NCBI GenBank assembly: GCA_018003315.1
Contig: JAGNEJ010000017.1
Coordinates: 1 to 63,856 of the forward strand
DNA: 63,856 bases
Reading direction: 5' to 3'
DNA from: Verrucomicrobiales bacterium
GTDB lineage: Bacteria; Verrucomicrobiota; Verrucomicrobiia; Verrucomicrobiales; V1-33
Part shown: positions 1 to 63,856 of the stretch, one piece after another
Numbering within the stretch: the first letter of the stretch is position 1
How the letters are laid out: each line of letters starts with the position of its first letter
The notes under the pieces: generated by a model
The model's input: the letters and a program-made list of their open reading frames with translations, nothing else
Databases searched by the model: none
Told to the model about the DNA's origin: nothing
Translations under genes and position numbers: made by a program

Positions 1-2051
1 CCTTTGAGCGGCCCCCAGTTGTCAGGAGTGATCCTGACAAGTTCACCCGGAGAGCGGTCCATGGCATTGGTGATCCACGCCAGCGGCTGCTCCATGGCCT
101 CGTCCCCGTTGCTTTCCGGATGCTGGAAGGACCACATGTTGCCGTAAAATCCTCCCGGCTTCACCAGGTTGATGCGGTTTTTTGGCGTCCAATGGCCCTC
201 CTGATCGGTCACAAAAAAGGTCCCGTCATCATTGACGCAGACGCCGTTGGCCGCGCGGAAACCGGATGCCACAATGTCCGTGCGCGAGCCGTCCGCGCTC
301 ACTTTCAGGAGCGTGCCGTGTTGCGGAACCAGCGGCGGCAGGGCATGGCGGGCGGATTTGGCGTAATAGAAGTTTCCCTCCAGGTCGGTCTGCAGACCCA
401 TGGCGAATTCGTGGAAATGTTCGGTGACCTGATGGTCGCTGTTGAAATTTTCGATCACATCGGCCTCGCCATCGCCGTTGAGATCGCGCAGCCGGGCGAT
501 CATGTCGCGGCAGCAGACATGGATGACTTCATCCACAATGCGCAGGCCCAGCGGCTGGTGCAGTCCGGATGCCACCCGCTGCCAGCGCAGGCGGCTGAGA
601 TCGCCATCAATTCCGCTGACAATCCAGACATCGCCCAGCCAGGTGCAGACAGCCGCTCTTCGACCATCGGCAAAGAAGTCAAATCCGGAAAGCCGCATCC
701 AGGTGTGCCAGGGGTTGTCCTTGTCCGCAGGCAGGGTCAGTGCGTCCACTGCAAATCCATTGTCCGGTTTACCGGTGACGCCGGCCGTGACCAGCCGGTT
801 CGGCCAGCGGGCGGCGCCACCGCGCAGGAAAGTGTCCATGGAGTCACCAGGTGCAATGGATCGGATGCCGGCAACGCTGACCGGCTGCGGATCCCATAGT
901 TTTACAGTGACGGAAAGCGGAGTCGCCGCCGCCGGAATCTGCAGCAGGTGGAACCCGTCGCGTTTTGTTAGCTTTGCGCCGGAATTCGGGCCGAGTGAAA
1001 CCTCGACCGCATCTGGAGCCAGCCGCATTTCCAGATCGACTGAGGATTTCCCAACGTGCAGCGTGCGCAGGAAAGCCAGCCGCCCGGCGGCAACTTCACA
1101 GGAAGGTGTTTCCTGCACCTCGGCATCATGGACACGGTAGGTGATGACCGCACGGTTCCCGCAGAGATGGGTGCTTTGGAAATGCACCCACTCGCGGGGC
1201 AGCGGACCGTACGGTTTATTATCCAGACCCAGGATTCTTGGATCTTCGTAGGACAACGTTCCGGGTTTGGCCCACCCGGGTCCCGGCGGATTGACAAACG
1301 CCTTCCGTCCAACAATGGCCGTATGCGTGCCGTGCGATCCGTCAAAGGCGATGCCCCTCCAGTCCACAAATCCCTCGCCGCTCCAGGCCGCGGCAACCCG
1401 CATGGTGTCATGGTCGTAAAGCATCCAGGCACGGCCCTTGGAAATGCCCCCGGGGCCGTCGTCCAGACGCACTGCGATGCCCTTGTAGGCAATGTTGCCG
1501 GGAGCCGCCTCCAACGTCCAAAACAGCACCGGCCCGAAATGCATGCGCAGGTAGAGCGGCCCGCGGGCAAACTCCTTCATTTCCGCAGACTCCTGGAATT
1601 CCCCCTTCGGACGGGGCAGCCCGGCCAGATACTCCGGAGTGGTCGCATGATAGGCTTTCGGATTGGCGGTGCGCACGAATTTCTCCCGCAGGAAATGGAT
1701 GACATCGTAGCGCTGCTGCGGCGTGAGCATCGGCCACGGGGGCATTTGCCCGAGCCCGTTGGTGATGGTTTGAAAGAGGCTGTACGGGTCGCTGCCATTG
1801 CGAAACGTTTCCTTCCAAAAAGCGCGGGAGTTCGGCAGTGACCCCGGGGCGTCCGGTGTTCCGTGGCAGGTGATGCAGACGAGCCGGTAGAGTTTTTCAC
1901 CGCGTGCCAGCGCCTCGTCATTCCAGCCGCGGATGATGCCTGCATGGTCCACGCCGGCCTCCCCCGCCGGGGGCGTGAGTTCGGCCCGGCAGGTAAATGT
2001 CAGGCTCCACAAGAACAGAGCGACGGTGCGGCAGGCGGTGCAAAGATCCAT
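1..2051 (-). CDS. Secreted cytochrome c / propeller dehydrogenase-like protein (3' part outside window)
   Basis: The reading frame is open from an ATG at 2051 to the left edge, so the C-terminus is missing. A signal peptide (about residues 1-23) precedes a class I cytochrome c domain with heme motif CITCH at residues 59-63 and a later GQMPPW segment that may carry the axial Met. A long middle region of unknown fold follows. After it come stretches typical of sorbosone-dehydrogenase-like propellers, such as GLHQPLGLR and TDQEGHW. Cytochrome c fused to such a propeller is a recurrent secreted redox architecture in Verrucomicrobia and Planctomycetes; the substrate cannot be told. It is divergent from bioA with about 120 bp between starts. 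Confidence 0.85.
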   Translation of the reverse strand, partial: MDLCTACRTVALFLWSLTFTCRAELTPPAGEAGVDHAGIIRGWNDEALARGEKLYRLVCITCHGTPDAPGSLPNSRAFWKETFRNGSDPYSLFQTITNGLGQMPPWPMLTPQQRYDVIHFLREKFVRTANPKAYHATTPEYLAGLPRPKGEFQESAEMKEFARGPLYLRMHFGPVLFWTLEAAPGNIAYKGIAVRLDDGPGGISKGRAWMLYDHDTMRVAAAWSGEGFVDWRGIAFDGSHGTHTAIVGRKAFVNPPGPGWAKPGTLSYEDPRILGLDNKPYGPLPREWVHFQSTHLCGNRAVITYRVHDAEVQETPSCEVAAGRLAFLRTLHVGKSSVDLEMRLAPDAVEVSLGPNSGAKLTKRDGFHLLQIPAAATPLSVTVKLWDPQPVSVAGIRSIAPGDSMDTFLRGGAARWPNRLVTAGVTGKPDNGFAVDALTLPADKDNPWHTWMRLSGFDFFADGRRAAVCTWLGDVWIVSGIDGDLSRLRWQRVASGLHQPLGLRIVDEVIHVCCRDMIARLRDLNGDGEADVIENFNSDHQVTEHFHEFAMGLQTDLEGNFYYAKSARHALPPLVPQHGTLLKVSADGSRTDIVASGFRAANGVCVNDDGTFFVTDQEGHWTPKNRINLVKPGGFYGNMWSFQHPESNGDEAMEQPLAWITNAMDRSPGELVRITPDNWGPLK

Positions 2052-2172
2052 TCCCAGGAGCTTGCGAAGCCCCGGCTGGGATGCAAGCGCCGCAAGTACG
2101 GCGGATCGCGTGCTCAACACGGCGGACTGCATCGCCGCTTGCGCACCCGTCAGGGCGCGGCAGCATTTCGCT

Positions 2173-3483
2173 GTGGACTCCGCAACCGCCGCCCGACTCA
2201 TCGCACTGGACAAGCAGCACCTCTGGCACCCATTCACCCAGATGCAGGAATGGTGTGCGCCGGACCAGGAACCGCTGCTCATCACCCGCGCCGACGGAGT
2301 CTGGCTCTGGGACCAGCACGGACGGAAGTATCTGGACGGCAATTCCTCCATCTGGACAAACATTCATGGGCACGGCCATCCGACCATCACCGGGGCCATC
2401 GCCCGCCAGCTGCAGCTTCTGGACCACGCTTCCTTCCTCGGCCAGACCAATGAACCGGCAATCCGGCTCGCGGAAAAACTGTGTTCCTTTTTTCCAGGAA
2501 AGCTGGAGCGGGTCTTTTTCAGCGATGACGGATCGACCGCGGTCGAGTGCGCCCTGAAAATGGCGCTGCAATACTGGCAAATGTCAGGGCATCCGGAGCG
2601 GTGCGAATTCCTTGCCTTCCACGACGCCTATCATGGCGATACCCTGGGCGCGGCCGCCCTCGGGGGCATTCCACTGTTTCACGGGCGCTTCCAGCACCTG
2701 GGTTTCCGCGTGCATCACGCCGCGGGGGTGGAGGCGCTGAATGCCATTGATGAGGCATTGACCGCCCGGCTGGCCGGAGTAGTCGTCGAGCCGCTCATTC
2801 AAGGTGCCGCCGGCATGAGGACCTGGCCGGAAGGGATGCTGCGCACTCTGCGCCAGTGGTGCGACTGGCACGGCCTCCTGCTGATCTTCGATGAAGTCAT
2901 GACGGGATTCGGCAGAACTGGAACCATGTTCGCCTGCCAGCAGGAGGGGGTGACGCCGGACTTTCTGGCCCTGGCAAAAGGCCTGACGGGAGGCACCCTG
3001 CCGCTCGCGGCCACCCTGACAACGACGCAGGTCTTCTCCGCGTTTCTGGGACGACCTGAGGAACGGAAAACGTTTTTCCACGGCCACAGCTACTGCGGGA
3101 ACCCGCTGGCCTGTGCAGCCGCGCTGGGCAGTCTGGAGGTTTTCGCGGAGGACCGCACGCTGGAAACCCTGCCGGAAAAAATCGCCCTGCTGACGGGAGC
3201 ACTGGCCTCGCTCCAGGCCGCCCATCCGCGGCACGTCAGCGCGATCCGGCAGTGCGGAATGATCGCCGGAATTGACGTGGTGACCGATGCGGAATCCGGC
3301 GTTCCCTTTCCCTGGCAGGAGCAAACCGGTGCGCGCATCTGCCGGGCAGCGCAAGCCCACGGCCTTCTGACGCGGCCCATCCGGGACACGCTGGTCCTCA
3401 TGCCTCCCCTGGCTGCCAATGCCGAACATCTTTCCCTCGCGGTGGAAGCTCTGAGCGCCGCCCTGCGTGAGGTTTTGGGATGA
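2173..3483 (+). CDS. bioA: Adenosylmethionine-8-amino-7-oxononanoate aminotransferase
   Basis: Class III PLP aminotransferase of biotin synthesis, converting KAPA to DAPA with S-adenosylmethionine as amino donor. The family start LxxDKQHLWHPFTQM is present, as are the FDEVMTGFGRTG aspartate motif and LAKGLTGG with the Schiff-base lysine. The first ATG in frame is at 1933, but that extension overlaps the divergent cytochrome gene and reads as non-coding sequence. A GTG at 2173, directly before the conserved N-terminus, gives a normal-length 436-residue protein. No clear Shine-Dalgarno was found, so the start is tentative. It converges with hrpB, with 13 bp between stops. No other biotin synthesis gene is in the window. 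Confidence 0.93.
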   Translation: MDSATAARLIALDKQHLWHPFTQMQEWCAPDQEPLLITRADGVWLWDQHGRKYLDGNSSIWTNIHGHGHPTITGAIARQLQLLDHASFLGQTNEPAIRLAEKLCSFFPGKLERVFFSDDGSTAVECALKMALQYWQMSGHPERCEFLAFHDAYHGDTLGAAALGGIPLFHGRFQHLGFRVHHAAGVEALNAIDEALTARLAGVVVEPLIQGAAGMRTWPEGMLRTLRQWCDWHGLLLIFDEVMTGFGRTGTMFACQQEGVTPDFLALAKGLTGGTLPLAATLTTTQVFSAFLGRPEERKTFFHGHSYCGNPLACAAALGSLEVFAEDRTLETLPEKIALLTGALASLQAAHPRHVSAIRQCGMIAGIDVVTDAESGVPFPWQEQTGARICRAAQAHGLLTRPIRDTLVLMPPLAANAEHLSLAVEALSAALREVLG

Positions 3484-3496
3484 GCCCAAAGCCCGG

Positions 3497-6031
3497 CTAG
3501 ACTTCCTCGCGCCATTCGTGTTTTGGATAGCGGCGTTTGAGTTCCCTGGCGATTTGCGGATAGCTGTTTTTCCAGAAGCTGGCCAGGTCCTTCGTCACCT
3601 GGATGGGACGATGGTTGGGAGCGAGCGCCTGAATCAGCAGCGGCACCCTGCCTGCGGCGATGCGCGGTGTTTCCTTCTGGCCGTAGAGATGCTGGATGAA
3701 TGCCGACACCGTGGGTTCCGACCCGCGGACGTAGTCAATTTTGACTTTCCGGCCTCCGGCAAGCCCGATGCGTTCCGGTGCGTGCCTGTCCAGCAGATGG
3801 GATTGCGCCCCGCTGAGCCACCCGCGCAGCACCGGCCATGGACTGAGTTCCTTGATGTCCTTGTAGGTCTTGCAGCCGAAAAAAGACTGCTCCAACACCA
3901 GGCGTTTGTCGTCATCCGTAAAAAGTGGCAGTTCCAGTTCGGGCATGGCCTGGCGCAGAAATTCCAGCCGGGCCAGCCATTGCTGCACGCTGTCATCCCA
4001 CGGCGTGTAAACGAGTTCTCCCGCCATCACCTTGTCCGCCAAAATGCCGGCAGCCAGGCCCTGGTCCGGCTCGCCGCTTTGCCTCTCCCTCAACACCAAA
4101 TCCCGGAAACAAACCTGCTCCTTCTGCATGACGCGCCGCTGCTGCGCATCCCAAACAGCGCTGGCTCCGCGATGAAACTCACCGGGAAACATCTCCGCCA
4201 GCCACGACTCCTCGATTTCTGTGTTCAAATTGAGCACCACCTGCACGTCGCGTCCTTGTATTTCAGCAATCTCCGCAGCGACCAGCAATTCTGTGCCCCT
4301 GACAATGCTTTCCCTGGCCACGCTGCCGCGCCGCCCGCCCGCCACGTCGCATGCGGTGCTGGCCACATTGGTTCGGCGGGCGACCTGGTCCGAATATCCC
4401 GCAAGCATCACTTTGGCGAACACTTCCTGCTCGGGCAGCGCCTCCGAATTTTCGGAAGAACCGGTCAGCTGCACCAGCCGCTCCGCCAGCCGCGCTGCTT
4501 CAAAGGCTGCCCGCCCATTGATCCCCAACTGCCCGCAGGAATCCGGGCGAAAGCCGGCATCCTGCGCCGCACGCCAAGCGCGGAGCAATGGCAAAAAGTC
4601 ACTCCTGTCATCGGGATGCTGGAAGCGGCTCGCGGTGCCTCCTTGTGATTTGACGAAAAGCGACCGCCCCTGCAGCAGGGCGATGCAAAGCGCCACCGGC
4701 AGCACGCATTGCCGATGCACCGCCTCTTCCAGCACCCGGGCCTGGCGGGGATGAACCGGGTACGCCGTCAGGCGCCGACCCAGTTCCGTGATGGTTCCAC
4801 CGTCGGCGTCCACAGCCCCCAGTTGCCTGATCAATTCCTCCGCCAGCGCAAGGCTGCGCGGATCCGGTGGTTCAAACCAGCGGAAGGTGCTGAGGTCCGT
4901 GACCCCTGCTGCATGAAGACCCAAAACCACTTCGGCCAGGTCCAGCCGCTGCACTTCGGGCGTTTCCGCAGCCGGACGGCGGCCATGCTGTTCTTCACTC
5001 CAGAGGCGCACGCACACGCCCGGCCCGGTGCGCCCGGCCCGGCCCGCCCGCTGGTCGGCACTGGCGCGTGAAACAGGCTGAATCGTCAGGGTGTTGATGC
5101 CGCGGTTAGGGTCATGGGCGGCCAGCCGGGCCTGGCCGGCGTCGATGACCACCTGGACTCCGTCGATGGTCAGGGACGTTTCCGCCACGTTCGTTGCCAC
5201 GACAATGCGCCGCCGCCGACCCGGCGCGACCGCGGCATCCTGTTCGGCAGACGGAAGTTCGCCGTGCAGGGGAAGAATGTCACAATCCCGGAGCGATTTC
5301 TCCCGCCCGAGGGCCTCCATCGTTTTGCGGATTTCAAATGCGCCCGGCATGAAAATGAGTGCGTGCCCGTCCGGATGGCGAGTCATCGTCTCCGCACAAA
5401 TCCGCGCGGCATGGCCAGGAAGATCCAATCCCGCGGCCTGTCGCGGCGGGGCATAACGGATTTCCACAGGAAATGTCCGCCCTTCTGAAGTCAGATGCAC
5501 GCAGGGATGGAGATAGCGCTTCAGTTCCTGCGTCTGCAATGTGGCTGACATGACAAACAGGGACAGATCCGGGCGGAGCGACTCCTGCAGATCCAGGGCA
5601 CGCGCCAGGGTGATGTCCCCGTAGAGATGCCGTTCGTGAAATTCATCGAAGACCACCGCAGCAACACCATCGAGGCCGGGATCTTCCAGCATCCGCCGCA
5701 AAAGAATGCCTTCCGTCACGTAACGGATCACCGTCCGGCGGCTGACCACGCTTTCAAAGCGCACCTGATAGCCGACTTCATCACCCAACCGGACGCCCAT
5801 CTCCTCCGCCACACGGCGCGCCAGCATCCGCGCCGCAATGCGCCGGGGCTGCAGGATCACCACCTCTCCGCCGTTGAGCAGGCCATTGGCTAGCAGCATC
5901 TGCGGAATCTGGGTGGACTTTCCAGAGCCGGTGGGCGCTTCCACAACGAAACGGCGCCGCTCCGGCGTTTCCCTGAACGCACGCAGCAGCGCCGGTTCCA
6001 GTTCGAAAATGGGCAGTGAGCGCACCGACAT
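3497..6031 (-). CDS. hrpB: ATP-dependent DExH helicase HrpB
   Basis: 844-residue DEAH/RHA-type helicase. Walker A (APTGSGKST) is at residues 32-40, DEFH at 129-132 and SAT at 162-164. The motif VI stretch QRAGRAGRTG follows, then a winged-helix/ratchet region and the HrpB-specific C-terminal domain ending near KHEWREEV. HrpB is widespread, but its RNA substrate is poorly defined. The frame stays open to 6523, but the conserved family N-terminus (LPIFELEPALLRAF) follows the ATG at 6031, and the longer form would run into the PQQ-propeller gene. The two minus-strand genes are 62 bp apart. Confidence 0.95.
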   Translation of the reverse strand: MSVRSLPIFELEPALLRAFRETPERRRFVVEAPTGSGKSTQIPQMLLANGLLNGGEVVILQPRRIAARMLARRVAEEMGVRLGDEVGYQVRFESVVSRRTVIRYVTEGILLRRMLEDPGLDGVAAVVFDEFHERHLYGDITLARALDLQESLRPDLSLFVMSATLQTQELKRYLHPCVHLTSEGRTFPVEIRYAPPRQAAGLDLPGHAARICAETMTRHPDGHALIFMPGAFEIRKTMEALGREKSLRDCDILPLHGELPSAEQDAAVAPGRRRRIVVATNVAETSLTIDGVQVVIDAGQARLAAHDPNRGINTLTIQPVSRASADQRAGRAGRTGPGVCVRLWSEEQHGRRPAAETPEVQRLDLAEVVLGLHAAGVTDLSTFRWFEPPDPRSLALAEELIRQLGAVDADGGTITELGRRLTAYPVHPRQARVLEEAVHRQCVLPVALCIALLQGRSLFVKSQGGTASRFQHPDDRSDFLPLLRAWRAAQDAGFRPDSCGQLGINGRAAFEAARLAERLVQLTGSSENSEALPEQEVFAKVMLAGYSDQVARRTNVASTACDVAGGRRGSVARESIVRGTELLVAAEIAEIQGRDVQVVLNLNTEIEESWLAEMFPGEFHRGASAVWDAQQRRVMQKEQVCFRDLVLRERQSGEPDQGLAAGILADKVMAGELVYTPWDDSVQQWLARLEFLRQAMPELELPLFTDDDKRLVLEQSFFGCKTYKDIKELSPWPVLRGWLSGAQSHLLDRHAPERIGLAGGRKVKIDYVRGSEPTVSAFIQHLYGQKETPRIAAGRVPLLIQALAPNHRPIQVTKDLASFWKNSYPQIARELKRRYPKHEWREEV

Positions 6032-6093
6032 GCCTGCTGCCCATAATTGCCCGACGCCAAAGTGCAACGACAGATGCGCCGCCCGCCGGAAAG

Positions 6094-7629
6094 TTATGGC
6101 TGTGCCGCTGCCGCGAGCGGGTGGCCGATGGCATGGAGCGCATTCATGGTGGCAATATAGACCACCCCGTTGGCCGCCGTGGCGGTGGCGCTGATCGGCG
6201 ATTTCAATTCCACGGAGCAAAGCTGTTTCTTTTCCTTGGATGCCGCGAGGATGCAGAAATCGCCCTGGCGCGAACCAAGGTAAACTTTTCCGTCGGCCAC
6301 CATGGGCGACGACCAGAACTGGCCCTTCATTTCGTGGGTCCAGTGCGCAGTGCCGGTCGCGGCATCCCGGCAGTGGAGGGTCTTGGCCGTATCCGTGACG
6401 AACACCAGGCCGTTCATCACGGCCACGGTGGACATGGTGTGCTGGCCCAGCGGCACGGACCACACCGTGGCACTGCCGGTGACATCTCCTTTGCCAGTGG
6501 CCCTGACGCATTTCAGCCAGCATTCCGCCTTGCCCCAGAAAATGTCCCCGCCCCCTGCCAGATAGAGCCGGTCTCCCAAAATAACCGGCATTCCGAAAAT
6601 GTTGCTCGGACCTTCGCGGCGGTTTTGCGTGAAACGATGCACCTCCGTTTTTGGCGCCTCGGGATCGATGTCATACTGCCAAATTTTCCTGAGGGTGGCG
6701 ACGGAATCCCCGTCTGCCGACTGCGGCAGCGGTTCGAACGCATAGGTGATTCCGTTCCCACCGCAGAAAAAAACCACTTCACGGCCTTCGAGTTTGCCCA
6801 GCGATGGGGATGACCAGGTGGCGTGAAAAACGTTGGGAGCGATGTTTTCCCGGTCGCGGGCGAGGATTTTTCCGGTGCGCTTGTCCAGCACGATCAGGCT
6901 CGGTGCATCCGGAGTGCGAATCTTCCGGTGGGTGTTGTCCACGCCGGTGCAGGTGTTGAGATAGAGGTGGTTCCCCAGGATGAGGATCGAACTGTGGGCG
7001 CCGTCATGCGGCCAGATGCCGGCTTCCGCCACCAGATCACAGCACCAGAGAATGTCCGCATCCAGCGGGCCGGGAGTCATGGCAGGAAGGGATTTGGGCG
7101 CCATGTGACGGCCTTCGTCCTGGAAGGATCCGTCGTTGCCGTTGGTCAGGCCGTTTGCGTCCAGGCAGACAACTTCGTGCCGGTTTGTCAGGAGATAAAC
7201 CCGGTCGCCCTCAACGGTGGCCACGGACGACATGCCGATGTTCGGCCAGTCGAAATACTGGTCCTCGTCCCGTTTGGGCACCACCAGTTGCCAGAGAAGG
7301 TTGCCGGATTTTTCCTCCAGACAGCAAAAGACCCCGCGGTCACCCTGGTGCTTCGGATCACGCGGAGCGCCGTTGTTCGTGCCCAGATAAATTTTCCCGC
7401 CGGCCACCACCGGAGTGGAATGTCCTTCCGTGCCGAGTTTGACCGTCCAGCGGAGGTTCTTTCCGCTGGCAGGATCAAACGTCTCCGGCAGGTTGGTTTC
7501 AGAGGAAACCATGTTGCGGGACCAGGCCTGCCCCCACTGGGGCTGATCAGCCGCCAGAGCGGGAGCACAGAAAAGGATGGGGAGGATCAAGTGTTTCACT
7601 GAGGGCAACGGGTAGCACCGGAAGCGCAT
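6094..7629 (-). CDS. Secreted PQQ-like beta-propeller protein
   Basis: About 511 residues. A signal peptide (hydrophobic LILPILFCAPALA, cleavage after ALA near residue 27) is followed by PQQ/BamB-like propeller blades, recognisable as repeated pieces such as GKIYLGTNNG, GLVFVTDTAKTL and GKVYLGSRQG. These blades bind PQQ in quinoprotein dehydrogenases or act as scaffolds in BamB. No cytochrome domain or dehydrogenase active-site motif is evident, so an enzymatic role is not shown. It is probably periplasmic. The start was placed at the ATG before the signal peptide; upstream sequence in frame to 7926 is a shadow of the divergent permease gene. Confidence 0.88.
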   Translation of the reverse strand: MRFRCYPLPSVKHLILPILFCAPALAADQPQWGQAWSRNMVSSETNLPETFDPASGKNLRWTVKLGTEGHSTPVVAGGKIYLGTNNGAPRDPKHQGDRGVFCCLEEKSGNLLWQLVVPKRDEDQYFDWPNIGMSSVATVEGDRVYLLTNRHEVVCLDANGLTNGNDGSFQDEGRHMAPKSLPAMTPGPLDADILWCCDLVAEAGIWPHDGAHSSILILGNHLYLNTCTGVDNTHRKIRTPDAPSLIVLDKRTGKILARDRENIAPNVFHATWSSPSLGKLEGREVVFFCGGNGITYAFEPLPQSADGDSVATLRKIWQYDIDPEAPKTEVHRFTQNRREGPSNIFGMPVILGDRLYLAGGGDIFWGKAECWLKCVRATGKGDVTGSATVWSVPLGQHTMSTVAVMNGLVFVTDTAKTLHCRDAATGTAHWTHEMKGQFWSSPMVADGKVYLGSRQGDFCILAASKEKKQLCSVELKSPISATATAANGVVYIATMNALHAIGHPLAAAAQP

Positions 7630-7822
7630 TTGACGAATCCAGATTGGCGTAACCACGGCACCGGACCCGGTTCGGGAAAATTTGCCAATGCCACGGAAAC
7701 CTGCTTTCGCCCTCCGCCGATGTGTGCCAGAAACAGATGCCGTGAAGTTGCTGGCTGCCTCGATTTTTCCTCCGTTCGATTTCCAAAGGGTCATTGTGGA
7801 CCCGTGGAGCACTGACGCGACG

Positions 7823-8662
7823 ATGAGTCTCTGGATCGTCCTGCTGGGATTTTTCATCGGCACCGCGGCTGGACTGCTGGGAAATTTCCTGCTGCTGCGG
7901 CGCATGGCCCTCGTCGGTGATGCCATCAGCCACAGCGTGCTGCCCGGCGTGGTGCTCGCCTACGTCGTGCTGGGGTCCATCCATTCAGCAGCCATGCTGG
8001 CCGGTGCAGCGGTCTTTGGCGTGCTGGCGGTGCTGCTCATTGAATTCCTCCAGCGCCGCGCCCGGGTCAAAACCGATGCCGCCACCGGCGTGGCCTTCAC
8101 CACGCTGTTTGCCCTGGGTCTGGTGCTCATCCGCCGTTTTGCCGACCGCGCCCACATTGACGCGGACTGTGCGCTTTTTGGCAGGATGGAAATCGTGCTC
8201 CTGGAAACCCTGCGCACCCCGTTCGGGGACCTTCCTGAAACCGTGTGCATCATGGGTCTGGTGGCCGCGGTGGCGGCCCTGCTCATTGGCGCATTTTACA
8301 AGGAACTGCTGCTGACATCGTTCGACCCCGCACTGGCCACCACCCTCGGATTCCGCTCCGGACTCATTCATTATCTCCTGATGTCCCTGGCCTCAGTGGT
8401 CATCGTCGCCGCACTGCAGGCGGTCGGCGCGGTCCTGGTGGTGGGCATGATGGTGCTGCCTCCGGCCCTGGCAAGACTGTGCGCGGACCGTCTGCCCGCG
8501 CTGCTCGTCCTAACCGTTGGATTTTCACTCGTCGGAGCGCTGGCCGGCCTCCATCTGGGCGTCTGGTGGGGGGCGCCCCTGGCCGCTTCGATGATTGTGG
8601 CCCTGGGCGTCCTCTTTGTTGCGATCTGGTCGGCGGTTTGGCTGCGGCGGAAATTTTCCTGA
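7823..8662 (+). CDS. Metal ABC transporter permease (Mn/Zn/Fe family)
   Basis: 279-residue ABC-3 family membrane protein related to ZnuB/MntB. It has about eight hydrophobic helices. The family hallmarks are an N-terminal GLLGNFLLLRRMALVGDAISH stretch and the later VGAVLVVGMMVLPPALA, including the cytoplasmic loop that contacts the ATPase. It would form the inner-membrane channel for a divalent metal. No ATPase or substrate-binding protein gene lies beside it here, which is unusual for this family. The chosen ATG is directly before the first helix; no strong Shine-Dalgarno is seen. It converges with the J-domain gene, 15 bp away. Confidence 0.9.
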   Translation: MSLWIVLLGFFIGTAAGLLGNFLLLRRMALVGDAISHSVLPGVVLAYVVLGSIHSAAMLAGAAVFGVLAVLLIEFLQRRARVKTDAATGVAFTTLFALGLVLIRRFADRAHIDADCALFGRMEIVLLETLRTPFGDLPETVCIMGLVAAVAALLIGAFYKELLLTSFDPALATTLGFRSGLIHYLLMSLASVVIVAALQAVGAVLVVGMMVLPPALARLCADRLPALLVLTVGFSLVGALAGLHLGVWWGAPLAASMIVALGVLFVAIWSAVWLRRKFS

Positions 8663-8677
8663 CATCCCTGCGGGCGG

Positions 8678-10066
8678 TCACCCTCGGGACAGCAGCGCGT
8701 AGAACAAAAAGAACAGGATGACCACGGCCAGAATCAGAATGGAAAGTCCGGGCAGGGTTCCGCGCAACGAGCGCCGCCCAAAGAGGCGTCCAATGGGGCT
8801 GCGGCGCGGCTTTCCGCGGCGGCGTCCCATGGTGGCGAGCCGCTCCCCTTCGGAAACGGATTTTGCCGGCAGCGATCCGTGACGCGTGGCGCGGCGGGAG
8901 CGCGAGCCGACCAAATCTGGCGCACTCTTGGGACTGGCAGCAGCAGGCACCGCCTTCGGCACCGGTTGGCCAGAGGCGTCCGCCGAGCCCAGCCCCACCG
9001 CGAGTGATGCCGTTTCCTCCAGGTCCCAGAATTCCTCGTCCTCCGGCTGCCGCACCGTCAAATCCGTGCGGCGCGACACCGGCGGCGTGCTCCTCTTTTC
9101 CAGCCATCCTTCCGGAGCCAGCGTGCGGATGACCTCCCAGCCGTTCCAGTTGCGCGCCGGGTGCCGCAACAGCTCGTCGCGGGCCTCCACCGCCTCCGCG
9201 CTCTCCCAATCGAAGGGCGCGTCCGCCTCATGCACCCGCCGCCACCAGAAGCGTTTTTGTTCATGCGGAAACATCTCGAAAATTTTCCCGAGAGACATCG
9301 CCGTCTCCAGCCTGTGCATGATTTCGCCGCGCTGCGCGGCTGGCAGCACTGGAAAGAGATCGTCGGCAACAGCGCGAGCCAGCCGCGGCAGAAAAAAGCC
9401 AACCTCGGCCGCCACCCCGGCGAGCGCGACCGCTCCGGCTCCCCGGTGCACCGCTACCGACTGACTTTTCAGGGCTCGATCGAAGGCCTCCAGACGGTCT
9501 TTCCGGCGATGTTCCTCCCATGACAACAGCGTCGGAACGGCCAGTGAACCGGCTCCGGCCACAATTTCCGACACCAGCATTTCAGGGGAAACCAGCGCTT
9601 CCAGCAAGGCCGGTTTGTCGGCCAGCAGCCGGGCGGCGGCCGCAGTGAACTCGGCCAGATCGCCGGGTCTTTTTTGTGCAGCGGCAAATTTTTCAAAAAA
9701 GAACTCCCGCATCCGGCGGAACTCCGTCTGAAACTCGTTCGGCTGCGCCTGCTGTGAGGGCGGCAGACGGTGGATTGCGCTTCGCAGTGCGGCATGGATG
9801 CCAGCCGCTTGCCCGGACTGTGGGGAATCGCTTCCGACTGAACCCACTTCCCAGTCCCCCTCAGGCACGCAACCACCCCGGCCTGACAATTCCGTCCGCG
9901 CCGCCTCAAAGGCAGCCCGCAATTGCTCGAATCCCTCTGGATCCTGGTCCGGCCGGTGCTGCCGCAACAGTTTGGCATAGGCGACCTTGAGATCGGCCTC
10001 GGTGGCGTCATCCGGATTCATTCCAAAAAGCTGCCAGAAAGAAGAAGGCTGCGGCGGTGGGTTCAT
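8678..10066 (-). CDS. J-domain-like tail-anchored membrane protein
   Basis: 462 residues. The N-terminus resembles a J domain: a helix ending YAKLLRQHRPD (HRPD at 37-40, in the position of HPD) followed by DPEGFEQLRAAFEAA. The middle is helical without a recognised domain. A basic, low-complexity segment precedes one C-terminal transmembrane helix (LSILILAVVILFFLFYALL) and a short tail. Proteins of this DPEGF type are common hypothetical J-like proteins in bacteria. Whether HRPD can stimulate an Hsp70 is uncertain. No dnaK is nearby. Confidence 0.85.
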   Translation of the reverse strand: MNPPPQPSSFWQLFGMNPDDATEADLKVAYAKLLRQHRPDQDPEGFEQLRAAFEAARTELSGRGGCVPEGDWEVGSVGSDSPQSGQAAGIHAALRSAIHRLPPSQQAQPNEFQTEFRRMREFFFEKFAAAQKRPGDLAEFTAAAARLLADKPALLEALVSPEMLVSEIVAGAGSLAVPTLLSWEEHRRKDRLEAFDRALKSQSVAVHRGAGAVALAGVAAEVGFFLPRLARAVADDLFPVLPAAQRGEIMHRLETAMSLGKIFEMFPHEQKRFWWRRVHEADAPFDWESAEAVEARDELLRHPARNWNGWEVIRTLAPEGWLEKRSTPPVSRRTDLTVRQPEDEEFWDLEETASLAVGLGSADASGQPVPKAVPAAASPKSAPDLVGSRSRRATRHGSLPAKSVSEGERLATMGRRRGKPRRSPIGRLFGRRSLRGTLPGLSILILAVVILFFLFYALLSRG

Positions 10067-10225
10067 GGGCGGACGTCATCGGGCTGCTAACCGTTTGAGA
10101 AGCTGGGCGATGCAGGCGCGCATTGCAATTCAAAATGCACCGCACTGTCGCGCAACGCAGAGTTGCAGAGTCATGACGGCATCTGACGCTGCCGCAGGGT
10201 CTTGCTGTCCTTCCGCTTGCGTTTC

Positions 10226-12427
10226 CTATGGCTTCGCCCGTTCCATCACCAGCACCCAGTCTTGCGGAGAGGGTACGCGGGGTGTCCGAAAATCCGCGGA
10301 TCGCACGCGGTGGACGGTGTCCGAAGCGTCCAGTTTGTCAGGAACAAAGGTCGTCCGCGACAGTTCGAAATGGTCATACTCCTGGCGCTCGCCGATCTGG
10401 AAAAGCCACACTCCCGCCTTGCCGGCGGACCGGTTCCCAATCTTCACCGCGGGGGTGTGATAGGTCCTTGTGCCATCCGTCAGCACCATTGCTGCGAAGT
10501 TGCCGGATACCGCCGCCGTCAGGTGAATTTTCGGTCCGATGTCCGGCACATCCACCTGGCCGAGCGCTTCGCCCCAGGCGCCATTTCTGCGGTCGTGAAA
10601 GTAGATGGATTTCAGCACGGGCGTGTAGAACGCGACCAGATAGTGGCCGGCATCGTGGAAGCGAAGAATGATCCCGGCCTCGGCATCGCTCCGGGCGTCC
10701 ACGCTGGCCATCAGATCGCGTTCGTTGGTAGTTTCCACGATCGTGAGCATGCCCTTGCCGCCCACCAGATGCCCGTCCTTGCGCTGGGTCGGCGTGCCGT
10801 AGTCCTTCCACTGCGAAGCCCCGGCACCGTCGAAGGTGTCGGAAACGAGCAGCGGCTGCGTGTGGCCCTCGAATGGGCGGGGCGGCGGACCGGTGTGGAC
10901 GAACGTGCCCAGGTCGTAGCGCTTCGCATTGACCGGATTGAAATAGAAGGCGTGGTAGGGCAGGTCCCGTTCCAGCCCTGTCACCGTCACGCCGCTCCAG
11001 TTATAGACCTCGCGACGCGGCTGGAAGATGAAACGGACTTCGCCCGGAATACCGGCGGCATAGACGTTGGGCTCGACCCACTCGGGATGGGGTTCGAAGC
11101 GCGACCACGGGTAGTGCTCGAGCAGACGTTTGCCCAGGCCGAGCTGGGTCGAACCGGGAAAGTTCATGCCTTCCTTCCAGGTGGTGAAGTCATACACATT
11201 CACAATCCCCGGATCGCCATCCACGCTGGCGTGCCAGATGCCGGCGGCGCCATAGGTGTGGCCAGCGGCGCCGCTCAGCATGGCACCCCAAAAGACATGC
11301 CGTTGCACATCCTGGAAGGCCGTTTGCATGTGGCCCTCGTAGCAGTATTCGCCGATCATCGCCGGCATGACCGGCTTGCGGGCGCAGGCCGCCTGGAGCT
11401 TCGGGATGGCTCCGCGCGCCACTTCCCAGTCGCCATGGCCGGTCTGAAGCATGTCGAAGTCGATGACCGTTTCGTCAGTCACCTGATTGCGACTGGAGTC
11501 GCCGGGATGCATGGTGGAGGGGCGGTGGAAGGGATCGATCTTGTGAACGTAGTGCGCCACCTCGGTCCACAGCGGTCCGCCAGATTCCCCCCCAATGATC
11601 CAGAGGGTGGGATAGGCGCCATAGCGGGCCACGAGGTTTCGCCAGTGCCGCTTGAGGCCGGCGACTCCGGCCATGGCCATTGCGTCGCAATCGGGGCGGC
11701 CCCAGCCACCGACGATCGCCGGGACGATGCTGGAATCGACCAGGTGCTTCAGACGACGGTCGGCATACTCGAAGTAGGCAGGGTTCACCACGGTGAAGTC
11801 CCGCCTCAGGTAGGGTTTCCCGGCCTCGTTCTCCCAACGCGGCTCGAATACGCCTTCGTCGGGATAGACGCCGCAGACGATCTGCATCACGGAGAAACCC
11901 TTGGCCTTGCGATCGGCGGCGAGTTCCTGAAAGCCTTCCCACGTCAGACGTTTGCAGAGTCCTTTCCACCATGTGTCCCCCAGCCAGAAAAACGGCGTGC
12001 CATCGGCATGCTCGAAATGCCGGCGATCCGCTGCCACCCGGATCGGGCCGTGGCGGTAGAGTGGATTGGATCCGGTGTAGGCATGGATTTCGAGCGTGCC
12101 GGCAACACCGTTCAATCCGGCATCGTCCGCCGCACTGCACACACTGCGATAACGGTGCGTGCCGGTCACCGGCGAGGCATAGCGCACCTTCCATTGGTTG
12201 TCGCCAGCCCAGAATCCAGGAACCGTTTTCTCCTGACCTGCGGGGTCGGTGAACACCACGTCAAAGCTGACGTCGCGGAAGGGTTCGGCATGTACCCTGG
12301 CGGCTTGGAAGGCGATTTCCAAGGGCACGTTGGCTTCGGTGGACGGAGCGGCCATGACGGTGGTGGCACACAGCGTTTCCACAAAAATGGCCAGGTTGAG
12401 CATCATCCCAAGACGGTGAGTGATCAT
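10226..12427 (-). CDS. Secreted DUF5060/DUF4038-type glycoside hydrolase-like protein
   Basis: 733 residues with a signal peptide (residues 1-27). A DUF5060-like beta domain (about 35-115) precedes an (alpha/beta)8 barrel of the DUF4038/apiosidase-like type. The barrel starts at HFEHADGTPFFWLGDTWW and carries candidate catalytic acids in WIIGGESGG (Glu281) and MIGEYCYEGH (Glu360). The C-terminal third, ending in a concanavalin-like module (about 565-720), may bind carbohydrate. The family includes plant-polysaccharide side-chain hydrolases; the true substrate is unknown. It lies 34 bp downstream of the GH32 gene on the same strand, so the two are probably co-transcribed. Confidence 0.85.
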   Translation of the reverse strand: MITHRLGMMLNLAIFVETLCATTVMAAPSTEANVPLEIAFQAARVHAEPFRDVSFDVVFTDPAGQEKTVPGFWAGDNQWKVRYASPVTGTHRYRSVCSAADDAGLNGVAGTLEIHAYTGSNPLYRHGPIRVAADRRHFEHADGTPFFWLGDTWWKGLCKRLTWEGFQELAADRKAKGFSVMQIVCGVYPDEGVFEPRWENEAGKPYLRRDFTVVNPAYFEYADRRLKHLVDSSIVPAIVGGWGRPDCDAMAMAGVAGLKRHWRNLVARYGAYPTLWIIGGESGGPLWTEVAHYVHKIDPFHRPSTMHPGDSSRNQVTDETVIDFDMLQTGHGDWEVARGAIPKLQAACARKPVMPAMIGEYCYEGHMQTAFQDVQRHVFWGAMLSGAAGHTYGAAGIWHASVDGDPGIVNVYDFTTWKEGMNFPGSTQLGLGKRLLEHYPWSRFEPHPEWVEPNVYAAGIPGEVRFIFQPRREVYNWSGVTVTGLERDLPYHAFYFNPVNAKRYDLGTFVHTGPPPRPFEGHTQPLLVSDTFDGAGASQWKDYGTPTQRKDGHLVGGKGMLTIVETTNERDLMASVDARSDAEAGIILRFHDAGHYLVAFYTPVLKSIYFHDRRNGAWGEALGQVDVPDIGPKIHLTAAVSGNFAAMVLTDGTRTYHTPAVKIGNRSAGKAGVWLFQIGERQEYDHFELSRTTFVPDKLDASDTVHRVRSADFRTPRVPSPQDWVLVMERAKP

Positions 12428-12461
12428 GTGATTTGTCGGTGGTTCGTTTCCATTCTTCGTT

Positions 12462-14921
12462 TCAAGGCCAGATGGACTTCATGCTCCAGGCGTCGAGTTT
12501 CTTGAGCACCGCCGACTGCCCCTGCGCCCGCAGGGAAACGCCGAGACTGTCTTCGCGTCCGGGATAAACCCGCAGCGCAAGATAGAGTTGCTCGTTGACA
12601 AACACTTCAACCACGCTGCGGTCGATGAACACACGCATCCGCAGCGGCTGACCCGGCGTAGTCGCCGTGGGAGCGGGTGCCAAATCGCGCGATCCATAAT
12701 TCACCGCGGCCCGCTCCGGCGGACGAAGCCACACGTCCGGGCGCGTGCTTGAGCGGGTGGCATCCAGGCAAATGACCGCCTCGGTGTCGTACCAAATGCT
12801 GAGCTTCCGGTTGAAGTTGTAGAAGGTGATGGAGGTCTGTTCCTCGGCATGTGGCGAGCGCAGGACATTGAGCTGAACCCAGCGCGACAGTTGCGGCTCG
12901 ATCTCAACCTGCAGTTCCATCGCGTCGCCGCGGATGTCTTCCAGCACCAACTCCTCATTCGCCGGCAGCGCCGTCTCGCCAAGGTGCCAATGGTGCCCGC
13001 GCAAGGAGGCGATGGCGGGCACCGGCTCGATCCGAAGGCGTTTATCCGGCCCCAGCGTGAGCCGCTGGGCCAGGGACATGATTTGGTCCCACTCGTCACT
13101 GTGCATGGCGTCATTGATGTTGAGAATATTGATGACGCCGCCCTTGCCGTCCGCCGCCGCCGAAGGAGCATGCACGCCTCCCGGTGAGACCATGCCGTGG
13201 TTGAACCGGCCCTGCTCATACGCCTTGAAACGGCGCGCCTTCGAATCGTAGTCGCCAAGCAGATACTGCCCGCCTAACGAGTGACTGAAGCAAAGCACCA
13301 TGTGCTTGTCTCCGATGGGGACAAAGTTCGGGCAGGCCCCCTCGACGCCGCTGAAGAATTCACCGCACGAGGTCCAGTTCATCAGATTGGTAGAACTCCA
13401 CAGCCCCCGGCCAATCAGGCCGAGATACGTGTCGCCTTCCTTCCAAATGCAGGAGTCACCCGCCCCGCCAGGGATGACGGGATTGCCCTCGGGCTTCTCC
13501 CAGCTCAGCAGCAGGGGGTCATGCGCCATGGCGATCATCTGTCCCGCTCCGATGCCCGGATAGAATGCGACCACCCGATTGGACTCCACGACAGTGCTTC
13601 CGGAGAAACACATTCGCTCGATGCCGGGATGGATGGCATAGGGCAGGTCGCGCCAATGAATCAGGTCCTCGCTCACGGCATGGCCCCAATGTTGGCGACG
13701 CCTGGAAATGTCGGCCGGGTTGGGAAATTCATCCGGAGGATAGGCCTGGTAAAACAGGTGCCAGCGCCCCTGCCAGAAGCACAATCCGTTCGGATCGTTC
13801 AACTGGCTCTCGGGACTGACAAAGTGGTAGAGGGGGCGATAGCGATCGCCCGCCAGTCGTTTCCGCGAGGCGGCAAAACGCTGCATCAGCGCGTTGGTTT
13901 TCAACTCGGTTTCCTGAGCCGCCAGGGTCTCGGAGAAAATCTGACGTGGCACCGGGGATCGGAACCGTTCCGTCGCGGGCGGCTTTGGCAGGACACGCAG
14001 GGCAGCTGCCGCGCCGGGGATCCCGTCAATGACAACGGAGTAGTTGCCGGCGTCCGCGGGCTTCGCGTCGTGAATCGAATAACTCGCCTTCGTGGCACCC
14101 GCCAAACCAACGTCGTCCTTGCGCCACTGGAATGTTCGGCCGCTGGAAGCCGCAACCCAAAAGGTGAAATCACTGCCAGCCGTGATGGTGCCGCCGGAAG
14201 GCTGGGGAGTCATTTCGCCCGGCACCTCGTCTGTTAGGCTCTGAACCCGAATCTCTGCGCGGCAGATATCACCGGCAGGATCGCCGCTAGTGTTGAAGCG
14301 GAAGAAGAGTTGATCGCCCGCGTTGGCGAGGATGCCTCGCAAGTCATTCACCAGCCCGGAACCAATGTTCTTCAAGCTCACCAGCGTTTGATCGCTGTTC
14401 CCGCGGCGTTGGAGGATTTCGTACCCGATGCCATTCCCCTGCTCGGCTGCGGGACCCAGCCGGTAATGCACATCAATCAACATGCGATGAGGCGCTGTCC
14501 AGCACACCGCCAAGTGCGACGGTGCCGCGCCGGCCATCGGATGGAACAACACTTCGCCGGGAGCCCAGCGGGTACCGTTGGGGGCGGAGAAAAGTTCGCC
14601 TCCGGATTCATTTTTTCCAATCCCCCAGTAGCCGTTCGCCTCGCTCCACATCCGAGGCGGTGTCGGAAACGCCGAACCCCACAACTGGTTCGCGTCGCGG
14701 TCCCTCACTGTCAGCAACGGAAAGGTGGGCGACGGCTGGGCCGAGTCGTCGAGCCGGTAGGACCAGATGCTGTTCGCGCCATTGTCCGTGTAGGAAAAGT
14801 CATCGGCCAGCGAATAGGTCGCAGCCCGAACATTCGCAATGCACGCAAGGAGGCCCGCACACGCAAATAAACCGCACACCACGCGGTGCAACCCTGGCGG
14901 CAATTGGCCATGGAACGGCAT
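12462..14921 (-). CDS. GH32 fructan hydrolase with N-terminal beta domain and Ig-like domain
   Basis: About 819 residues from the ATG at 14921, which directly precedes a good signal peptide (VVCGLFACAGLLACIANVRA). Another ATG at 14987 and a TTG at 15017 would add an unlikely Arg-rich stretch. The order is a beta-rich unknown N-terminal domain, an Ig-like domain (about 237-315), then GH32. The nucleophile motif is QLNDPNG (Asp376). A GDSCIW segment stands where many relatives have RDP, and GACPNF lies in the acid/base (EC) region. The end is the usual GH32 beta-sandwich (RVFIDRSVVEVFVN). It likely cleaves beta-fructans or sucrose-type linkages outside the cytoplasm. Some active-site motifs are atypical, so activity is inferred. 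Confidence 0.88.
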   Translation of the reverse strand: MPFHGQLPPGLHRVVCGLFACAGLLACIANVRAATYSLADDFSYTDNGANSIWSYRLDDSAQPSPTFPLLTVRDRDANQLWGSAFPTPPRMWSEANGYWGIGKNESGGELFSAPNGTRWAPGEVLFHPMAGAAPSHLAVCWTAPHRMLIDVHYRLGPAAEQGNGIGYEILQRRGNSDQTLVSLKNIGSGLVNDLRGILANAGDQLFFRFNTSGDPAGDICRAEIRVQSLTDEVPGEMTPQPSGGTITAGSDFTFWVAASSGRTFQWRKDDVGLAGATKASYSIHDAKPADAGNYSVVIDGIPGAAAALRVLPKPPATERFRSPVPRQIFSETLAAQETELKTNALMQRFAASRKRLAGDRYRPLYHFVSPESQLNDPNGLCFWQGRWHLFYQAYPPDEFPNPADISRRRQHWGHAVSEDLIHWRDLPYAIHPGIERMCFSGSTVVESNRVVAFYPGIGAGQMIAMAHDPLLLSWEKPEGNPVIPGGAGDSCIWKEGDTYLGLIGRGLWSSTNLMNWTSCGEFFSGVEGACPNFVPIGDKHMVLCFSHSLGGQYLLGDYDSKARRFKAYEQGRFNHGMVSPGGVHAPSAAADGKGGVINILNINDAMHSDEWDQIMSLAQRLTLGPDKRLRIEPVPAIASLRGHHWHLGETALPANEELVLEDIRGDAMELQVEIEPQLSRWVQLNVLRSPHAEEQTSITFYNFNRKLSIWYDTEAVICLDATRSSTRPDVWLRPPERAAVNYGSRDLAPAPTATTPGQPLRMRVFIDRSVVEVFVNEQLYLALRVYPGREDSLGVSLRAQGQSAVLKKLDAWSMKSIWP

Positions 14922-15196
14922 TTCCGCCCTGCCAGCATGCGCAGGCCTCCTGCGCAAAACCATGCCGGAATGGGTGATTGGTTTCATGGGACTTTGAGAC
15001 AGGGAAAGCCGCCGCAACCGAATGGTTCAGTCAACGGCACAGGCACTTTTTCAACAAACCGCCTTCCTCCATGCGCGAAAGGAAAAAGGTGGTCCGAAAA
15101 AGCGGGAGAGCGCGGCCGCCCTCCGGAATTCATGTGGACGCTGTCGCGAATACCAGGCTATTATTCGGAGATTCCGCGCTCAACCGCTTTCCTGCC

Positions 15197-15886
15197 ATGA
15201 ACGATCCACTTCCTCCGCCTCCGGCGATGCCTGCAGCACCCCGCCACAAATTTCCGGTAGTCCACGTCATCTTCGCCGCACTGCTTCTTGTCTTCGTGTG
15301 CGGCGGATACATCCCCTCGCTGGACCCTCCAAAGCCTGATCTGGAAACAGCGCTGCGAATCCCGCACAAGGCCACGGACGAGCAGAAGAAAAAACTCGAG
15401 GAAGACAACAAGAAGATCGCAGAGCGCAACCAGGAAAAAACGGAGGAAGCGGCTACTGAGCTGGATGAGTGGCGCAACGGCGGGCAGGAGCGCATGGAAA
15501 AATGGCTCGCCTTCTGCCGGTTCGGGGCACTGCTCATCGCAGCCCTCTGGCTGATTTACTGCGTTGTCGCGTATCTGATCAATCCGCTGCTGGGTTTTCT
15601 GGCGCGCTTTGTCGGTCCGGAGTTCGCCGCGGTGCTTTCCCCGCTCATTCTGCTAGGGTTGTTCTCCGTGTTGGCCCGCATTTTGCAAAATGCCAGTCAG
15701 AGCATTCAGACCAAATCAGGGTTCATGGCGGCGGGGATCCAGTATGTGAAACACATCATCGATCCCGCCTGCGCCGCAGCCATCAGTTTTGCCGATCTGG
15801 TGCTGCGCAACTGGGTTGTCGGCTCGGCCTACCTGGTGGTGGTCATCTACACGGTGCTGCGCAAATACATTCGGCCGGTGAATTGA
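15197..15886 (+). CDS. Hypothetical membrane protein with coiled segment
   Basis: 229 residues, family not recognised. A proline-rich N-terminus precedes one hydrophobic segment (VVHVIFAALLLVFVCGGYI). A charged, helical, probably coiled region rich in Lys/Glu follows (about residues 60-95), and then three or four further hydrophobic helices. The topology suggests an inner-membrane protein with a periplasmic or cytoplasmic helical arm. It stands alone, divergent from the GH32 gene and 250 bp before the patatin gene. The start is the ATG before the first helix; upstream sequence in frame is non-coding in character. Confidence 0.75.
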   Translation: MNDPLPPPPAMPAAPRHKFPVVHVIFAALLLVFVCGGYIPSLDPPKPDLETALRIPHKATDEQKKKLEEDNKKIAERNQEKTEEAATELDEWRNGGQERMEKWLAFCRFGALLIAALWLIYCVVAYLINPLLGFLARFVGPEFAAVLSPLILLGLFSVLARILQNASQSIQTKSGFMAAGIQYVKHIIDPACAAAISFADLVLRNWVVGSAYLVVVIYTVLRKYIRPVN

Positions 15887-16136
15887 GGCTGCCTGCGCGG
15901 CTGCCGGTGAAAAACCGCAGCCATGCATCGGAAAAAACTCACCAAAACCCGCAATGGCATTCCCTCTGTTGCGGCGGGGGCTTTTTGGGTGTAGCATTCC
16001 GTCAGAAATCAATCCCCCAAATTTCCACCCTAAAACTGGCCGCCGGTGATGTTGCAGTCCCGCAGCCTCCGATCCTCCCCCAGGACATCGGATCCACTAG
16101 CAGATTCCAGCATCATCGTCCGCCAAGGAGGCGACG
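15887..16136. other. Intergenic region with weak hairpins and a strong Shine-Dalgarno
   Basis: A bulged inverted repeat (GGCTGCCGGT / ACCGCAGCC) lies just after the membrane-protein stop, and another (CCGCAA / TTGCGG) near 15949-15985 is followed by a short T run. Either could end transcription of the upstream gene. At the right end AAGGAGG (16125-16131) sits 5 nt before the patatin ATG. No coding sequence is evident. Confidence 0.4.
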
Positions 16137-17219
16137 ATGAAGACAATCGCTCCAGTTCTGCCGCTCCGCGATGAGGAGCGGGACGGGCTCCCGCCCATGG
16201 GCGGTGCCACTGCCAGGGAAATCCTGCCGCGCATCGGTGTGGCGCTCTCCGCCGGTGGAGCCCGTGGCCTGGCGCACATTGGGGTTATTCAGATTCTTGA
16301 GGAAAACGGCATCCCGGTGCATGCGATTGCGGGCACCAGCATGGGAGCGTATGTCGGTGCGCTGTGGGCGTCCGGGTGCAGTGGAGCGGAACTGGAGTCC
16401 CTGGCAGCCGAGATGCAGCACCGGCGTAATCTGCTAGAGCTGGTGGACCCGGCTCCGCCGTTTGTCCGTGGACTCGTCCATGGTCTCAAGGCACGTCACC
16501 GGTTGGAACGCACCCTGGCAGGAGCCACTTTCGAATCCCTGCCGCGTTCCTTTTTTGCGGTGGCGGGAAATGTCCGGACGATGCGCCGCCGGGTCTTTTC
16601 CAGCGGTTCGGTCGCCCAGGCAGTGCATGCCAGTTTTGCGATTCCGGGCATCTGCGTGCCGGTCCGGATCGACGGCGAACTTTACGTGGACGGAGGAATC
16701 GTGGAACCGCTTCCGGTCCCCGTTTTGCAGCAGCATGCGCAGGTGGACTGGATCCTCGCGGTCAATGTGGTGCCCAGCCTGGATGACGTGGCGCGCTGCC
16801 TGCCGGATCCGCTGGCCCCCGCCACCGCGGGATGGCGAAAAATCTTTTCCTGGCTCAACCGGAAATGGAACGTTTTCGCCGCGGGAAACCTGGTGGAAAT
16901 CCTCCAGCGCTCACTGGTAGCCGCAGAAGTCCGCATGGCGGAGGCCGCGGGGCGGGAGGCGGATGTGCTCGTCTGCCCGCGCTTTGAAAGCAACCGCTGG
17001 CATGACTACCACCACTGGCGCCACTACATCGATCTCGGGCGCGCCGCAGCGCAGGCTGCCCTTCCGCAGATTCGGACTCTGCTGGCCTGCCCCTCCGCAG
17101 GCCGTCACTTCCCCGCCCCGTCCACCCCCAAGCACCATGAACAACCACTCCCTAACCGCCCATTGGGATGCGCTGCCATTCGATGCGCTGCGCAGCCTCC
17201 AACTGCAGCGTCTGCGTGA
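16137..17219 (+). CDS. Patatin-like phospholipase
   Basis: 360 residues. The patatin Ser-Asp dyad is present: oxyanion-loop GGARGL near 40-45, nucleophile in GTSMG (Ser68) and DGG with Asp185. It resembles the bacterial RssA/NTE-type acyl hydrolases that deacylate phospholipids or lysophospholipids. No signal peptide is seen, so it is probably cytoplasmic or membrane-associated. AAGGAGG 5 nt before the ATG strongly supports this start. The final 27 codons overlap the next gene in another frame, suggesting translational coupling. Confidence 0.92.
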   Translation: MKTIAPVLPLRDEERDGLPPMGGATAREILPRIGVALSAGGARGLAHIGVIQILEENGIPVHAIAGTSMGAYVGALWASGCSGAELESLAAEMQHRRNLLELVDPAPPFVRGLVHGLKARHRLERTLAGATFESLPRSFFAVAGNVRTMRRRVFSSGSVAQAVHASFAIPGICVPVRIDGELYVDGGIVEPLPVPVLQQHAQVDWILAVNVVPSLDDVARCLPDPLAPATAGWRKIFSWLNRKWNVFAAGNLVEILQRSLVAAEVRMAEAAGREADVLVCPRFESNRWHDYHHWRHYIDLGRAAAQAALPQIRTLLACPSAGRHFPAPSTPKHHEQPLPNRPLGCAAIRCAAQPPTAASA

Positions 17220-18618
17220 CTTTCTGCAGCACAAGGTGATCCCTCACAACGAGCATTACCGCGAAAAATTCGCCGCTGCCGGGTTCGCTCCCGCGCAGCT
17301 TCGCTGCCTGGAGGACCTTGCCCGACTCCCCTTCACCAACAAGGAAGATCTGCTGGTCAACCCCAGGGACTTCCTGCTGGTGCCGGATCAGGCAGCGCTG
17401 AAACGCCAGGCAGGCGTCGTCCTCCGCGCACTGCTTCTGGGGAGAAGGCGCGTCCAGAAGCAGTTGGAACGGGAGTTCCGCCCCGTGCTCCTAACCAGCA
17501 CAACCGGACGCAGTGCGAGGCCGGTGCCGTTTTTCTATACCGGACACGACATTGCCAACCTGGAGCTTTCCGGCCGCAGGATGATGGAAGTGTGTCAGTC
17601 CCGGCAGGACTTCCGGCATCTGAACCTGTTTCCCTTTGCCCCGCACCTGGCATTCTGGCTGGCGCACTATGCAGGCACCGGATTCGGCACGTTCTGCCTG
17701 AGCACCGGCGGCGGGAAAGTCATGGGCACCGCGGCCAGCATTGCCATCATCGACAAAATTCAGCCCGATGCCCTGATCGGCATGCCCACGTTCATTCACC
17801 ATGTCCTCACCCAGGCACTGGAGGAAAAAAGGCGCTGGACGCAGATCTCCCGCATCGTTCTGGGTGGCGAGAAGGTGCCGCCCGGGCTGCGGCGAAAACT
17901 CAGGGCGTTGTGTGCGGAGCTTGGGTCCCCCGGCGTGGAGGTGATGGCCACCTACGGTTTCACCGAGGCGAAAACCGCCTGGCCGGAATGTCCGTCCGGA
18001 TCATCCGAACCCACCGGCTACCACCTCTACCCTGACATGGGAATCGTGGAGGTGGTTCATCCGGAAACCGGCAATCCGGTGGACCCGGGGCATTCCGGTG
18101 AAATCGTTTACACCTCTCTGGACAGCAGGGGCAGCGTGGTTTTGCGCTACCGCACGGGCGATCTCATCGAAGGCGGACTGGTTCACGAACCCTGCCCGGC
18201 CTGCGGACGGACTTGTCCGCGCCTCGTTGGCAACATCGGACGCGTTTCCAATGTCCAACACATCCGCCTGGACAAGATCAAGGGAACCCTGGTCGATCTC
18301 AACAAACTGGAGCATCTGCTGGACGACCTCGACGCGGTGGGAGCCTGGCAGATTGAAATCTCCAAACGCAACGAGGACCCGATGGAACCGGACCAACTGG
18401 TCATTCACGCCAGCCTCACCGCAGCGGCCTCACCGGAATTCGCACGTAGTTCCATTCTCCGCCGTTTTCTGGAGGAAACGGAAATCCGCCCAAACGAAAT
18501 TGTGTTCCACAGCAGCGAGGACATGCAGGAACGGCATGGCGTGGGCAGGAATCTCAAGGAAATCAAAATCCTGGACCGCCGCATGGAAGCGGAACGTCCG
18601 GTGCCCGTGGTGACTTGA
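17137..18618 (+). CDS. PaaK/CapK-like adenylate-forming enzyme
   Basis: 493-residue member of the phenylacetate-CoA ligase-like branch of the ANL superfamily. The P-loop-like TSTTGRSARPVPF, the TYGFTEAKTAW segment and RYRTGDL fit adenylation of a carboxylate; the C-terminal small domain is present. The acid is unknown, and there are no phenylacetate genes around it. The start is an ATG inside the 3' end of the patatin gene (83-nt overlap), which leaves the family N-terminus (LRSLQLQRLRDFL) intact. Co-expression with a phospholipase hints at lipid or acyl chemistry, which is an inference. Confidence 0.87.
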   Translation: MNNHSLTAHWDALPFDALRSLQLQRLRDFLQHKVIPHNEHYREKFAAAGFAPAQLRCLEDLARLPFTNKEDLLVNPRDFLLVPDQAALKRQAGVVLRALLLGRRRVQKQLEREFRPVLLTSTTGRSARPVPFFYTGHDIANLELSGRRMMEVCQSRQDFRHLNLFPFAPHLAFWLAHYAGTGFGTFCLSTGGGKVMGTAASIAIIDKIQPDALIGMPTFIHHVLTQALEEKRRWTQISRIVLGGEKVPPGLRRKLRALCAELGSPGVEVMATYGFTEAKTAWPECPSGSSEPTGYHLYPDMGIVEVVHPETGNPVDPGHSGEIVYTSLDSRGSVVLRYRTGDLIEGGLVHEPCPACGRTCPRLVGNIGRVSNVQHIRLDKIKGTLVDLNKLEHLLDDLDAVGAWQIEISKRNEDPMEPDQLVIHASLTAAASPEFARSSILRRFLEETEIRPNEIVFHSSEDMQERHGVGRNLKEIKILDRRMEAERPVPVVT

Positions 18619-18634
18619 GGCTTTGGCGAGTGCG

Positions 18635-21001
18635 TCACTTTTCCGACAGGGTTTCCACGGCCTGAGGCAGTGCCTTCAGGGCAGCAAGACGCATGGCGGG
18701 ATCGTCCAGAAGGCGGAGCACGAGATTTCCGAGTTCCGGATCCTTCCCCTGAACGAGCACCTGGAGGGCGAGTTCGCGGCGCTCAATGGGTTGTTTGGTG
18801 TCCCCAACCTGCTGTCGCAGACTGGGAAAGGCCCGGCGGTCACCAAACGACACCGCCAGCGAAGTGCGCAAATCCTCGATCTGTCCAGACAGTGCCCGCG
18901 CATCCTCGCGGTGAGCCAGCACTTCATCGATGTTTCTGAATGCAGCCTCCCACTTCGCGGGAGCGGAAACACCGACGCGGCCTTTCAGCCCATCACTGGC
19001 CGCCTTTAACAAAAACACCAGGCCGGAACCAGTCTTTTCCTTTGCCACCGCGGAAATCAGATGATCCACCCCGCCTTCACTTTCCCCCAGACGGCGCATC
19101 ACATTCAGGGAAACCAACGGGATGGCGGATTTTGCTGCAAGCTCCAATGCCCTTTCCGGCTGTGCCTGCACCAGCGGTTCGATGGCATACCAATACATCT
19201 GCGGGAGGTTGTGATCCGAGGCATCCTCCTCATGCCGGATCAGCGCTTCAACCACCGGCCAGCGTCCATCCAGCGGCAGGCTCTGCAGGGCTGAAGCCAG
19301 GGCCAGGCGCAGAGTTCCCGATGACTGCGCCTGGGCCAGTTTGACCAACCGGTCCGCGCTGACAAGATGCAGCGCATTCCGGTCTGCCAGATGCCGGAGC
19401 ACTACCGCCTGGAAATGTTCGCCAGCGAAGGGATTGTCCCATGATACCTGCTCCGCGGCCTCCTTGTCACTGATGAGGCCGGCCCCGAACGCCGCCCAAA
19501 GATTCGCAATCATGGCGGGTGCTGCTGCTGGATCGTCCGGCGCCAACGGATCCAGCACGGATGACTTCAACTGCTTCACCGCCTCGTAGTCCTCTTCCAG
19601 CACCGGTTTGATGCTGCCTTCCGCGAGGAGCCGCCTTGCGGTTCTACCTGCCCAATCCTGCCTGCCTGCGTCCTTGAGCGTCCGCGCAAAGGACTGTTTT
19701 GCCATGTCCCCCTTCCACGGTTTCCAGTCGCTGTCGTATTTTACACGATAGAGCCGTCCATTGCTGCGGTCCCACCTTTCTTTCTGGGGCAGGTGGCATT
19801 TTTGCTGATCATACCAGTCGATGAAATACACCGCCCCATCCGGTCCCACCTTGAGGGCTACGCCGGTGAAGTTCTTGTCGTTTGCCCTGAGGAAATCTGG
19901 CAAGTGTTTGGCCACATAACCGGAGCCTTGCGGAACCAGGTTTTCCTGATTGATGCGCTGCCCGTGGATGTTGAAAAACAGCGGTCGGCCGCGGTATTCG
20001 GGAGGAAAATTATCCCCATTGTAAATGCACAGGCCGCAGTGGGCGTGTCCGCCGCCGGCCGCATCACTCACGCTGTTTCCTCCGTGCGGGGTGGCGCCGA
20101 TGTAGTGCTGGTGGTCGGCGATGGTCTCGATGTTGGTGTAAACGAAGGGGTTGAAGTGACCCAGCGGGTTGGACTGGCGCAGGTAGTAGCCACCCTGGAT
20201 GATGTGCCAGAAATGCGGAATCACGCAGGCCTCGCTGAACCAGTCGCCGCTGGCATTGTAGTCGAAGCCCCAGGCATTCGACGTGCCGTGGGCGTAGATG
20301 TCGAATGCCTTCGTGACCGGATGATAGCGCCAGTAGGCACAGTTCAACGGCGTGCGTTTTTCCTTGGGCGTGCCGGGGGTGCCGACATTCGAGTGGGTAA
20401 AAACGCCGTGACAGCCGTAGAGCCAGCCATCTGGTCCCCAGCTGAAGCTGTTGAGGGTCTCGTGCGTGTCCTGCCAGCCCCAGCCGTCGAGCAGCATTTC
20501 CGGGGGACCGTCCGGTTTGTCGTCGCCATCCTTGTCGGGAATGAAAAGCAGATAGGGAGCCGCGCCGATGAATATGCCGCCATCACCGACCTCAATGCCG
20601 CTGACCAGATTGAGGTGCTCCACAAAAACCTTGCGTGTCTCAAACGTGCCGTCGCCGTCCTTGTCCTCAAAGATCAGAATGGTGTCATCACCGCCAAAAA
20701 TGTCCTTCCATTGGGCCTCGGTGGGTTTTGTCAGGCTTTCGCCCGGCTTGTGATCATCGGATGGCGGCTGCCCGCGGCGCTGCGGGTAGGTCCGCGCCTC
20801 CACCACATAGATCCGTCCCCGGGAATCCCAAGCAAAGGCCACCGGCTGCACCAAATCCGGTTCGCTCGCAAGAAGATCGACCGAAAACCCCGGCGGCACG
20901 GTCATTTTTTTCACTGCCTCCTGTGGCGACAGCAGAGGGTCTGCAAAGACCAGCCCGGCAAATGCCAGGCAGGCAAGCTTGAAGAAAATGAACGAACGCA
21001 T
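18635..21001 (-). CDS. PVC-type membrane-bound dehydrogenase, propeller plus HEAT part only
   Basis: 788 residues. A signal peptide (FFKLACLAFAGLVFA) precedes a sorbosone-dehydrogenase-like propeller (VQPVAFAWDSRGRIYVVEART, calcium-like DKDGDGTFE, WGPDGWLYGCHG), then HEAT-like helical repeats. Family members usually continue through more HEAT repeats into a cytochrome c domain with CxxCH. This protein stops before it (ALPQAVETLSEK). The missing part is encoded as a separate secreted protein at 22701-23966. Probably a periplasmic oxidoreductase of unknown substrate. The start is the ATG before the signal peptide; the frame is open to 21094. Confidence 0.9.
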   Translation of the reverse strand: MRSFIFFKLACLAFAGLVFADPLLSPQEAVKKMTVPPGFSVDLLASEPDLVQPVAFAWDSRGRIYVVEARTYPQRRGQPPSDDHKPGESLTKPTEAQWKDIFGGDDTILIFEDKDGDGTFETRKVFVEHLNLVSGIEVGDGGIFIGAAPYLLFIPDKDGDDKPDGPPEMLLDGWGWQDTHETLNSFSWGPDGWLYGCHGVFTHSNVGTPGTPKEKRTPLNCAYWRYHPVTKAFDIYAHGTSNAWGFDYNASGDWFSEACVIPHFWHIIQGGYYLRQSNPLGHFNPFVYTNIETIADHQHYIGATPHGGNSVSDAAGGGHAHCGLCIYNGDNFPPEYRGRPLFFNIHGQRINQENLVPQGSGYVAKHLPDFLRANDKNFTGVALKVGPDGAVYFIDWYDQQKCHLPQKERWDRSNGRLYRVKYDSDWKPWKGDMAKQSFARTLKDAGRQDWAGRTARRLLAEGSIKPVLEEDYEAVKQLKSSVLDPLAPDDPAAAPAMIANLWAAFGAGLISDKEAAEQVSWDNPFAGEHFQAVVLRHLADRNALHLVSADRLVKLAQAQSSGTLRLALASALQSLPLDGRWPVVEALIRHEEDASDHNLPQMYWYAIEPLVQAQPERALELAAKSAIPLVSLNVMRRLGESEGGVDHLISAVAKEKTGSGLVFLLKAASDGLKGRVGVSAPAKWEAAFRNIDEVLAHREDARALSGQIEDLRTSLAVSFGDRRAFPSLRQQVGDTKQPIERRELALQVLVQGKDPELGNLVLRLLDDPAMRLAALKALPQAVETLSEK

Positions 21002-21098
21002 GGGGCCGAATCTGGCCGGATGCGCCCCTGGCTGACAAGAAATTCTTTGTGCGCCTGGGCGTAAGCAATGCACGCTGGCGCTTAGCCGCCGCACCGGA

Positions 21099-21653
21099 TC
21101 AAGGCACGCGGAAGATTTTCTGGGTGTAGGGGCATTCCACCTTGGTGCCGGAAGGAATGTCCGTCACGTCCACCATGCCCTTTTCTGGAGCGTAGGGGCT
21201 GTAAACAAATCCCTTTTTGCCGATGACCGGCGTGCCATACGGCAGATTGGTGTCCGGTTTTTTGGCGGGCGGCGGGGTGGTGGCGCTGCCACCGGAACTG
21301 CCGCCGGAGGAAGCTGTCCCGGTTGAGGTGGGTGGTTTTCCGGTTGACCCCGTTTGACTCCCGGCAGTTCCAGTTGCTGGCTTGCCCGCGTTGTCCGGTT
21401 TGTGCAGGTCAGCCGCGGATTCCCCAGGGCGGGGCTTGTTGCTCTGCGTGGTTGCTCCGGAGGAGGGAGCCGCAGGACCTTCGGGATTGTAATTCGGGCT
21501 GTGCGTGCCCCGGTAGCCATAACGGGGCGGGCGATCGGTGATGAATACATTGCCGTCGGGCTGGTAGTAGCGAGGCTGTTCCATGCAGGACAAACCGGAG
21601 AGGGCCAAAACGCCCAGCGCCGTGCCGCGGATCAGGAAGGATAGTTGATTCAT
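21099..21653 (-). CDS. Low-complexity lipoprotein
   Basis: 184 residues, family not recognised. A lipoprotein signal ends in LSGLSC (Cys near residue 23). The middle is a low-complexity, probably disordered linker rich in Gly, Ser, Thr and Pro. The C-terminus is a short conserved-looking module (VIGKKGFVYSPYAPEKGMVDV, then GTKVECPYTQKIFRVP). Verrucomicrobia encode many proteins of this plan, a lipid anchor plus a short C-terminal domain. It lies 97 bp upstream of the dehydrogenase gene on the same strand, so co-transcription is possible. Confidence 0.8.
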   Translation of the reverse strand: MNQLSFLIRGTALGVLALSGLSCMEQPRYYQPDGNVFITDRPPRYGYRGTHSPNYNPEGPAAPSSGATTQSNKPRPGESAADLHKPDNAGKPATGTAGSQTGSTGKPPTSTGTASSGGSSGGSATTPPPAKKPDTNLPYGTPVIGKKGFVYSPYAPEKGMVDVTDIPSGTKVECPYTQKIFRVP

Positions 21654-22068
21654 GGGGTAAATGCAGGGTTGTGGGTGATCCGGCAGCACGCGATCAGCCT
21701 CTTGGAAATACGAGGCAACGTTGTCGCATCTTTCAGGTGAGTCAAAATTTTAGTTGGTCGCTGCAAAGGGTGATGAAGGCCTCCGGTTTCGACGCGGTTT
21801 TATCCGATGGAATTCACGCCAATCACCTCAAATTCCTTCATCATTTCCATCCGGTTGGGGATTGGTAAACAACCAGGGAATGCCAGATAATCAAGGTATT
21901 TCATTCAATCGACTAGACGAACTGAAATAGCCATAGTTTCCATGTCGATCGAAATTATCGTTTTACGGAAAACCCGTTGTTTTCCTCGGAGTTTCAGCCG
22001 GTTTGGTTATGCTGGCAGGTGTTTTAAGTCCAGAACCTCAACCGCATTCCACACACTGGAAACGACCG
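21654..22068. other. Long divergent intergenic region
   Basis: 415 bp between two divergent small secreted-protein genes. It is visibly richer in A and T than the surroundings and must hold both promoters. No confident -35/-10 pair, operator or RNA gene could be picked out. Confidence 0.3.
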
Positions 22069-22560
22069 ATGAAAACATCCCTGGCCATTCTTCCAATCCT
22101 GTTGCTGATCACTTTGCCTGCGGTGGCGCAGCCTGAACGCCGACTGGTAGGCTATGCAAACGGCAAGCCGCTGTATGTCAATTCTTCCGCGCCGCGGTCC
22201 TCCCGGGCAGTGCAGCCTTCCTCGCTGCATTACAAGGGAGGCGGCAAGCAGGGGACGGTTGGAAACCGCGCAACCGCCTTCAAAACAGCTTACCGGTCGG
22301 GCGGTGTTGACAGGTCTCGGGTCCATGTGGGCTGCACGCAGATTCGGCATGGCGGAGATCATGGCTGCGGATATTCCCTGGATCGTGGCAGCAACGGTCT
22401 TGATGGCGTCAATTTTCTGACCGGCCGCCACTCAAGTCTGGCAGGCGCAGGTCCATTCTGCCAGTTTGGTCCGATGCCGAATCCGGCGCGCCCCATCGTG
22501 CATCCATTTCCAGGAGCGGCCGCAGTCGGTTACGCCAACATTCCCCGCTACGCCCCCTGA
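22069..22560 (+). CDS. Small secreted protein of unknown function
   Basis: 163 residues. A clear signal peptide (MKTSLAILPILLLITLPAVAQ) is followed by a mature part rich in Gly, Ser and Arg with no recognised domain. Two cysteines in CTQIRHGGDHGC could form a disulfide or a metal site. The ATG was chosen because it begins the signal peptide; the frame is open 66 nt further up. It is convergent with the cytochrome gene. It could be lineage-specific, and the true boundaries are only moderately certain. Confidence 0.6.
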   Translation: MKTSLAILPILLLITLPAVAQPERRLVGYANGKPLYVNSSAPRSSRAVQPSSLHYKGGGKQGTVGNRATAFKTAYRSGGVDRSRVHVGCTQIRHGGDHGCGYSLDRGSNGLDGVNFLTGRHSSLAGAGPFCQFGPMPNPARPIVHPFPGAAAVGYANIPRYAP

Positions 22561-22607
22561 TGTCCCCTCCCCGCCCTGACCATCGCCCGCTTCGAATTTC
22601 ATAAACT

Positions 22608-22648
22608 CAAAACAGCCTGGAGGAAAAATTCCGGCAATGGCCAGGCTG
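22608..22648 (-). terminator. Probable terminator of the cytochrome c gene
   Basis: Inverted repeat CAGCCTGG / CCAGGCTG (22613-22620 and 22641-22648) with a smaller nested GGAA/TTCC pair. Read on the minus strand it is followed by TTTTG, as for an intrinsic terminator about 50 nt after the stop at 22701. The T run is short. Confidence 0.5.
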
Positions 22649-22700
22649 AAGGCCGGGGGATGCTGATCCGCAAGCGCCCTGAAATAACCATTCCAGCCTG

Positions 22701-23966
22701 CTAGAGCGACCGCAGCCAGATGTAATCCAGCCCGAACATGTAGGCTTTGTCGGCTTCCGGGTTCGCTCCGGTGATTTCCACGGTGAGGCGGTGGTCCCCG
22801 GCTGCAAGTTCGCGTTCGCCAAGCGTGACCTGGGTGTTGGTCACTTTGGAGCCGAAGAGGTCGATCTGCTTGGTCCCCAGCGGCTGGCCGTCCAGCATGA
22901 ATTTCACGACTCCATAATCGCTGGCCCGGGTCAGCACCGCCTGAATTTCATATTTGCCAGCCTGTACGACCTGCAGCAGCAGGGTGAGCTGGTCTCCAGG
23001 CTTGGCACCCGTCCACCAAAGCTGCCGACCGCCACTCCATTCGCCGTCCCGAAAGGCCCCCATCGGTTGCGGCACGGCACTGCCTGTTTTGGACAGGACT
23101 TTCATGGTTTCGCCTTCGATGGCCCCAGAAATGGACTTTGCTCCCTTCCCGGCGGTGCCTGGCATGGGGACCTGCGACGGACTGGCGAGATAGCCGGTGA
23201 GATCGCGCACCTGTTCATTGCTGAGGGCGGTGAACAGCCCCATGGGCATCATGCTGATGCCGGGCTTGTCCTGTTTGGCGATGTCCTTTCTGGCCACGAC
23301 TTCCTCCCCCGTCAGGGTCTGCACGGTCAGAGCGCTTTCCGTTTCCTTGCGCACCAGTCCGGAAATGATCCGATTGTCGCTGGTGGAAAGCATCGACAAT
23401 TCGTAATCCTTCCCGATCAGGGCGTTGGGGTTGACCACGTTTTCCAGCACATAGTCGAGGTTCGCCCGGTTGGATCCGGTCAGGTCGGGGCCGATTTTTC
23501 CGCCTTCGTTGAACAGCGTGTGACACTGGCCGCAGATCACCTTGAACAGCGCCCGCCCCTGCGAGACGTCCGCCTTTTTCAGAAAGTCGGGCACCAGCAC
23601 TCGCTTCCACCGGGCCATTTCCGCCGCCGCCTCAGCATCGGTGGCTCCACCCAGGCCCACCTGCCCCCAGACCTCACCCAGGCGTTTTGTCAGGGAGGGG
23701 TCTTTGAGGTTGACCATCTGGCGTGCGGTGTAGCTGGGAAGGTCCGCACGGGGAACTTTCCCCTCCGCGATCGCCTCCAGAACCAGCGCCGCTGTTTCTT
23801 TTCGCGCGGCGAGGCCGACCAGTGCTGCCTGTTTTTCCTGCACGGTGAAGGTGGCATAGCGTTGCAGCACCGCCTGGGCAAGCGTCTCACGGCTGGGAGC
23901 GGCCGGACCGGGCAAAGCGGCCGCCAGCAATCCACACAGGAGCAGAAAATGGATTCGTCGGTTCAT
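22701..23966 (-). CDS. Secreted cytochrome c protein, the detached C-terminal part of a PVC dehydrogenase
   Basis: 421 residues. The order is: signal peptide; HEAT-like helices matching those that normally precede the heme domain (LQRYATFTVQEKQAALVGLA, then DLPSYTARQM); a cytochrome c domain with CGQCH and KIGPDLTGSNRANLDYVLENV; and a C-terminal beta domain (about 290-420) like a carbohydrate-binding or DUF1080-type module. In most family members this block is fused behind the propeller protein encoded here at 18635-21001. It presumably carries electrons for that partner in the periplasm. It lies 78 bp after dus on the same strand. Confidence 0.9.
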   Translation of the reverse strand: MNRRIHFLLLCGLLAAALPGPAAPSRETLAQAVLQRYATFTVQEKQAALVGLAARKETAALVLEAIAEGKVPRADLPSYTARQMVNLKDPSLTKRLGEVWGQVGLGGATDAEAAAEMARWKRVLVPDFLKKADVSQGRALFKVICGQCHTLFNEGGKIGPDLTGSNRANLDYVLENVVNPNALIGKDYELSMLSTSDNRIISGLVRKETESALTVQTLTGEEVVARKDIAKQDKPGISMMPMGLFTALSNEQVRDLTGYLASPSQVPMPGTAGKGAKSISGAIEGETMKVLSKTGSAVPQPMGAFRDGEWSGGRQLWWTGAKPGDQLTLLLQVVQAGKYEIQAVLTRASDYGVVKFMLDGQPLGTKQIDLFGSKVTNTQVTLGERELAAGDHRLTVEITGANPEADKAYMFGLDYIWLRSL

Positions 23967-24044
23967 GGCAGAAATTGGCGTCATTTAGAACCGCAGGGCG
24001 GGCGGCGTCCATCATTTCCTCCTCCCCATGGGCGGGAGGCGGGG

Positions 24045-25082
24045 TCAGGATGCCAGCAGGTCAGCAAAGCCGCAGAACAACACCGAACTCCGGGGAGGTG
24101 TTGCGGGGAATGGCTCCGAATGGTCGAGATACTCCCGGCAAATCCTGAAAAATTCCTCCGGTTCACGGACGCGGCGGATTCGGAAATCAAACTGCGCGTC
24201 GGCATCCGCCCCCTGGGCAATGTAGCAGAGGTATTTTTTCATTTTGGCGACGTGCCGCTGCGGATGAAAGCGGCGTTCGCAGGCGGCGATTTCTTCCCAG
24301 AGAGCCTGCACATAACCGAACACATCCCGTCCGGTGGGCTGTGGAGCAGTTCCGTTTTCGAAATGGGCGCGCAGTTGGGAAAACAGCCACGGGTTGCGGA
24401 TAGCGCCCCGCCCGATCATCAATCCCGCCGCTCCGGTGCGGCGGTACAGCGCCACGCCCGTTGGCACATCCACGACGTTGCCGTTGGCCACCACCGGGCA
24501 CGAAAGCGCACTGACCGCACAGCGCACCGCCTCCGGAAGGACCGGCGTCCGGTAGCCGTCCCGCACGGTCCTGGCATGAATGGCGAGCCCGTCCAGAGAA
24601 TGCCGCTGGAGCACCTCCAGCAGGCCGGGAAATTCAGCAGCGGAATCATAACCAATGCGGCATTTCACCGTGAGCCGGGTGGTCACGGCATCGCGCAGGG
24701 CCTGAAGAATGGAATTGATGCGCTCTGGATGCCGCAGCAGGCCGCCTCCGGCATCCTTTCGGCACACGATGGGCGCCGGACAGCCCAGATTAAGGTCGAT
24801 GCCTGCGACTGAATGCCGCTGCAGCTCCCGTGCCGTCCGGACCAGCGCTGGAATGTCCTCGCCGATCATTTGAGCCACCACGGGAATCCCGGTGGTGTTT
24901 TCCGTGATGGAACACAGGATGACGGGGTCCAGCCGGGAGTCCGCATGCACCCGGAAGTATTCGGTTACGAAAATGTCAGGACCTCCATGCCGGGCCATGA
25001 GCCGCATGAAGGGCAGATCCGTCACATCCTGCATGGGTGCCAGGAGCAACCCTGGACGGTGCTTGGGAAGCAGACCTCGCAT
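24045..25082 (-). CDS. dus: tRNA-dihydrouridine synthase
   Basis: 345-residue FMN-dependent TIM-barrel enzyme that reduces uridines in the tRNA D-loop. The N-terminal LLLAPMQDVTDLPFMRL is the family start, LNLGCPAPIV carries catalytic Cys101, and the flavin-phosphate region VVANGNVVD...GLMIGRGAIRNPWLF is intact. Which tRNA position it modifies cannot be told. It starts 18 bp after the ispH stop and is very likely in the same operon. Confidence 0.95.
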   Translation of the reverse strand: MRGLLPKHRPGLLLAPMQDVTDLPFMRLMARHGGPDIFVTEYFRVHADSRLDPVILCSITENTTGIPVVAQMIGEDIPALVRTARELQRHSVAGIDLNLGCPAPIVCRKDAGGGLLRHPERINSILQALRDAVTTRLTVKCRIGYDSAAEFPGLLEVLQRHSLDGLAIHARTVRDGYRTPVLPEAVRCAVSALSCPVVANGNVVDVPTGVALYRRTGAAGLMIGRGAIRNPWLFSQLRAHFENGTAPQPTGRDVFGYVQALWEEIAACERRFHPQRHVAKMKKYLCYIAQGADADAQFDFRIRRVREPEEFFRICREYLDHSEPFPATPPRSSVLFCGFADLLAS

Positions 25083-25100
25083 TGCTGGAATTTTCCACGA

Positions 25101-26354
25101 TCAGGCGGATGGCTCCACCAGCACGGCTTCGGGTTCCACGCCACGCAGGGCAAAAACCCGGAGGATGGTCTCCTCGATGAGATTGTTCGGGCAGGACGCC
25201 CCTGCAGTGATGCCGACGACCAGCGGCTGGCCGCTCCCCAGTTTGTCCACGTAGCTGGCTCCTTCCTGCCGGTTCGCCAGGTCGAAATGCACGATCTCCT
25301 CCAAGTTGCGCAGGCAGGAGGCATCGCGGATGAAGAACGTGGGCAGTTGTTCCTGACCGATTTCTACGAGGTGCGCGGTGTTGGAGCTGTTGTAACCGCC
25401 GACAACGAGCAGCAGGTCGGGCGGATCCTGCAGCATGTCATAAAGGGCATCCTGACGTTCCTGGGTCGCCCCGCAGATCGTGTCAAAATAAGTGAAATTC
25501 TGCGCGGCCAGCTCCACTCCGTCGCGGTCCCGGACTGCCTGGGCCAGGCGGCGTTCGAGTTCCTGGGTTTCAGATTTGAGCATGGTGGTCTGGTTGGCCA
25601 CGCCGATGCGCCGCAGGTGGATAACCGGATCGAACCCGGTGGAATGCGCACCGGCAAACCGGGTTAGGAATTCCTCCCGGTCGCCACCATGGCGGATGTA
25701 GTTCCCCACGTAATCGGCATCTGCCAGCGTGAGGATGACCAGATAGTGGCCGGTGCCGTCCTCACCCAGGGCGCGGGAGGACGTCGCACGGGTTTCCTCG
25801 TGCTGCGCCTTGCCGTGAATGATCGCCGTGAACCCGCGTTTGGCATAGTCCCGCACCCGCCGCCAGACGCTCATGACATCTCCGCAGGTCGTGTCCACCA
25901 CCAGGCAGCCCTGTTCCTGGATCTGGCGCATGGTCGAAGTTTCCGCACCAAAAGCCGGCACGATGACCACGTCTTCCTCCCCCAGTTGCCGGATGCAGTC
26001 CTCCGGAACGGGATTGGGCAGGAATTCGATGTCCATTTCCCGCAACTGACGGTTGACTTCAGGGTTGTGGATGATCTCACCGATCAAATACAGCTTTTTG
26101 TCGGAAAAAACCTTCCGGGCGGCATACGCCAGGTCGATCGCCCGTTCCACACCATAGCAAAAGCCGAACTGTCTGGCCAGCCGGATGGTGGTGCTGCCGA
26201 TCTGCAGTCGCCCGTCGGCGGCGCGGATGCGTTCCACCACGCTGCTGCGATAGTGGGATTCCACTTGCGCCTGAACACGATCCATGACTTCCGGAGTCCG
26301 CACGTTGACTTTGCGGGGCCGGTTGGTTGCTGGTTGGGGAGTGGTCGGTGACAT
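25101..26354 (-). CDS. ispH: 4-hydroxy-3-methylbut-2-enyl diphosphate reductase, long form
   Basis: 417 residues. Last step of the MEP pathway, converting HMBPP to IPP and DMAPP with a [4Fe-4S] cluster. Cluster cysteines are in FGFCYGVERA (Cys66), DTTCGDV (Cys157) and AGASCPNN (Cys388). It belongs to the longer form known from cyanobacteria and plastids, with an N-terminal extension before the first Cys. The start is the ATG at 26354; the upstream frame to 26489 reads as non-coding. It is divergent from the glycosyltransferase gene. Confidence 0.95.
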   Translation of the reverse strand: MSPTTPQPATNRPRKVNVRTPEVMDRVQAQVESHYRSSVVERIRAADGRLQIGSTTIRLARQFGFCYGVERAIDLAYAARKVFSDKKLYLIGEIIHNPEVNRQLREMDIEFLPNPVPEDCIRQLGEEDVVIVPAFGAETSTMRQIQEQGCLVVDTTCGDVMSVWRRVRDYAKRGFTAIIHGKAQHEETRATSSRALGEDGTGHYLVILTLADADYVGNYIRHGGDREEFLTRFAGAHSTGFDPVIHLRRIGVANQTTMLKSETQELERRLAQAVRDRDGVELAAQNFTYFDTICGATQERQDALYDMLQDPPDLLLVVGGYNSSNTAHLVEIGQEQLPTFFIRDASCLRNLEEIVHFDLANRQEGASYVDKLGSGQPLVVGITAGASCPNNLIEETILRVFALRGVEPEAVLVEPSA

Positions 26355-26470
26355 GGGCTGCAATGCAGACAGCCTAGCGGCAATCCGCCCCGGCGCCAGC
26401 AAGTTTCTCCCTGCATTCCCCGCACGCAGTCTTTGGTTGCCCGCGGGAAGTTGGCGGCCATGAATGCCCG

Positions 26471-28402
26471 ATGCCTGCATTTCTTCCATCTCTGCACCGC
26501 CGGTGGCGCCGCTTCGTGAACGTCCGTGGTCCGGCCACCGCTGCGGTCACCGTGCCGCTGGCCGTGCTGCTGGCCGGCGCACTGGCCTGGCTTGTCGCCA
26601 CCGGAGGACCGTGGAGCGCCTCTCTCCGGAAAAGTCTCGCCACCATTGAAAAACTTTCCGACAACAAAAAAATCGTCGCCTACATGCACCTGGGCATCAG
26701 CTGGGGATGCGTGGTGATGACCATTCTCTGTTCCGCGGCACTCGCCGGGGTGCGCTGGTGGTCCCGTCCCACCCTGCCCTCCCGCCCGGAACCGGACGGT
26801 CCGGCCCTGACAAAAGGCACGCGCCTCGTCTATCTGCTGTGCTTTCTGGCCGCGGCCGGTCTCGGGCTTTACCTGCGGGCTCCGCGGCTGACTCACAGTT
26901 TTTGGAATGACGAAGAAATGGCCTTTCGCAAATATGTCTGGGGCGAATACAAGCCTGCCGCCGACGGGTCGCTGAAATTCGAACGCATTCCGTGGAGGGA
27001 TGCGCTCTTCGACAACCTGAAGTCTAACAACCACCTGTGGAGCACCCTGGAAGCAAGGGCCGGACTGGCTCTGGCCAGCCAGCCGGAGCAGAATGCGCCC
27101 CCTGGCGTGCCCGGATTCCAGGAACGGGCAGCGCGGCTGTTTCCCTTTGCCAGCAGCGGACTGACGATTCTGGCGGTTGGCTGGCTGGGCCTGCTCCTCG
27201 GGTATCCGCGCAGCGGAGTCATCGCCGCATTTCTACTGGCGCTCAGCCCCTGGCACATGCGCTACTCGGTGGAAATCCGCGGCTATTCCACCATGCTTCT
27301 GGGCGTGCTGCTGTCACTCGGCTGCATCATCCGCGCCTTGGAAACGGGAAAGTGGCGCTGGTGGATCGGCTTTGCCGCCGCGCAGAGTCTGTACCTGCTC
27401 AATTTCGCTGGTGCGGTCTTCCTGGCCACGGCGACCAATGCAGCCGTCGCCTTTGCACTCTGGACCGGCAGGGACAAATTGGCCAATCTGCTGCGCCTCG
27501 GAGTCGCCAACATTTTTTCCGCCGCCCCGCTTGCAGTGTTTCTGGCTCCTTCCATTCTGCAAATCCAAGCCTATGTGGCCGGCCACAGCGGCGAATATCC
27601 CCGGCTCAATGCCGCTTGGTTCCAGGACCTCTGGGCACACCTCATTTCAGGAATCCCTTGGACTCCGCACAATACCCGCGGCTCCGCAGGCATCTGCCTT
27701 GAAGACTTGATCTCAGAAAATCCGCTTCTCGAATTCATTGCCACCAAGCTGCTGCCCGCACTCTGCATTGCAGGCCTGGGAGCCATGCTGTGGCGGAACT
27801 GGCGCAGCCGCCTGGTGGCCGTCGCCATTCTAACCGGGGCTGCAGTCGCCAGTTTTCAGGCCATGCATACCGGAGTGCCCTTTCTTGGCTGGTATCTGCT
27901 CTACCTGCTCCCGCTCTTCTGCCTGGCCCTGGCATTCATTCCCGCCTTTGCACCGGCACAGTTGTCCTGGACCCCGCTGGTCAGTCTGGCTGCGGTCTTT
28001 TTCCTGACGGCAGGGCCCCGGCAGCGAATGGCAGGCGTGCCGCGTCAGTTGATTCGCGAAGTCACCCAGCAGGCGCGAAGGGAGGCGACCGTTCCTACCG
28101 GAAGCAACCCTGCCGCCATCACCGCCGTCTTTGGCACCAGCAACCGCCAGGTGCTTTCCTATGATCCCCGCGCCATCGTGCTCGAAACGGTGGACGACCT
28201 GCACGAACTCGTCGCACACGCCGGGGAAACCAAAGCGCCGCTCACCGTATATTTCTGCGGGCTGCGTCGTGCCAAGGAGGAATTCCCCGCCATTCTCAAC
28301 GAGCTGCAGAATCCATCCCGGTGGCGTTATGAACCCTGCAGGGCTGGCATGGAGGAAATGTTTTCCTATCACATATACCGCTGGATCAACCCAACGCCAT
28401 AA
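26471..28402 (+). CDS. GT-C family (ArnT/PMT-like) membrane glycosyltransferase
   Basis: 643-residue integral membrane protein with roughly ten hydrophobic helices. The first extramembrane loop carries FWNDEEMAFRKYVWG with the acidic pair expected of GT-C enzymes that use lipid-linked sugars. LSPWHMRYSVEIRGYS is typical of family 39-like proteins. The C-terminal region after about residue 540 is soluble. It probably transfers a sugar from a polyprenyl phosphate donor on the outer face of the inner membrane; the acceptor is unknown. A later in-frame start could exist. Confidence 0.85.
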   Translation: MPAFLPSLHRRWRRFVNVRGPATAAVTVPLAVLLAGALAWLVATGGPWSASLRKSLATIEKLSDNKKIVAYMHLGISWGCVVMTILCSAALAGVRWWSRPTLPSRPEPDGPALTKGTRLVYLLCFLAAAGLGLYLRAPRLTHSFWNDEEMAFRKYVWGEYKPAADGSLKFERIPWRDALFDNLKSNNHLWSTLEARAGLALASQPEQNAPPGVPGFQERAARLFPFASSGLTILAVGWLGLLLGYPRSGVIAAFLLALSPWHMRYSVEIRGYSTMLLGVLLSLGCIIRALETGKWRWWIGFAAAQSLYLLNFAGAVFLATATNAAVAFALWTGRDKLANLLRLGVANIFSAAPLAVFLAPSILQIQAYVAGHSGEYPRLNAAWFQDLWAHLISGIPWTPHNTRGSAGICLEDLISENPLLEFIATKLLPALCIAGLGAMLWRNWRSRLVAVAILTGAAVASFQAMHTGVPFLGWYLLYLLPLFCLALAFIPAFAPAQLSWTPLVSLAAVFFLTAGPRQRMAGVPRQLIREVTQQARREATVPTGSNPAAITAVFGTSNRQVLSYDPRAIVLETVDDLHELVAHAGETKAPLTVYFCGLRRAKEEFPAILNELQNPSRWRYEPCRAGMEEMFSYHIYRWINPTP

Positions 28403-28566
28403 CCGCCAGCGCATGACGCTCACGGGCGGTTGCGACGGCTCGTTTGCTCTCAGATTTCGCAAACAACCGCAGCAGCAAATGGCCCTTCCACATCAGCAGG
28501 CCGGAGAGCGCGACTACGGGAAAGTAGATGTTTCGGAAGTAGGGCTTGGATGAAATCTAAAACCTG

Positions 28567-28665
28567 CACTCAGATATCAGCGATCAATGAATCAGAGAGC
28601 GAAGCGGCGGATGGACATGCGGATTGAATCATTGATTTCTGAGTGACGATTTCTGATTTCTGAAT
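28567..28665. repeat. Inverted pair of AT-rich intergenic repeats (R1/R2)
   Basis: R1 (28567-28595) reads CACTCAGATATCAGCGATCA and onward. R2 (28622-28665) contains ATTGATTTCTGAGTGACGAT and is its approximate reverse complement. The pair could fold as an imperfect hairpin just after the VOC gene stop. It belongs to the same repeat family as copies at 30393, 30823-30936 and 31070. Confidence 0.7.
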
Positions 28666-28666
28666 T

Positions 28667-29149
28667 TCACCCACGCACCGCCGCCTCGATGGCCGCCACG
28701 TCGATCTTCCGCATCGTCATCATGACATCGAAGGCACGTTTGGCCACGTCACCGCCGGCCACCATCGCGTCGATCAGCACGCGCGGTGTGATCTGCCAGT
28801 GGATGCCCCACGGGTCTTTGCACCAGCCGCAGTGGCTCTCCTCGCCGCCATTGCCGACGATGGCGTCCCAGTAGCGGTCGGTCTCCGCCTGATCCTCCGT
28901 GGCGATTTGAAATGAGAAGGCATGGCTGTGCTGCGCACTGGGCCCGCCATTGAGGCCGATGCAGGGGATGCCCATCACGGTGAACTCCACGGTCAGCACC
29001 TCGCCCGCTTTGCAGGAGGGATTGTCACTGGGCGCACGATGCACCGCGCCGATGCTGGAGTCCGGAAACGTTGCCGCGTAGAACCGCGCCGCAGCCTCGG
29101 CGTCCTTGTCATACCAGAGGCAGATGGTGTTTTTGGCGGGAGTGCTCAT
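28667..29149 (-). CDS. VOC family protein (PhnB/3-dmu-9_3-mt type)
   Basis: 160 residues with the glyoxalase/bleomycin-resistance fold. TICLWYDKDAEAAARFYAATFPDSSIG is the PhnB-like start, and the second half carries GGEESHCGWCKDPWGIHWQITP. Members are often annotated as 3-demethylubiquinone methyltransferase-like, but enzymatic function is unproven. It overlaps the upstream SRPBCC gene by 4 nt (ATGA), a clear sign of translational coupling, and is last in a four-gene operon. Confidence 0.92.
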   Translation of the reverse strand: MSTPAKNTICLWYDKDAEAAARFYAATFPDSSIGAVHRAPSDNPSCKAGEVLTVEFTVMGIPCIGLNGGPSAQHSHAFSFQIATEDQAETDRYWDAIVGNGGEESHCGWCKDPWGIHWQITPRVLIDAMVAGGDVAKRAFDVMMTMRKIDVAAIEAAVRG

Positions 29150-29568
29150 GGTTGTGATTCAACAAAGGCTTTGAAACGGTCGAGAATGTCCTGCCAGCCG
29201 TTTTTCTGCATCTCGGCAGAGTTTTGATCTTCGGCATCAAAGGACTCGGTCACCCGGCAACCACCCTGAACGGCCTCAAAGCGGATCACCACTTTGCGCG
29301 CATCGCCGAGCGAGCAGGCGATCAATGAGTGCAAGATGACCTCCGTGTAGGTGCCGGCGAAGTCGAAGCCGAAGCTGCCATCTCTGGCCTCCATGCGGGC
29401 GCTGAAGGCGCCTCCCACTCGAAGGTCGTTGCTGGCATGGGGGCAGTGCCAGGCGTCCAACGCGGCGTTCCACTGCATGATGGACTCCGGCGTCGTCCAG
29501 TGGTGCCAGACTTTGGCCACCGGCGCGAGCAAGGTGGTCTCGATGGTGATGGTAATCGGTGATGACAT
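29146..29568 (-). CDS. SRPBCC (AHSA1-like) family protein
   Basis: 140 residues of the START/Bet v1-like AHSA1 group. The start ITIETTLLAPVAKVWHHWTTPESIMQWN is typical, and the end ESFDAEDQNSAEMQKNGWQDILDRFKAFVE is the usual C-terminal helix. These proteins have a hydrophobic cavity; functions are mostly unknown. It sits between DUF1428 and VOC genes with 18 bp and -4 bp spacing. Neighbouring VOC and SRPBCC genes are a common pairing in soil bacteria. Confidence 0.92.
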   Translation of the reverse strand: MSSPITITIETTLLAPVAKVWHHWTTPESIMQWNAALDAWHCPHASNDLRVGGAFSARMEARDGSFGFDFAGTYTEVILHSLIACSLGDARKVVIRFEAVQGGCRVTESFDAEDQNSAEMQKNGWQDILDRFKAFVESQP

Positions 29569-29586
29569 GGTGAGACAGGTGGGGAG

Positions 29587-29958
29587 TCACTCGCGGACAA
29601 GGGCTTTGAATCCGCCGAAGGCCATGCGCTTGCAGTCGAAGATGGCGGCTGTGGCGGGGCACATGGCGGCGAGGCGTTCATCGGCCATGATTTTGGCATT
29701 GGCGGCATCGCGGGCCTCGCGGTCGGCAAAAACGGCCCAGGCGAAGATCACGGTCTCGTCCTCTTTCGCATCGGCGGCGCTGACGAAGGAGCGGCAGAAG
29801 CCGGTCGTGAGATCATCGGCGGCGCATTCGGTGTATTGCAGCGCGCCGTGCTCGATCCAGATGGCGGCGGCTTGTTGCGCGGCTTGGCGGTATTCCTCGA
29901 TCTTGGCCTTCGGGATGGGCAGCAGGAAGCCGTCGATGTAGGTGCCGGGTAGTTTCAT
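29587..29958 (-). CDS. DUF1428 family protein
   Basis: 123 residues. The start YIDGFLLPIPKAKIEEYRQAA and later CKRMAFGGFKALV match the DUF1428 (YbaA-like) dimeric alpha/beta-barrel family of unknown function. The longer frame to 30177 is a shadow of the upstream VOC gene. It follows that gene by 17 bp. Confidence 0.92.
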   Translation of the reverse strand: MKLPGTYIDGFLLPIPKAKIEEYRQAAQQAAAIWIEHGALQYTECAADDLTTGFCRSFVSAADAKEDETVIFAWAVFADREARDAANAKIMADERLAAMCPATAAIFDCKRMAFGGFKALVRE

Positions 29959-29975
29959 GGTGGTGAAGCAAGGTG

Positions 29976-30374
29976 CTATTTCATCGAATGCAGGCCGATC
30001 ATGTTCCCCTCGGTGTCGATGATGAGGGCGATGTGACCGTAGGGCGCGATGGAGAACTTTTCGCGGAAGACCTGGCCGCCCGCCGCCGCGACGCGGGATG
30101 CTTCCACAGCGCAGTCTTCGCAGTGAAAATAGATCAAAGTGCCGCCCGCGCCGGGCTTGAAGCCCTCCATCCGGCAAAGCGTGCCGCCGATGCCGCGGAC
30201 GGGATTCTCCAGATCGCAGGGGAACATGAGCATCTCAAAGCCGCCATCCATGCCATCGGGATTGGGCAGCGGCTGGAACTCGATGGCGAGCATGGTTTCG
30301 TAAAAGGCACGGGCGCGGGCCATGTCAGAGACATAGATTTCAAACCAGCCGACGGGATTGTGTTTGGGTGTCAT
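29976..30374 (-). CDS. VOC family glyoxalase-like protein
   Basis: 132 residues. NPVGWFEIYVSDMARARAFYE is the classic VOC start, and the second beta-alpha-beta module ends FSIAPYGHIALIIDTEGNMIGLHS with a conserved Glu. It is probably a metal-dependent lyase, isomerase or binding protein; the substrate is unknown. It is first gene of the VOC/DUF1428/SRPBCC/VOC operon, and its promoter should lie in the repeat-containing stretch right of 30374. Confidence 0.92.
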   Translation of the reverse strand: MTPKHNPVGWFEIYVSDMARARAFYETMLAIEFQPLPNPDGMDGGFEMLMFPCDLENPVRGIGGTLCRMEGFKPGAGGTLIYFHCEDCAVEASRVAAAGGQVFREKFSIAPYGHIALIIDTEGNMIGLHSMK

Positions 30375-30392
30375 GGCGTGGATGGAGGTTGA

Positions 30393-30436
30393 GTAATTGA
30401 TTTCTGACCTACGATTTCTGATTTTTGATTTGGCTC
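30393..30436. repeat. AT-rich intergenic repeat copy R3
   Basis: Contains ATTGATTTCTGACCTACGAT followed by TTCTGATTTTTGATTTGG. It overlaps the last codons of the restored four-helix-bundle reading frame and lies just upstream of the VOC operon. It is closely similar to R4 at 30823. Confidence 0.7.
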
Positions 30437-30770
30437 GTTGAGGCCGTCTTCAGGCTGGTGACAAAGATGGAAATGAATTCATCGCATTCTTTGACAATGT
30501 CGCCGAGGCGGCCCTTGGCAGCATGGGCTTGCGTTCGATGATTTTGAGCCAAATGAACGTCTCGCGCAGCTCTTTGAGGGAGACTTTGAGTTTATGGACA
30601 AAGTCGGCGCGTGCTTCGCCATAGTTCGGCGCTGGCGCTGTGCCCGCACGAACGAGCTGATTTGCGATGTGCTTGCCCGCTTTGGTGTCAGGCAAGGCTT
30701 CCACGACGGTGATGACTCGCACCGCGAAATCAATCAGCCGGTCTTCAAGTTTGTTGGCTTTTTCGTCCAT
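30409..30770 (-). pseudogene. Four-helix-bundle (S23 / IVP-like) protein gene with a frameshift
   Basis: MDEKANKLEDRLIDFAVRV and IANQLVRAGTAPAPNYGEARA, then LKELRETFIWLKIIERKPMLP, match the four-helix-bundle family first known from 23S rRNA intervening sequences and related to DGR Avd proteins. After MLP the frame turns to nonsense. Shifting by one base restores KGRLGDIVKECDEFISIF and VTSLKTA, the expected C-terminus, ending at 30409. The simplest explanation is a lost A near 30514-30517. Either the gene is inactive or the assembly has an error there. The intact frame would be about 120 residues. Confidence 0.85.
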
Positions 30771-30822
30771 GAGAAAAGTCTGCAACCTATGGTTCAACGG
30801 ACATCTATCGCGTTCTCCAGAG

Positions 30823-30936
30823 GATTCATTGATTTCTGACCTGCGATTTCTGGTTTTTGATTTGGTGTTCAGCCAAGGTTCGCTTGCCTCGGGAAAATCA
30901 AAAATCTTCACTCAGAAATCAGCAATCAGTTAATCA
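30823..30936. repeat. Convergent pair of AT-rich repeats (R4/R5)
   Basis: R4 (30823-30867) contains CATTGATTTCTGACCTGCGA. R5 (30894-30936) contains TTCACTCAGAAATCAGCAAT and runs in the opposite orientation. Together they flank a 26-bp spacer and can pair. They sit between the four-helix-bundle gene and a coding relic, and form the leader of the former. Confidence 0.7.
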
Positions 30937-31069
30937 ACTCCCATGTCCTTCACGTCCGCCGTCGGGCGGCAAAGATCGGCGATGGGGCGCACCTCGACCT
31001 GCGCGCCATGGGCGAGGAAGAAATCAGTAATCGCTTGGTCAGTGGTGCCGCTGAAGTGACGTTCCAGAG
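30930..31069 (-). pseudogene. Short unidentified coding relic
   Basis: On the minus strand this stretch reads HFSGTTDQAITDFFLAHGA, QVEVRPIADLCRPTADV and KDMGVD before a stop. The composition is protein-like, unlike its other frames, but it has no start codon of its own, because the upstream frame runs into repeat R6. I do not recognise the family. It may be the tail of a gene truncated when the repeat cassette moved in. The shared leader TCCTCTGGA next to the repeat also occurs upstream of the four-helix-bundle gene. Confidence 0.4.
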
Positions 31070-31110
31070 GACGAATCGATTTCTGAGTGGCGGTTTTGGA
31101 TTTCGGAGCA
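31070..31110. repeat. AT-rich repeat copy R6 (degenerate)
   Basis: Contains AATCGATTTCTGAGTGGCGG followed by a GGATTTCGG stretch, a diverged copy of the R2/R3/R4 type. It is immediately downstream of the lipoprotein gene stop at 31114. Confidence 0.55.
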
Positions 31111-31113
31111 AGA

Positions 31114-31641
31114 CTACTGCCGGGTGAAGACCACGGGCGGGCCGCAGGGGCAGAGTTTGCCGTTTTCCATGGCCACACCGGCCAGCTTGAAGTGATTCGC
31201 ATCGAGGAAGGTGTAGGTGGCGCCGTGCATGTGCTTGTCTTTGGCGACATTCAGGCCGGGCGTGGGCACCAGATCAAAGGTGAGCGAGTCGGCGGTGGCC
31301 TTCGCCAGCTTCATGCGCGGCTGGTTCCGCAGCATGCAGTAGTGGGTCATCGTCAACTTGCCATTCACGTCGTGATAGACACTGAGCATCTCCATCGGCG
31401 TGCCTTGGGCGAAACGCTCCTCGATCACGGAATCTCCGGCGATGAGGCGGAACTCGGTGTTCATCTTCCCCATCTCGGGGGATTCGCCGGACCATTTGCC
31501 GACGAGGGATTTCATGCGCTCAAATTCGGCGGAGCCTTTGTGAGGCGGCATGGCGGCACCGGCGTTGGACGCAGGCTTGCCGGTTTGACATGAGGTGAGC
31601 GCCGCGCAGGCGGCGAGGGTGAGAAGCAGTGGAAGTTTCAT
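31114..31641 (-). CDS. Lipocalin-like / DUF1579-type lipoprotein
   Basis: 175 residues. The lipoprotein signal ends in LTSC. The mature protein contains FERMKSLVGKWSGESP and FRLIAGDSVIEERF, then a series of beta strands, as in DUF1579/lipocalin-like small-molecule binding barrels. It is probably lipid-anchored in the envelope. The ATG was chosen at the signal peptide; the longer frame to 31824 enters the hairpin-rich non-coding block. Confidence 0.85.
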   Translation of the reverse strand: MKLPLLLTLAACAALTSCQTGKPASNAGAAMPPHKGSAEFERMKSLVGKWSGESPEMGKMNTEFRLIAGDSVIEERFAQGTPMEMLSVYHDVNGKLTMTHYCMLRNQPRMKLAKATADSLTFDLVPTPGLNVAKDKHMHGATYTFLDANHFKLAGVAMENGKLCPCGPPVVFTRQ

Positions 31642-32221
31642 TGTTGGCTTAGCGCAGGCAGGTTCAGGGATGAAGAGAGAGTTAGAGAATGGACGATATT
31701 GGATCTCCGGCGAGCACACGACAACCGTTTTATTTTCCCGTCCTGGCGAACGGGCCGCATGATTACGGCATTGGATGACGGACTTGGGAGGAACTGGGGA
31801 AGGCGGCAGCGTCGCCCTTTGCATGGGGGTGCGGTTTCTTCAGGCCAGAGTGGTCCGATGCACCGCGCACGGCATACCGGATTTCGTGCGGCACCGGCAG
31901 CCTCCATGGGCAACAGCGCCTGGCACCCTCCCCGGAATGGATTGGGGTGGGCTGCGCGGAAAAGCGCCATGTGGCGCGTACAATCCTTGACCCGAGCGCC
32001 GAATGCCTCGGTCAGAGCCCCGCACAGAGGACTGTGCGGACCACTTTGGGAGTGCATTTCGTTTGGCTTGCGTTGTCGTCGCGTGGGCTCTCGCAAGCGT
32101 GCCTGGCCCAGTGTGGGTCATCCCCAAAATTGGCGAGTGGCGGGGGAAGGAACTGCGCTTTATGGTGTTGGATGCCACAGATGGCACCGCTCTGGACACC
32201 ACCTGATGACCCTTCTACGCC
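31642..32221. other. Non-coding stretch with a block of three strong hairpins
   Basis: No convincing gene in 580 bp. At 31964-32039 three stem-loops follow each other: GCGCC-ATGT-GGCGC (31964-31977), GACCCGAG / CTCGGTC (31989-32013) and CCGCACAG-AGGA-CTGTGCGG (32020-32039). ORFs in all frames here are Arg/Pro/Ser-rich and look spurious. It may be a structured RNA or a dispersed intergenic repeat. Confidence 0.5.
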
Positions 32222-32590
32222 ATGCAATCTCAAGCCAGCACGATCGATGCCTATCTGAATGAGCTGACGCCGGACCGGCGCGCCGCCGTGGAAGCGCTGC
32301 GTGGCCTCATCCACCGGGTGGCGCCTGGAACGGTGGAGGCCATGCAATACGGGCTGCCTGCATTCGGAGATCTCTGCGCACTCGCCTCGCAGAAGGACTA
32401 TTTGTCGCTCTACGTCTGCGAGGGCGATGTCGTGAAAGCGCACCTCGCCGATTTGGGCAAGGTGAACTGCGGCAAGGGCTGCATCCGCTTCAAACGACTC
32501 GCCGATCTGAATCTGGGCGCGGTTGAGCGCATCTTGCGGGATATTTTGCAGCTGCGAAAGCAGGGCATCGGTCCCAGTTGCTCGCGGTGA
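32222..32590 (+). CDS. DUF1801 (YdhG-like) protein
   Basis: 122 residues. TIDAYLNELTPDRRAAVEALRGLIHRVAPGTVEAMQYGLPAF is the DUF1801 signature, and YLSLYVCEGDVVKAHLADLGKVNCGKGCIRFK continues the frataxin-like alpha/beta fold. The family includes the Bacillus iron chaperone Fra, but most members are uncharacterised. It is convergent with the MOSC gene, 34 bp away. Confidence 0.92.
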   Translation: MQSQASTIDAYLNELTPDRRAAVEALRGLIHRVAPGTVEAMQYGLPAFGDLCALASQKDYLSLYVCEGDVVKAHLADLGKVNCGKGCIRFKRLADLNLGAVERILRDILQLRKQGIGPSCSR

Positions 32591-32624
32591 AGTGCGCGGA
32601 GTGACTGTGCGGGCAGCGGGGTGC

Positions 32625-33323
32625 TCATGGCTGTGTTTGGCGGGCCTGGGAGGAGTCCGCGGCACCGGCAGCGCGGGCGGAGAGGGTGCGCAGCCAACTG
32701 GCGGAGAGTGCTGGGCAGGCGGCGAGTGCGGCGGCCGCATCACGGTCGTTCTTTTGCCGATGCATGATGGTGTTGGCAACGGCAACCGTCCACTGGGGAT
32801 GCGGGCGGTGGTGCAAACGGAGGGTGGTGCCAGCGGATATTTGTCCGGCTTGCAGGACGCGGAAATACCAGCCGGTGCGACCGGTCTGCTCCGCCTGCAT
32901 GGCGAGGTCCTGTACCCGCCAGCGGCGGGCGAGTTTCCAACAGGGCTGCCGCGGCTGGCTGATCTGGAATACCGCCCCGCTGGCGGCGTGAAACACGTCG
33001 CCAATGCACACGGCATCCTCGATGCATCCCTGCGTGGAGAAATTTTCTCCAAAGCTGCCGTGCTCCAACCGCAGCGGGGCGAGCACTGCATTCCAGTAGG
33101 CGAGATGTTCTGTGGGATAGACGCAGAGCGCCTTGTCCGGACCGCCGTGGTTCACCAGGTCGGCCTGGCTGTCGCCCGCCAGTCCGACCGGACCTGCCAG
33201 CACGGAGCCAAGATGCGGCGTTTTCAGAAAACCGGTGCGCCAAGGCCGGTCCCACCAGGCGTCGCTGCCAATGGCGGGGATGTCCACGACAGGGCCGCAA
33301 TGGATCGAGAGCAGCGTCAGCAT
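32625..33323 (-). CDS. MOSC domain protein (YiiM-like)
   Basis: 232 residues. FLKTPHLGSVLAGPVGLAGDSQADLVNHGGPDKALCVYP is the MOSC start with the YiiM/MosC-type HGG motif, followed by GSFGENFSTQG and the conserved cysteine in QPRQPCWKLARR that would bind the molybdenum cofactor. The C-terminal 3-alpha domain is present. It is probably a Moco-dependent reductase of N-hydroxylated compounds, with an unknown electron donor. Start at the ATG at 33323; the upstream frame to 33383 is not convincing. Confidence 0.9.
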   Translation of the reverse strand: MLTLLSIHCGPVVDIPAIGSDAWWDRPWRTGFLKTPHLGSVLAGPVGLAGDSQADLVNHGGPDKALCVYPTEHLAYWNAVLAPLRLEHGSFGENFSTQGCIEDAVCIGDVFHAASGAVFQISQPRQPCWKLARRWRVQDLAMQAEQTGRTGWYFRVLQAGQISAGTTLRLHHRPHPQWTVAVANTIMHRQKNDRDAAAALAACPALSASWLRTLSARAAGAADSSQARQTQP

Positions 33324-33697
33324 GAAGGCGGCAGGGATTGCCCGGCGGCTTGATTCAGGCCGTGCAGGGGGATGATGAGGCAAGTGGACATGCGGACAGT
33401 GTCGGGGTCAGGAGCGATTTGTCACGCGGGCGATTGGCGGTGGATGACAGGCCTCAACGACCATGCTCGTTCGGTTTTCTGGAAAGGCACCCGGCCGCAC
33501 CGCATCTGCGTGGGGTTTTCATCCTGGATCATGCCTGTGGACGCAATTCGGCTCCGAATCGTCAGGGAAAACTTCACCGTCGCCAGGAAATTCAGGGCAC
33601 ATTTTTGCCAAATGGAGATTCTAATCTTGCCACTTTTGCGCGACTGCATACGATGCGGGCACGCACTCTTTGCCAACCACACTTCACTCTAGAATAT
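33324..33697. other. Intergenic region upstream of the coiled-coil gene
   Basis: 374 bp without a convincing gene. It must contain the promoters of the divergent MOSC and coiled-coil genes; a candidate for the latter is at 33627-33654. The reading frame of the coiled-coil gene is open through it but has non-coding composition. Confidence 0.4.
33627..33654 (+). promoter_or_regulatory. Candidate sigma-70-type promoter
   Basis: TTGCCA (33627-33632), a 16-bp spacer and TACGAT (33649-33654) lie 44 bp before the coiled-coil gene ATG. Only consensus resemblance supports it. Confidence 0.35.
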
Positions 33698-34996
33698 ATG
33701 TCGAACCAAGCATGTGAGAAGCCCGCACTGGGCCGTTGGACGATTCTGGGCATCGTCGCCGGAGTTTTCCTCATGGGAGTCACCGCCACCCGGCAGCAGA
33801 ATCTGATGTCGGAGAACCGAGGCCTCGAAGCCACCATCGTCTCACGCGAGAAACAGATCGTTTCCCTGACCACAGTCATTGGGGAAACCAACACCAAGCT
33901 GGAGCATGAAAAGCAGGTGACGGCGGCCTTGAGTGCGGACAAAGCCGCGCTGATCACCGCGACCGAACGGCTCGGCGGCATGATCCAGGAGCGTGACGGC
34001 AAGATCAGCGGTCTGACGGGAGAACTCGACAAGACCAGCAAAAACCTCGCCTCCATGACGGAAAAAGCGGGTGGGCTGGAGCGGGACCTCGCCGCTTCCC
34101 GCAAAAATGAGGAAATCCTCAAGGGAGACGTTGCTGCCGGCCTCAAGCGGGAGGACACGCTCAAGGGCGTGGTCGCGACGCTGGAAAAAACCAAGGCCGA
34201 TCTTGCTGCGACCGTGACTGCCAAGGATCAACAGCTTGCAAAATTGGACGGGGAAAAAGCGCTGCTGACCAAAAACCTCGCGGCCAACGCAGAGGCCTTG
34301 GTCGTCGCTACCCGCCGCGAGGAAGCGCTGAAAGCCGACATTCTGGCCGGGATCCAGCGGGAAGGGAACATGGCAAAGAACGGCACGCAAAAGGAGGAAT
34401 CGCTGGCCGCGATCAACAAGTCGCTCGCCACCGAACAGGAGAAGAGTTCCTCCCTGTCGAAAATCAACGAGCAGGTCTTGAAGGAAATCGCAGCCATCAA
34501 AGCGGAGCGCGAAGCCATGCTGAAGGACCTGACCAACGCCAAAAAGGCGGTTGATTCGCTCAATCAGGAGAAAACCCAATTGGTGGCGAACCGCGAGGAA
34601 CTCGTGAAAAAACTGGGTGAACTGGACAAACAGATGAAGCAACTGATGGAACAGAACAAAACCCAGCAGAATGCCAACCAGAGTCTGCAGCAGCAAAAGG
34701 AGGAGATGGATGGCAGGATGAAGGCCCTGGGCAGCCAGGCGGAGGAGGCGGGCCGTCAAGTGGCGGATCTGACCGCGGATCGGAAGGCACAGAATGAAAA
34801 AATCGTTCTCATCAGCCAGGAACGCGACACCCTGCGGGCGGAACGGGACCAGCTGTCCAATGCCTGCAACGAACTCATGAAAAAACTCGGTGAAATCTCC
34901 GCACAGGTCAAAACGCTGCAGAGTGATTTTCTCACTTTGAAAAAGCTGAAAGAAGAGGCCCGGGCCACCCTGACTTCGCCAGCAGTGCTGCCCTGA
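33698..34996 (+). CDS. Membrane-anchored long coiled-coil protein
   Basis: 432 residues. A short N-terminus precedes one transmembrane helix (WTILGIVAGVFLMGVTA), and then about 370 residues of almost unbroken heptad-rich coiled coil (many Lys/Glu/Gln, no proline until the last residues). No domain is recognised. Such proteins act as spacers or scaffolds at the envelope; a specific role is not shown. The start is the ATG just before the helix; the frame is open upstream to 33338 but reads as non-coding. An intrinsic terminator follows the gene. Confidence 0.85.
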   Translation: MSNQACEKPALGRWTILGIVAGVFLMGVTATRQQNLMSENRGLEATIVSREKQIVSLTTVIGETNTKLEHEKQVTAALSADKAALITATERLGGMIQERDGKISGLTGELDKTSKNLASMTEKAGGLERDLAASRKNEEILKGDVAAGLKREDTLKGVVATLEKTKADLAATVTAKDQQLAKLDGEKALLTKNLAANAEALVVATRREEALKADILAGIQREGNMAKNGTQKEESLAAINKSLATEQEKSSSLSKINEQVLKEIAAIKAEREAMLKDLTNAKKAVDSLNQEKTQLVANREELVKKLGELDKQMKQLMEQNKTQQNANQSLQQQKEEMDGRMKALGSQAEEAGRQVADLTADRKAQNEKIVLISQERDTLRAERDQLSNACNELMKKLGEISAQVKTLQSDFLTLKKLKEEARATLTSPAVLP

Positions 34997-35027
34997 GACG
35001 TTAGGCCAGGTGCCTTGGTTTGCTGCG

Positions 35028-35058
35028 CGCCTCCGGTTTCGACCGGAGGCGTTTTTTT
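35028..35058 (+). terminator. Intrinsic terminator of the coiled-coil gene
   Basis: Perfect 10-bp stem CGCCTCCGGT / ACCGGAGGCG with a TTCG tetraloop, followed by seven T residues. It begins 31 nt after the stop codon, a textbook Rho-independent terminator. Confidence 0.93.
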
Positions 35059-35307
35059 GGGGTGCGGCTGGCGGATCGGCATTCCCTTGGAAGTTCAAGT
35101 GCAGGGCACCTCCGGCAAGGACTTCCGCTGCGGGTCAGCGTCTGAAGGAAGCCGGAAGCGAGATTTCACCCCTTGTTTTTCAAGGGTGAAAATTCCAAAC
35201 GTCCGCTTTTCGGACGCATGACCGGGTGCGGTGAATTTTTGAATTTTAGACAAACGAAGCGGGAGCCTGCGCCTCTGTCTTTGCAACACGCAACCTTATA
35301 TTCACTC
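35059..35307. other. Leader region of the HtrA-like gene with two hairpins
   Basis: Two stem-loops lie in the leader: TTTCACCCCTTG / CAAGGGTGAAA with a one-base bulge (35164-35191) and CGTCCG / CGGACG (35199-35215). Neither has a T run on the + strand. They may be 5'UTR structures; no known riboswitch was recognised. Confidence 0.4.
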
Positions 35308-36396
35308 ATGAAATCACCCATTAAACCATCCATCGCCGCCCTTTGTTTCGCAGGGGCCTTTTCACTGATGCCTGCGGTCGCGCTGGCGGACGCCACGCAG
35401 ATTCTCAAGGACCGGCAGGAAAAAATCCTGCAGGTGGTGGGAGCGTCCAGCAAGGCCGTCGTCGGCATGAACGGGATCGGCAGCGGCGTCATCGTCTCCA
35501 AGGACGGACTCATTCTCACCGCTGGGCATGTGATGGATGCACTGGCTGGATTGCGCAAAAATTCGGAAGGCGAATTCAACGTGACCCTCGCCGATGGCAA
35601 AACCGTGAAGGCCAAGCCGCTCGGACGCAATCGCAACCGCGACGCCGCCCTGGCCCAGATCACCACCAAGGGGGAATACCCTTTTGCCGAAATGGCGGAC
35701 CCTGCGGGCATCAAGGAGGGCGACTGGGTCGTGGCCATGGGGCATCCGGGCGGCTATCAGGTGGACCGCACGGCTCCGGTGCGGGTAGGCCGCTTGTGGA
35801 AGAAGGATGACAAATCCTATTTCCGCAGCGACTGCACGGTGAGCGGAGGGGATTCCGGCGGACCGCTGTTTAATTTGGAAGGCAAGGTCATCGGCATCCA
35901 CAGCAGCATTGGGCAGGGTTTGGAGGAAAACCGCCACGTGCCGATCGGCGCCTTCAAGGAAAGCTGGGAGCGCATGGCCAAGGGCGACGTCTGGGGGCAA
36001 CTGGGCAAGCTCATGCCCGAACTGGCCCCGTTCGACCGGGGACATGGTCCTCGGAAAGCCGAGGAAAAGGATGCTCCTCCGCAAGACCCTGCACCGCGCC
36101 TGGAAAAGGACGCACCGAAGGAGGCTCCGGCAGGCGCTCGTCCTTTCCTTGGAATCCGCATGTCTCCTGTAGATGATGGCGGAGTCGAGGTGACCGAGGT
36201 CAGTGCCAGTTCGCCCGCGGCAGAGGCGGGATTAAGTCCGAAGGACCTGATCACCAAAGTTGACGGCAAAAGCGTGGAATCCGTCGATGCCATGGCGGAA
36301 TTGGTTGGAGCCCGCAAGCCAGGTGACAAGCTCAAGCTCTCGGTCAACCGTGGAAACGAACAAAAAGAAATCGAAGTCACTCTTGGGAAACGCTGA
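35308..36396 (+). CDS. Secreted trypsin-like serine protease with PDZ domain (HtrA/Deg-like)
   Basis: 362 residues. A signal peptide (cleavage near ALA, residue 27) precedes a trypsin-like domain with an intact triad: His74 in TAGHV, Asp112 in RDAAL and Ser183 in GGDSGGPL. A Pro/Glu/Lys-rich linker follows, then one PDZ domain (about 275-362, GIRMSPVDDGGVEVTEV). It is likely a periplasmic quality-control protease. It is followed 55 bp later by a related protein that has lost the catalytic residues, so the two probably work together. Confidence 0.93.
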   Translation: MKSPIKPSIAALCFAGAFSLMPAVALADATQILKDRQEKILQVVGASSKAVVGMNGIGSGVIVSKDGLILTAGHVMDALAGLRKNSEGEFNVTLADGKTVKAKPLGRNRNRDAALAQITTKGEYPFAEMADPAGIKEGDWVVAMGHPGGYQVDRTAPVRVGRLWKKDDKSYFRSDCTVSGGDSGGPLFNLEGKVIGIHSSIGQGLEENRHVPIGAFKESWERMAKGDVWGQLGKLMPELAPFDRGHGPRKAEEKDAPPQDPAPRLEKDAPKEAPAGARPFLGIRMSPVDDGGVEVTEVSASSPAAEAGLSPKDLITKVDGKSVESVDAMAELVGARKPGDKLKLSVNRGNEQKEIEVTLGKR

Positions 36397-36451
36397 TTGT
36401 TCCAGGCAACGACCACTTTCTCTACAACCATATTCGCATTCAAAACTCACC

Positions 36452-38230
36452 ATGAAAACTCGCCCTATCATTACCACCATCGCCGCTGCCACGCTGGGCG
36501 TGGGAGCCATGCTTCCCATCCGCCACCTTCTGGCCCAGGATGCGCCGCGGGTGCAGCGCAGCGGGAAGATCGAAATGCAGATCGATCCCAATCAGCCCGG
36601 TTTCGATGCTGAAAAACTGGAAAAAGACATCCGCAAAATGGCGGCTGGCATGGATCTCGGCGAGGAGCAGCAGGCCCGGCTGGAAGATTCCATCAAGCAG
36701 TTGCGCGAAGGCCTGAAGCCCGGCACCGACGGAAAGGCTCAAAAATTCACCTGGAAATGGGAGTACAAGGATGGCGGGGACGACTCCAAGGCCAAGCCTG
36801 ATGCACCGCAGCCGCGCCGCCAGCAGGGCGGGAACCGCACGCCCGATGGCTGGCAGCAGCTCCAGGAAGAGATGCAGAAAAATTTTGGCGAACGCCTCAA
36901 GGAACTGATGGGGGAGCGCGGTGAACTGAATCCCGAGCGGATGATGGAAGATCTGCTCCGGCGCATGGGTGTGAATCCCAATGATGCCGAGCAGTTTCGT
37001 CAGGATGGACAGGGCGGGCAAAAACGGTACTTCTTCCGGTTCGGCCCCAACGGCATGGAGCAACGCGAGGAGGGAAATGACGTTCCGGATGAGTTGCGCA
37101 GGCAGTTCGGTCTGGACCTTCGCAAACTGGGCGGACATGAGCACGGAAACTATGATCCGGACAATGCCCCGCGGAACAGCAAATACAGTCGCGCCACATT
37201 GGCCGAATACCGTGACGTCGTCCGCAATGTCCGCGGCAGCACCGTGGCCATTCTGCGCGAGGGTCATCAGGTGGCGCTGGGAACGGTGGTTTCCGCGGAC
37301 GGTTATGCCGTCACCAAGGCCAGTGAAGTGGCGAAGGGAGGCTTGGAATGCGAAACGATGGACGGCAGCATTGTTCCCGCCAAGGTCGTGAGCAAAAATG
37401 AAACCTATGATGTGGCCTTGATCAAACTGGACGGAGCGAAGGACCTCAAACCGGTCACTTTTGCCACCGGCGAGATTGCCGTGGGAACCATGGTGGCGGC
37501 TTCCGGAATCGACGAAAATCCCGTTTCCGTGGGGGTGGTCAGCGTTCCGCCGCGAAACCTTGATGACAGTCAGAAGGGCTTCCTCGGGCTGGCCGTCGAG
37601 GACGGGCCTGACGGCAAGAGCGTGGTTGTGAGGCAGGTTACCCCGGACAGTCCGGCATCCAAGGTGGAGTTGCAGGACGGCGACACCATCACTGCCGTTG
37701 ACGGGAAGGGCGTTTCCGAAGCGGCGGAACTGGTGAAGCTCATCAGCGGCAAATCTCCCGGCGACAAGGTGAAGCTCGCCGTGAAGGGTGGCGAAGGCAC
37801 TCGCGAGATCGAAATCACTCTGTCCAGCCGTGAGCAATTCAGCCGCGAACTGACCCGAGGTGTGGATCCGACCGCCCGCATGGGCACGGAACTGAGCGGC
37901 AAAAGCACGGGATTTCCCAATGCCATTCAAAACGATCTGGGCATCGAGGCCAACCAATGCGGAGGCCCAGTGGTGGACATCCAGGGCAATGTGATCGGCA
38001 TCAACATCGCCCGTTCTGGCAGGACCAGCACCTACATGCTGGCCGGAAAAATCCTCACTGACATGCTCTCCGAACTCAAGAATGGCAAGCTGGGCATGGT
38101 CAAGGATCCCGCAGCCCTGGCCCGTGAGGTGAAGAAATACGAAGCGGATTACCAGCGGCTTCAGGACGAACTGAAAGCGGCGGAAGCAAAGCTCAAGGCG
38201 GCCAAAGAAGCCGACGCGCAAACGAAATAA
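36452..38230 (+). CDS. HtrA-like pseudoprotease with a PDZ domain inserted in the protease fold
   Basis: 592 residues. A signal peptide is followed by a charged helical region (about 45-220). The N-terminal half of a trypsin-like fold comes next (255-365), then a PDZ domain (370-460), and then the C-terminal half of the protease fold (470-535) with a coiled tail. Where active proteases have His there is Ser291 (VTKASEV); Asp320 is kept; Ser is replaced by Cys503 in NQCGGPVV. It is most likely inactive as a serine protease and may bind peptides or regulate the active protease encoded just upstream. Confidence 0.88.
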   Translation: MKTRPIITTIAAATLGVGAMLPIRHLLAQDAPRVQRSGKIEMQIDPNQPGFDAEKLEKDIRKMAAGMDLGEEQQARLEDSIKQLREGLKPGTDGKAQKFTWKWEYKDGGDDSKAKPDAPQPRRQQGGNRTPDGWQQLQEEMQKNFGERLKELMGERGELNPERMMEDLLRRMGVNPNDAEQFRQDGQGGQKRYFFRFGPNGMEQREEGNDVPDELRRQFGLDLRKLGGHEHGNYDPDNAPRNSKYSRATLAEYRDVVRNVRGSTVAILREGHQVALGTVVSADGYAVTKASEVAKGGLECETMDGSIVPAKVVSKNETYDVALIKLDGAKDLKPVTFATGEIAVGTMVAASGIDENPVSVGVVSVPPRNLDDSQKGFLGLAVEDGPDGKSVVVRQVTPDSPASKVELQDGDTITAVDGKGVSEAAELVKLISGKSPGDKVKLAVKGGEGTREIEITLSSREQFSRELTRGVDPTARMGTELSGKSTGFPNAIQNDLGIEANQCGGPVVDIQGNVIGINIARSGRTSTYMLAGKILTDMLSELKNGKLGMVKDPAALAREVKKYEADYQRLQDELKAAEAKLKAAKEADAQTK

Positions 38231-38252
38231 GCAACGCTTCACCATCGATCGG

Positions 38253-38290
38253 GAAGCCCGGCAGGAAGCAATTCCGCCGGGCTTCTTTCC
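38253..38290 (+). terminator. Intrinsic terminator after the pseudoprotease gene
   Basis: Stem GAAGCCCGGC / GCCGGGCTTC (38253-38262 and 38276-38285), extended by a GGAA/TTCC pair inside, followed by TTTCCTT. It starts 22 nt after the stop. Confidence 0.8.
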
Positions 38291-38457
38291 TTGAGGACTG
38301 AATGGCGCACCGGAGCCGCCGGACTTGCAGCGCTTGACGCCGGGAGGAAAAACCGTAGCGTGCAACTCACTTTTCCTTCATTCTTGATTCACCTGCGTTC
38401 CGCCTCCGGCGAAAAACCCCCGCCCAGGTGGTTCATTTTACTTAAACTTCAACGACT

Positions 38458-38463
38458 AGGAGG
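38458..38463 (+). promoter_or_regulatory. Shine-Dalgarno that sets a TTG start for accB
   Basis: AGGAGG five nucleotides before the TTG at 38469. The family N-terminus (LKEIRQIIELM) follows directly and there is no suitable ATG, so a TTG start is the best reading. Confidence 0.85.
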
Positions 38464-38468
38464 CTTCC

Positions 38469-38969
38469 TTGGACCTTAAAGAAATCAGACAGATCATCGA
38501 GTTGATGAAACGGCACGATCTTTCCCTCTTCCACCTGGAAAGAGACGGCATGAAGATCAAGCTCAAGAAGGGGGTGGATTTCGACACCTTTGTCAACGCC
38601 GTGCAAAGCACTGGAGGTCCGCGGACGATGGGATCCCCAGTCCAATCTCAGCCGATGGTTCCGGAGGGGCTGCTTGCGGCCGGGTTGGCGTCGGATGTTT
38701 CCGAAACGCTGGAGGGAACCGCCGCTCCGGTAGTGGGCACCACGATCAATTCTCCGATGGTGGGAACATTTTACCGCAGTCCCTCGCCCGGAGATCCTCC
38801 CTTCATCAAGGATGGGGACCGGGTGGAGGAAGGAATGGTGGTGTGCATCATCGAAGCGATGAAGGTGATGAACGAAATCAAGGCCGAAACCTCCGGAATC
38901 ATCGCCCGGGCACTGGTCAATGACGGCACGGCCATCCAGTTTGGACAGCCCCTGTTTGAACTCAAATAA
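38469..38969 (+). CDS. accB: Acetyl-CoA carboxylase biotin carboxyl carrier protein
   Basis: 166 residues. The N-terminal helical part (LKEIRQIIELMKRHDLSLFHLERDGMKIKL) is followed by a linker and the biotinyl domain. INSPMVGTFYRSPSPGDPPF is the thumb-containing segment and IIEAMKVMNEI carries the biotinylated Lys132. It carries carboxybiotin between AccC and the carboxyltransferase in fatty acid synthesis. Translation starts at TTG behind a perfect AGGAGG. accC follows 110 bp later; the two normally form one operon. Confidence 0.96.
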   Translation: MDLKEIRQIIELMKRHDLSLFHLERDGMKIKLKKGVDFDTFVNAVQSTGGPRTMGSPVQSQPMVPEGLLAAGLASDVSETLEGTAAPVVGTTINSPMVGTFYRSPSPGDPPFIKDGDRVEEGMVVCIIEAMKVMNEIKAETSGIIARALVNDGTAIQFGQPLFELK

Positions 38970-39079
38970 TGCAGGCCCGGCGGTCTCACGACAGAGGAAG
39001 CGTTTTCGCGCAGCGCCTCTCCGAAAGCTGAATCGTCCGGCCACATCCCACTCGCGCCTTTCCCAACGGCAAATCATTC

Positions 39080-40447
39080 ATGTTCAAAAAGATTCTGATC
39101 GCAAATCGCGGTGAAATCGCCCTGCGTGTCATCCGGGCCTGCAAGGAACTGGGGGTGCGCACGGTCGCCGTCTATTCCCAGGCGGACGAACGCTCCATGC
39201 ATGTCCAGTTGGCTGACGATGCCATCTGCATCGGTCCGGGACCCAGCAGCCAGAGCTATTTGATGATCGACCGGATCATCAGCGCCGCGGAGATCGCCAA
39301 TGTCGATGCCATTCACCCCGGATACGGATTCCTTTCGGAAAATGCAAAATTTGCCCGCATCTGCGAAAGCTGCAAAATCAAGTTCATCGGTCCCAGCGCC
39401 GAAGTCATCGAACTGATGGGTGACAAGAACCAGGCGCGGGCCACCGCCAGGAAAAACAAAGTGCCGATCATTCCCGGCACGGACGGCGTGATCAATGGCG
39501 AAAAGGAAGCCATCGAAGCCGCGGCGAAAATCGGCTATCCGGTCATGGTCAAGGCAGCCGCAGGAGGCGGCGGACGGGGCATGCGTCCGGTGTTCAATGA
39601 AGCCTCCCTGCTCTCCGCTTTTTCCGCGGCTCGAACCGAGGCGGAAAAATGCTTCGGCAACGGAGACATGTACATGGAAAAGCTGGTGGAGAACCCGCAC
39701 CACATCGAGATTCAGGTCATTGGTGACTCGAAGGGCAACGTGATTCACCTGGGCGAGCGGGACTGCAGCCTGCAGCGCCGCAATCAGAAAATCATCGAGG
39801 AGTGTCCCTCTCCCTTTCTCAGTGAAAAACTGCGCCGACGCATGGGTGCTGCGGCTGTAAAACTCTGCGAGGAAATCGGCTATGAAAACGCCGGCACCAT
39901 TGAATTCCTCGTGGATGACAAGGAGAATTTCTACTTCATGGAAATGAACACCCGGATTCAGGTGGAGCATCCGGTGACCGAGGAAGTCTATGACTGCGAC
40001 CTCATCAAAGAGCAGATCCGCGTCGCTGCCGGCCATTTGCTCTCACCCCATGTGAGGAAGAACGAACCGCGTCGGCATTCGATCGAATGCCGCATCAACG
40101 CGGAGGATCCCTTTAACAACTTCGCGCCCAGTCCCGGGAAAATTAAGAATTTTTACGCCCCCGGCGGTCGCGGGGTGCGGGTTGATTCCCACATTTACTC
40201 CGGGTATGAAGTGCCGCCCTATTATGATTCGATGATTGCCAAGCTGATCGTATCCGGGGCGACGCGGGAAATTGCGATTGCGCGGATGCAGCGCGCCCTG
40301 ACGGAATTTCTGGTGGAAGGCATCAAGACCACCATCCCCTTCCAGCAGGCCATCCTGGACAATTCGGACTTCAAGAGCGGCAAATACAACATCGGCTGGG
40401 TCGAGCAGTTCCTGAACCGGATGACCAAGGAAATGAACAAAGCCTGA
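39080..40447 (+). CDS. accC: Acetyl-CoA carboxylase biotin carboxylase subunit
   Basis: 455-residue ATP-grasp enzyme that carboxylates biotin on Acc[21 protein letters not shown] begins the family N-terminus, [12 protein letters not shown] and the glycine-rich loop [12 protein letters not shown] bind ATP, and [21 protein letters not shown] carries the catalytic region. Length and all motifs are normal. The carboxyltransferase genes accA/accD are not in the window. Confidence 0.97.
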
Positions 40448-40465
40448 ACGGGGAGGCATCCAGCC

Positions 40466-41425
40466 ATGGTCCGCATTCTCCTGACCACCACTTCCTATCA
40501 GGACACTCCGGGGGCCCATCATGCCTTGCTGGAGGGTCAGGGCTACGAAATCGTGAGGGAACGGGGCCCCCTGTCCGAACAGCGCATGCTGGAACTGGCC
40601 GGGCAGTTCGATGGATTTCTCTGCGGTGACGATGAAATCACCCGGGCCGTGCTAGCCAAATCGCTCCCGCGGCTCAGAGTCATCAGCAAGTATGGCATCG
40701 GCCTCGACAAGATCGACCTCGGAGCCTGCAAGGAACTACGCCTGCCGGTGCTGTTCACCCCCGGCGTCAACCACACCACCGTGGCCGAACACACGTTCGC
40801 CCTGATGCTGGCTCTGGTGCGTAATCTGGTCGATGAAGTCAATTTCACCCGCCAGGGTCAGTGGAAACGCCTGACCGGAAACGAACTCTGGCAGAAAAAA
40901 ATCGGCATCATCGGCCTGGGCCGCATCGGGCAGGAAACCGTCCGGCGCTGTCATGGCTTTGAGATGGCAATCCACGCCTGGGGCAACTACTGGCCGGAAG
41001 CATTCTGCCAGAGCTTTGGCGTGGTGCGGCACGAAAGCGTGGATTCGCTGGTGAGCAGCGTGGACATCGTCAGTCTCCACACCATGCTGCGCGATGACAC
41101 CCGGCACCTCATCAACGCCCGGCGGTTGGCACTGATGCCTCGCGGCTCCCTGCTGATCAATTCCTCCCGCGGGGAACTGGTGGAAACCGGCGCGCTGCTG
41201 CAGGCGCTGGATTCCGGACACCTGGGCGGCTATGCGGCCGATGTGATGGAGATCGAACCGCCGCCGCCGGACCACCCGCTGCTCCGGCATCCAAAGGCGA
41301 TCATCACGCCCCACATTGGATCGCGCACCTACGAAAGCGTACCCCGGCAGGCCATGAAGGCCACCCGCAATTTGATCCACTTCCTCAACGGCGAGGGAGA
41401 AGTTTTTTTCGCCATCGGCCAATAA
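40466..41425 (+). CDS. D-isomer-specific 2-hydroxyacid dehydrogenase
   Basis: 319 residues with the flavodoxin-like substrate domain and Rossmann NAD domain. IGIIGLGRIGQETVRR binds NAD. Catalytic residues are Arg in NSSRGELVE, Glu in MEIEPPPPDHP and His in TPHIGSRT. It resembles phosphoglycerate dehydrogenase-like enzymes but lacks ACT or regulatory domains; the substrate is not certain. GGGGAGG precedes the start. It lies 18 bp after accC. Confidence 0.92.
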   Translation: MVRILLTTTSYQDTPGAHHALLEGQGYEIVRERGPLSEQRMLELAGQFDGFLCGDDEITRAVLAKSLPRLRVISKYGIGLDKIDLGACKELRLPVLFTPGVNHTTVAEHTFALMLALVRNLVDEVNFTRQGQWKRLTGNELWQKKIGIIGLGRIGQETVRRCHGFEMAIHAWGNYWPEAFCQSFGVVRHESVDSLVSSVDIVSLHTMLRDDTRHLINARRLALMPRGSLLINSSRGELVETGALLQALDSGHLGGYAADVMEIEPPPPDHPLLRHPKAIITPHIGSRTYESVPRQAMKATRNLIHFLNGEGEVFFAIGQ

Positions 41426-41482
41426 GAAACAGCGGCTGCTTCGGCAAATTCCCGCACTGGTTTTCGTTGTCATGCCGGTGGA

Positions 41483-43921
41483 ATGCTGGCAATGCTCCGG
41501 CAGCATTCCCCTCCCCTCCACGTGCTGCGTCGTTTCCATCTCCTGCTCCTGCTGGTCACCGTTGTGTTTGGCATTCTCGGAGTCTCACGCCTCAGTTACA
41601 ACGTGGACATCCTGGACCTGCTGCCGAAAAACTTCGCCGGCGCGGAGGGAACCCGCCTGCTGCGCGACACCTTTGAAAAGGCCGGGCAACTGATCATCAC
41701 CGTGGAGGCTCCCTCCGCAGACGCAGCGGATCAAGCCATCGCATCCCTTGAAGCGGAACTGAACCGCCACCCGGAACTCGTGAAACGCGTCATCGCCCAG
41801 CCCACTTGGGAGTCGGATGCCGGGCAGATTTCCTCGCTGGCCGCCTATGCCTGGCTCAATGCCCCTCCGGAACGAGTGGCGGCCCTCCGGAACAAACTCG
41901 CAAGTGCTGACTTGCAGCAGCAGCTGGAGGAAAAAATCAACTCCCTGGCCACGGAAATCGACGGCATGGCGCTCACCCTGGGGGCCTACGATCCGCTGGG
42001 CCTGCTGGAGGCAGCCAAATCCGGGCTGGATTCGAACCTGGAACGCAACGGGGCCGGTGAATTCGGCAGCAAGGACGGCAAGTTCCGTCTGCTCACGGTC
42101 GATGCCGTCTCACCACTGCACAGCTACCGGGATGCAACCACATGGATTCGGGACATCCGGAGCAGAATTGTCGAACCCTGGCATCAGCAGCTTCCGGATT
42201 CAAAAACGATCACGTTAGGAATTACGGGATCGCCTGCCTTCCGCGCGGAAATTTCCACCGCCATGGAGGAGGACATGAGCCAGTCCATCGGGGGCATCAC
42301 CTTCATTGTCGGTTTTCTCTTCTGGCTGCTGCACCGCACCATTCGCCCGCTGTTTCTCCTGCTGGCCTCCATGCTGGTGTCGGGACTCATCACGCTGGGC
42401 ATCGCCGGGCTGGCCTTCGGTTCGCTCAATGTCATGAGCATGGGCTTTGCTGCGATTCTCATGGGAATGATCGAGGATTTCGGAGTCGTGGGCCTGCATG
42501 AATGGCTGGAAAACCCGCGAGACACGTTTGCCCAGATTCACCGGCGCGTCTTTCCCGGCATCTTCTGGTCCGCCGTGACCTCTGCGGCGGTATTCGGCTC
42601 GCTCACGCTCAGCCTGCTGCCGGGCATCGCCCAGTTGGGCCTGCTGACCGCGGTGGGAATTCTCGTGGGTGCGGCGGTCATGTTGTACGGGTTTCTGCCG
42701 CTGGCCATGAAATGGAGCGGGCGCAGCCATGACAAGCCGCGCGATCTCAGCCGGGCCACCGCCCCCTCCCGCTGGCCCGGCGTGGCTGCCGCGGCATTGC
42801 TGGGAGCCTGCACCTTTGTCCTGACAATTCGCGGCTTTCCGGGTGTTGTCCATGACCCCGCGCTGCTGCATCCCAAAAATTGTCCTGCCATGGATGCGAT
42901 GACCCGGCTGCAGCAGCGCATGCAGCCCCCGGAAACGCAGGGGGAATGGGTGGCGGTCCTGCTCCAGCGCCGGACCGAGGCCGAACTTTGCGCTGCCATG
43001 GACACCGCCCGCAAACACCTGGAAAGCGCCAGGGCGGCTGGGGAAATCAGCAGTTTCTACCTGCCCGACGCCCTCTTTCCCAATGCGCAACACCAGCAAG
43101 TGAACCATGCCCCGCTGGCGGCCCTGGCCGCCGGAGATGCGCAGGTGCTGCAGGCCATGGACGCCGCCGGATTCACCGAGGACGGCCTGATCCTGGCAAA
43201 AAATGTCTTCGCGGTCTGGAAGACCTGGGCCGCAGGCGGAACCGCCGGGCTTCTCTGGCCCTCCCAGGCCTTGCTGGAAGGATCCCTGGGCCGGCTGCTC
43301 CACCGCACGCCGGACGGTGTGGCCGCCAGCGGATTTGTCAGGATGCCGCCGGGAATCAAGCCCGCAACCTCGCCCGCAGTGACTGGGCTGGAGGCGATTC
43401 CCGGAGTTTACCCCGGCGGCTGGCGCTACTTGAACGAGAAGATGCGTCCACTGGTGGGCGAAGAAATCCGCCGGGTCTGTCTGCCGGCGGTGGCTGTGCT
43501 GCTGGTGTTGCTGGTGGTGGTGTTCCGGAATCTGCGGGACTCGCTCCTCGTGCTTGGATCACTCACCTTCAGCGGGCTCATCCTGCTGGCGGCCATGCAG
43601 GCGTTCGGCATCCCGTGGAATTTCGTCAACATCGGCGCGGTGCCGCTGACTCTGGGGCTTGGGCTGGACTTCAACATTCACATGCTGTTCTCACTGCGCC
43701 GCGCCGCAGACAAGGCCCATGCCCACGGCATCGGGCGCGCCCTTGCCTACTGCGGGCTGTCCACGTCGCTCGGCTTTGGATCCCTGGCCATGGCGGACAA
43801 CCGCGGGCTGGTCACCTTCGGCCAGTGCGCCATGATCGGCGTCGGCGCCACCCTCTTCACCGCCGCCTTCGTGCTCCCGTGGGTTTATCTGAGGCTCGGG
43901 AAAGGGGCCGCCGGCAACTGA
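41483..43921 (+). CDS. MMPL/RND family exporter (hopanoid HpnN-like)
   Basis: 812-residue RND-type membrane protein. The first helix near residue 20 is followed by a large periplasmic domain (SRLSYNVDILDLLPKNFAG start), five helices with the MMPL sterol-sensing-like region (SIGGITFIVGFLFW, AAILMGMIEDFGVVGLHEWLE), a second periplasmic domain, and a final set of five helices (VNIGAVPLTLGLGLDFNIHM). Relatives move lipids such as hopanoids to the outer membrane. No hopanoid gene is nearby, so the cargo is unknown. ATG at 41492 is an alternative start. Confidence 0.88.
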   Translation: MLAMLRQHSPPLHVLRRFHLLLLLVTVVFGILGVSRLSYNVDILDLLPKNFAGAEGTRLLRDTFEKAGQLIITVEAPSADAADQAIASLEAELNRHPELVKRVIAQPTWESDAGQISSLAAYAWLNAPPERVAALRNKLASADLQQQLEEKINSLATEIDGMALTLGAYDPLGLLEAAKSGLDSNLERNGAGEFGSKDGKFRLLTVDAVSPLHSYRDATTWIRDIRSRIVEPWHQQLPDSKTITLGITGSPAFRAEISTAMEEDMSQSIGGITFIVGFLFWLLHRTIRPLFLLLASMLVSGLITLGIAGLAFGSLNVMSMGFAAILMGMIEDFGVVGLHEWLENPRDTFAQIHRRVFPGIFWSAVTSAAVFGSLTLSLLPGIAQLGLLTAVGILVGAAVMLYGFLPLAMKWSGRSHDKPRDLSRATAPSRWPGVAAAALLGACTFVLTIRGFPGVVHDPALLHPKNCPAMDAMTRLQQRMQPPETQGEWVAVLLQRRTEAELCAAMDTARKHLESARAAGEISSFYLPDALFPNAQHQQVNHAPLAALAAGDAQVLQAMDAAGFTEDGLILAKNVFAVWKTWAAGGTAGLLWPSQALLEGSLGRLLHRTPDGVAASGFVRMPPGIKPATSPAVTGLEAIPGVYPGGWRYLNEKMRPLVGEEIRRVCLPAVAVLLVLLVVVFRNLRDSLLVLGSLTFSGLILLAAMQAFGIPWNFVNIGAVPLTLGLGLDFNIHMLFSLRRAADKAHAHGIGRALAYCGLSTSLGFGSLAMADNRGLVTFGQCAMIGVGATLFTAAFVLPWVYLRLGKGAAGN

Positions 43922-43980
43922 TTTCCCCACCCTGGAAATTCCCGCTTTCCTTTTCTGCGGGCTGCGCCACGAATGAGATC

Positions 43981-44295
43981 ATGAACATTGCGAAATTGAT
44001 GAAACAGGCGCAGCAGATGCAGGCAAAGGTGCAGGCTGCCCAGGAGGAACTTTCCCAGAAAACCGTCGAATCCAGCGTCGGCGGAGGCAAGGTCACTGTC
44101 GTCGCCACGGCCGCGGGCGATGTGCTGTCGATCAAAATCGATCCGGCTGTCGTTGATCCTGGCGATGTCGAGCTGCTCCAGGACTTGGTGCTTTCCGGAG
44201 TCCGGCAGGCCATCGAGGAGGGCCGCCAACTGGCCGCAGCGGAAATGGGCAAAGTCACTGGAGGAATGGGACTGCCGCCTGGCATGGGATTTTGA
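43981..44295 (+). CDS. YbaB/EbfC nucleoid-associated protein
   Basis: 104 residues. MNIAKLMKQAQQMQAKVQAAQEEL and VTVVATAAGDVLSIKIDPAVVDP match the small DNA-binding YbaB/EbfC family, and the end GGMGLPPGMGF is typical. It dimerises and coats DNA. In many bacteria ybaB neighbours recR; here recO is the next gene, keeping a recombination-repair association. Confidence 0.95.
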   Translation: MNIAKLMKQAQQMQAKVQAAQEELSQKTVESSVGGGKVTVVATAAGDVLSIKIDPAVVDPGDVELLQDLVLSGVRQAIEEGRQLAAAEMGKVTGGMGLPPGMGF

Positions 44296-44367
44296 AATGC
44301 CGCAGCACCCGGACCTCCGGTGCTGATGCCGGACGCCCCGCGCCTTCATCCGCCCACATTCCACGGC

Positions 44368-44904
44368 ATGCCGAAGGCCATCGCCATTCTATTGAAAAAA
44401 ATTCCGCTCACGGACACCAGCCTGATTGTTTCCTGGTGTTGTCAGGAACAAGGGCTGATCCGGACCGCAGCCAAAGGAGCTCGGAGGCCCGGAAGCCCGC
44501 TGGCGGGAAAACTGGATCTCTTCTACGAGGCGGAAATCGAAATTGTGCCCAGCCGCCGGGGAGACCTGCATGCCCTCAAGGAGGCGGAGGTCACCAACTA
44601 CCGCCACGGGCTGCAAACCAGTTTCAACCGCATTCTGGCCGGTTCCTATTTTGTCCGGCTCATCGAAATGGTGGCTGAAAGAGAAACGCCCATCGCTGCC
44701 CTGTTCGATCTGCTGCGGCGGGCTCTGGACTGGCTTTGCGTCCAGGAGCCAACCGTCAACGGAGTGCTCCATTTCGAACGGGAACTGGCGACGGAACTCG
44801 GCCTCTGGCACTCTGGAGACGCCACTCCTCCGTTGAAAACCATCCAGGATCTCTGCCACAGGGTGCCGGAACAGCGCCTGGTCCTGCTGGAGCGGCTGCG
44901 GTAG
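44368..44904 (+). CDS. recO: Short RecO-like DNA repair protein
   Basis: 178 residues. The OB-fold start KAIAILLKKIPLTDTSLIVSWCCQEQGLIRTAAKGARRP and the helical part fit RecO, which loads RecA via RecFOR. It is shorter than the usual 220-240 residues; the C-terminal zinc-finger segment with its cysteines is absent. Start chosen at the ATG at 44368 before the OB-fold. The short form could be functional, as other RecO proteins lack a zinc finger. Confidence 0.85.
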   Translation: MPKAIAILLKKIPLTDTSLIVSWCCQEQGLIRTAAKGARRPGSPLAGKLDLFYEAEIEIVPSRRGDLHALKEAEVTNYRHGLQTSFNRILAGSYFVRLIEMVAERETPIAALFDLLRRALDWLCVQEPTVNGVLHFERELATELGLWHSGDATPPLKTIQDLCHRVPEQRLVLLERLR

Positions 44905-45259
44905 CCTGACCTCGCAGAATCGGCCCGGTTTTTGGTGATTTCGCGCCTCTGCTGACCACCGCAGGGTGCCAGACCATCATGGCCCGCCACACGCAGCGGG
45001 AAAAGCACGGCCATTGCTGCTCGGCCAGACTCAAGCTCACCCTGCCCGAGCAGCCCCCTCCGGATCACCGGTAGCGTAAAACCCTGAAAACGGCTGCCCG
45101 AAGCCGCGAAGTCGGTCTGCGGAAGCGCTTTGGCAAAGCGCCGCATTCAGCGGGCGCATCAAAAAAAAACTCCGCAGGTTTTTGCGACCTGCGGAGTTGC
45201 GATGATGCCTGCAAATGTTTGCCAATGGATGACGGACCCCGAGCGGAGCAGGGGGCGTC
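44905..45259. other. Convergent intergenic region with hairpins
   Basis: 355 bp between recO and a convergent secreted-protein gene. It holds GCGCTTTG-G-CAAAGCGC (45126-45142) and the minus-strand terminator at 45161-45198. No gene is evident. Confidence 0.5.
45161..45198 (-). terminator. Intrinsic terminator of the secreted-protein gene
   Basis: 12-bp stem AACTCCGCAGGT / ACCTGCGGAGTT (45168-45179 and 45187-45198). Read on the minus strand it is followed by a run of nine T residues. It lies 61 nt after the stop at 45260. Confidence 0.92.
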
Positions 45260-45766
45260 CTAGGATTCCTTGTCGCTGCTGCTGCTGTCGGAATCCGAAT
45301 CCTTGAAGATGAAATCCATCAGTTTCTTGGCCTTCTGGCGGTTCTCTTCGAATTTCTTGGCGTGCTCCTCGTCGCCGGTCTCGATGTATTCCTTCAGCGA
45401 CTCAATCTGCTTGGTGATGGCGCGGTAAGCCTTGACGATGTTGTCGATGTAATCGGCATCCGTGTCGCTCAGTTCAGCCTTGTCGGGCAGGGATTTGAGC
45501 GATTCCGTGACGGAGGCGGTGGTGGAAGCATACACGGCCAGCACCTGCTGGGCTTCTGCCTTGTCATAGGCTTTTTTGACGAAGGCATCACCCAGGGAAT
45601 TGACGGCGAAATAGCTTAGGATGAGTCCCTGTGCGCTGCTGGCCCCGAGGGCGTTTTTGAGCGCTTCGGTGGAAGCAGCAGCCTTGTCTTCCTTGGCGAA
45701 TGCCGGGTTGGCGGAAAACGTGCAGGCGGTGATGGCGGCAAAGACCCAGAGGGCGATGAGTTTCAT
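45260..45766 (-). CDS. Small periplasmic helical protein, unknown family
   Basis: 168 residues. A signal peptide (MKLIALWVFAAITACTFSANPAFA) precedes an alpha-helical, charged mature protein that ends in a Ser/Asp-rich tail (KDSDSDSSSSDKES). The middle has short helices around LGASSAQGLILSYFAVNSLGDAF and LKSLPDKAELSDTDADYI. The family is not recognised. The start is the ATG at the signal peptide. It is a monocistronic gene by its own terminator. Confidence 0.8.
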   Translation of the reverse strand: MKLIALWVFAAITACTFSANPAFAKEDKAAASTEALKNALGASSAQGLILSYFAVNSLGDAFVKKAYDKAEAQQVLAVYASTTASVTESLKSLPDKAELSDTDADYIDNIVKAYRAITKQIESLKEYIETGDEEHAKKFEENRQKAKKLMDFIFKDSDSDSSSSDKES

Positions 45767-46054
45767 GGAATGTGCTGGATTTTGGTGGAACAGGTTTTTC
45801 GATGACTGACAAAACCAGTGATGGGCGGTCTTGCCGGTGAAACGGAGGTGCATTGGCAACCTGAATCTGAAAATAATGGCGGCTGCAATCGAAGTCCAGC
45901 AGCGATTTGAAATTGCGACATCGCGCTCCGCATGGCTGGGGCTCCAATCCATGTCACGCGCTGATGTCTGAGCGCGCGGGCCTGCGCAGTGGCAGCAGCA
46001 GGGGCTGCTGCTGCCAATGGCGTCCGTGCGGGACAACGGAGACGCACTGTGGCG

Positions 46055-47419
46055 TTACATGTGGGCAATGATGTTGTCGCCGAATTCGGAACACTTGATT
46101 TTCTGCGCTCCGTCCATGAGCCGGGCGAAATCGTAGGTGACCTTTTTGGAGGCGATGGCTCCGTTGAGGCCCTTGACGATCAGGTCGGCAGCTTCGTTCC
46201 AGCCGAGGTAGCGCAGCATCATTTCGCCGCTCAGCACCACGGACCCTGGGTTGACCACGTCCTGGTTGGCATACTTTGGTGCGGTGCCGTGGGTCGCTTC
46301 AAAGATGGCGTGGCCGGTGACGTAATTGATGTTGCCTCCGGGGGCGATGCCAATGCCGCCGACTTGTGCGGCGAGGGCGTCGCTGAGGTAGTCGCCGTTG
46401 AGATTGAGTGTGGCGATGACATCGAAGTCCTCCGGACGGGTGAGCACCTGCTGCAGGGTGATGTCGGCAATGGCATCCTTGACGAGCAGGGCGCCAGCCG
46501 CCAGAGCCGCTTTCTGTTCGGCGTTGGCCGCCTCTTCGCCATGTTCCTTTTTGGTGCGTTCCCAGCGGGCCCAGGTGTAAACTTTGTCGCCAAAAATGCG
46601 TTCAGCAGCGCCATAGGCCCAGTCCCGGAAGGCGCCTTCGGTGAATTTCATGATGTTCCCCTTGTGGACGAGGGTCACGCTGCGGCGCTTCTGGCTCAGC
46701 GCGTATTCGATGGCCGCCTTCACCAGGCGGATGGTGCCGACTTGCGACACCGGCTTGATGCCGATGCCGACGGTGGGCGTTGGGCTTGCGGGACTGTGTC
46801 CGGGATTGGCCAGTTTCAGGTAGTCGCCCACGGCCTGCGAGGTACCGAAGCGGATTTTCGCAAAATCCTTGGGGAATTCACGGGCAAGGAAGTCGAGCAG
46901 TTTTTGCGCATCCGGGGTGCCGCCGGCGTATTCGATGCCTGCGTAGATGTCCTCGGTATTTTCCCGGAAAATGACCATGTCCACTTTTTCGGGGTGCTTC
47001 ACCGGACTGGGCACGCCAGCGAAATACTGCACGGGGCGCAGGCAGACGTAGAGGTCCAGGATTTGCCGCAGGGCCACATTGAGGCTGCGGATGCCTCCGC
47101 CGACCGGTGTGGTTAACGGTCCTTTGATGCCGACCAGAAATTCGCGGAAGGCCTCCAGGGTGTCGTCGGGCAGCCAGTTGTCGAACCGGTTCTTGGCATT
47201 TTCTCCGGCGAAAACTTCGAACCACGCAATCTTCCGCTGCCCGGCGTAGGCTTTTTCCACCGCGGCATCGAAAACCCGCTGGCTCGCAGCCCAGATGTCC
47301 GGCCCCGTGCCGTCGCCGCGGATGAACGGAATGACCGGTTGGTCGGGCACGGAAAGTTTTCCGCTGGAAATGCTGATCTTCGCGCCCTGCGCCGGTGGGG
47401 TGATGGAAGTGTAGGCCAT
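46055..47419 (-). CDS. icd: NADP-dependent isocitrate dehydrogenase
   Basis: 454 residues. TCA-cycle enzyme converting isocitrate to 2-oxoglutarate. Substrate motifs [13 protein letters not shown] (with the Ser that is phosphorylated in E. coli) and [13 protein letters not shown] are intact. [17 protein letters not shown] carries the Lys-Tyr pair that sets NADP specificity in the E. coli enzyme. It is slightly longer than the E. coli protein. The start is the ATG at 47419 before [15 protein letters not shown]. It is divergent from the RDD gene with about 200 bp between. Confidence 0.97.
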
Positions 47420-47623
47420 GGTGGGATGATGGGTGATTGCGGGTGATTGGAAAATGACGGAAGATCCGCCCCGTCCCGGCAGCAAACGCAGATGCGGTGC
47501 CGGGGGCTTTCGCTTTAGGGCATATTTCCCGCAGTGCAACGGGAAATGAGGGTCCTCACATTTACATTGCGTCTGGCACCACCGGCCTTGCCAATTGCAC
47601 GCAGCGCGCCATGCTTTCCGCCC

Positions 47624-48328
47624 ATGTCCTACTATATCAGCCGAAATGGTCAGCCGCAGGAGGGGCCGTATTCCGAAGGGGATCTGCAGCGCATGCTCTC
47701 GGCCGGGCAACTGTCATCAAGCGATTTCGCGTGGAAGGAAGGCCAGGCGAACTGGGAGCCGCTGCACCGGCTGTTTCCGTATTTTGTGGGGCCGGCGATG
47801 CTGCGTCCGGAGGCGCTCGCTCCCCAGGCCGGGGACGGCACTCTGGCCAGCCGGGGCGTGCGGCTGGGAGCGGCGCTGCTCGACGGTTTTTTCCAGCTTC
47901 TGGCCTTTGCGCCCATCATGGCTGGCCTTCCCGCATGGATCGAAGCCATTGAAAATTCCCCGGAATCCTTGGAGCCCGGCAACAACGGAGCCGCGCTGCA
48001 GCTGCTTCTGGAAAACCTGCCCCCCTGGTCGCTGGTCGCCACGGGAGTGCTCGTGATCGGGCTGTTGGGGCTGAACATTTTCCTGCTGACCACCCGCGGG
48101 CAAAGTCTGGCAAAAATGCTCTGCCGCATCCGCATTGTGCGATTTCCCGGCGGGCAGCCGCCCGGGTTCGTCAAAGCGTGGCTGCTGCGCTCCTTTGTGC
48201 CGTATCTGCTGACCAATATTCCGATTGTCGGCGGCATGTTCGGCCTGGCGGATGCGCTGTTCATTTTCTCGAAGGACAAACGCTGCGTCCACGACCACAT
48301 CGCCGGCACCAAGGTGGTCAGGTGCTGA
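47624..48328 (+). CDS. GYF_2 / RDD domain membrane protein
   Basis: 234 residues. The N-terminal GYF_2 domain ([36 protein letters not shown]; about 1-50) is followed by an RDD domain with three hydrophobic helices, starting [20 protein letters not shown] and ending [12 protein letters not shown]. The pairing is common in Verrucomicrobia and Planctomycetes. Function unknown; the GYF part may bind proline-rich peptides. It is 34 bp before the sbcD-like gene and could be co-transcribed. Confidence 0.9.
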
Positions 48329-48362
48329 GTTTGCCGATCCCGTCCACACTGCTGCGCACTGC

Positions 48363-49538
48363 ATGACCGCACGCTTTCTCCACACCGCCGACTGGCAATT
48401 GGGCAAGCCCTTTGCGGGAGTGGCCGACGAGCAGAAGCGCGCCCTGCTGCGGCAGCAGCGTTTCGATGCGGTGCGGCGCATGGGCGAGGTGGTGCGGGAA
48501 ACCGGAGCAGCCTTTGTGGTGGTAGCGGGGGATTTGTTTGATTCCCCCACCCCGGACAAGGCCACCGTGTCTGCCGCGTGCAGCGCCATCGGGTCCCTGG
48601 GCGTGCCAGTGTATGCGATTCCCGGAAACCATGACCACGGCGGGGCCGGGAGCCTGTGGGAACAGGAATTTTTCCGCAGGGAACAGGCGGCGCTTGCGCC
48701 CAATTTTCGCATCCTGCTGGAGGCAAAGCCGGTGGACGCTCCAGGGGCGGTGCTTTTTCCCTGTCCGCTGCTGCGGCGGCATGAAGCGGCTGATCCCACA
48801 GCCTGGCTGCGGTCGGCGGCGGACTGGAATGCCCTGGCTGGTGACAAGCCTCGCATTGTGCTGGCGCACGGAAGCGTGCAGCAGTTCGGAACGCCGCTGG
48901 CGGACGAGGAGGAAGGCGAGGCGGCTGGGAGCAATCTGCTGGATCTGAAACGGCTGGAGATGGCAGAGCTGGACTATCTGGCGCTGGGCGACTGGCATGG
49001 GACCAAACAGGTTGAACCCAAAGCCTGGTATTCCGGCACCCCGGAACTGGACCGATTTGTGAAAGGGGAAGATCACCGCCCAGGTCAAGTGCTGGCGGTG
49101 GAGGCGGCGCGCAGTCGTCCGCCACAGGTGCGGGAAATTCGCACGGCGGCGGTGGGCTGGCATGCGCTTTCCTTCCGCCTGGCAGAAGCTGCCGATGTGC
49201 CGCGGCTGCAGCAGATGGTGGAAACAGCCATCGGCACCAGGGTCAACGGAGATTTGATGCGGCTGGAATTGTCAGGGTCGCTGGACCTCGCGGCCGCTGC
49301 GGAACTGGAACAGATGCTGGAAGCGTGGACGGCCCGTTTGCTGCGGGTCAAACTGATCAATCAAACCGTGCTTGCCCCGTCGGAGGCGGAACTGGAAAGC
49401 TTGACCCGGCACCCCGGAGCCCCGCTCATTTCCCGGGTGGCCGGGCGGCTGTCGGAACTGGCATTAAGCAGCGGGGAAACAGCGGCCGTGGCCAGGCTGG
49501 CACTGCGGGAGCTGCATGCAGCCGCCGTCAAACCCTGA
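48363..49538 (+). CDS. SbcD/Mre11-like DNA repair nuclease
   Basis: 391-residue calcineurin-like metallophosphoesterase. Metal motifs are in order: FLHTADWQLG (Asp, with His before), VVAGDLFD, PGNHDHGG, LAHGS and LGDWHG. It matches YhaO/SbcD-type subunits that pair with an SMC-like ATPase and process DNA ends. The C-terminal capping region includes the partner-binding helices. It lies 12 bp before the ATPase gene, which confirms the pair. Confidence 0.92.
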   Translation: MTARFLHTADWQLGKPFAGVADEQKRALLRQQRFDAVRRMGEVVRETGAAFVVVAGDLFDSPTPDKATVSAACSAIGSLGVPVYAIPGNHDHGGAGSLWEQEFFRREQAALAPNFRILLEAKPVDAPGAVLFPCPLLRRHEAADPTAWLRSAADWNALAGDKPRIVLAHGSVQQFGTPLADEEEGEAAGSNLLDLKRLEMAELDYLALGDWHGTKQVEPKAWYSGTPELDRFVKGEDHRPGQVLAVEAARSRPPQVREIRTAAVGWHALSFRLAEAADVPRLQQMVETAIGTRVNGDLMRLELSGSLDLAAAAELEQMLEAWTARLLRVKLINQTVLAPSEAELESLTRHPGAPLISRVAGRLSELALSSGETAAVARLALRELHAAAVKP

Positions 49539-49550
49539 CCAAACAGTGCG

Positions 49551-52268
49551 ATGCGCATCACCTCACTGACCGTCCGCAACTACCGGCTCCACCGGGAACG
49601 AACCGTGGAGTTCGATCCGGAACGCACCGTCATTGGCGGGTCAAATGAGTCCGGCAAAAGCACCCTGGCGGAAGCGCTGCACCGCGGGCTTTTTTTGAAG
49701 TCACGGGTGGCCGGTGAGGTCCAGAAATCCATGGTTTCCATGATCCACCCCGGTCACCCCGAGGTGGAGGTGCGGTTTCATGCCAATGGTCGGGATTTCC
49801 TGGTGAGAAAGCGCTTCAGCGGAGGCAGCGGCACCACCACCTTGACGGAAACAGGCGGCCAGTCCCTGCAAAACGAGGCGGCGGACACCCGGCTTTCGGA
49901 ACTGCTGGGCGTGGAGTGCCAGGCTGGAGGAAGGAGCGTGGCCAACCAGTTGATCCAGCAGTGGGCACATTTATGGGTGTGGCAGGGAAGCGCCGGGAAT
50001 GATCCCGCAGAACACGCCACCGCCCAGTGCACCGGACTTCTGCAGCGCCTGCAGAGCCTCGGCGGCGCTGCGGTCCTGCAATCGGAATTGGATGCGCGGG
50101 TGGCGCAGCAGTTTGCTGAAGAGAAAGCGGACATTTTCACCAGCACAGACAAGCCGAAGGCCGGTTCTGCACTTTCCCTGAAAGAGTCCGCCCGGGAAGA
50201 AGCCCAGAAAACGATGGAAGCGGCGCAGGACCGCCTGACAAAACAGTGGAAAAACGTGGAGGAGTTCGAACGCGCCACGAAAACAATCACCGCCGCCACC
50301 GCGGATCTGGCCGGGCTGAAGCAGCAGCAGGAGGCGCTGGAGCAAAAGCTGGCCGATCTCGACCGACTGCGCCGCGACGAGGAGCGGCAGATTCAGACCG
50401 ACCAGAACGCTGCAAAAACGCTGGAGGAACTGCGCCAGGTGGAGGAGAAACTAGCCGATCTGATTTCACAGTCGAAGCAACTGCGCCAGAAACTGCAGCC
50501 GGAACAGGAGAAACTGCAGCGGCTGGAATCGGATCTCGCCGGGGCCAGGGAAACCGCCGCCGCAGCGAACCAGCATCTGGATGCCGCCGTGGCGGAAAGC
50601 CGCCGGGGCCGACTGCGACGGGATTTGGCTGCTTCCCTGACTACCCAGCAGGATAAGGATGCACGCCTGGGCGAGCTGCAGCAGCGGGCCGGGGAAGTCA
50701 GGGGATTGGAGGAACAGATGCAGGGCCTGCGCGCCGAACTGGCCCGGCTGCCGGTAGTGGACAGGAAAATGCTGCAAAATATTCAGACCTTGGAAAATGC
50801 CGCCGCGCAGGCGGAGGCAGCCCAGCAGGCCATGGCGGCCAGCATTGCGGTGACTGCCGCCGGACTGGAGATCACATTGGACGGACAGCCGCTCAAAGCG
50901 GGGGAATCCAGGACCGTGGTGAACCCTGCGGAGCTGGCGGTGGGTGACGGCGTGCGGCTGCGGATCACTCCCGGCGGCGGCGAGGGCCTGCAGCAGGCCA
51001 GGGTCCGCGTGCAGGAAACCCGGCAGCAACTGCGGATGGCGTTGGATGCCGCGGGCATTCACACGGCAGCCGAAGCCGCAGACATTTTCGCCCGGCGGGA
51101 GGACCTTTCCCATCGCGGCACCGCCCTGGAAGCGAGGCTCAAGGGACTGGGAGCCCAACGGCTGGCAGCGGAATTGCAGTCAGCTGCGGAAGCCGCAACC
51201 GCTGCACAGGCAGAAGTTTCCCGGCGGCTCGCCCAGATTGAAGAAGCGCCGGGCGCAGACTCGCTGCCGACGGCAGACCGGCTCAAGGAACTGCAGGAGG
51301 CAGTCGAATTGTTGGAAGAAACGGAACGCAAAGCCAGAGGGCAGCGCGACTACGGACAGGCTGCGGCCACCCAGATTGAAAATTCCGTGCATGCCCAGCG
51401 TCAGGCCGTTGACCAGTGGAATCGCGAGAGCACCGAACTTGCGGCCCGGATGCGGGTGCTGCTGGAAACGCACGGAGAGGAATCCGCCAGGAAAGAACGC
51501 CTTTGCGCCGCGGAACGGGCAGCGGCCACTGCCACAGAGACCCTCGCGCAGACGCGGCGGACGATCACCGCGCTGGGGCCAGAGCAACTGGATGCCGACA
51601 AGGCGCGGCTGCAGCGCGCGGAGACACAGGCTGCGAATACAAAACGCGACGCCGAACTCGCCCGCGGCGTGACGGAGAGCACCCTGCGCTCGGACGGCAC
51701 CAGCGATCCGGCAGCCGAAGCCGCGCTGGCCGATGCCCGATGGAAGGCCGCCGTGGAAGCCTGGGAGGCGGAAAACCGACACGCAGAAGCAGTGCGCCTG
51801 CTGGACCGTTTGTTCACGGAGGAGCAGCAGACGCTGGCCGAGGAATTCACCCGCCCGTTTGCGGAGCGGATTTCCGGTTACCTGCGCTGCCTCTTTGGTC
51901 CCGGTGCCAGGGCCGCGGTGCGCCTGGCAGACAATGCCTTTTCCGGAGTGGAACTGATCCGCCCAGGGGAAACGGGCGGTGCCGCAGTTCCCTTCGACAG
52001 CCTGAGCGGCGGTGCCCGGGAACAGGTGGCGGCAGCCGTGCGGCTGGCCATGGCCGAAGTACTGGCCGCGGACCATGGCGGATGCCTCCCGGTGGTCTTC
52101 GACGATGCCTTTGCCTACTCCGATCCTGACCGGGTCGGCCTGCTGCAGCGCATGCTCGACTTCGCCGCCAGCCGCGGGCTCCAGGTCATCGTCCTCACCT
52201 GCAACCCCTCCGACTATGCAGGTCTGGGAGCAAAGTTCGTCTCCCTGAATGTCCAGGACCCACTCTGA
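49551..52268 (+). CDS. SbcC/YhaN-like SMC ATPase without a zinc hook
   Basis: 905 residues. Walker A GGSNESGKST (29-38), long coiled coils (about 210-425 and 480-790), the ABC signature LSGGAREQ (near 818) and a Walker B with Asp-Asp (PVVFDDAF, 851-852) in place of Asp-Glu. The apex lacks the CxxC zinc hook of Rad50/SbcC. Instead there is a short beta-rich insertion (about 430-475, SIAVTAAGLEITLDGQPLKAG, then VGDGVRLRI). This fits the YhaN-type branch. With the nuclease just upstream it should form a DNA end-processing complex. Confidence 0.9.
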   Translation: MRITSLTVRNYRLHRERTVEFDPERTVIGGSNESGKSTLAEALHRGLFLKSRVAGEVQKSMVSMIHPGHPEVEVRFHANGRDFLVRKRFSGGSGTTTLTETGGQSLQNEAADTRLSELLGVECQAGGRSVANQLIQQWAHLWVWQGSAGNDPAEHATAQCTGLLQRLQSLGGAAVLQSELDARVAQQFAEEKADIFTSTDKPKAGSALSLKESAREEAQKTMEAAQDRLTKQWKNVEEFERATKTITAATADLAGLKQQQEALEQKLADLDRLRRDEERQIQTDQNAAKTLEELRQVEEKLADLISQSKQLRQKLQPEQEKLQRLESDLAGARETAAAANQHLDAAVAESRRGRLRRDLAASLTTQQDKDARLGELQQRAGEVRGLEEQMQGLRAELARLPVVDRKMLQNIQTLENAAAQAEAAQQAMAASIAVTAAGLEITLDGQPLKAGESRTVVNPAELAVGDGVRLRITPGGGEGLQQARVRVQETRQQLRMALDAAGIHTAAEAADIFARREDLSHRGTALEARLKGLGAQRLAAELQSAAEAATAAQAEVSRRLAQIEEAPGADSLPTADRLKELQEAVELLEETERKARGQRDYGQAAATQIENSVHAQRQAVDQWNRESTELAARMRVLLETHGEESARKERLCAAERAAATATETLAQTRRTITALGPEQLDADKARLQRAETQAANTKRDAELARGVTESTLRSDGTSDPAAEAALADARWKAAVEAWEAENRHAEAVRLLDRLFTEEQQTLAEEFTRPFAERISGYLRCLFGPGARAAVRLADNAFSGVELIRPGETGGAAVPFDSLSGGAREQVAAAVRLAMAEVLAADHGGCLPVVFDDAFAYSDPDRVGLLQRMLDFAASRGLQVIVLTCNPSDYAGLGAKFVSLNVQDPL

Positions 52269-52365
52269 GACCCTGACAAAACAAACCGGCGGTGTCATTC
52301 GCAGCCCGGTTTCCGGAAATGAAACCGGCGGGCGCCCCTTCCCCGAACGGACGTGGAAATTCAGC

Positions 52366-52409
52366 TTGAATTTGCACGAAAACTAGAGCATTTGCACAAG
52401 AGCAAATGC
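52366..52409 (+). promoter_or_regulatory. Candidate LexA operator
   Basis: A perfect 8-bp inverted repeat GCATTTGC-N6-GCAAATGC at 52388-52409 ends 5 nt before the lexA ATG (52415). A further TTTGCAC half site lies upstream near 52371-52377. Placement suggests autoregulation. No match to TGTTC-N4-GAACA, the motif I recall for Verrucomicrobium, was found here. Confidence 0.6.
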
Positions 52410-52414
52410 ACAAC

Positions 52415-53032
52415 ATGACCCAACGTCAAACTGCCGTGCTGGAATTTCTCCAGGAATTCCTGGCAGAACACGGCCATGCGCCAACGGAGCGCGAAATCCA
52501 GCAGGGCATGGGATTCAGCAGCCCCACGCTGGCCCGCCATTACCTCGCCGCGCTGGAAAGGCACGGCGTCATCACCCGCCGTGCCGGCAAAGCCCGCGGG
52601 GTCACGCTGCCCGGCACGCATCCGGCGGCGCTGCTGTCGATTCCCGTTTTCGGAAGCATTCCTGCCGGCCTTCCCGAGGAACAGGGGCAGGCGGCGGAAG
52701 GCTGCATTACGGTCGATGCGGACACGCTGCACCTGCCGCGCAATGTCCGCACCTTTGCCCTGCGGGTGCGCGGCGATTCCATGACCGGTGCGAACATCGT
52801 GGACGGCGACAGCATCATTCTCGAATTCCGCGACCCGAAGCACGGCGACATCGTGGCCGCGCTCATCGACGGTGAAACCACGCTCAAGCGCTACCTCGTC
52901 CAGCGGGGTCGGCCGTATCTGCGGGCGGAGAATCCAAAGTATCCGGACCTGATCCCGGCGCAGGAACTGGTGGTGCAGGGCGTCATGGTGGCGCTCCTGC
53001 GGGTGCCGCGGACAGGGAAGCGTCCGGACTAA
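52415..53032 (+). CDS. lexA: LexA-type SOS repressor
   Basis: 205 residues from the ATG at 52415. Another ATG at 52406 lies inside the operator and is less likely. The winged-HTH (PTEREIQQGMGFSSPTLARHYLAALERHGVI) is followed by the S24 peptidase domain: Ala84-Gly85 cleavage site in SIPAGLPEE, nucleophile Ser122 in RGDSMTGANI and general base Lys158 in TTLKRYL. It represses DNA-damage genes until RecA triggers self-cleavage. The next gene, the fused polymerase, begins 12 bp after its stop, so both should be induced together. Confidence 0.95.
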   Translation: MTQRQTAVLEFLQEFLAEHGHAPTEREIQQGMGFSSPTLARHYLAALERHGVITRRAGKARGVTLPGTHPAALLSIPVFGSIPAGLPEEQGQAAEGCITVDADTLHLPRNVRTFALRVRGDSMTGANIVDGDSIILEFRDPKHGDIVAALIDGETTLKRYLVQRGRPYLRAENPKYPDLIPAQELVVQGVMVALLRVPRTGKRPD

Positions 53033-53044
53033 CTTTCCCGTTCC

Positions 53045-56000
53045 ATGCTGCTCCACCTGGATGCGGACGCCTTTTTCGCCGCCGTGGAACAGGCGGCGGA
53101 CGCCCGGCTGCGCGGGCGACCCGTCGCGGTGGGCGGGGAATCCCGCGGAGTGGTTAGTTCCGCCAGTTACGAGGCCCGCGCCTTTGGCATCACCGCGGCC
53201 ATGCCCACAGCCCAGGCGCGGAGGCTGTGCCCGAAACTCGTGGTTCTGCCGCCGAATTTTGAACTCTACGAACTTTTCAGCCGGCGCATGTTTTCCTATG
53301 CGCATGACTTCACGCCGCTGGTGGAGGTGGGCTCCATCGACGAAGGCTATCTCGACTTGTCAGGGTGCCGGGGAAAATCACCGGGGGAAATCGGGCGCAT
53401 CATCCGCCGCGCCATCAGCCAGGGCATGAAAATCACCGTATCCGAGGGTATCGGAAGCAGCAAGCTGGTGTCCCAGATTGCCAGCAAAGTGGGCAAGCCC
53501 GCGGGATTTGTGGAAGTGCGGCCGGGATGCGAGTGCGCCTTTCTGCATCCGCTGGCGGTGAAGTGGCTGCCGGGCGTGGGACCGAAACTGGAAGCGGCAT
53601 TCCGCACTGCCGGACTGGTGAAAATCGCCCATGTGGCCGCAATGCCGCTGCACCTGCTGGCTCTGCTTGCGGGAAGCGCCGCACCGCAAATCCACGCCTT
53701 TGCCCGCGGCGAGGACAGCCGCCCGGTGGTGCCGGACCCGCCCGCCGCGAAAAGCTATGGCATGCAGGAGACGTTTGCCCAGGATGTGACCGAGGAGGCC
53801 TGGCTGATCGCCAAACTGCGCACCATGGCCGATGCGCTGATGGCGCGGGTGCGCAGCGATGCCCGGGCCATCCGCACCGTTGCCCTGCGGCTGCGCTACA
53901 ACGACATGGGCGAATGCACGCGCAGCGAGAGCCTGAGCGAACCGACAGACCTGGAACACCTGGTTTACCCGCTGCTGCCGCGGCTGCTTTCCCGGGCCTG
54001 GGAGCGGCGCGTGAGCGTGCGCCTGCTCTCGCTGCGCTTCTCCCAGGTCTATCACGGAGGATTCATGCGGGAACTGCCGCTGGACGGACTGGCCGTGGCG
54101 GACGAACGCCGGCACCGGCTGGCCTGCACGGTGGATGCGCTGCGCAGCGCCCGCCTTCCCATCATGCGCGGACATGACCTCTGGCTGGAGCGCCGCGGAG
54201 GCGCGCCGCGGTCGGCGCTCAAGGCGGAAGACGCCGCGCCTCCCGCCGCCGTGCGCCATGACGACGGACATTCCCTGACAAGCCGCGTTCTCAGGGAACG
54301 CCCGAAATCCTTCACCGTCACCGCGCGTTCCGTTGCGTCAGGGACCTTCGCCGCACTCAACGTGCGCAGCTGCTACAGCTTTCTGGACTCCCTGCTGAGC
54401 ATTCCGGTCATCATCGAAACCGCCCTGGCCCGCGGGTGTTCCGCGGTGGCCCTAACCGATCCGAACCTGCATGCCGCAGTGCCGTTTTACCAGGCGGCAA
54501 AAGCGGCCGGGCTGCACCCCGTGATCGGTGCGGAACTGTGCTGCGATGGAAAACCCGTGCTCTGCTACGTGGAAAATGCCGCCGGTTACGCCAATCTCTG
54601 CCGCCTGCTCTCCCTGCGCAGCGGCGCAAAAGTCACTACCAAAGAACTGCACGACCACTGCACCGGGCTGCTCCTGCCCGGTGCGGAGGCGGCCCTGCCA
54701 GAAATCCGCCATGCGAATTCCGGCGACCGCCTGCGCTATGATATTGTGCAGAGCATTCGCACGCTGACTCTGCTGCGCGAGCGGCACCCGCAAAAGCGCC
54801 GCGGAGATTTCCACTGGCCGCACGAGGCGGAACTGCGCGGGCGCTATCGCGAGGAAAGCCTGCGCGCCGCGGTGGAAATTGCGGAACGCTGCCGGTTCGA
54901 TTTTGATTTCCAGACCCTGCGCTTTCCCGGCTTCACTCCGCCGGACGGCAGCGCCCCGTCCGCCCTGCTCCGCCGCCTGGCTGAGGAAGGGCTGGCGCGC
55001 CGCTACGGCCCGCGGGCGGAAAATCACCGCGCCCAGCTCAACGAGGAGCTGGCCCTCATCGGCGAAGTCGCCTACGAAGAGTATTTCCTAACCGTATGGG
55101 ATCTCCTCCAGGAATGCAGGCGGCGCGGCATCCACTGGATCACCCGCGGCAGCGCGGCGGATTCGCTGGTCTGCTACTGTCTGGAAATCTCCGGCGTGTG
55201 CCCGGTGCGCTTCGACCTCTATTTCCGCCGCTTCTTGAACCGCGACCGGATGGCTCTGCAAAAGCTTCCGGACATCGACGTGGATTTCGCGCATGACCGC
55301 AAGGACGAAGTGGTGAAGTTGATCCTGGAACGCTACGGACCGGAGCACTCCGCCATCGTGGGGGGCTTCAACACCTTCCATGCGCGCAGTGCCGTGGCGG
55401 AAGTGGCCAAGGTGCTGGGCGTCGCGGACCACGACATCCGCACCCTGACCAAACACCTGCCCCATTCGCTGAGTGCATGGCTGCCGCAAACCCTCACCGC
55501 AAAGCCGCATCCCACCATGGATTTCCCGGTGCAGGAGGAACCCTATCGCACCGCCCTGGCCACCGCTGTTTTTCTGGACGGCTTTCCGCGCTACGCCAAG
55601 ATGCACCCGTGCGGCGTGCTGGTTTCGCGCGATCCCATCCACAGCCTGACGCCCACGTTTGTTTCGCAAAAAGGCTGGCCGACCGCCCACTTTGACATGG
55701 ATGCCGTGGAGGCCGTGGGGCTCATCAAGCTGGACATTCTCGCCCAGGGCGGACTGGCGGTCATCCGCGACACCCTGGCCCTGCTCGCGGAACGCGGCAT
55801 CCGTCCGGACCTTGAAAAACTGGAGCCGTGGCAGGATGCCGGCGTCTGGGAAATGGTCTCCACCGGCCAGAGCCGCGGGGTGCACCACATCGAAAGCCCG
55901 GCCATGCTGACGCTGGCCCGCATGTGCCGCGTGCGGGACATTGACGTGCTCATCGCCATTGTCAGCGTCATCCGCCCCGGTGCGGCTAACAATCTCAAAA

Positions 56001-57265
56001 AACGGCAGTTTTCCCGCCGCGCACAGGGACTGGAACCCGCGGAATACGCGCACTCCTCGCTGGAACCCGTGCTGCGCAGCACCTTTGGCGTCATTGCCTA
56101 CGAGGAACACATCCTGCAAATCTGCGAGGCGTTTGCCGGACTCAATGGCGGACGCGCCGACATGCTCCGCCGCGCCCTGGTGAAGCAGGACGCACGGAAA
56201 ATCGAGACCCTTGAAGAGGAATTCACCCGCTCCGCACTGGCAAATGGGCGCGCCGAGGAAGATGTCAGGAACGTCTGGCGGCTGGTCGCCGGATTCCAGG
56301 GCTATGCCTTCTGTCGCGCCCATTCCACCGCGTACGGCGTGGAGGCCTACCAGGGCGCCTTCCTCAAGTGCCATCACGCCCCGGAATTTCTCGCCGCGGT
56401 GCTCAGCAACGGAAAGGGTTTTTACTCGCCGCTGGCCTACACGCTGGAATGCCGCCGGCTGGGCATGGGCTTCCGCCTGCCGTGCGTCAATGCCTCCCGC
56501 ACCGGCTATCAGGTGGAATTCGATGCCGGCCAGCCGGTGCTCCGCGTGCCGCTGCGCGCGGTCAAGGACCTGACCGAAGCCATGCTTTCCCGCCATGAAG
56601 CGCAGCGGGCCTGCCGCCCCTTCACCTCGCTGGCAGATTTCGTGCAGCGCGTCTGCCCCGCCCCTGCGGAAATGCTCACGCTCATCCGGGCCGGGGCATT
56701 CGATTCCTTTGGCGATCCGCGTCCGGTCCAGTTCTGGCAGGCCCGCAGTCTCGGTTGCTGGCCGCCGGGAGAAGCCGCGCTGTTTCCCGCACCCGATGCC
56801 GTCACCGGCCTGCCTGCCAACCTCGCCCCGCCGGACCGCATCGCCCTGCTGCGCGATGAACAGGAACTGTTCGGCTTCACTGTTTCCGGCCACCCGCTGG
56901 ACCTTTACACTGGCATCGCCTGGGAAACCTACTGCCCGGCTGCGCGCCTGGCGCAATTTCCCAACCAGCGCGTCGCCGTCTGCGGCCTGATCGTGGAGGA
57001 ACGGCTCCACCGGCAGTCGAACGGAGAACTCATGGAATTCATCACCCTGTGCGACCACACCGGCTTCATCGAATGCGAAATCTTCGCCCGGGCCTGGGCC
57101 CGCTGGGGGCTGGCCACCGTGCGCTGGCCCGTGGTGGAAGTGGAAGCCGTCGTCACCCCGTTCGAAAACGCCAACGGTTTCACCCTGACCGTGCAGCGCA
57201 TCGTCAAACCGCGGAAATCCCGCACCGTGGGCACCCGGAAGCAAACACAAGGCGGACACTCCTGA
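53045..57265 (+). CDS. Fusion of a Y-family (DinB-like) polymerase and a DnaE2-like C-family polymerase
   Basis: One uninterrupted 1406-codon frame. Residues 1-345 form a complete DinB-type polymerase: HLDADAFFAAVE (Asp6), the YEARAFG arginine, GSIDEGYLDLSG (Asp99, Glu100), a helix-hairpin-helix region and a little-finger domain. Residues 381-434 are a linker. From 435 it is DnaE-like: a PHP domain with degenerate metal ligands (NVRSCYSF, ALTDPN), palm motifs PDIDVDF (Asp743/745) and IKLDILAQ (Asp897), fingers, HhH (1193-1225) and OB fold (1305-1375). Both polymerase active sites look intact. Other bacteria encode ImuB and DnaE2 separately. It follows lexA and so is probably SOS-induced for translesion synthesis. 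No imuA is next to it. Confidence 0.93.
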   Translation: MLLHLDADAFFAAVEQAADARLRGRPVAVGGESRGVVSSASYEARAFGITAAMPTAQARRLCPKLVVLPPNFELYELFSRRMFSYAHDFTPLVEVGSIDEGYLDLSGCRGKSPGEIGRIIRRAISQGMKITVSEGIGSSKLVSQIASKVGKPAGFVEVRPGCECAFLHPLAVKWLPGVGPKLEAAFRTAGLVKIAHVAAMPLHLLALLAGSAAPQIHAFARGEDSRPVVPDPPAAKSYGMQETFAQDVTEEAWLIAKLRTMADALMARVRSDARAIRTVALRLRYNDMGECTRSESLSEPTDLEHLVYPLLPRLLSRAWERRVSVRLLSLRFSQVYHGGFMRELPLDGLAVADERRHRLACTVDALRSARLPIMRGHDLWLERRGGAPRSALKAEDAAPPAAVRHDDGHSLTSRVLRERPKSFTVTARSVASGTFAALNVRSCYSFLDSLLSIPVIIETALARGCSAVALTDPNLHAAVPFYQAAKAAGLHPVIGAELCCDGKPVLCYVENAAGYANLCRLLSLRSGAKVTTKELHDHCTGLLLPGAEAALPEIRHANSGDRLRYDIVQSIRTLTLLRERHPQKRRGDFHWPHEAELRGRYREESLRAAVEIAERCRFDFDFQTLRFPGFTPPDGSAPSALLRRLAEEGLARRYGPRAENHRAQLNEELALIGEVAYEEYFLTVWDLLQECRRRGIHWITRGSAADSLVCYCLEISGVCPVRFDLYFRRFLNRDRMALQKLPDIDVDFAHDRKDEVVKLILERYGPEHSAIVGGFNTFHARSAVAEVAKVLGVADHDIRTLTKHLPHSLSAWLPQTLTAKPHPTMDFPVQEEPYRTALATAVFLDGFPRYAKMHPCGVLVSRDPIHSLTPTFVSQKGWPTAHFDMDAVEAVGLIKLDILAQGGLAVIRDTLALLAERGIRPDLEKLEPWQDAGVWEMVSTGQSRGVHHIESPAMLTLARMCRVRDIDVLIAIVSVIRPGAANNLKKRQFSRRAQGLEPAEYAHSSLEPVLRSTFGVIAYEEHILQICEAFAGLNGGRADMLRRALVKQDARKIETLEEEFTRSALANGRAEEDVRNVWRLVAGFQGYAFCRAHSTAYGVEAYQGAFLKCHHAPEFLAAVLSNGKGFYSPLAYTLECRRLGMGFRLPCVNASRTGYQVEFDAGQPVLRVPLRAVKDLTEAMLSRHEAQRACRPFTSLADFVQRVCPAPAEMLTLIRAGAFDSFGDPRPVQFWQARSLGCWPPGEAALFPAPDAVTGLPANLAPPDRIALLRDEQELFGFTVSGHPLDLYTGIAWETYCPAARLAQFPNQRVAVCGLIVEERLHRQSNGELMEFITLCDHTGFIECEIFARAWARWGLATVRWPVVEVEAVVTPFENANGFTLTVQRIVKPRKSRTVGTRKQTQGGHS

Positions 57266-57334
57266 ATGGATTTCTGTTGCGAGCCGCGTCGCGACCGGTT
57301 CCGCACCCCAGTTGCAGCAATTTGATTTTCAAAG

Positions 57335-57369
57335 TGGAGCGGGTGATGGGAATCGAGCCCACGCTTCCA
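57335..57369 (-). other. 3' fragment of a tRNA-Gly gene (probable attachment site remnant)
   Basis: On the minus strand it reads TGGAAGCGTGGGCTCGATTC then CCATCACCCGCTCCA: the end of the anticodon stem, variable region, T-arm and 3' acceptor strand with discriminator and CCA of a tRNA-Gly. The 5' half is missing, so it is not a functional gene. Such fragments mark one end of elements that insert in tRNA 3' ends. A decayed integrase begins 105 bp away. Confidence 0.8.
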
Positions 57370-57474
57370 TTCACCGGTCTATAATTTTTTAACTCGTTGA
57401 TTTGGAGCATTTTAATACATCGTGATTTACTATGGACGTGGATTATTTTTTGGATTACATGTTCCCCCCATCCA

Positions 57475-58020
57475 ATGGCCACCGTGGACAAGCACCCAAA
57501 CAGCCGATTCTTCCGCGCTCGATATATCGACGCCACCGGACGACGCGTTTGCCGCACTCTGAAGATCGAGGACCGGGCGACAGCCATGAAAATGGCAGCT
57601 GACTTCGAATTGGCGACGCGTCAGGCTCGGCAAGGCGCGTTTACGAAGGATCGTGGCCGACAACTCGTGAATCAACTGCTGGTCGCGGTCGGGGGTCGCC
57701 GCTGGACACGGTGACGACGCAGAGCTTTTTTGAGCAGTGGCTGGACGGGAAGCGCCGAACCAAGGCGGGGGGCACATCGAAACGCTACGCGAGCGTCATC
57801 AAGAATTTCCTGGAGCATCTGGGCGCAGCCCCGCCTCCCTCCGGCTGGATATCAAGACTGTGGCATCAGTGTTCACCCATGGAGTCCGCCAAGGGGTCAT
57901 CGCCAATAATCCCGTTGGACCGGTGGAATTGGACGACGCCGCCGGCAGCGAAAAGGAACCCTTTTCAGAAGCTGAGATCAATGCCCTGCTGGCCGCAGCA
58001 TCAAGCGACTGGAAAACAGC
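57475..58020 (+). pseudogene. Decayed tyrosine recombinase (integrase)
   Basis: The N-terminal part (TVDKHPNSRFFRARYIDATG) is in one frame to about 57690, then shifts at a G run and continues as SPLDTVTTQSFFEQWLDGKR and SVIKNFLEHLG. After a further shift and an apparent loss of some 25 codons comes DIKTVASVFTHGVRQGVIAN and EPFSEAEINALLAAASSDWKT. These match successive parts of phage-type integrases. The catalytic domain (R-H-R-Y) is missing. It sits next to the tRNA fragment as expected for an island integrase. Confidence 0.85.
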
Positions 58021-58040
58021 CATTTTGCAGTTTGCGGAAA

Positions 58041-58260
58041 TACGCTTCCTTCGTGCAACGACTGCCATCCTTCTGCTGACTGCAATTCCTGCCTTGGGGG
58101 ACACGGCACTGGTGGAAATGAAGCAGTGCACCGGAGTCGAGGCGGACTGGGCCGACGGGACTGTTTTCCAGTCCGTCCACCAGACGGCAAGGAACTGACA
58201 GTGCGACTCTACGGAGTGGACTGTTGCGAGTGGCATGCGACTGATGCATCCTGCTCCGCC
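58041..58260 (+). pseudogene. Decayed thermonuclease (SNase-like) gene
   Basis: A signal-peptide-like stretch (FLRATTAILLLTAIPALG) is followed by ECK-type sequence GVEADWADG. A frameshift follows, and then RPPDGKELTVRLYGVDCCEWH in another frame. Together they resemble the start of secreted staphylococcal-nuclease-like proteins (WADGDSF..V R..RLYGVDC). The rest of the domain is absent. It directly follows the integrase remnant. Confidence 0.65.
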
Positions 58261-58322
58261 TCCCGTTACCAGCCACTCCTTGACTTTTCCAAATCACTGA
58301 AATCAGCAAAGAATCCGAAAAA

Positions 58323-59606
58323 TTAGAGGAGCAACTCTGCCCGGCGGCGTAGGATCCCGCCAAAGAGGCTGAGTCCCGTTTTACCCTTTCCTGCGAGGGA
58401 GCAGGCACACAGCGGAGTGGGAGTGGGAGTGGGGACGACGGACTCGGTGCGGAGGGTGCCGGAATCGCCCAGGCTCAGGTGCCACCAGGTGCTTTCACGG
58501 CAGGAGCCGCTCAGAAACATCTCCCAAAGGCGGGTCGCAGCACCGACGGCGAGCAGATTCAGGCTGTTGAGACTGCCGCGGCGTTCACTGCGCCAGTCGC
58601 GATCGGCGGTGAATTCCACCTCGAAGTCCGGCGAGGCCAGAATCCGGCGGCCTGCGTCTTCGTTGTGAACGCTGCCCTGGCAAAGAAGACAGCCACGGCG
58701 GTGGCTTGGAATGACGAGCCGGATGTCAGCGCCCATGCTTTCACCCTGCACCGGCCGCAAGTGGACGGTGGTTCCGATGTCGATGAGCGGAATGTGGTGG
58801 CACACCGCCACGGCCGCCGGGGCCAGCCGGGCTCCGGGGTCGTCGGACATGGAGAAGAGGACATCGCAACTGGAAAGGGCGTGGAGTGCCGCCGCCTGAG
58901 TCACCGAAAGCGGCCAGGCTTCCACTTCGATTTCAGGCCGCCACAGCGCGAGCTGATCCTGCAGCACCTGCACCTTGTGGCGTCCGGTGTCCGTTTCACC
59001 AAACGCACCGCCTTCCCCGGTGTTATGGGGCTGGACTTTGTCAGGATCGACCAGCACCAGACGCTCGATGGGAAGCCCTGCCAGGTACCGGACCAGCGCG
59101 GAGCCGAGTTTGCCCAGGCCGACGCAACCAACCGTGGTGGTTTGCAGGGTTTGAAGAGCCCCCATTCCCAGGGCCGCCAGGGTACGGGACCAGCGTTCCT
59201 GCATTTCCGTGGTCAACGGGGCTGGTGCGCAGTCCGGCGGGAAGATGTTCGGCATTCCCGGTCCGGGCAACCGCAGCAGAACATTCGGATTCCAGTCTCC
59301 GGACGACCCGCGGAGCCACGCCCTGGCCCGGCCAGTGGTGTTGCCGTCAAGCCCCAGCCGGACGACCGCCTGGATTTCCGCCGCCAGCGTTGGCAGCAGC
59401 GCCTCTACGCCCCCACCCGGAGCCAGCGGCAGCAGGCGCACCAACAGCCCGGGGCCGTCAGTCCCGGCTTCTCCCGCAGAGAAAGCCGCCAGCGTATCCT
59501 TCGTGCGGGAGATGACCGTCAGGGCGCGATCCACGTGTGGCTGGCCGCGCAGCAGGGAGCGGGCCGCGCGTTCGGCTTCAAAAAGGGGAATGGTCAGCGT
59601 GTGCAT
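58323..59606 (-). CDS. ThiF/E1-like adenylyltransferase with an extra N-terminal domain
   Basis: 427 residues. The N-terminal 140 residues are a separate domain with faint resemblance to JAB-type domains but without the His-x-His metal motif. The E1 domain follows: nucleotide-binding VGCVGLGKLGSALVRYL (159-175), VLVDPDKVQPHN (184-195), a Lys at 211, SDDP near 254 and a single CxxC (Cys306/309). Such enzymes adenylate a protein or peptide C-terminus. It is last in a minus-strand set; the 86-residue protein encoded 119 bp upstream may be its substrate, which is only an inference. The frame runs on to 59693, but the ATG at 59606 is the better start. Confidence 0.85.
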   Translation of the reverse strand: MHTLTIPLFEAERAARSLLRGQPHVDRALTVISRTKDTLAAFSAGEAGTDGPGLLVRLLPLAPGGGVEALLPTLAAEIQAVVRLGLDGNTTGRARAWLRGSSGDWNPNVLLRLPGPGMPNIFPPDCAPAPLTTEMQERWSRTLAALGMGALQTLQTTTVGCVGLGKLGSALVRYLAGLPIERLVLVDPDKVQPHNTGEGGAFGETDTGRHKVQVLQDQLALWRPEIEVEAWPLSVTQAAALHALSSCDVLFSMSDDPGARLAPAAVAVCHHIPLIDIGTTVHLRPVQGESMGADIRLVIPSHRRGCLLCQGSVHNEDAGRRILASPDFEVEFTADRDWRSERRGSLNSLNLLAVGAATRLWEMFLSGSCRESTWWHLSLGDSGTLRTESVVPTPTPTPLCACSLAGKGKTGLSLFGGILRRRAELLL

Positions 59607-59642
59607 GGCTGTCAGACCGGTGTTTGACAAGTCAAAACGAAA

Positions 59643-59706
59643 AGCCTGGGAGCGGAGCGGAAGCGCCACCGTGAGGGGCGGCCCTTTCCGCAATCACTCC
59701 CAGGCT
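59643..59706. other. Inverted repeat between the small-protein and ThiF genes
   Basis: AGCCTGGGAG (59643-59652) and CTCCCAGGCT (59697-59706) are perfect complements 44 nt apart. The loop carries further GC-rich complementarity. There is no T run on the minus strand. It may form an RNA structure in the intercistronic region. Confidence 0.55.
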
Positions 59707-59725
59707 GGGTGCATGCGGCATTTGG

Positions 59726-59986
59726 CTAGTCGTAGCCCAGCGGCGTGCGTTGCGTGGCGGCGGCGGCTTCGGCGCGGCGTTTGACTTCCGCCGCCGCTTC
59801 GGTTGCCAGGCGGTCGGTTTCTTCCGTGCGGACCCGGGACATGGATTCCGCCAGACTGGTGGAGAAATCCAATTTGCGATGCGCACTGACTGCGGATTGG
59901 TCAGGAAGCGGCGCCACTGGGGGATTGGCAAGGGTCGCGGGGGCTGGAAGCAGGCGGTCGGGTGCTGGGAGATCGATGGTTTTCAT
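59726..59986 (-). CDS. Small disordered protein upstream of the ThiF gene
   Basis: 86 residues. The first half is rich in Pro, Ala and Leu. The second half is a charged helix (ESMSRVRTEETDRLATEAAA) ending in TQRTPLGYD. No domain is recognised. Position directly before an E1-like enzyme, and a Gly-Tyr-Asp C-terminus after a flexible tail, make it a possible modification substrate, by loose analogy with Ubl or MccA-like partners. It could equally be an unrelated spacer gene. Confidence 0.6.
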   Translation of the reverse strand: MKTIDLPAPDRLLPAPATLANPPVAPLPDQSAVSAHRKLDFSTSLAESMSRVRTEETDRLATEAAAEVKRRAEAAAATQRTPLGYD

Positions 59987-60073
59987 GGATTTCAGTTGGG
60001 GTTGTTGCTGGAGAGATTGGACCGCCGGATGCCCCGCGTGACACGTGGCACCCGGACAGTTTCGGTTGGGGGC

Positions 60074-61426
60074 TCAGTTCGTTGGGTCGGGAGTTGTGGG
60101 CGGCGAAGCCGCTGGCACCGGCACTGGTCGTTTTTCCGCGGTGTAGATGATGACCACGCGGCGCTTGTCGCGGTCCGCGGGATCGGTCAGCGGGCCATTG
60201 CGGTCCGGCGGAGCCTGGCTGAATCCGGCGACCACGGGCTTCAGTCCCCGCGCCCTCAACTGTTCCGCCACCGCTTCCGCGCGGCGCATCGCGATTTCCC
60301 GGCACTGTTCCAGCGTGCCGATGTCATCGCTGTAGCCGCCGACGATGATTTCCTGGTCCGGGCAGGTCTTGGCGATCTGCTCGGCGTATTGCCGGGCGGC
60401 CGCGAGGTTTTCCCGGTCCAGATCGTTGCTGGAAAAAGCGAATCTGAACTCCGCCCCGGCGATCGGTTTGGCATCCTTGACCAGCCGCGGCCATTCCTTC
60501 TGCACGGACTCCGCCACTCCCGCCGGAGGATCGGTCGGCAGGATGTAGTAGGTGGTGTTCGTGTTGTTGGTGACGTTGATCGGCGCGGCTGAGTCCGGGG
60601 TCGCACTGGTTTTTGGCGGTTCGGGGTTTGCAGTCGCTTTCTGTTCCGTTTGGGGTGTGGGAGGGATTTCAGGGACCACCGCCTTGTTCTCCGGCTTGAC
60701 TTCTGGTTTGGTTTCCACCACGGGGGCGGCTTCAGGCTCCGGCTTGCCCAGCCAGACCAGTACGGAAACCCGCGGCTTGCCCGCTTCCTTGCTTGGCGCC
60801 GGCAGATCGGCAGAAATGCTCTTGTGGATGGCTTCTGCGGTTGCACTGCAGGGAACTGCCGTTTTCGACGAAGACGCTGCGCTGCCATTCGGTGCAAACA
60901 CCTTCAGGGCAGCATCCTGCTTCGCCAAGGTGGCTACCATTTTCGCCAGCAGCTCACTTTCACTGCCAGGCGGCGGCGGCAGAGTGACAGGCGTAGCAGC
61001 CCCAGGGATTTCGACGGTTTTACCCAGCTTCACCCCGGGGAAAAGTTCCCCGGCAGGCTTTTCGGCAAACTGCTTGAGAAACAGCGCCATGCGTTCCTCC
61101 GCCGACGGGGTGCGACCATAAATGCGGTCTGCTTCCGTGATGGGATCCTCCGCCTTCCACGTCCCCAGCACCGTTCCGTCGGGGCCGATCACTTCGATCA
61201 CCGGCCAGGGGGACCACAGATTGCCGCCGCTCCCGGAGGCCGCCAGCGGCTCGATCAATCCCTGCACACTCGAAGGCAGCGGCGCTTCGGATTGGATTTG
61301 CTCCGCTGGCAGGACCATCTTCATCTCGATGTCCATCGCGGGTTTTTCCTCAGGGACACACCCTCCCAGCGCCAGCAAGGCGCAGAGGGACAGCAGGTTT
61401 TGGAATGTCAGTTTCATCGTTTTCAT
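60074..61426 (-). CDS. OmpA-like lipoprotein
   Basis: 450 residues. The lipoprotein signal ends LLALGGC (Cys23). The middle is mainly low-complexity Pro/Glu/Ala. The C-terminal OmpA-like domain (about 325-430, FRFAFSSNDLDRENLAAARQ, VGGYSDDIGTLEQCREIAMR) is of the peptidoglycan-binding type. It would tether the outer membrane to the cell wall or anchor a larger envelope complex. In the island it lies between the multi-pass membrane protein and the small-protein gene. Confidence 0.87.
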   Translation of the reverse strand: MKTMKLTFQNLLSLCALLALGGCVPEEKPAMDIEMKMVLPAEQIQSEAPLPSSVQGLIEPLAASGSGGNLWSPWPVIEVIGPDGTVLGTWKAEDPITEADRIYGRTPSAEERMALFLKQFAEKPAGELFPGVKLGKTVEIPGAATPVTLPPPPGSESELLAKMVATLAKQDAALKVFAPNGSAASSSKTAVPCSATAEAIHKSISADLPAPSKEAGKPRVSVLVWLGKPEPEAAPVVETKPEVKPENKAVVPEIPPTPQTEQKATANPEPPKTSATPDSAAPINVTNNTNTTYYILPTDPPAGVAESVQKEWPRLVKDAKPIAGAEFRFAFSSNDLDRENLAAARQYAEQIAKTCPDQEIIVGGYSDDIGTLEQCREIAMRRAEAVAEQLRARGLKPVVAGFSQAPPDRNGPLTDPADRDKRRVVIIYTAEKRPVPVPAASPPTTPDPTN

Positions 61427-61546
61427 GGGTTTGGTTCGGTTGATGGGTTCAGGACTTCAGAATTTCGATTTCAGGATGGGAGGTGCAGATTCCTCTCCGC
61501 GGAAACCCCGCAGCCGGGGGGGCTGCGGGATTTCACGGGAGGGGGG

Positions 61547-62611
61547 TCAGGCAGCGGCTTGGGGCGGGTGACTCCTTTGAAAAACGGCGATCACCTTGGG
61601 GTCACCGGCCACAGCGCGGGCAATCGCTGCCGTGTTGGCGTTGCTCGTCTGGGCATGGGTCGCGACGGCGTCATAGACTTCGCTCTCGGGAATGGCCGCG
61701 TCAGCTCCCACCGGCGGCTGGTCCATCAGGTCGATCACCAGCAGTTCCAGCGCCTTGGCCAGGGCGAACTTCTGCTCCGGGTTGATTTCATCGTGGCAGA
61801 GTTCGGCGATGTGGTCGCCGTGGAAGTTGCCGATGGTGAAGACCCAGCTCACGAACTGGTCGCCGTCCCTTCCCTGCGGCACCACGCAGTGGCGGTGCGC
61901 ATAGGCGAAGGTAAGCTCCACTCCGGTGGTGATCTTCGACTTCCGCCAGCCATGCACATAGAGCGGAGCGCTGGAAAGCGGGTTTGCCCTGCGGTTGCGC
62001 CAGATGTCATGGCCGCGCAGCCACGTCACCGCCAGAATCCACAGGGCGGCGCCGCTGAACACCCAGTGCATCACGGCGATTCCCACCCAGGCCAGGGCCA
62101 CGCCGCCCACGACCGTCGGCGGAATGACCACCGTCAGCAGGTTTGCCCGGGCGGTGCCGTGCAGCCAGAGGGAAATCTCATACCCCACCAGGCCGGTGAG
62201 CAGGAGGATGCCCAGGGCATTGCACAGCCGCACGTGGAAGGGAAAGCGGGTTGACAGCGCGGCGGCCTCCGCCTGGCTCACATTCGCCGCCTTGGTTTTC
62301 GTCCGGCGGCGCAGTCCGCTGCCGAAGTGGCAGCACCAGGCGCCCACCACCCCGCCCAGCATGAGCCACGCGGTGAAAATGGGCGGCACCTTCGTCACGG
62401 GGATGAAGAGCTTTGCCAGGAGCAGATACTGTGCGGTGAGCACGGCGACCAAGGCTGCCACGTAAAGTCCCGGGCCTTTCAGGACGCCGTAGTGGGTCAG
62501 CGGATAGCCGCCCTGGCTGCTGGTGGGCATCGGGCAGGCCGACAGCCCCTTTTTGACCAGCGGAGCGTCCTCCAGTCCGGTCGAATTGGAATCTTGGGTA
62601 AAGGTAAACAT
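61547..62611 (-). CDS. Multi-pass membrane protein of unknown family
   Basis: 354 residues. Four or more hydrophobic helices lie between about 45 and 200 (GPGLYVAALVAVLTAQYLLL; LCNALGILLLTGLVGYEISL; a long one around LLTVVIPPTVVGGVALAWVG). A cytoplasmic-looking C-terminal part follows, with YAHRHCVVPQGRDGDQFVSW and a tail. The family is not recognised. It is followed by the OmpA-like lipoprotein on the same strand, suggesting an envelope-spanning pair. Confidence 0.75.
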   Translation of the reverse strand: MFTFTQDSNSTGLEDAPLVKKGLSACPMPTSSQGGYPLTHYGVLKGPGLYVAALVAVLTAQYLLLAKLFIPVTKVPPIFTAWLMLGGVVGAWCCHFGSGLRRRTKTKAANVSQAEAAALSTRFPFHVRLCNALGILLLTGLVGYEISLWLHGTARANLLTVVIPPTVVGGVALAWVGIAVMHWVFSGAALWILAVTWLRGHDIWRNRRANPLSSAPLYVHGWRKSKITTGVELTFAYAHRHCVVPQGRDGDQFVSWVFTIGNFHGDHIAELCHDEINPEQKFALAKALELLVIDLMDQPPVGADAAIPESEVYDAVATHAQTSNANTAAIARAVAGDPKVIAVFQRSHPPQAAA

Positions 62612-62915
62612 GGGATGATTTCGGTTGATGAGTTGATTTTTTTTTGGACAGCGGAATTGCCGTTCTCATCTGTGCATGGGCTCCCCGGTCCCCGTTCGTT
62701 ACAACTTTCTGTGGAATGGTGGCTTCCGCCCCTTTGGCGGGCTGCCACAGTTCAAAAGAATGGGGGTGCCGTCCGCTGGACGGCTGCAAAGAATCCGCCG
62801 GGCCGGCGGAACCACTTTCTGGCTGGATCAGGGACGCCGAAAGATTCGCCCCCTGCGTGTTCAACGTTCACCGGAGTTCCCTGAAAGCGGGAAGCAAAGC
62901 CTCCGGAACGCGTGC
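62612..62915. other. Structured intergenic region before the membrane-protein gene
   Basis: 304 bp with three GC-rich hairpins: CCGCC / GGCGG (62726-62740), GCCGTCC-GCT-GGACGGC (62768-62784) and TCCGCC / GGCGGA (62794-62810). CCGGAG / CTCCGG (62869-62904) lies close to the WD40 stop. No gene is seen. The region may hold a terminator for the WD40 gene, an mRNA leader or a small RNA. Confidence 0.4.
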
Positions 62916-63856
62916 CTAACGTTTCAATTCCAGAATCTCCACCATGCCATTCATTGTCCCCAAAATCACAATTTCCCGCCCATCCACCCCTGCTCGGAGC
63001 GCCACTCCCATGACGGAAGACCCCGCGTGGTGCCAAGCGATGCATTTTCCCTTGTCCACGTCCCAGACGCGCAGGGTGTTGTCATCACTTCCCGAGATGG
63101 CGGTGCGCCCATCGGCACTGAGCGCCACGGACCTGACCCAGTCCGAGTGGCCCTCCAGGACGCGGGATCGCCCGGTGGCGAGGTCCCAGACGCGCAGGGT
63201 GTTGTCAGCACTTCCCGAGATGGCGGTGCGCCCATCGGCACTGAGCGCCACGGACCTGACCCAGTGCCAGTGGCCCTCCAGGACGCGGGATTGCCCGGTG
63301 GCGAGGTCCCAGACGCACAGGGTGTTGTCAAAACTTCCCGAGATGGCGGTGCGCCCATCGGCACTGAGCGCCACGGACATGACCCTGTTCGAGTGGCCCT
63401 CCAGGACGCGGGATTGCCCGGTGGCGAGGTCCCAGACGCGCAGGGTGTTGTCATCACTTCCCGAGATGGCGGTGCGCCCATCGGCACTGAGCGCCACGGA
63501 CGTGACCCCGTTCGAGTGGCCCTCCAGGACGCGGGATTGCCCGGTGGCGAGGTCCCAGACGCGCAGGGTTTTGTCAGCACTTCCCGAGATGGCGGTACGC
63601 CCATCGGCACTGAGCGCCACGGACCTGACCTCGTTCGAGTGGCCCTCCAGGACGCGGGATTGCCCGGTGGCGAGGTCCCAGACGCGCAGGGTTTTGTCAA
63701 CACTTCCCGAGATGGCGGTGCGCCCATCGGCACTGAGCGCCACGGACCTGACCTCGTTCGAGTGGCCCTCCAGGACGCGGGATTGCCCGGTGGCGAGGTC
63801 CCAGACGCACAGGGTTTTGTCAAAACTTCCCGAGATGGCGGTGCGCCCATCGGCAC
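62916..63856 (-). CDS. WD40 repeat protein with near-identical blades (5' end outside window)
   Basis: At least 313 residues; the frame is open to the right edge. Seven or so 41-residue WD40 repeats (VALSADGRTAISGS, TLRVWDLATGQSRVLEGHS) are almost identical, and the last blade (SVMGVALRAGVDGREIVIL, MVEILELKR) is diverged. Variation concentrates in a few positions around GS-x-D and HS-x-x-V-x-S, which map to a propeller's binding surface. An N-terminal effector domain, common in bacterial WD40 proteins, could lie outside the window. Confidence 0.9.
   Translation of the reverse strand, partial: ADGRTAISGSFDKTLCVWDLATGQSRVLEGHSNEVRSVALSADGRTAISGSVDKTLRVWDLATGQSRVLEGHSNEVRSVALSADGRTAISGSADKTLRVWDLATGQSRVLEGHSNGVTSVALSADGRTAISGSDDNTLRVWDLATGQSRVLEGHSNRVMSVALSADGRTAISGSFDNTLCVWDLATGQSRVLEGHWHWVRSVALSADGRTAISGSADNTLRVWDLATGRSRVLEGHSDWVRSVALSADGRTAISGSDDNTLRVWDVDKGKCIAWHHAGSSVMGVALRAGVDGREIVILGTMNGMVEILELKR
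63075..63856. repeat. Tandem 123-bp DNA repeat encoding WD40 blades
   Basis: Successive copies of a 123-bp unit (for example TCCCAGACG at 63184 and 63307) are nearly identical, with scattered substitutions and one or two amino-acid changes per copy. The array continues past the window edge. It is a protein-coding repeat, not a CRISPR. Confidence 0.9.

Follow-up and report, generated by a model that had tools for sequence, protein, structure and literature searches.

Two damage-tolerance polymerases that are separate in other bacteria are, to judge from the sequences compared here, one long protein in many Verrucomicrobia-type bacteria. We put at about 60% the probability that this protein is a translesion polymerase under SOS control, with both catalytic subunits of a mutasome of the DnaE2B-PolY-RecA type carried on one chain. 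A DnaE2B-PolY-RecA complex encoded by separate genes has been predicted in Bacteroidota (Timinskas and Venclovas, NAR 2019 gkz198; Timinskas et al., NAR 2026 gkag133), and the pairing of an active Y-family polymerase with a DnaE2 is therefore not new in itself; what is new is the covalent fusion of the two. The novelty claimed in the preliminary description of this DNA thus holds for the fusion, no description of a Y-family/C-family polymerase fusion having been found in the open-access literature, but not for the pairing, which these studies had already predicted. As the search covered open-access papers, the architecture may be visible in annotation and simply undiscussed. Of the 11 complex types in the 2026 survey of bacterial polymerases, none is a Y-family/C-family fusion, and the word "fused" is used there only for DnaQ and YqjX-like domains.

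One open reading frame for two DNA polymerases

The gene lies in the window, i.e., the whole stretch of 63,856 nt that was analysed. ORF analysis of the window identified a stop-free frame of 1406 codons on the + strand (53045-57265), and the earlier statement that this single frame joins two polymerases was confirmed by ORF and Pfam analyses. The following parts were delimited:

53045..57265, + strand: fused Y-family/C-family DNA polymerase, 1406 aa (ORF, Pfam, intact relatives)
53045..54049, + strand: DinB-type Y-family polymerase, residues 1-335 (Pfam IMS and IMS_C; PDB alignment to Pol IV)
54071..54088, + strand: degenerate segment resembling a beta-clamp motif, ELPLDG, residues 343-348 (position of the clamp motifs in unfused relatives)
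54113..54175, + strand: RecA-NT-like motif HRLACTVDALRSARLPIMRGH, residues 357-377 (fixed-register ranking against the genome's own RecA N-terminus; alignment with Bacteroidota PolY tails)
54188..54355, + strand: variable linker, residues about 382-437, without invariant residues or in-frame ATG (family alignment)
54356..54844, + strand: degenerate, shortened PHP domain, residues 438-600 (Pfam PHP; LNVRS/TDP and a large internal deletion)
54845..57262, + strand: DnaE2B-like C-family polymerase with palm, fingers, HhH and C-terminal region, residues 601-1406 (Pfam, trees, Thermus alignment)

Pfam matches were obtained to IMS (residues 5-148) and IMS_C (236-335) in the Y-half, and to PHP (438-525), DNA_pol3_alpha (641-900), DNA_pol3_finger (904-1068) and HHH_6 (1143-1226) in the C-half. 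Among solved structures, the Y-half matched DNA polymerase IV (best E 7.9e-51) and the C-half pol III alpha of Thermus and E. coli; the Y-half scores as DinB-type (PRK03348 etc.), far above UmuC. Structures predicted for residues 1-640 and 431-1406 from three sequences had a mean pLDDT of 38-39, too poor for use. The 55-residue linker, previously noted as stop-free, is indeed so, and the RecA-NT-like motif immediately precedes it. The fused gene has no in-frame ATG between residues 377 and 640. The inner GTG codons 403, 440 and 468 were considered as separate starts for the DnaE part, and none was convincing.

The six catalytic positions assigned at first reading proved right when aligned with known enzymes: Asp6, Asp99 and Glu100 correspond to the catalytic acids in Pol IV chains of solved structure, and Asp743, Asp745 and Asp897 to the acids of PDIDTDF and LLKMDF in Thermus pol III alpha. 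Phe11 of the Y-half falls at the steric-gate position in the PDB alignment to Pol IV. An alignment of 31 fusion proteins shows no variation at Asp99, Glu100, Asp743, Asp745 and Asp897, and the 30 proteins that extend to position 6 all have Asp there; one further fusion copy from outside this alignment (G442a) has Glu in place of Asp99. By these alignments, both active sites of the fusion are kept intact.

The PHP metal site is the source of proofreading in replicative DnaE. The PHP domain of the fusion reads LNVRS and TDP where the DnaE1 of the same genome reads LHLHT and TDHG, and it lacks a long internal stretch, more distant fusions retaining more of the domain. The PHP active site is not conserved, which is a criterion for DnaE2.

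Distribution and phylogeny of the fusion

Relatives were searched in samples of the phylum (388 genomes), the order (387), the class (384) and the family of one match. Matches at E ≤ 1e-115 were found in 61 of the 384 class genomes and in 35 of the 387 order genomes. The preliminary description had proposed counting the homologues that share both domains: as counted from the match table, both polymerase parts lie in one open frame in 41/384 class genomes, belonging to 24 families, and in 37 class genomes, give or take breaks in the BLAST matches, a single frame spans the query from end to end. In the order sample, 10 of the 13 genomes listed for the window's own family carry the fusion, several genomes carry two copies, and the rows listed for family f2 hold no match at this threshold. 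A scan with exact peptides, which reaches close relatives only, recovered the whole fusion in two public records, one labelled Akkermansia muciniphila (L033; 74% identity in the best segment) and one at 51% identity (L034). In a genome of a further class (G295), the fusion gene is broken across two contig ends. No relative turned up in the viral contigs scanned, and the best plasmid matches listed showed only adjacent separate genes.

The C-halves of all fusions group with unfused DnaE proteins of three genomes of the same phylum (G004, G422 and G1171), and the next proteins out are the DnaE2B of Bacteroidota and Desulfosarcina (support 100/99), while DnaE1 and the ImuB-partnered DnaE2A fall apart from them. 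This tree is small and was rooted at its midpoint, and in one tree the actinobacterial DnaE2B proteins took another position. On this phylogeny, the C-half belongs with DnaE2B-type polymerases and not with DnaE1 or the ImuA-ImuB-DnaE2A type; its initial classification as DnaE2 is thereby retained, and narrowed to a DnaE2B-like protein distinct from the DnaE2 that partners ImuB. The Y-half tree is less resolved and compatible with that of the C-half, which is what a single origin of the fusion followed by inheritance would predict.

The linker is about 55 residues long in the window and varies from 33 to 101 aa across the fusion family with no invariant position. Insertions and deletions in the linker preserve the reading frame among relatives, and differences between the window and its closest relatives are commonest at third codon positions, linker included. 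These data bear on the concern that two genes were joined into a single frame by an error of assembly or sequencing. The window does come from a draft of 155 contigs, but a missed stop or frameshift separating two genes, the finding named at the outset as one that would overturn the fusion, is contradicted by the intact single frames of these 24 families and of L033 and L034 and by the frame-keeping linker indels, and we give an artefact practically no credence. The frequency of the fusion in the class sample, the compatible half-trees and the third-position bias even within the linker together indicate a conserved family of fusions rather than an accident of assembly.

One genus (f106/g302) encodes the two halves in separate genes, and the interval of about 500 bp that divides them contains an antisense crcB. 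The best trees place this genus among the fusions, which makes a secondary fission by gene insertion the more likely origin of the split; an ancestral-unfused position was not rejected by the AU test (p 0.295 and 0.233). With its halves on two genes, this genus shows that a covalent tether is not needed in every case. The Bacteroidota Emticicia, Chryseobacterium and Adhaeribacter encode the same two active polymerases in dinB and dnaE genes that are adjacent but separate. The split genus and the Bacteroidota gene pairs, along with an unconserved linker of such variable length, would fit a pair of independent polymerases, each with its own range of lesions or substrates, whose fusion secures co-expression and stoichiometry without any hand-off on one primer end. 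However, the fusion is kept in nearly all surveyed lineages that have the gene, and a co-directional operon would already ensure co-expression; we therefore see this explanation as having an appreciable but clearly minor chance of being correct.

RecA-NT-like motif, clamp-like segment and the adjacent lexA gene

The RecA-NT-like motif was evaluated by fixed-register scoring with the RecA of the window's genome as reference, on 21 fusion proteins including that of the window. Residues 357-377 rank first of 1386 positions in the window's protein, and the corresponding position (about 1,400 being scored) ranks first in 19 of the 21 proteins; in the two others it comes second and thirteenth, respectively. 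When the segment of the window's protein was aligned locally with RecA without a fixed register, the result was not significant, being no better than shuffles, and the claim therefore rests on the fixed-register ranking across the family. The similarity to RecA-NT is thus weak in the window's own protein, and convincing only in fixed register and together with the relatives. The columns of the motif align with the tails of Bacteroidota PolYs, whose system has been described with a RecA-NT motif (PMC6511836, PMC12926913). In mycobacterial ImuB, RecA-NT is required for binding of the RecA homologue ImuA' (PMC11791113).

Unfused relatives carry clamp-type motifs (QINLF, QMDLF, QIDLF, QLEMF) at the place where the fusion has ELPLDG. 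The latter is comparable with the clamp motif QLPLWG of ImuB (PMC10421592), without its key Gln. The proposal that fusion removes the need for ImuB-type recruitment is conjectural, as the Y-half retains both the RecA-NT-like motif and the degenerate clamp-like segment at the recruiting places of ImuB. The Y-family member of the characterised ImuA-ImuB-DnaE2 system is catalytically inactive and serves as a hub that bears RecA-NT and clamp motifs (PMC10421592, PMC11791113); by analogy, the Y-half, with its segments at the same places, could be mainly an ImuB-like adaptor for docking on RecA and the clamp, the DnaE half alone making the bypass DNA and the Y-family site having a minor role. A pure adaptor would be expected to lose its catalytic features, as ImuB did, but the fusion has a strong IMS score, the Phe at the steric gate, and Asp6, Asp99 and Glu100 in every aligned member (apart from the single Glu substitution in the extra copy). 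We thus judge a mainly adaptor role improbable. The ImuB-C domain measures about 80 residues (PMC3765255); no Pfam match to it follows the Y-half, where only the unconserved linker of about 55 residues is present.

Two further features lie directly upstream of the fused gene:

52406..53032, + strand: lexA, full length, with wHTH and S24 peptidase (TIGR00498 E 3.4e-43; Pfam)
52388..52409, no strand assigned: tentative candidate operator, a perfect inverted repeat GCATTTGC-N6-GCAAATGC located where lexA begins

Only 12 bp separate the end of lexA, for which an alternative inner ATG is possible at 52415, from the start of the fusion, and this lexA is the sole S24-family match in the window's genome. 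The inverted repeat may tentatively be taken as a LexA operator; it was not seen in the promoter of the related L033. Besides the fusion, the genome encodes separate DinB, DnaE1 and RecA proteins. Searches of this genome (96% complete) identified only a DinB and the fusion with IMS, only RecA with the RecA family, and no match to SRAP; the IMS and RecA-family searches thus gave no candidate for ImuB or ImuA.

A lexA or S24 gene is directly upstream of the fusion in most loci for which upstream sequence is available, a few loci (L078, L083) having no S24 gene beside it. In the sister family f3, the gene at the place of lexA matches only the S24 domain (example L070): the DNA-binding part is missing, the Ala-Gly cleavage site and the Ser/Lys pair are kept in the alignment, and the LexA DNA-binding domain is present in separate genes elsewhere in these genomes. 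The f3 protein looks UmuD-like and apparently descends from the LexA that relatives encode at this place. SRAP is the next gene further upstream in most f3 members.

Proposed mechanism and comparison with known systems

In the mechanism that we propose, DNA damage would lead to LexA cleavage and expression of the operon. The RecA-NT-like motif would dock the Y-half on RecA, in the way demonstrated for ImuB with ImuA' and modelled for further members of the Y family, and the Y-half would insert opposite the lesion. The flexible linker would keep the non-proofreading DnaE half close, allowing it to extend the distorted primer end, and fusion would set a 1∶1 ratio and a high local concentration of both polymerases. 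In f3, the UmuD-like S24 protein may serve as an accessory subunit. From the two intact sites we infer their joint use, and insertion followed by extension by one fusion molecule is plausible. More tentatively, the protein may be a natural single-chain inserter-extender docked on RecA, with the f3 S24 protein, LexA-derived and free of a DNA-binding part, having independently become a UmuD-like regulator.

The fusion bears on the way in which a Y-family protein and DnaE2 are combined in bacterial mutasomes, and on which of the two synthesises across the lesion. As a natural 1∶1 fusion with both sites intact, it could be purified as one polypeptide and tested through single and double active-site mutants, and matched unfused relatives exist in the adjacent Bacteroidota genes and in the split genus. 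In the adjacent lexA/UmuD-like gene, a damage repressor seems to have been turned into a partner of the polymerase.

The closest known system is the putative DnaE2B-PolY-RecA mutasome, with which the fusion shares (i) the DnaE2B grouping, (ii) an active Y-family polymerase with intact catalytic acids and a RecA-NT motif after the little finger, and (iii) an SOS-type context. Its polymerases are separate adjacent proteins, whereas here a single frame encodes one chain; the shortened PHP domain, the different sequence at the clamp position and the directly adjacent lexA/UmuD-like gene are the fusion's own features. As predicted for the fusion, ImuA-ImuB-DnaE2 ties a Y-family member to RecA or a RecA homologue, with a non-replicative DnaE lacking PHP proofreading and under LexA control. 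However, its ImuB has no catalytic activity and contains an ImuB-C domain, its DnaE2A is a separate protein and ImuA is needed, none of which was found for the fusion, whose Y-half is not inactive and whose DnaE lies outside the DnaE2A clade.

Pol V resembles the fusion in its active Y-family polymerase with a RecA-NT motif, and f3 has a UmuD-like S24 protein encoded directly upstream. In contrast to the fusion, Pol V has no C-family polymerase; the Y-half scores as DinB-type, well above UmuC, and the linked S24 protein seems to have arisen from the LexA that occupies its place in relatives. In the eukaryotic Rev1-Pol zeta pair, a Y-family polymerase acts as inserter and a second polymerase as extender; there, the extender belongs to the B family, several subunits are involved and the evolutionary origin is unrelated.

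Separate genes for the two polymerase halves

In genus g302 (family f106), the Y-family and DnaE halves are encoded by separate genes that run in the same direction (locus L149, 2828-7791; also L150, L151 and L152), and the gap of about 500 bp between the two half-genes contains an antisense crcB gene (fluoride channel family). This two-gene arrangement is a natural unfused counterpart of the fusion gene.

S24 peptidase genes adjoining the fusion gene

In the sister family f3, the S24 (lexA or lexA-like peptidase) gene adjoining the fusion gene has lost the LexA DNA-binding domain and retains the cleavage site and the catalytic pair (L070, L075, L077 and others):

L070 10037-10504, (-) strand: S24 gene without the DNA-binding domain, family f3

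Because of this loss and retention, its product looks like a UmuD derived from LexA. The f3 genomes with such a gene also have separate LexA genes.

The fusion gene is present twice in G389, G410, G440, G442 and G461 (loci L066-L069 and L071-L076), and most of these copies have their own upstream S24 gene.

Window neighbourhood and a record label

A further DNA-repair pair lies near lexA and the fusion gene, and a run of repeats extends past the window end:

48225-52268, (+) strand: SbcD- and SbcC-like nuclease genes, directly upstream of lexA and codirectional with it
62916-63856, (-) strand: run of near-identical WD40 repeats

Record L033 (CAMAUV010000007.1) is labelled Akkermansia muciniphila; this label is probably wrong, as the apparently identical contig is found in G395, a genome placed in f1, the window's own family.
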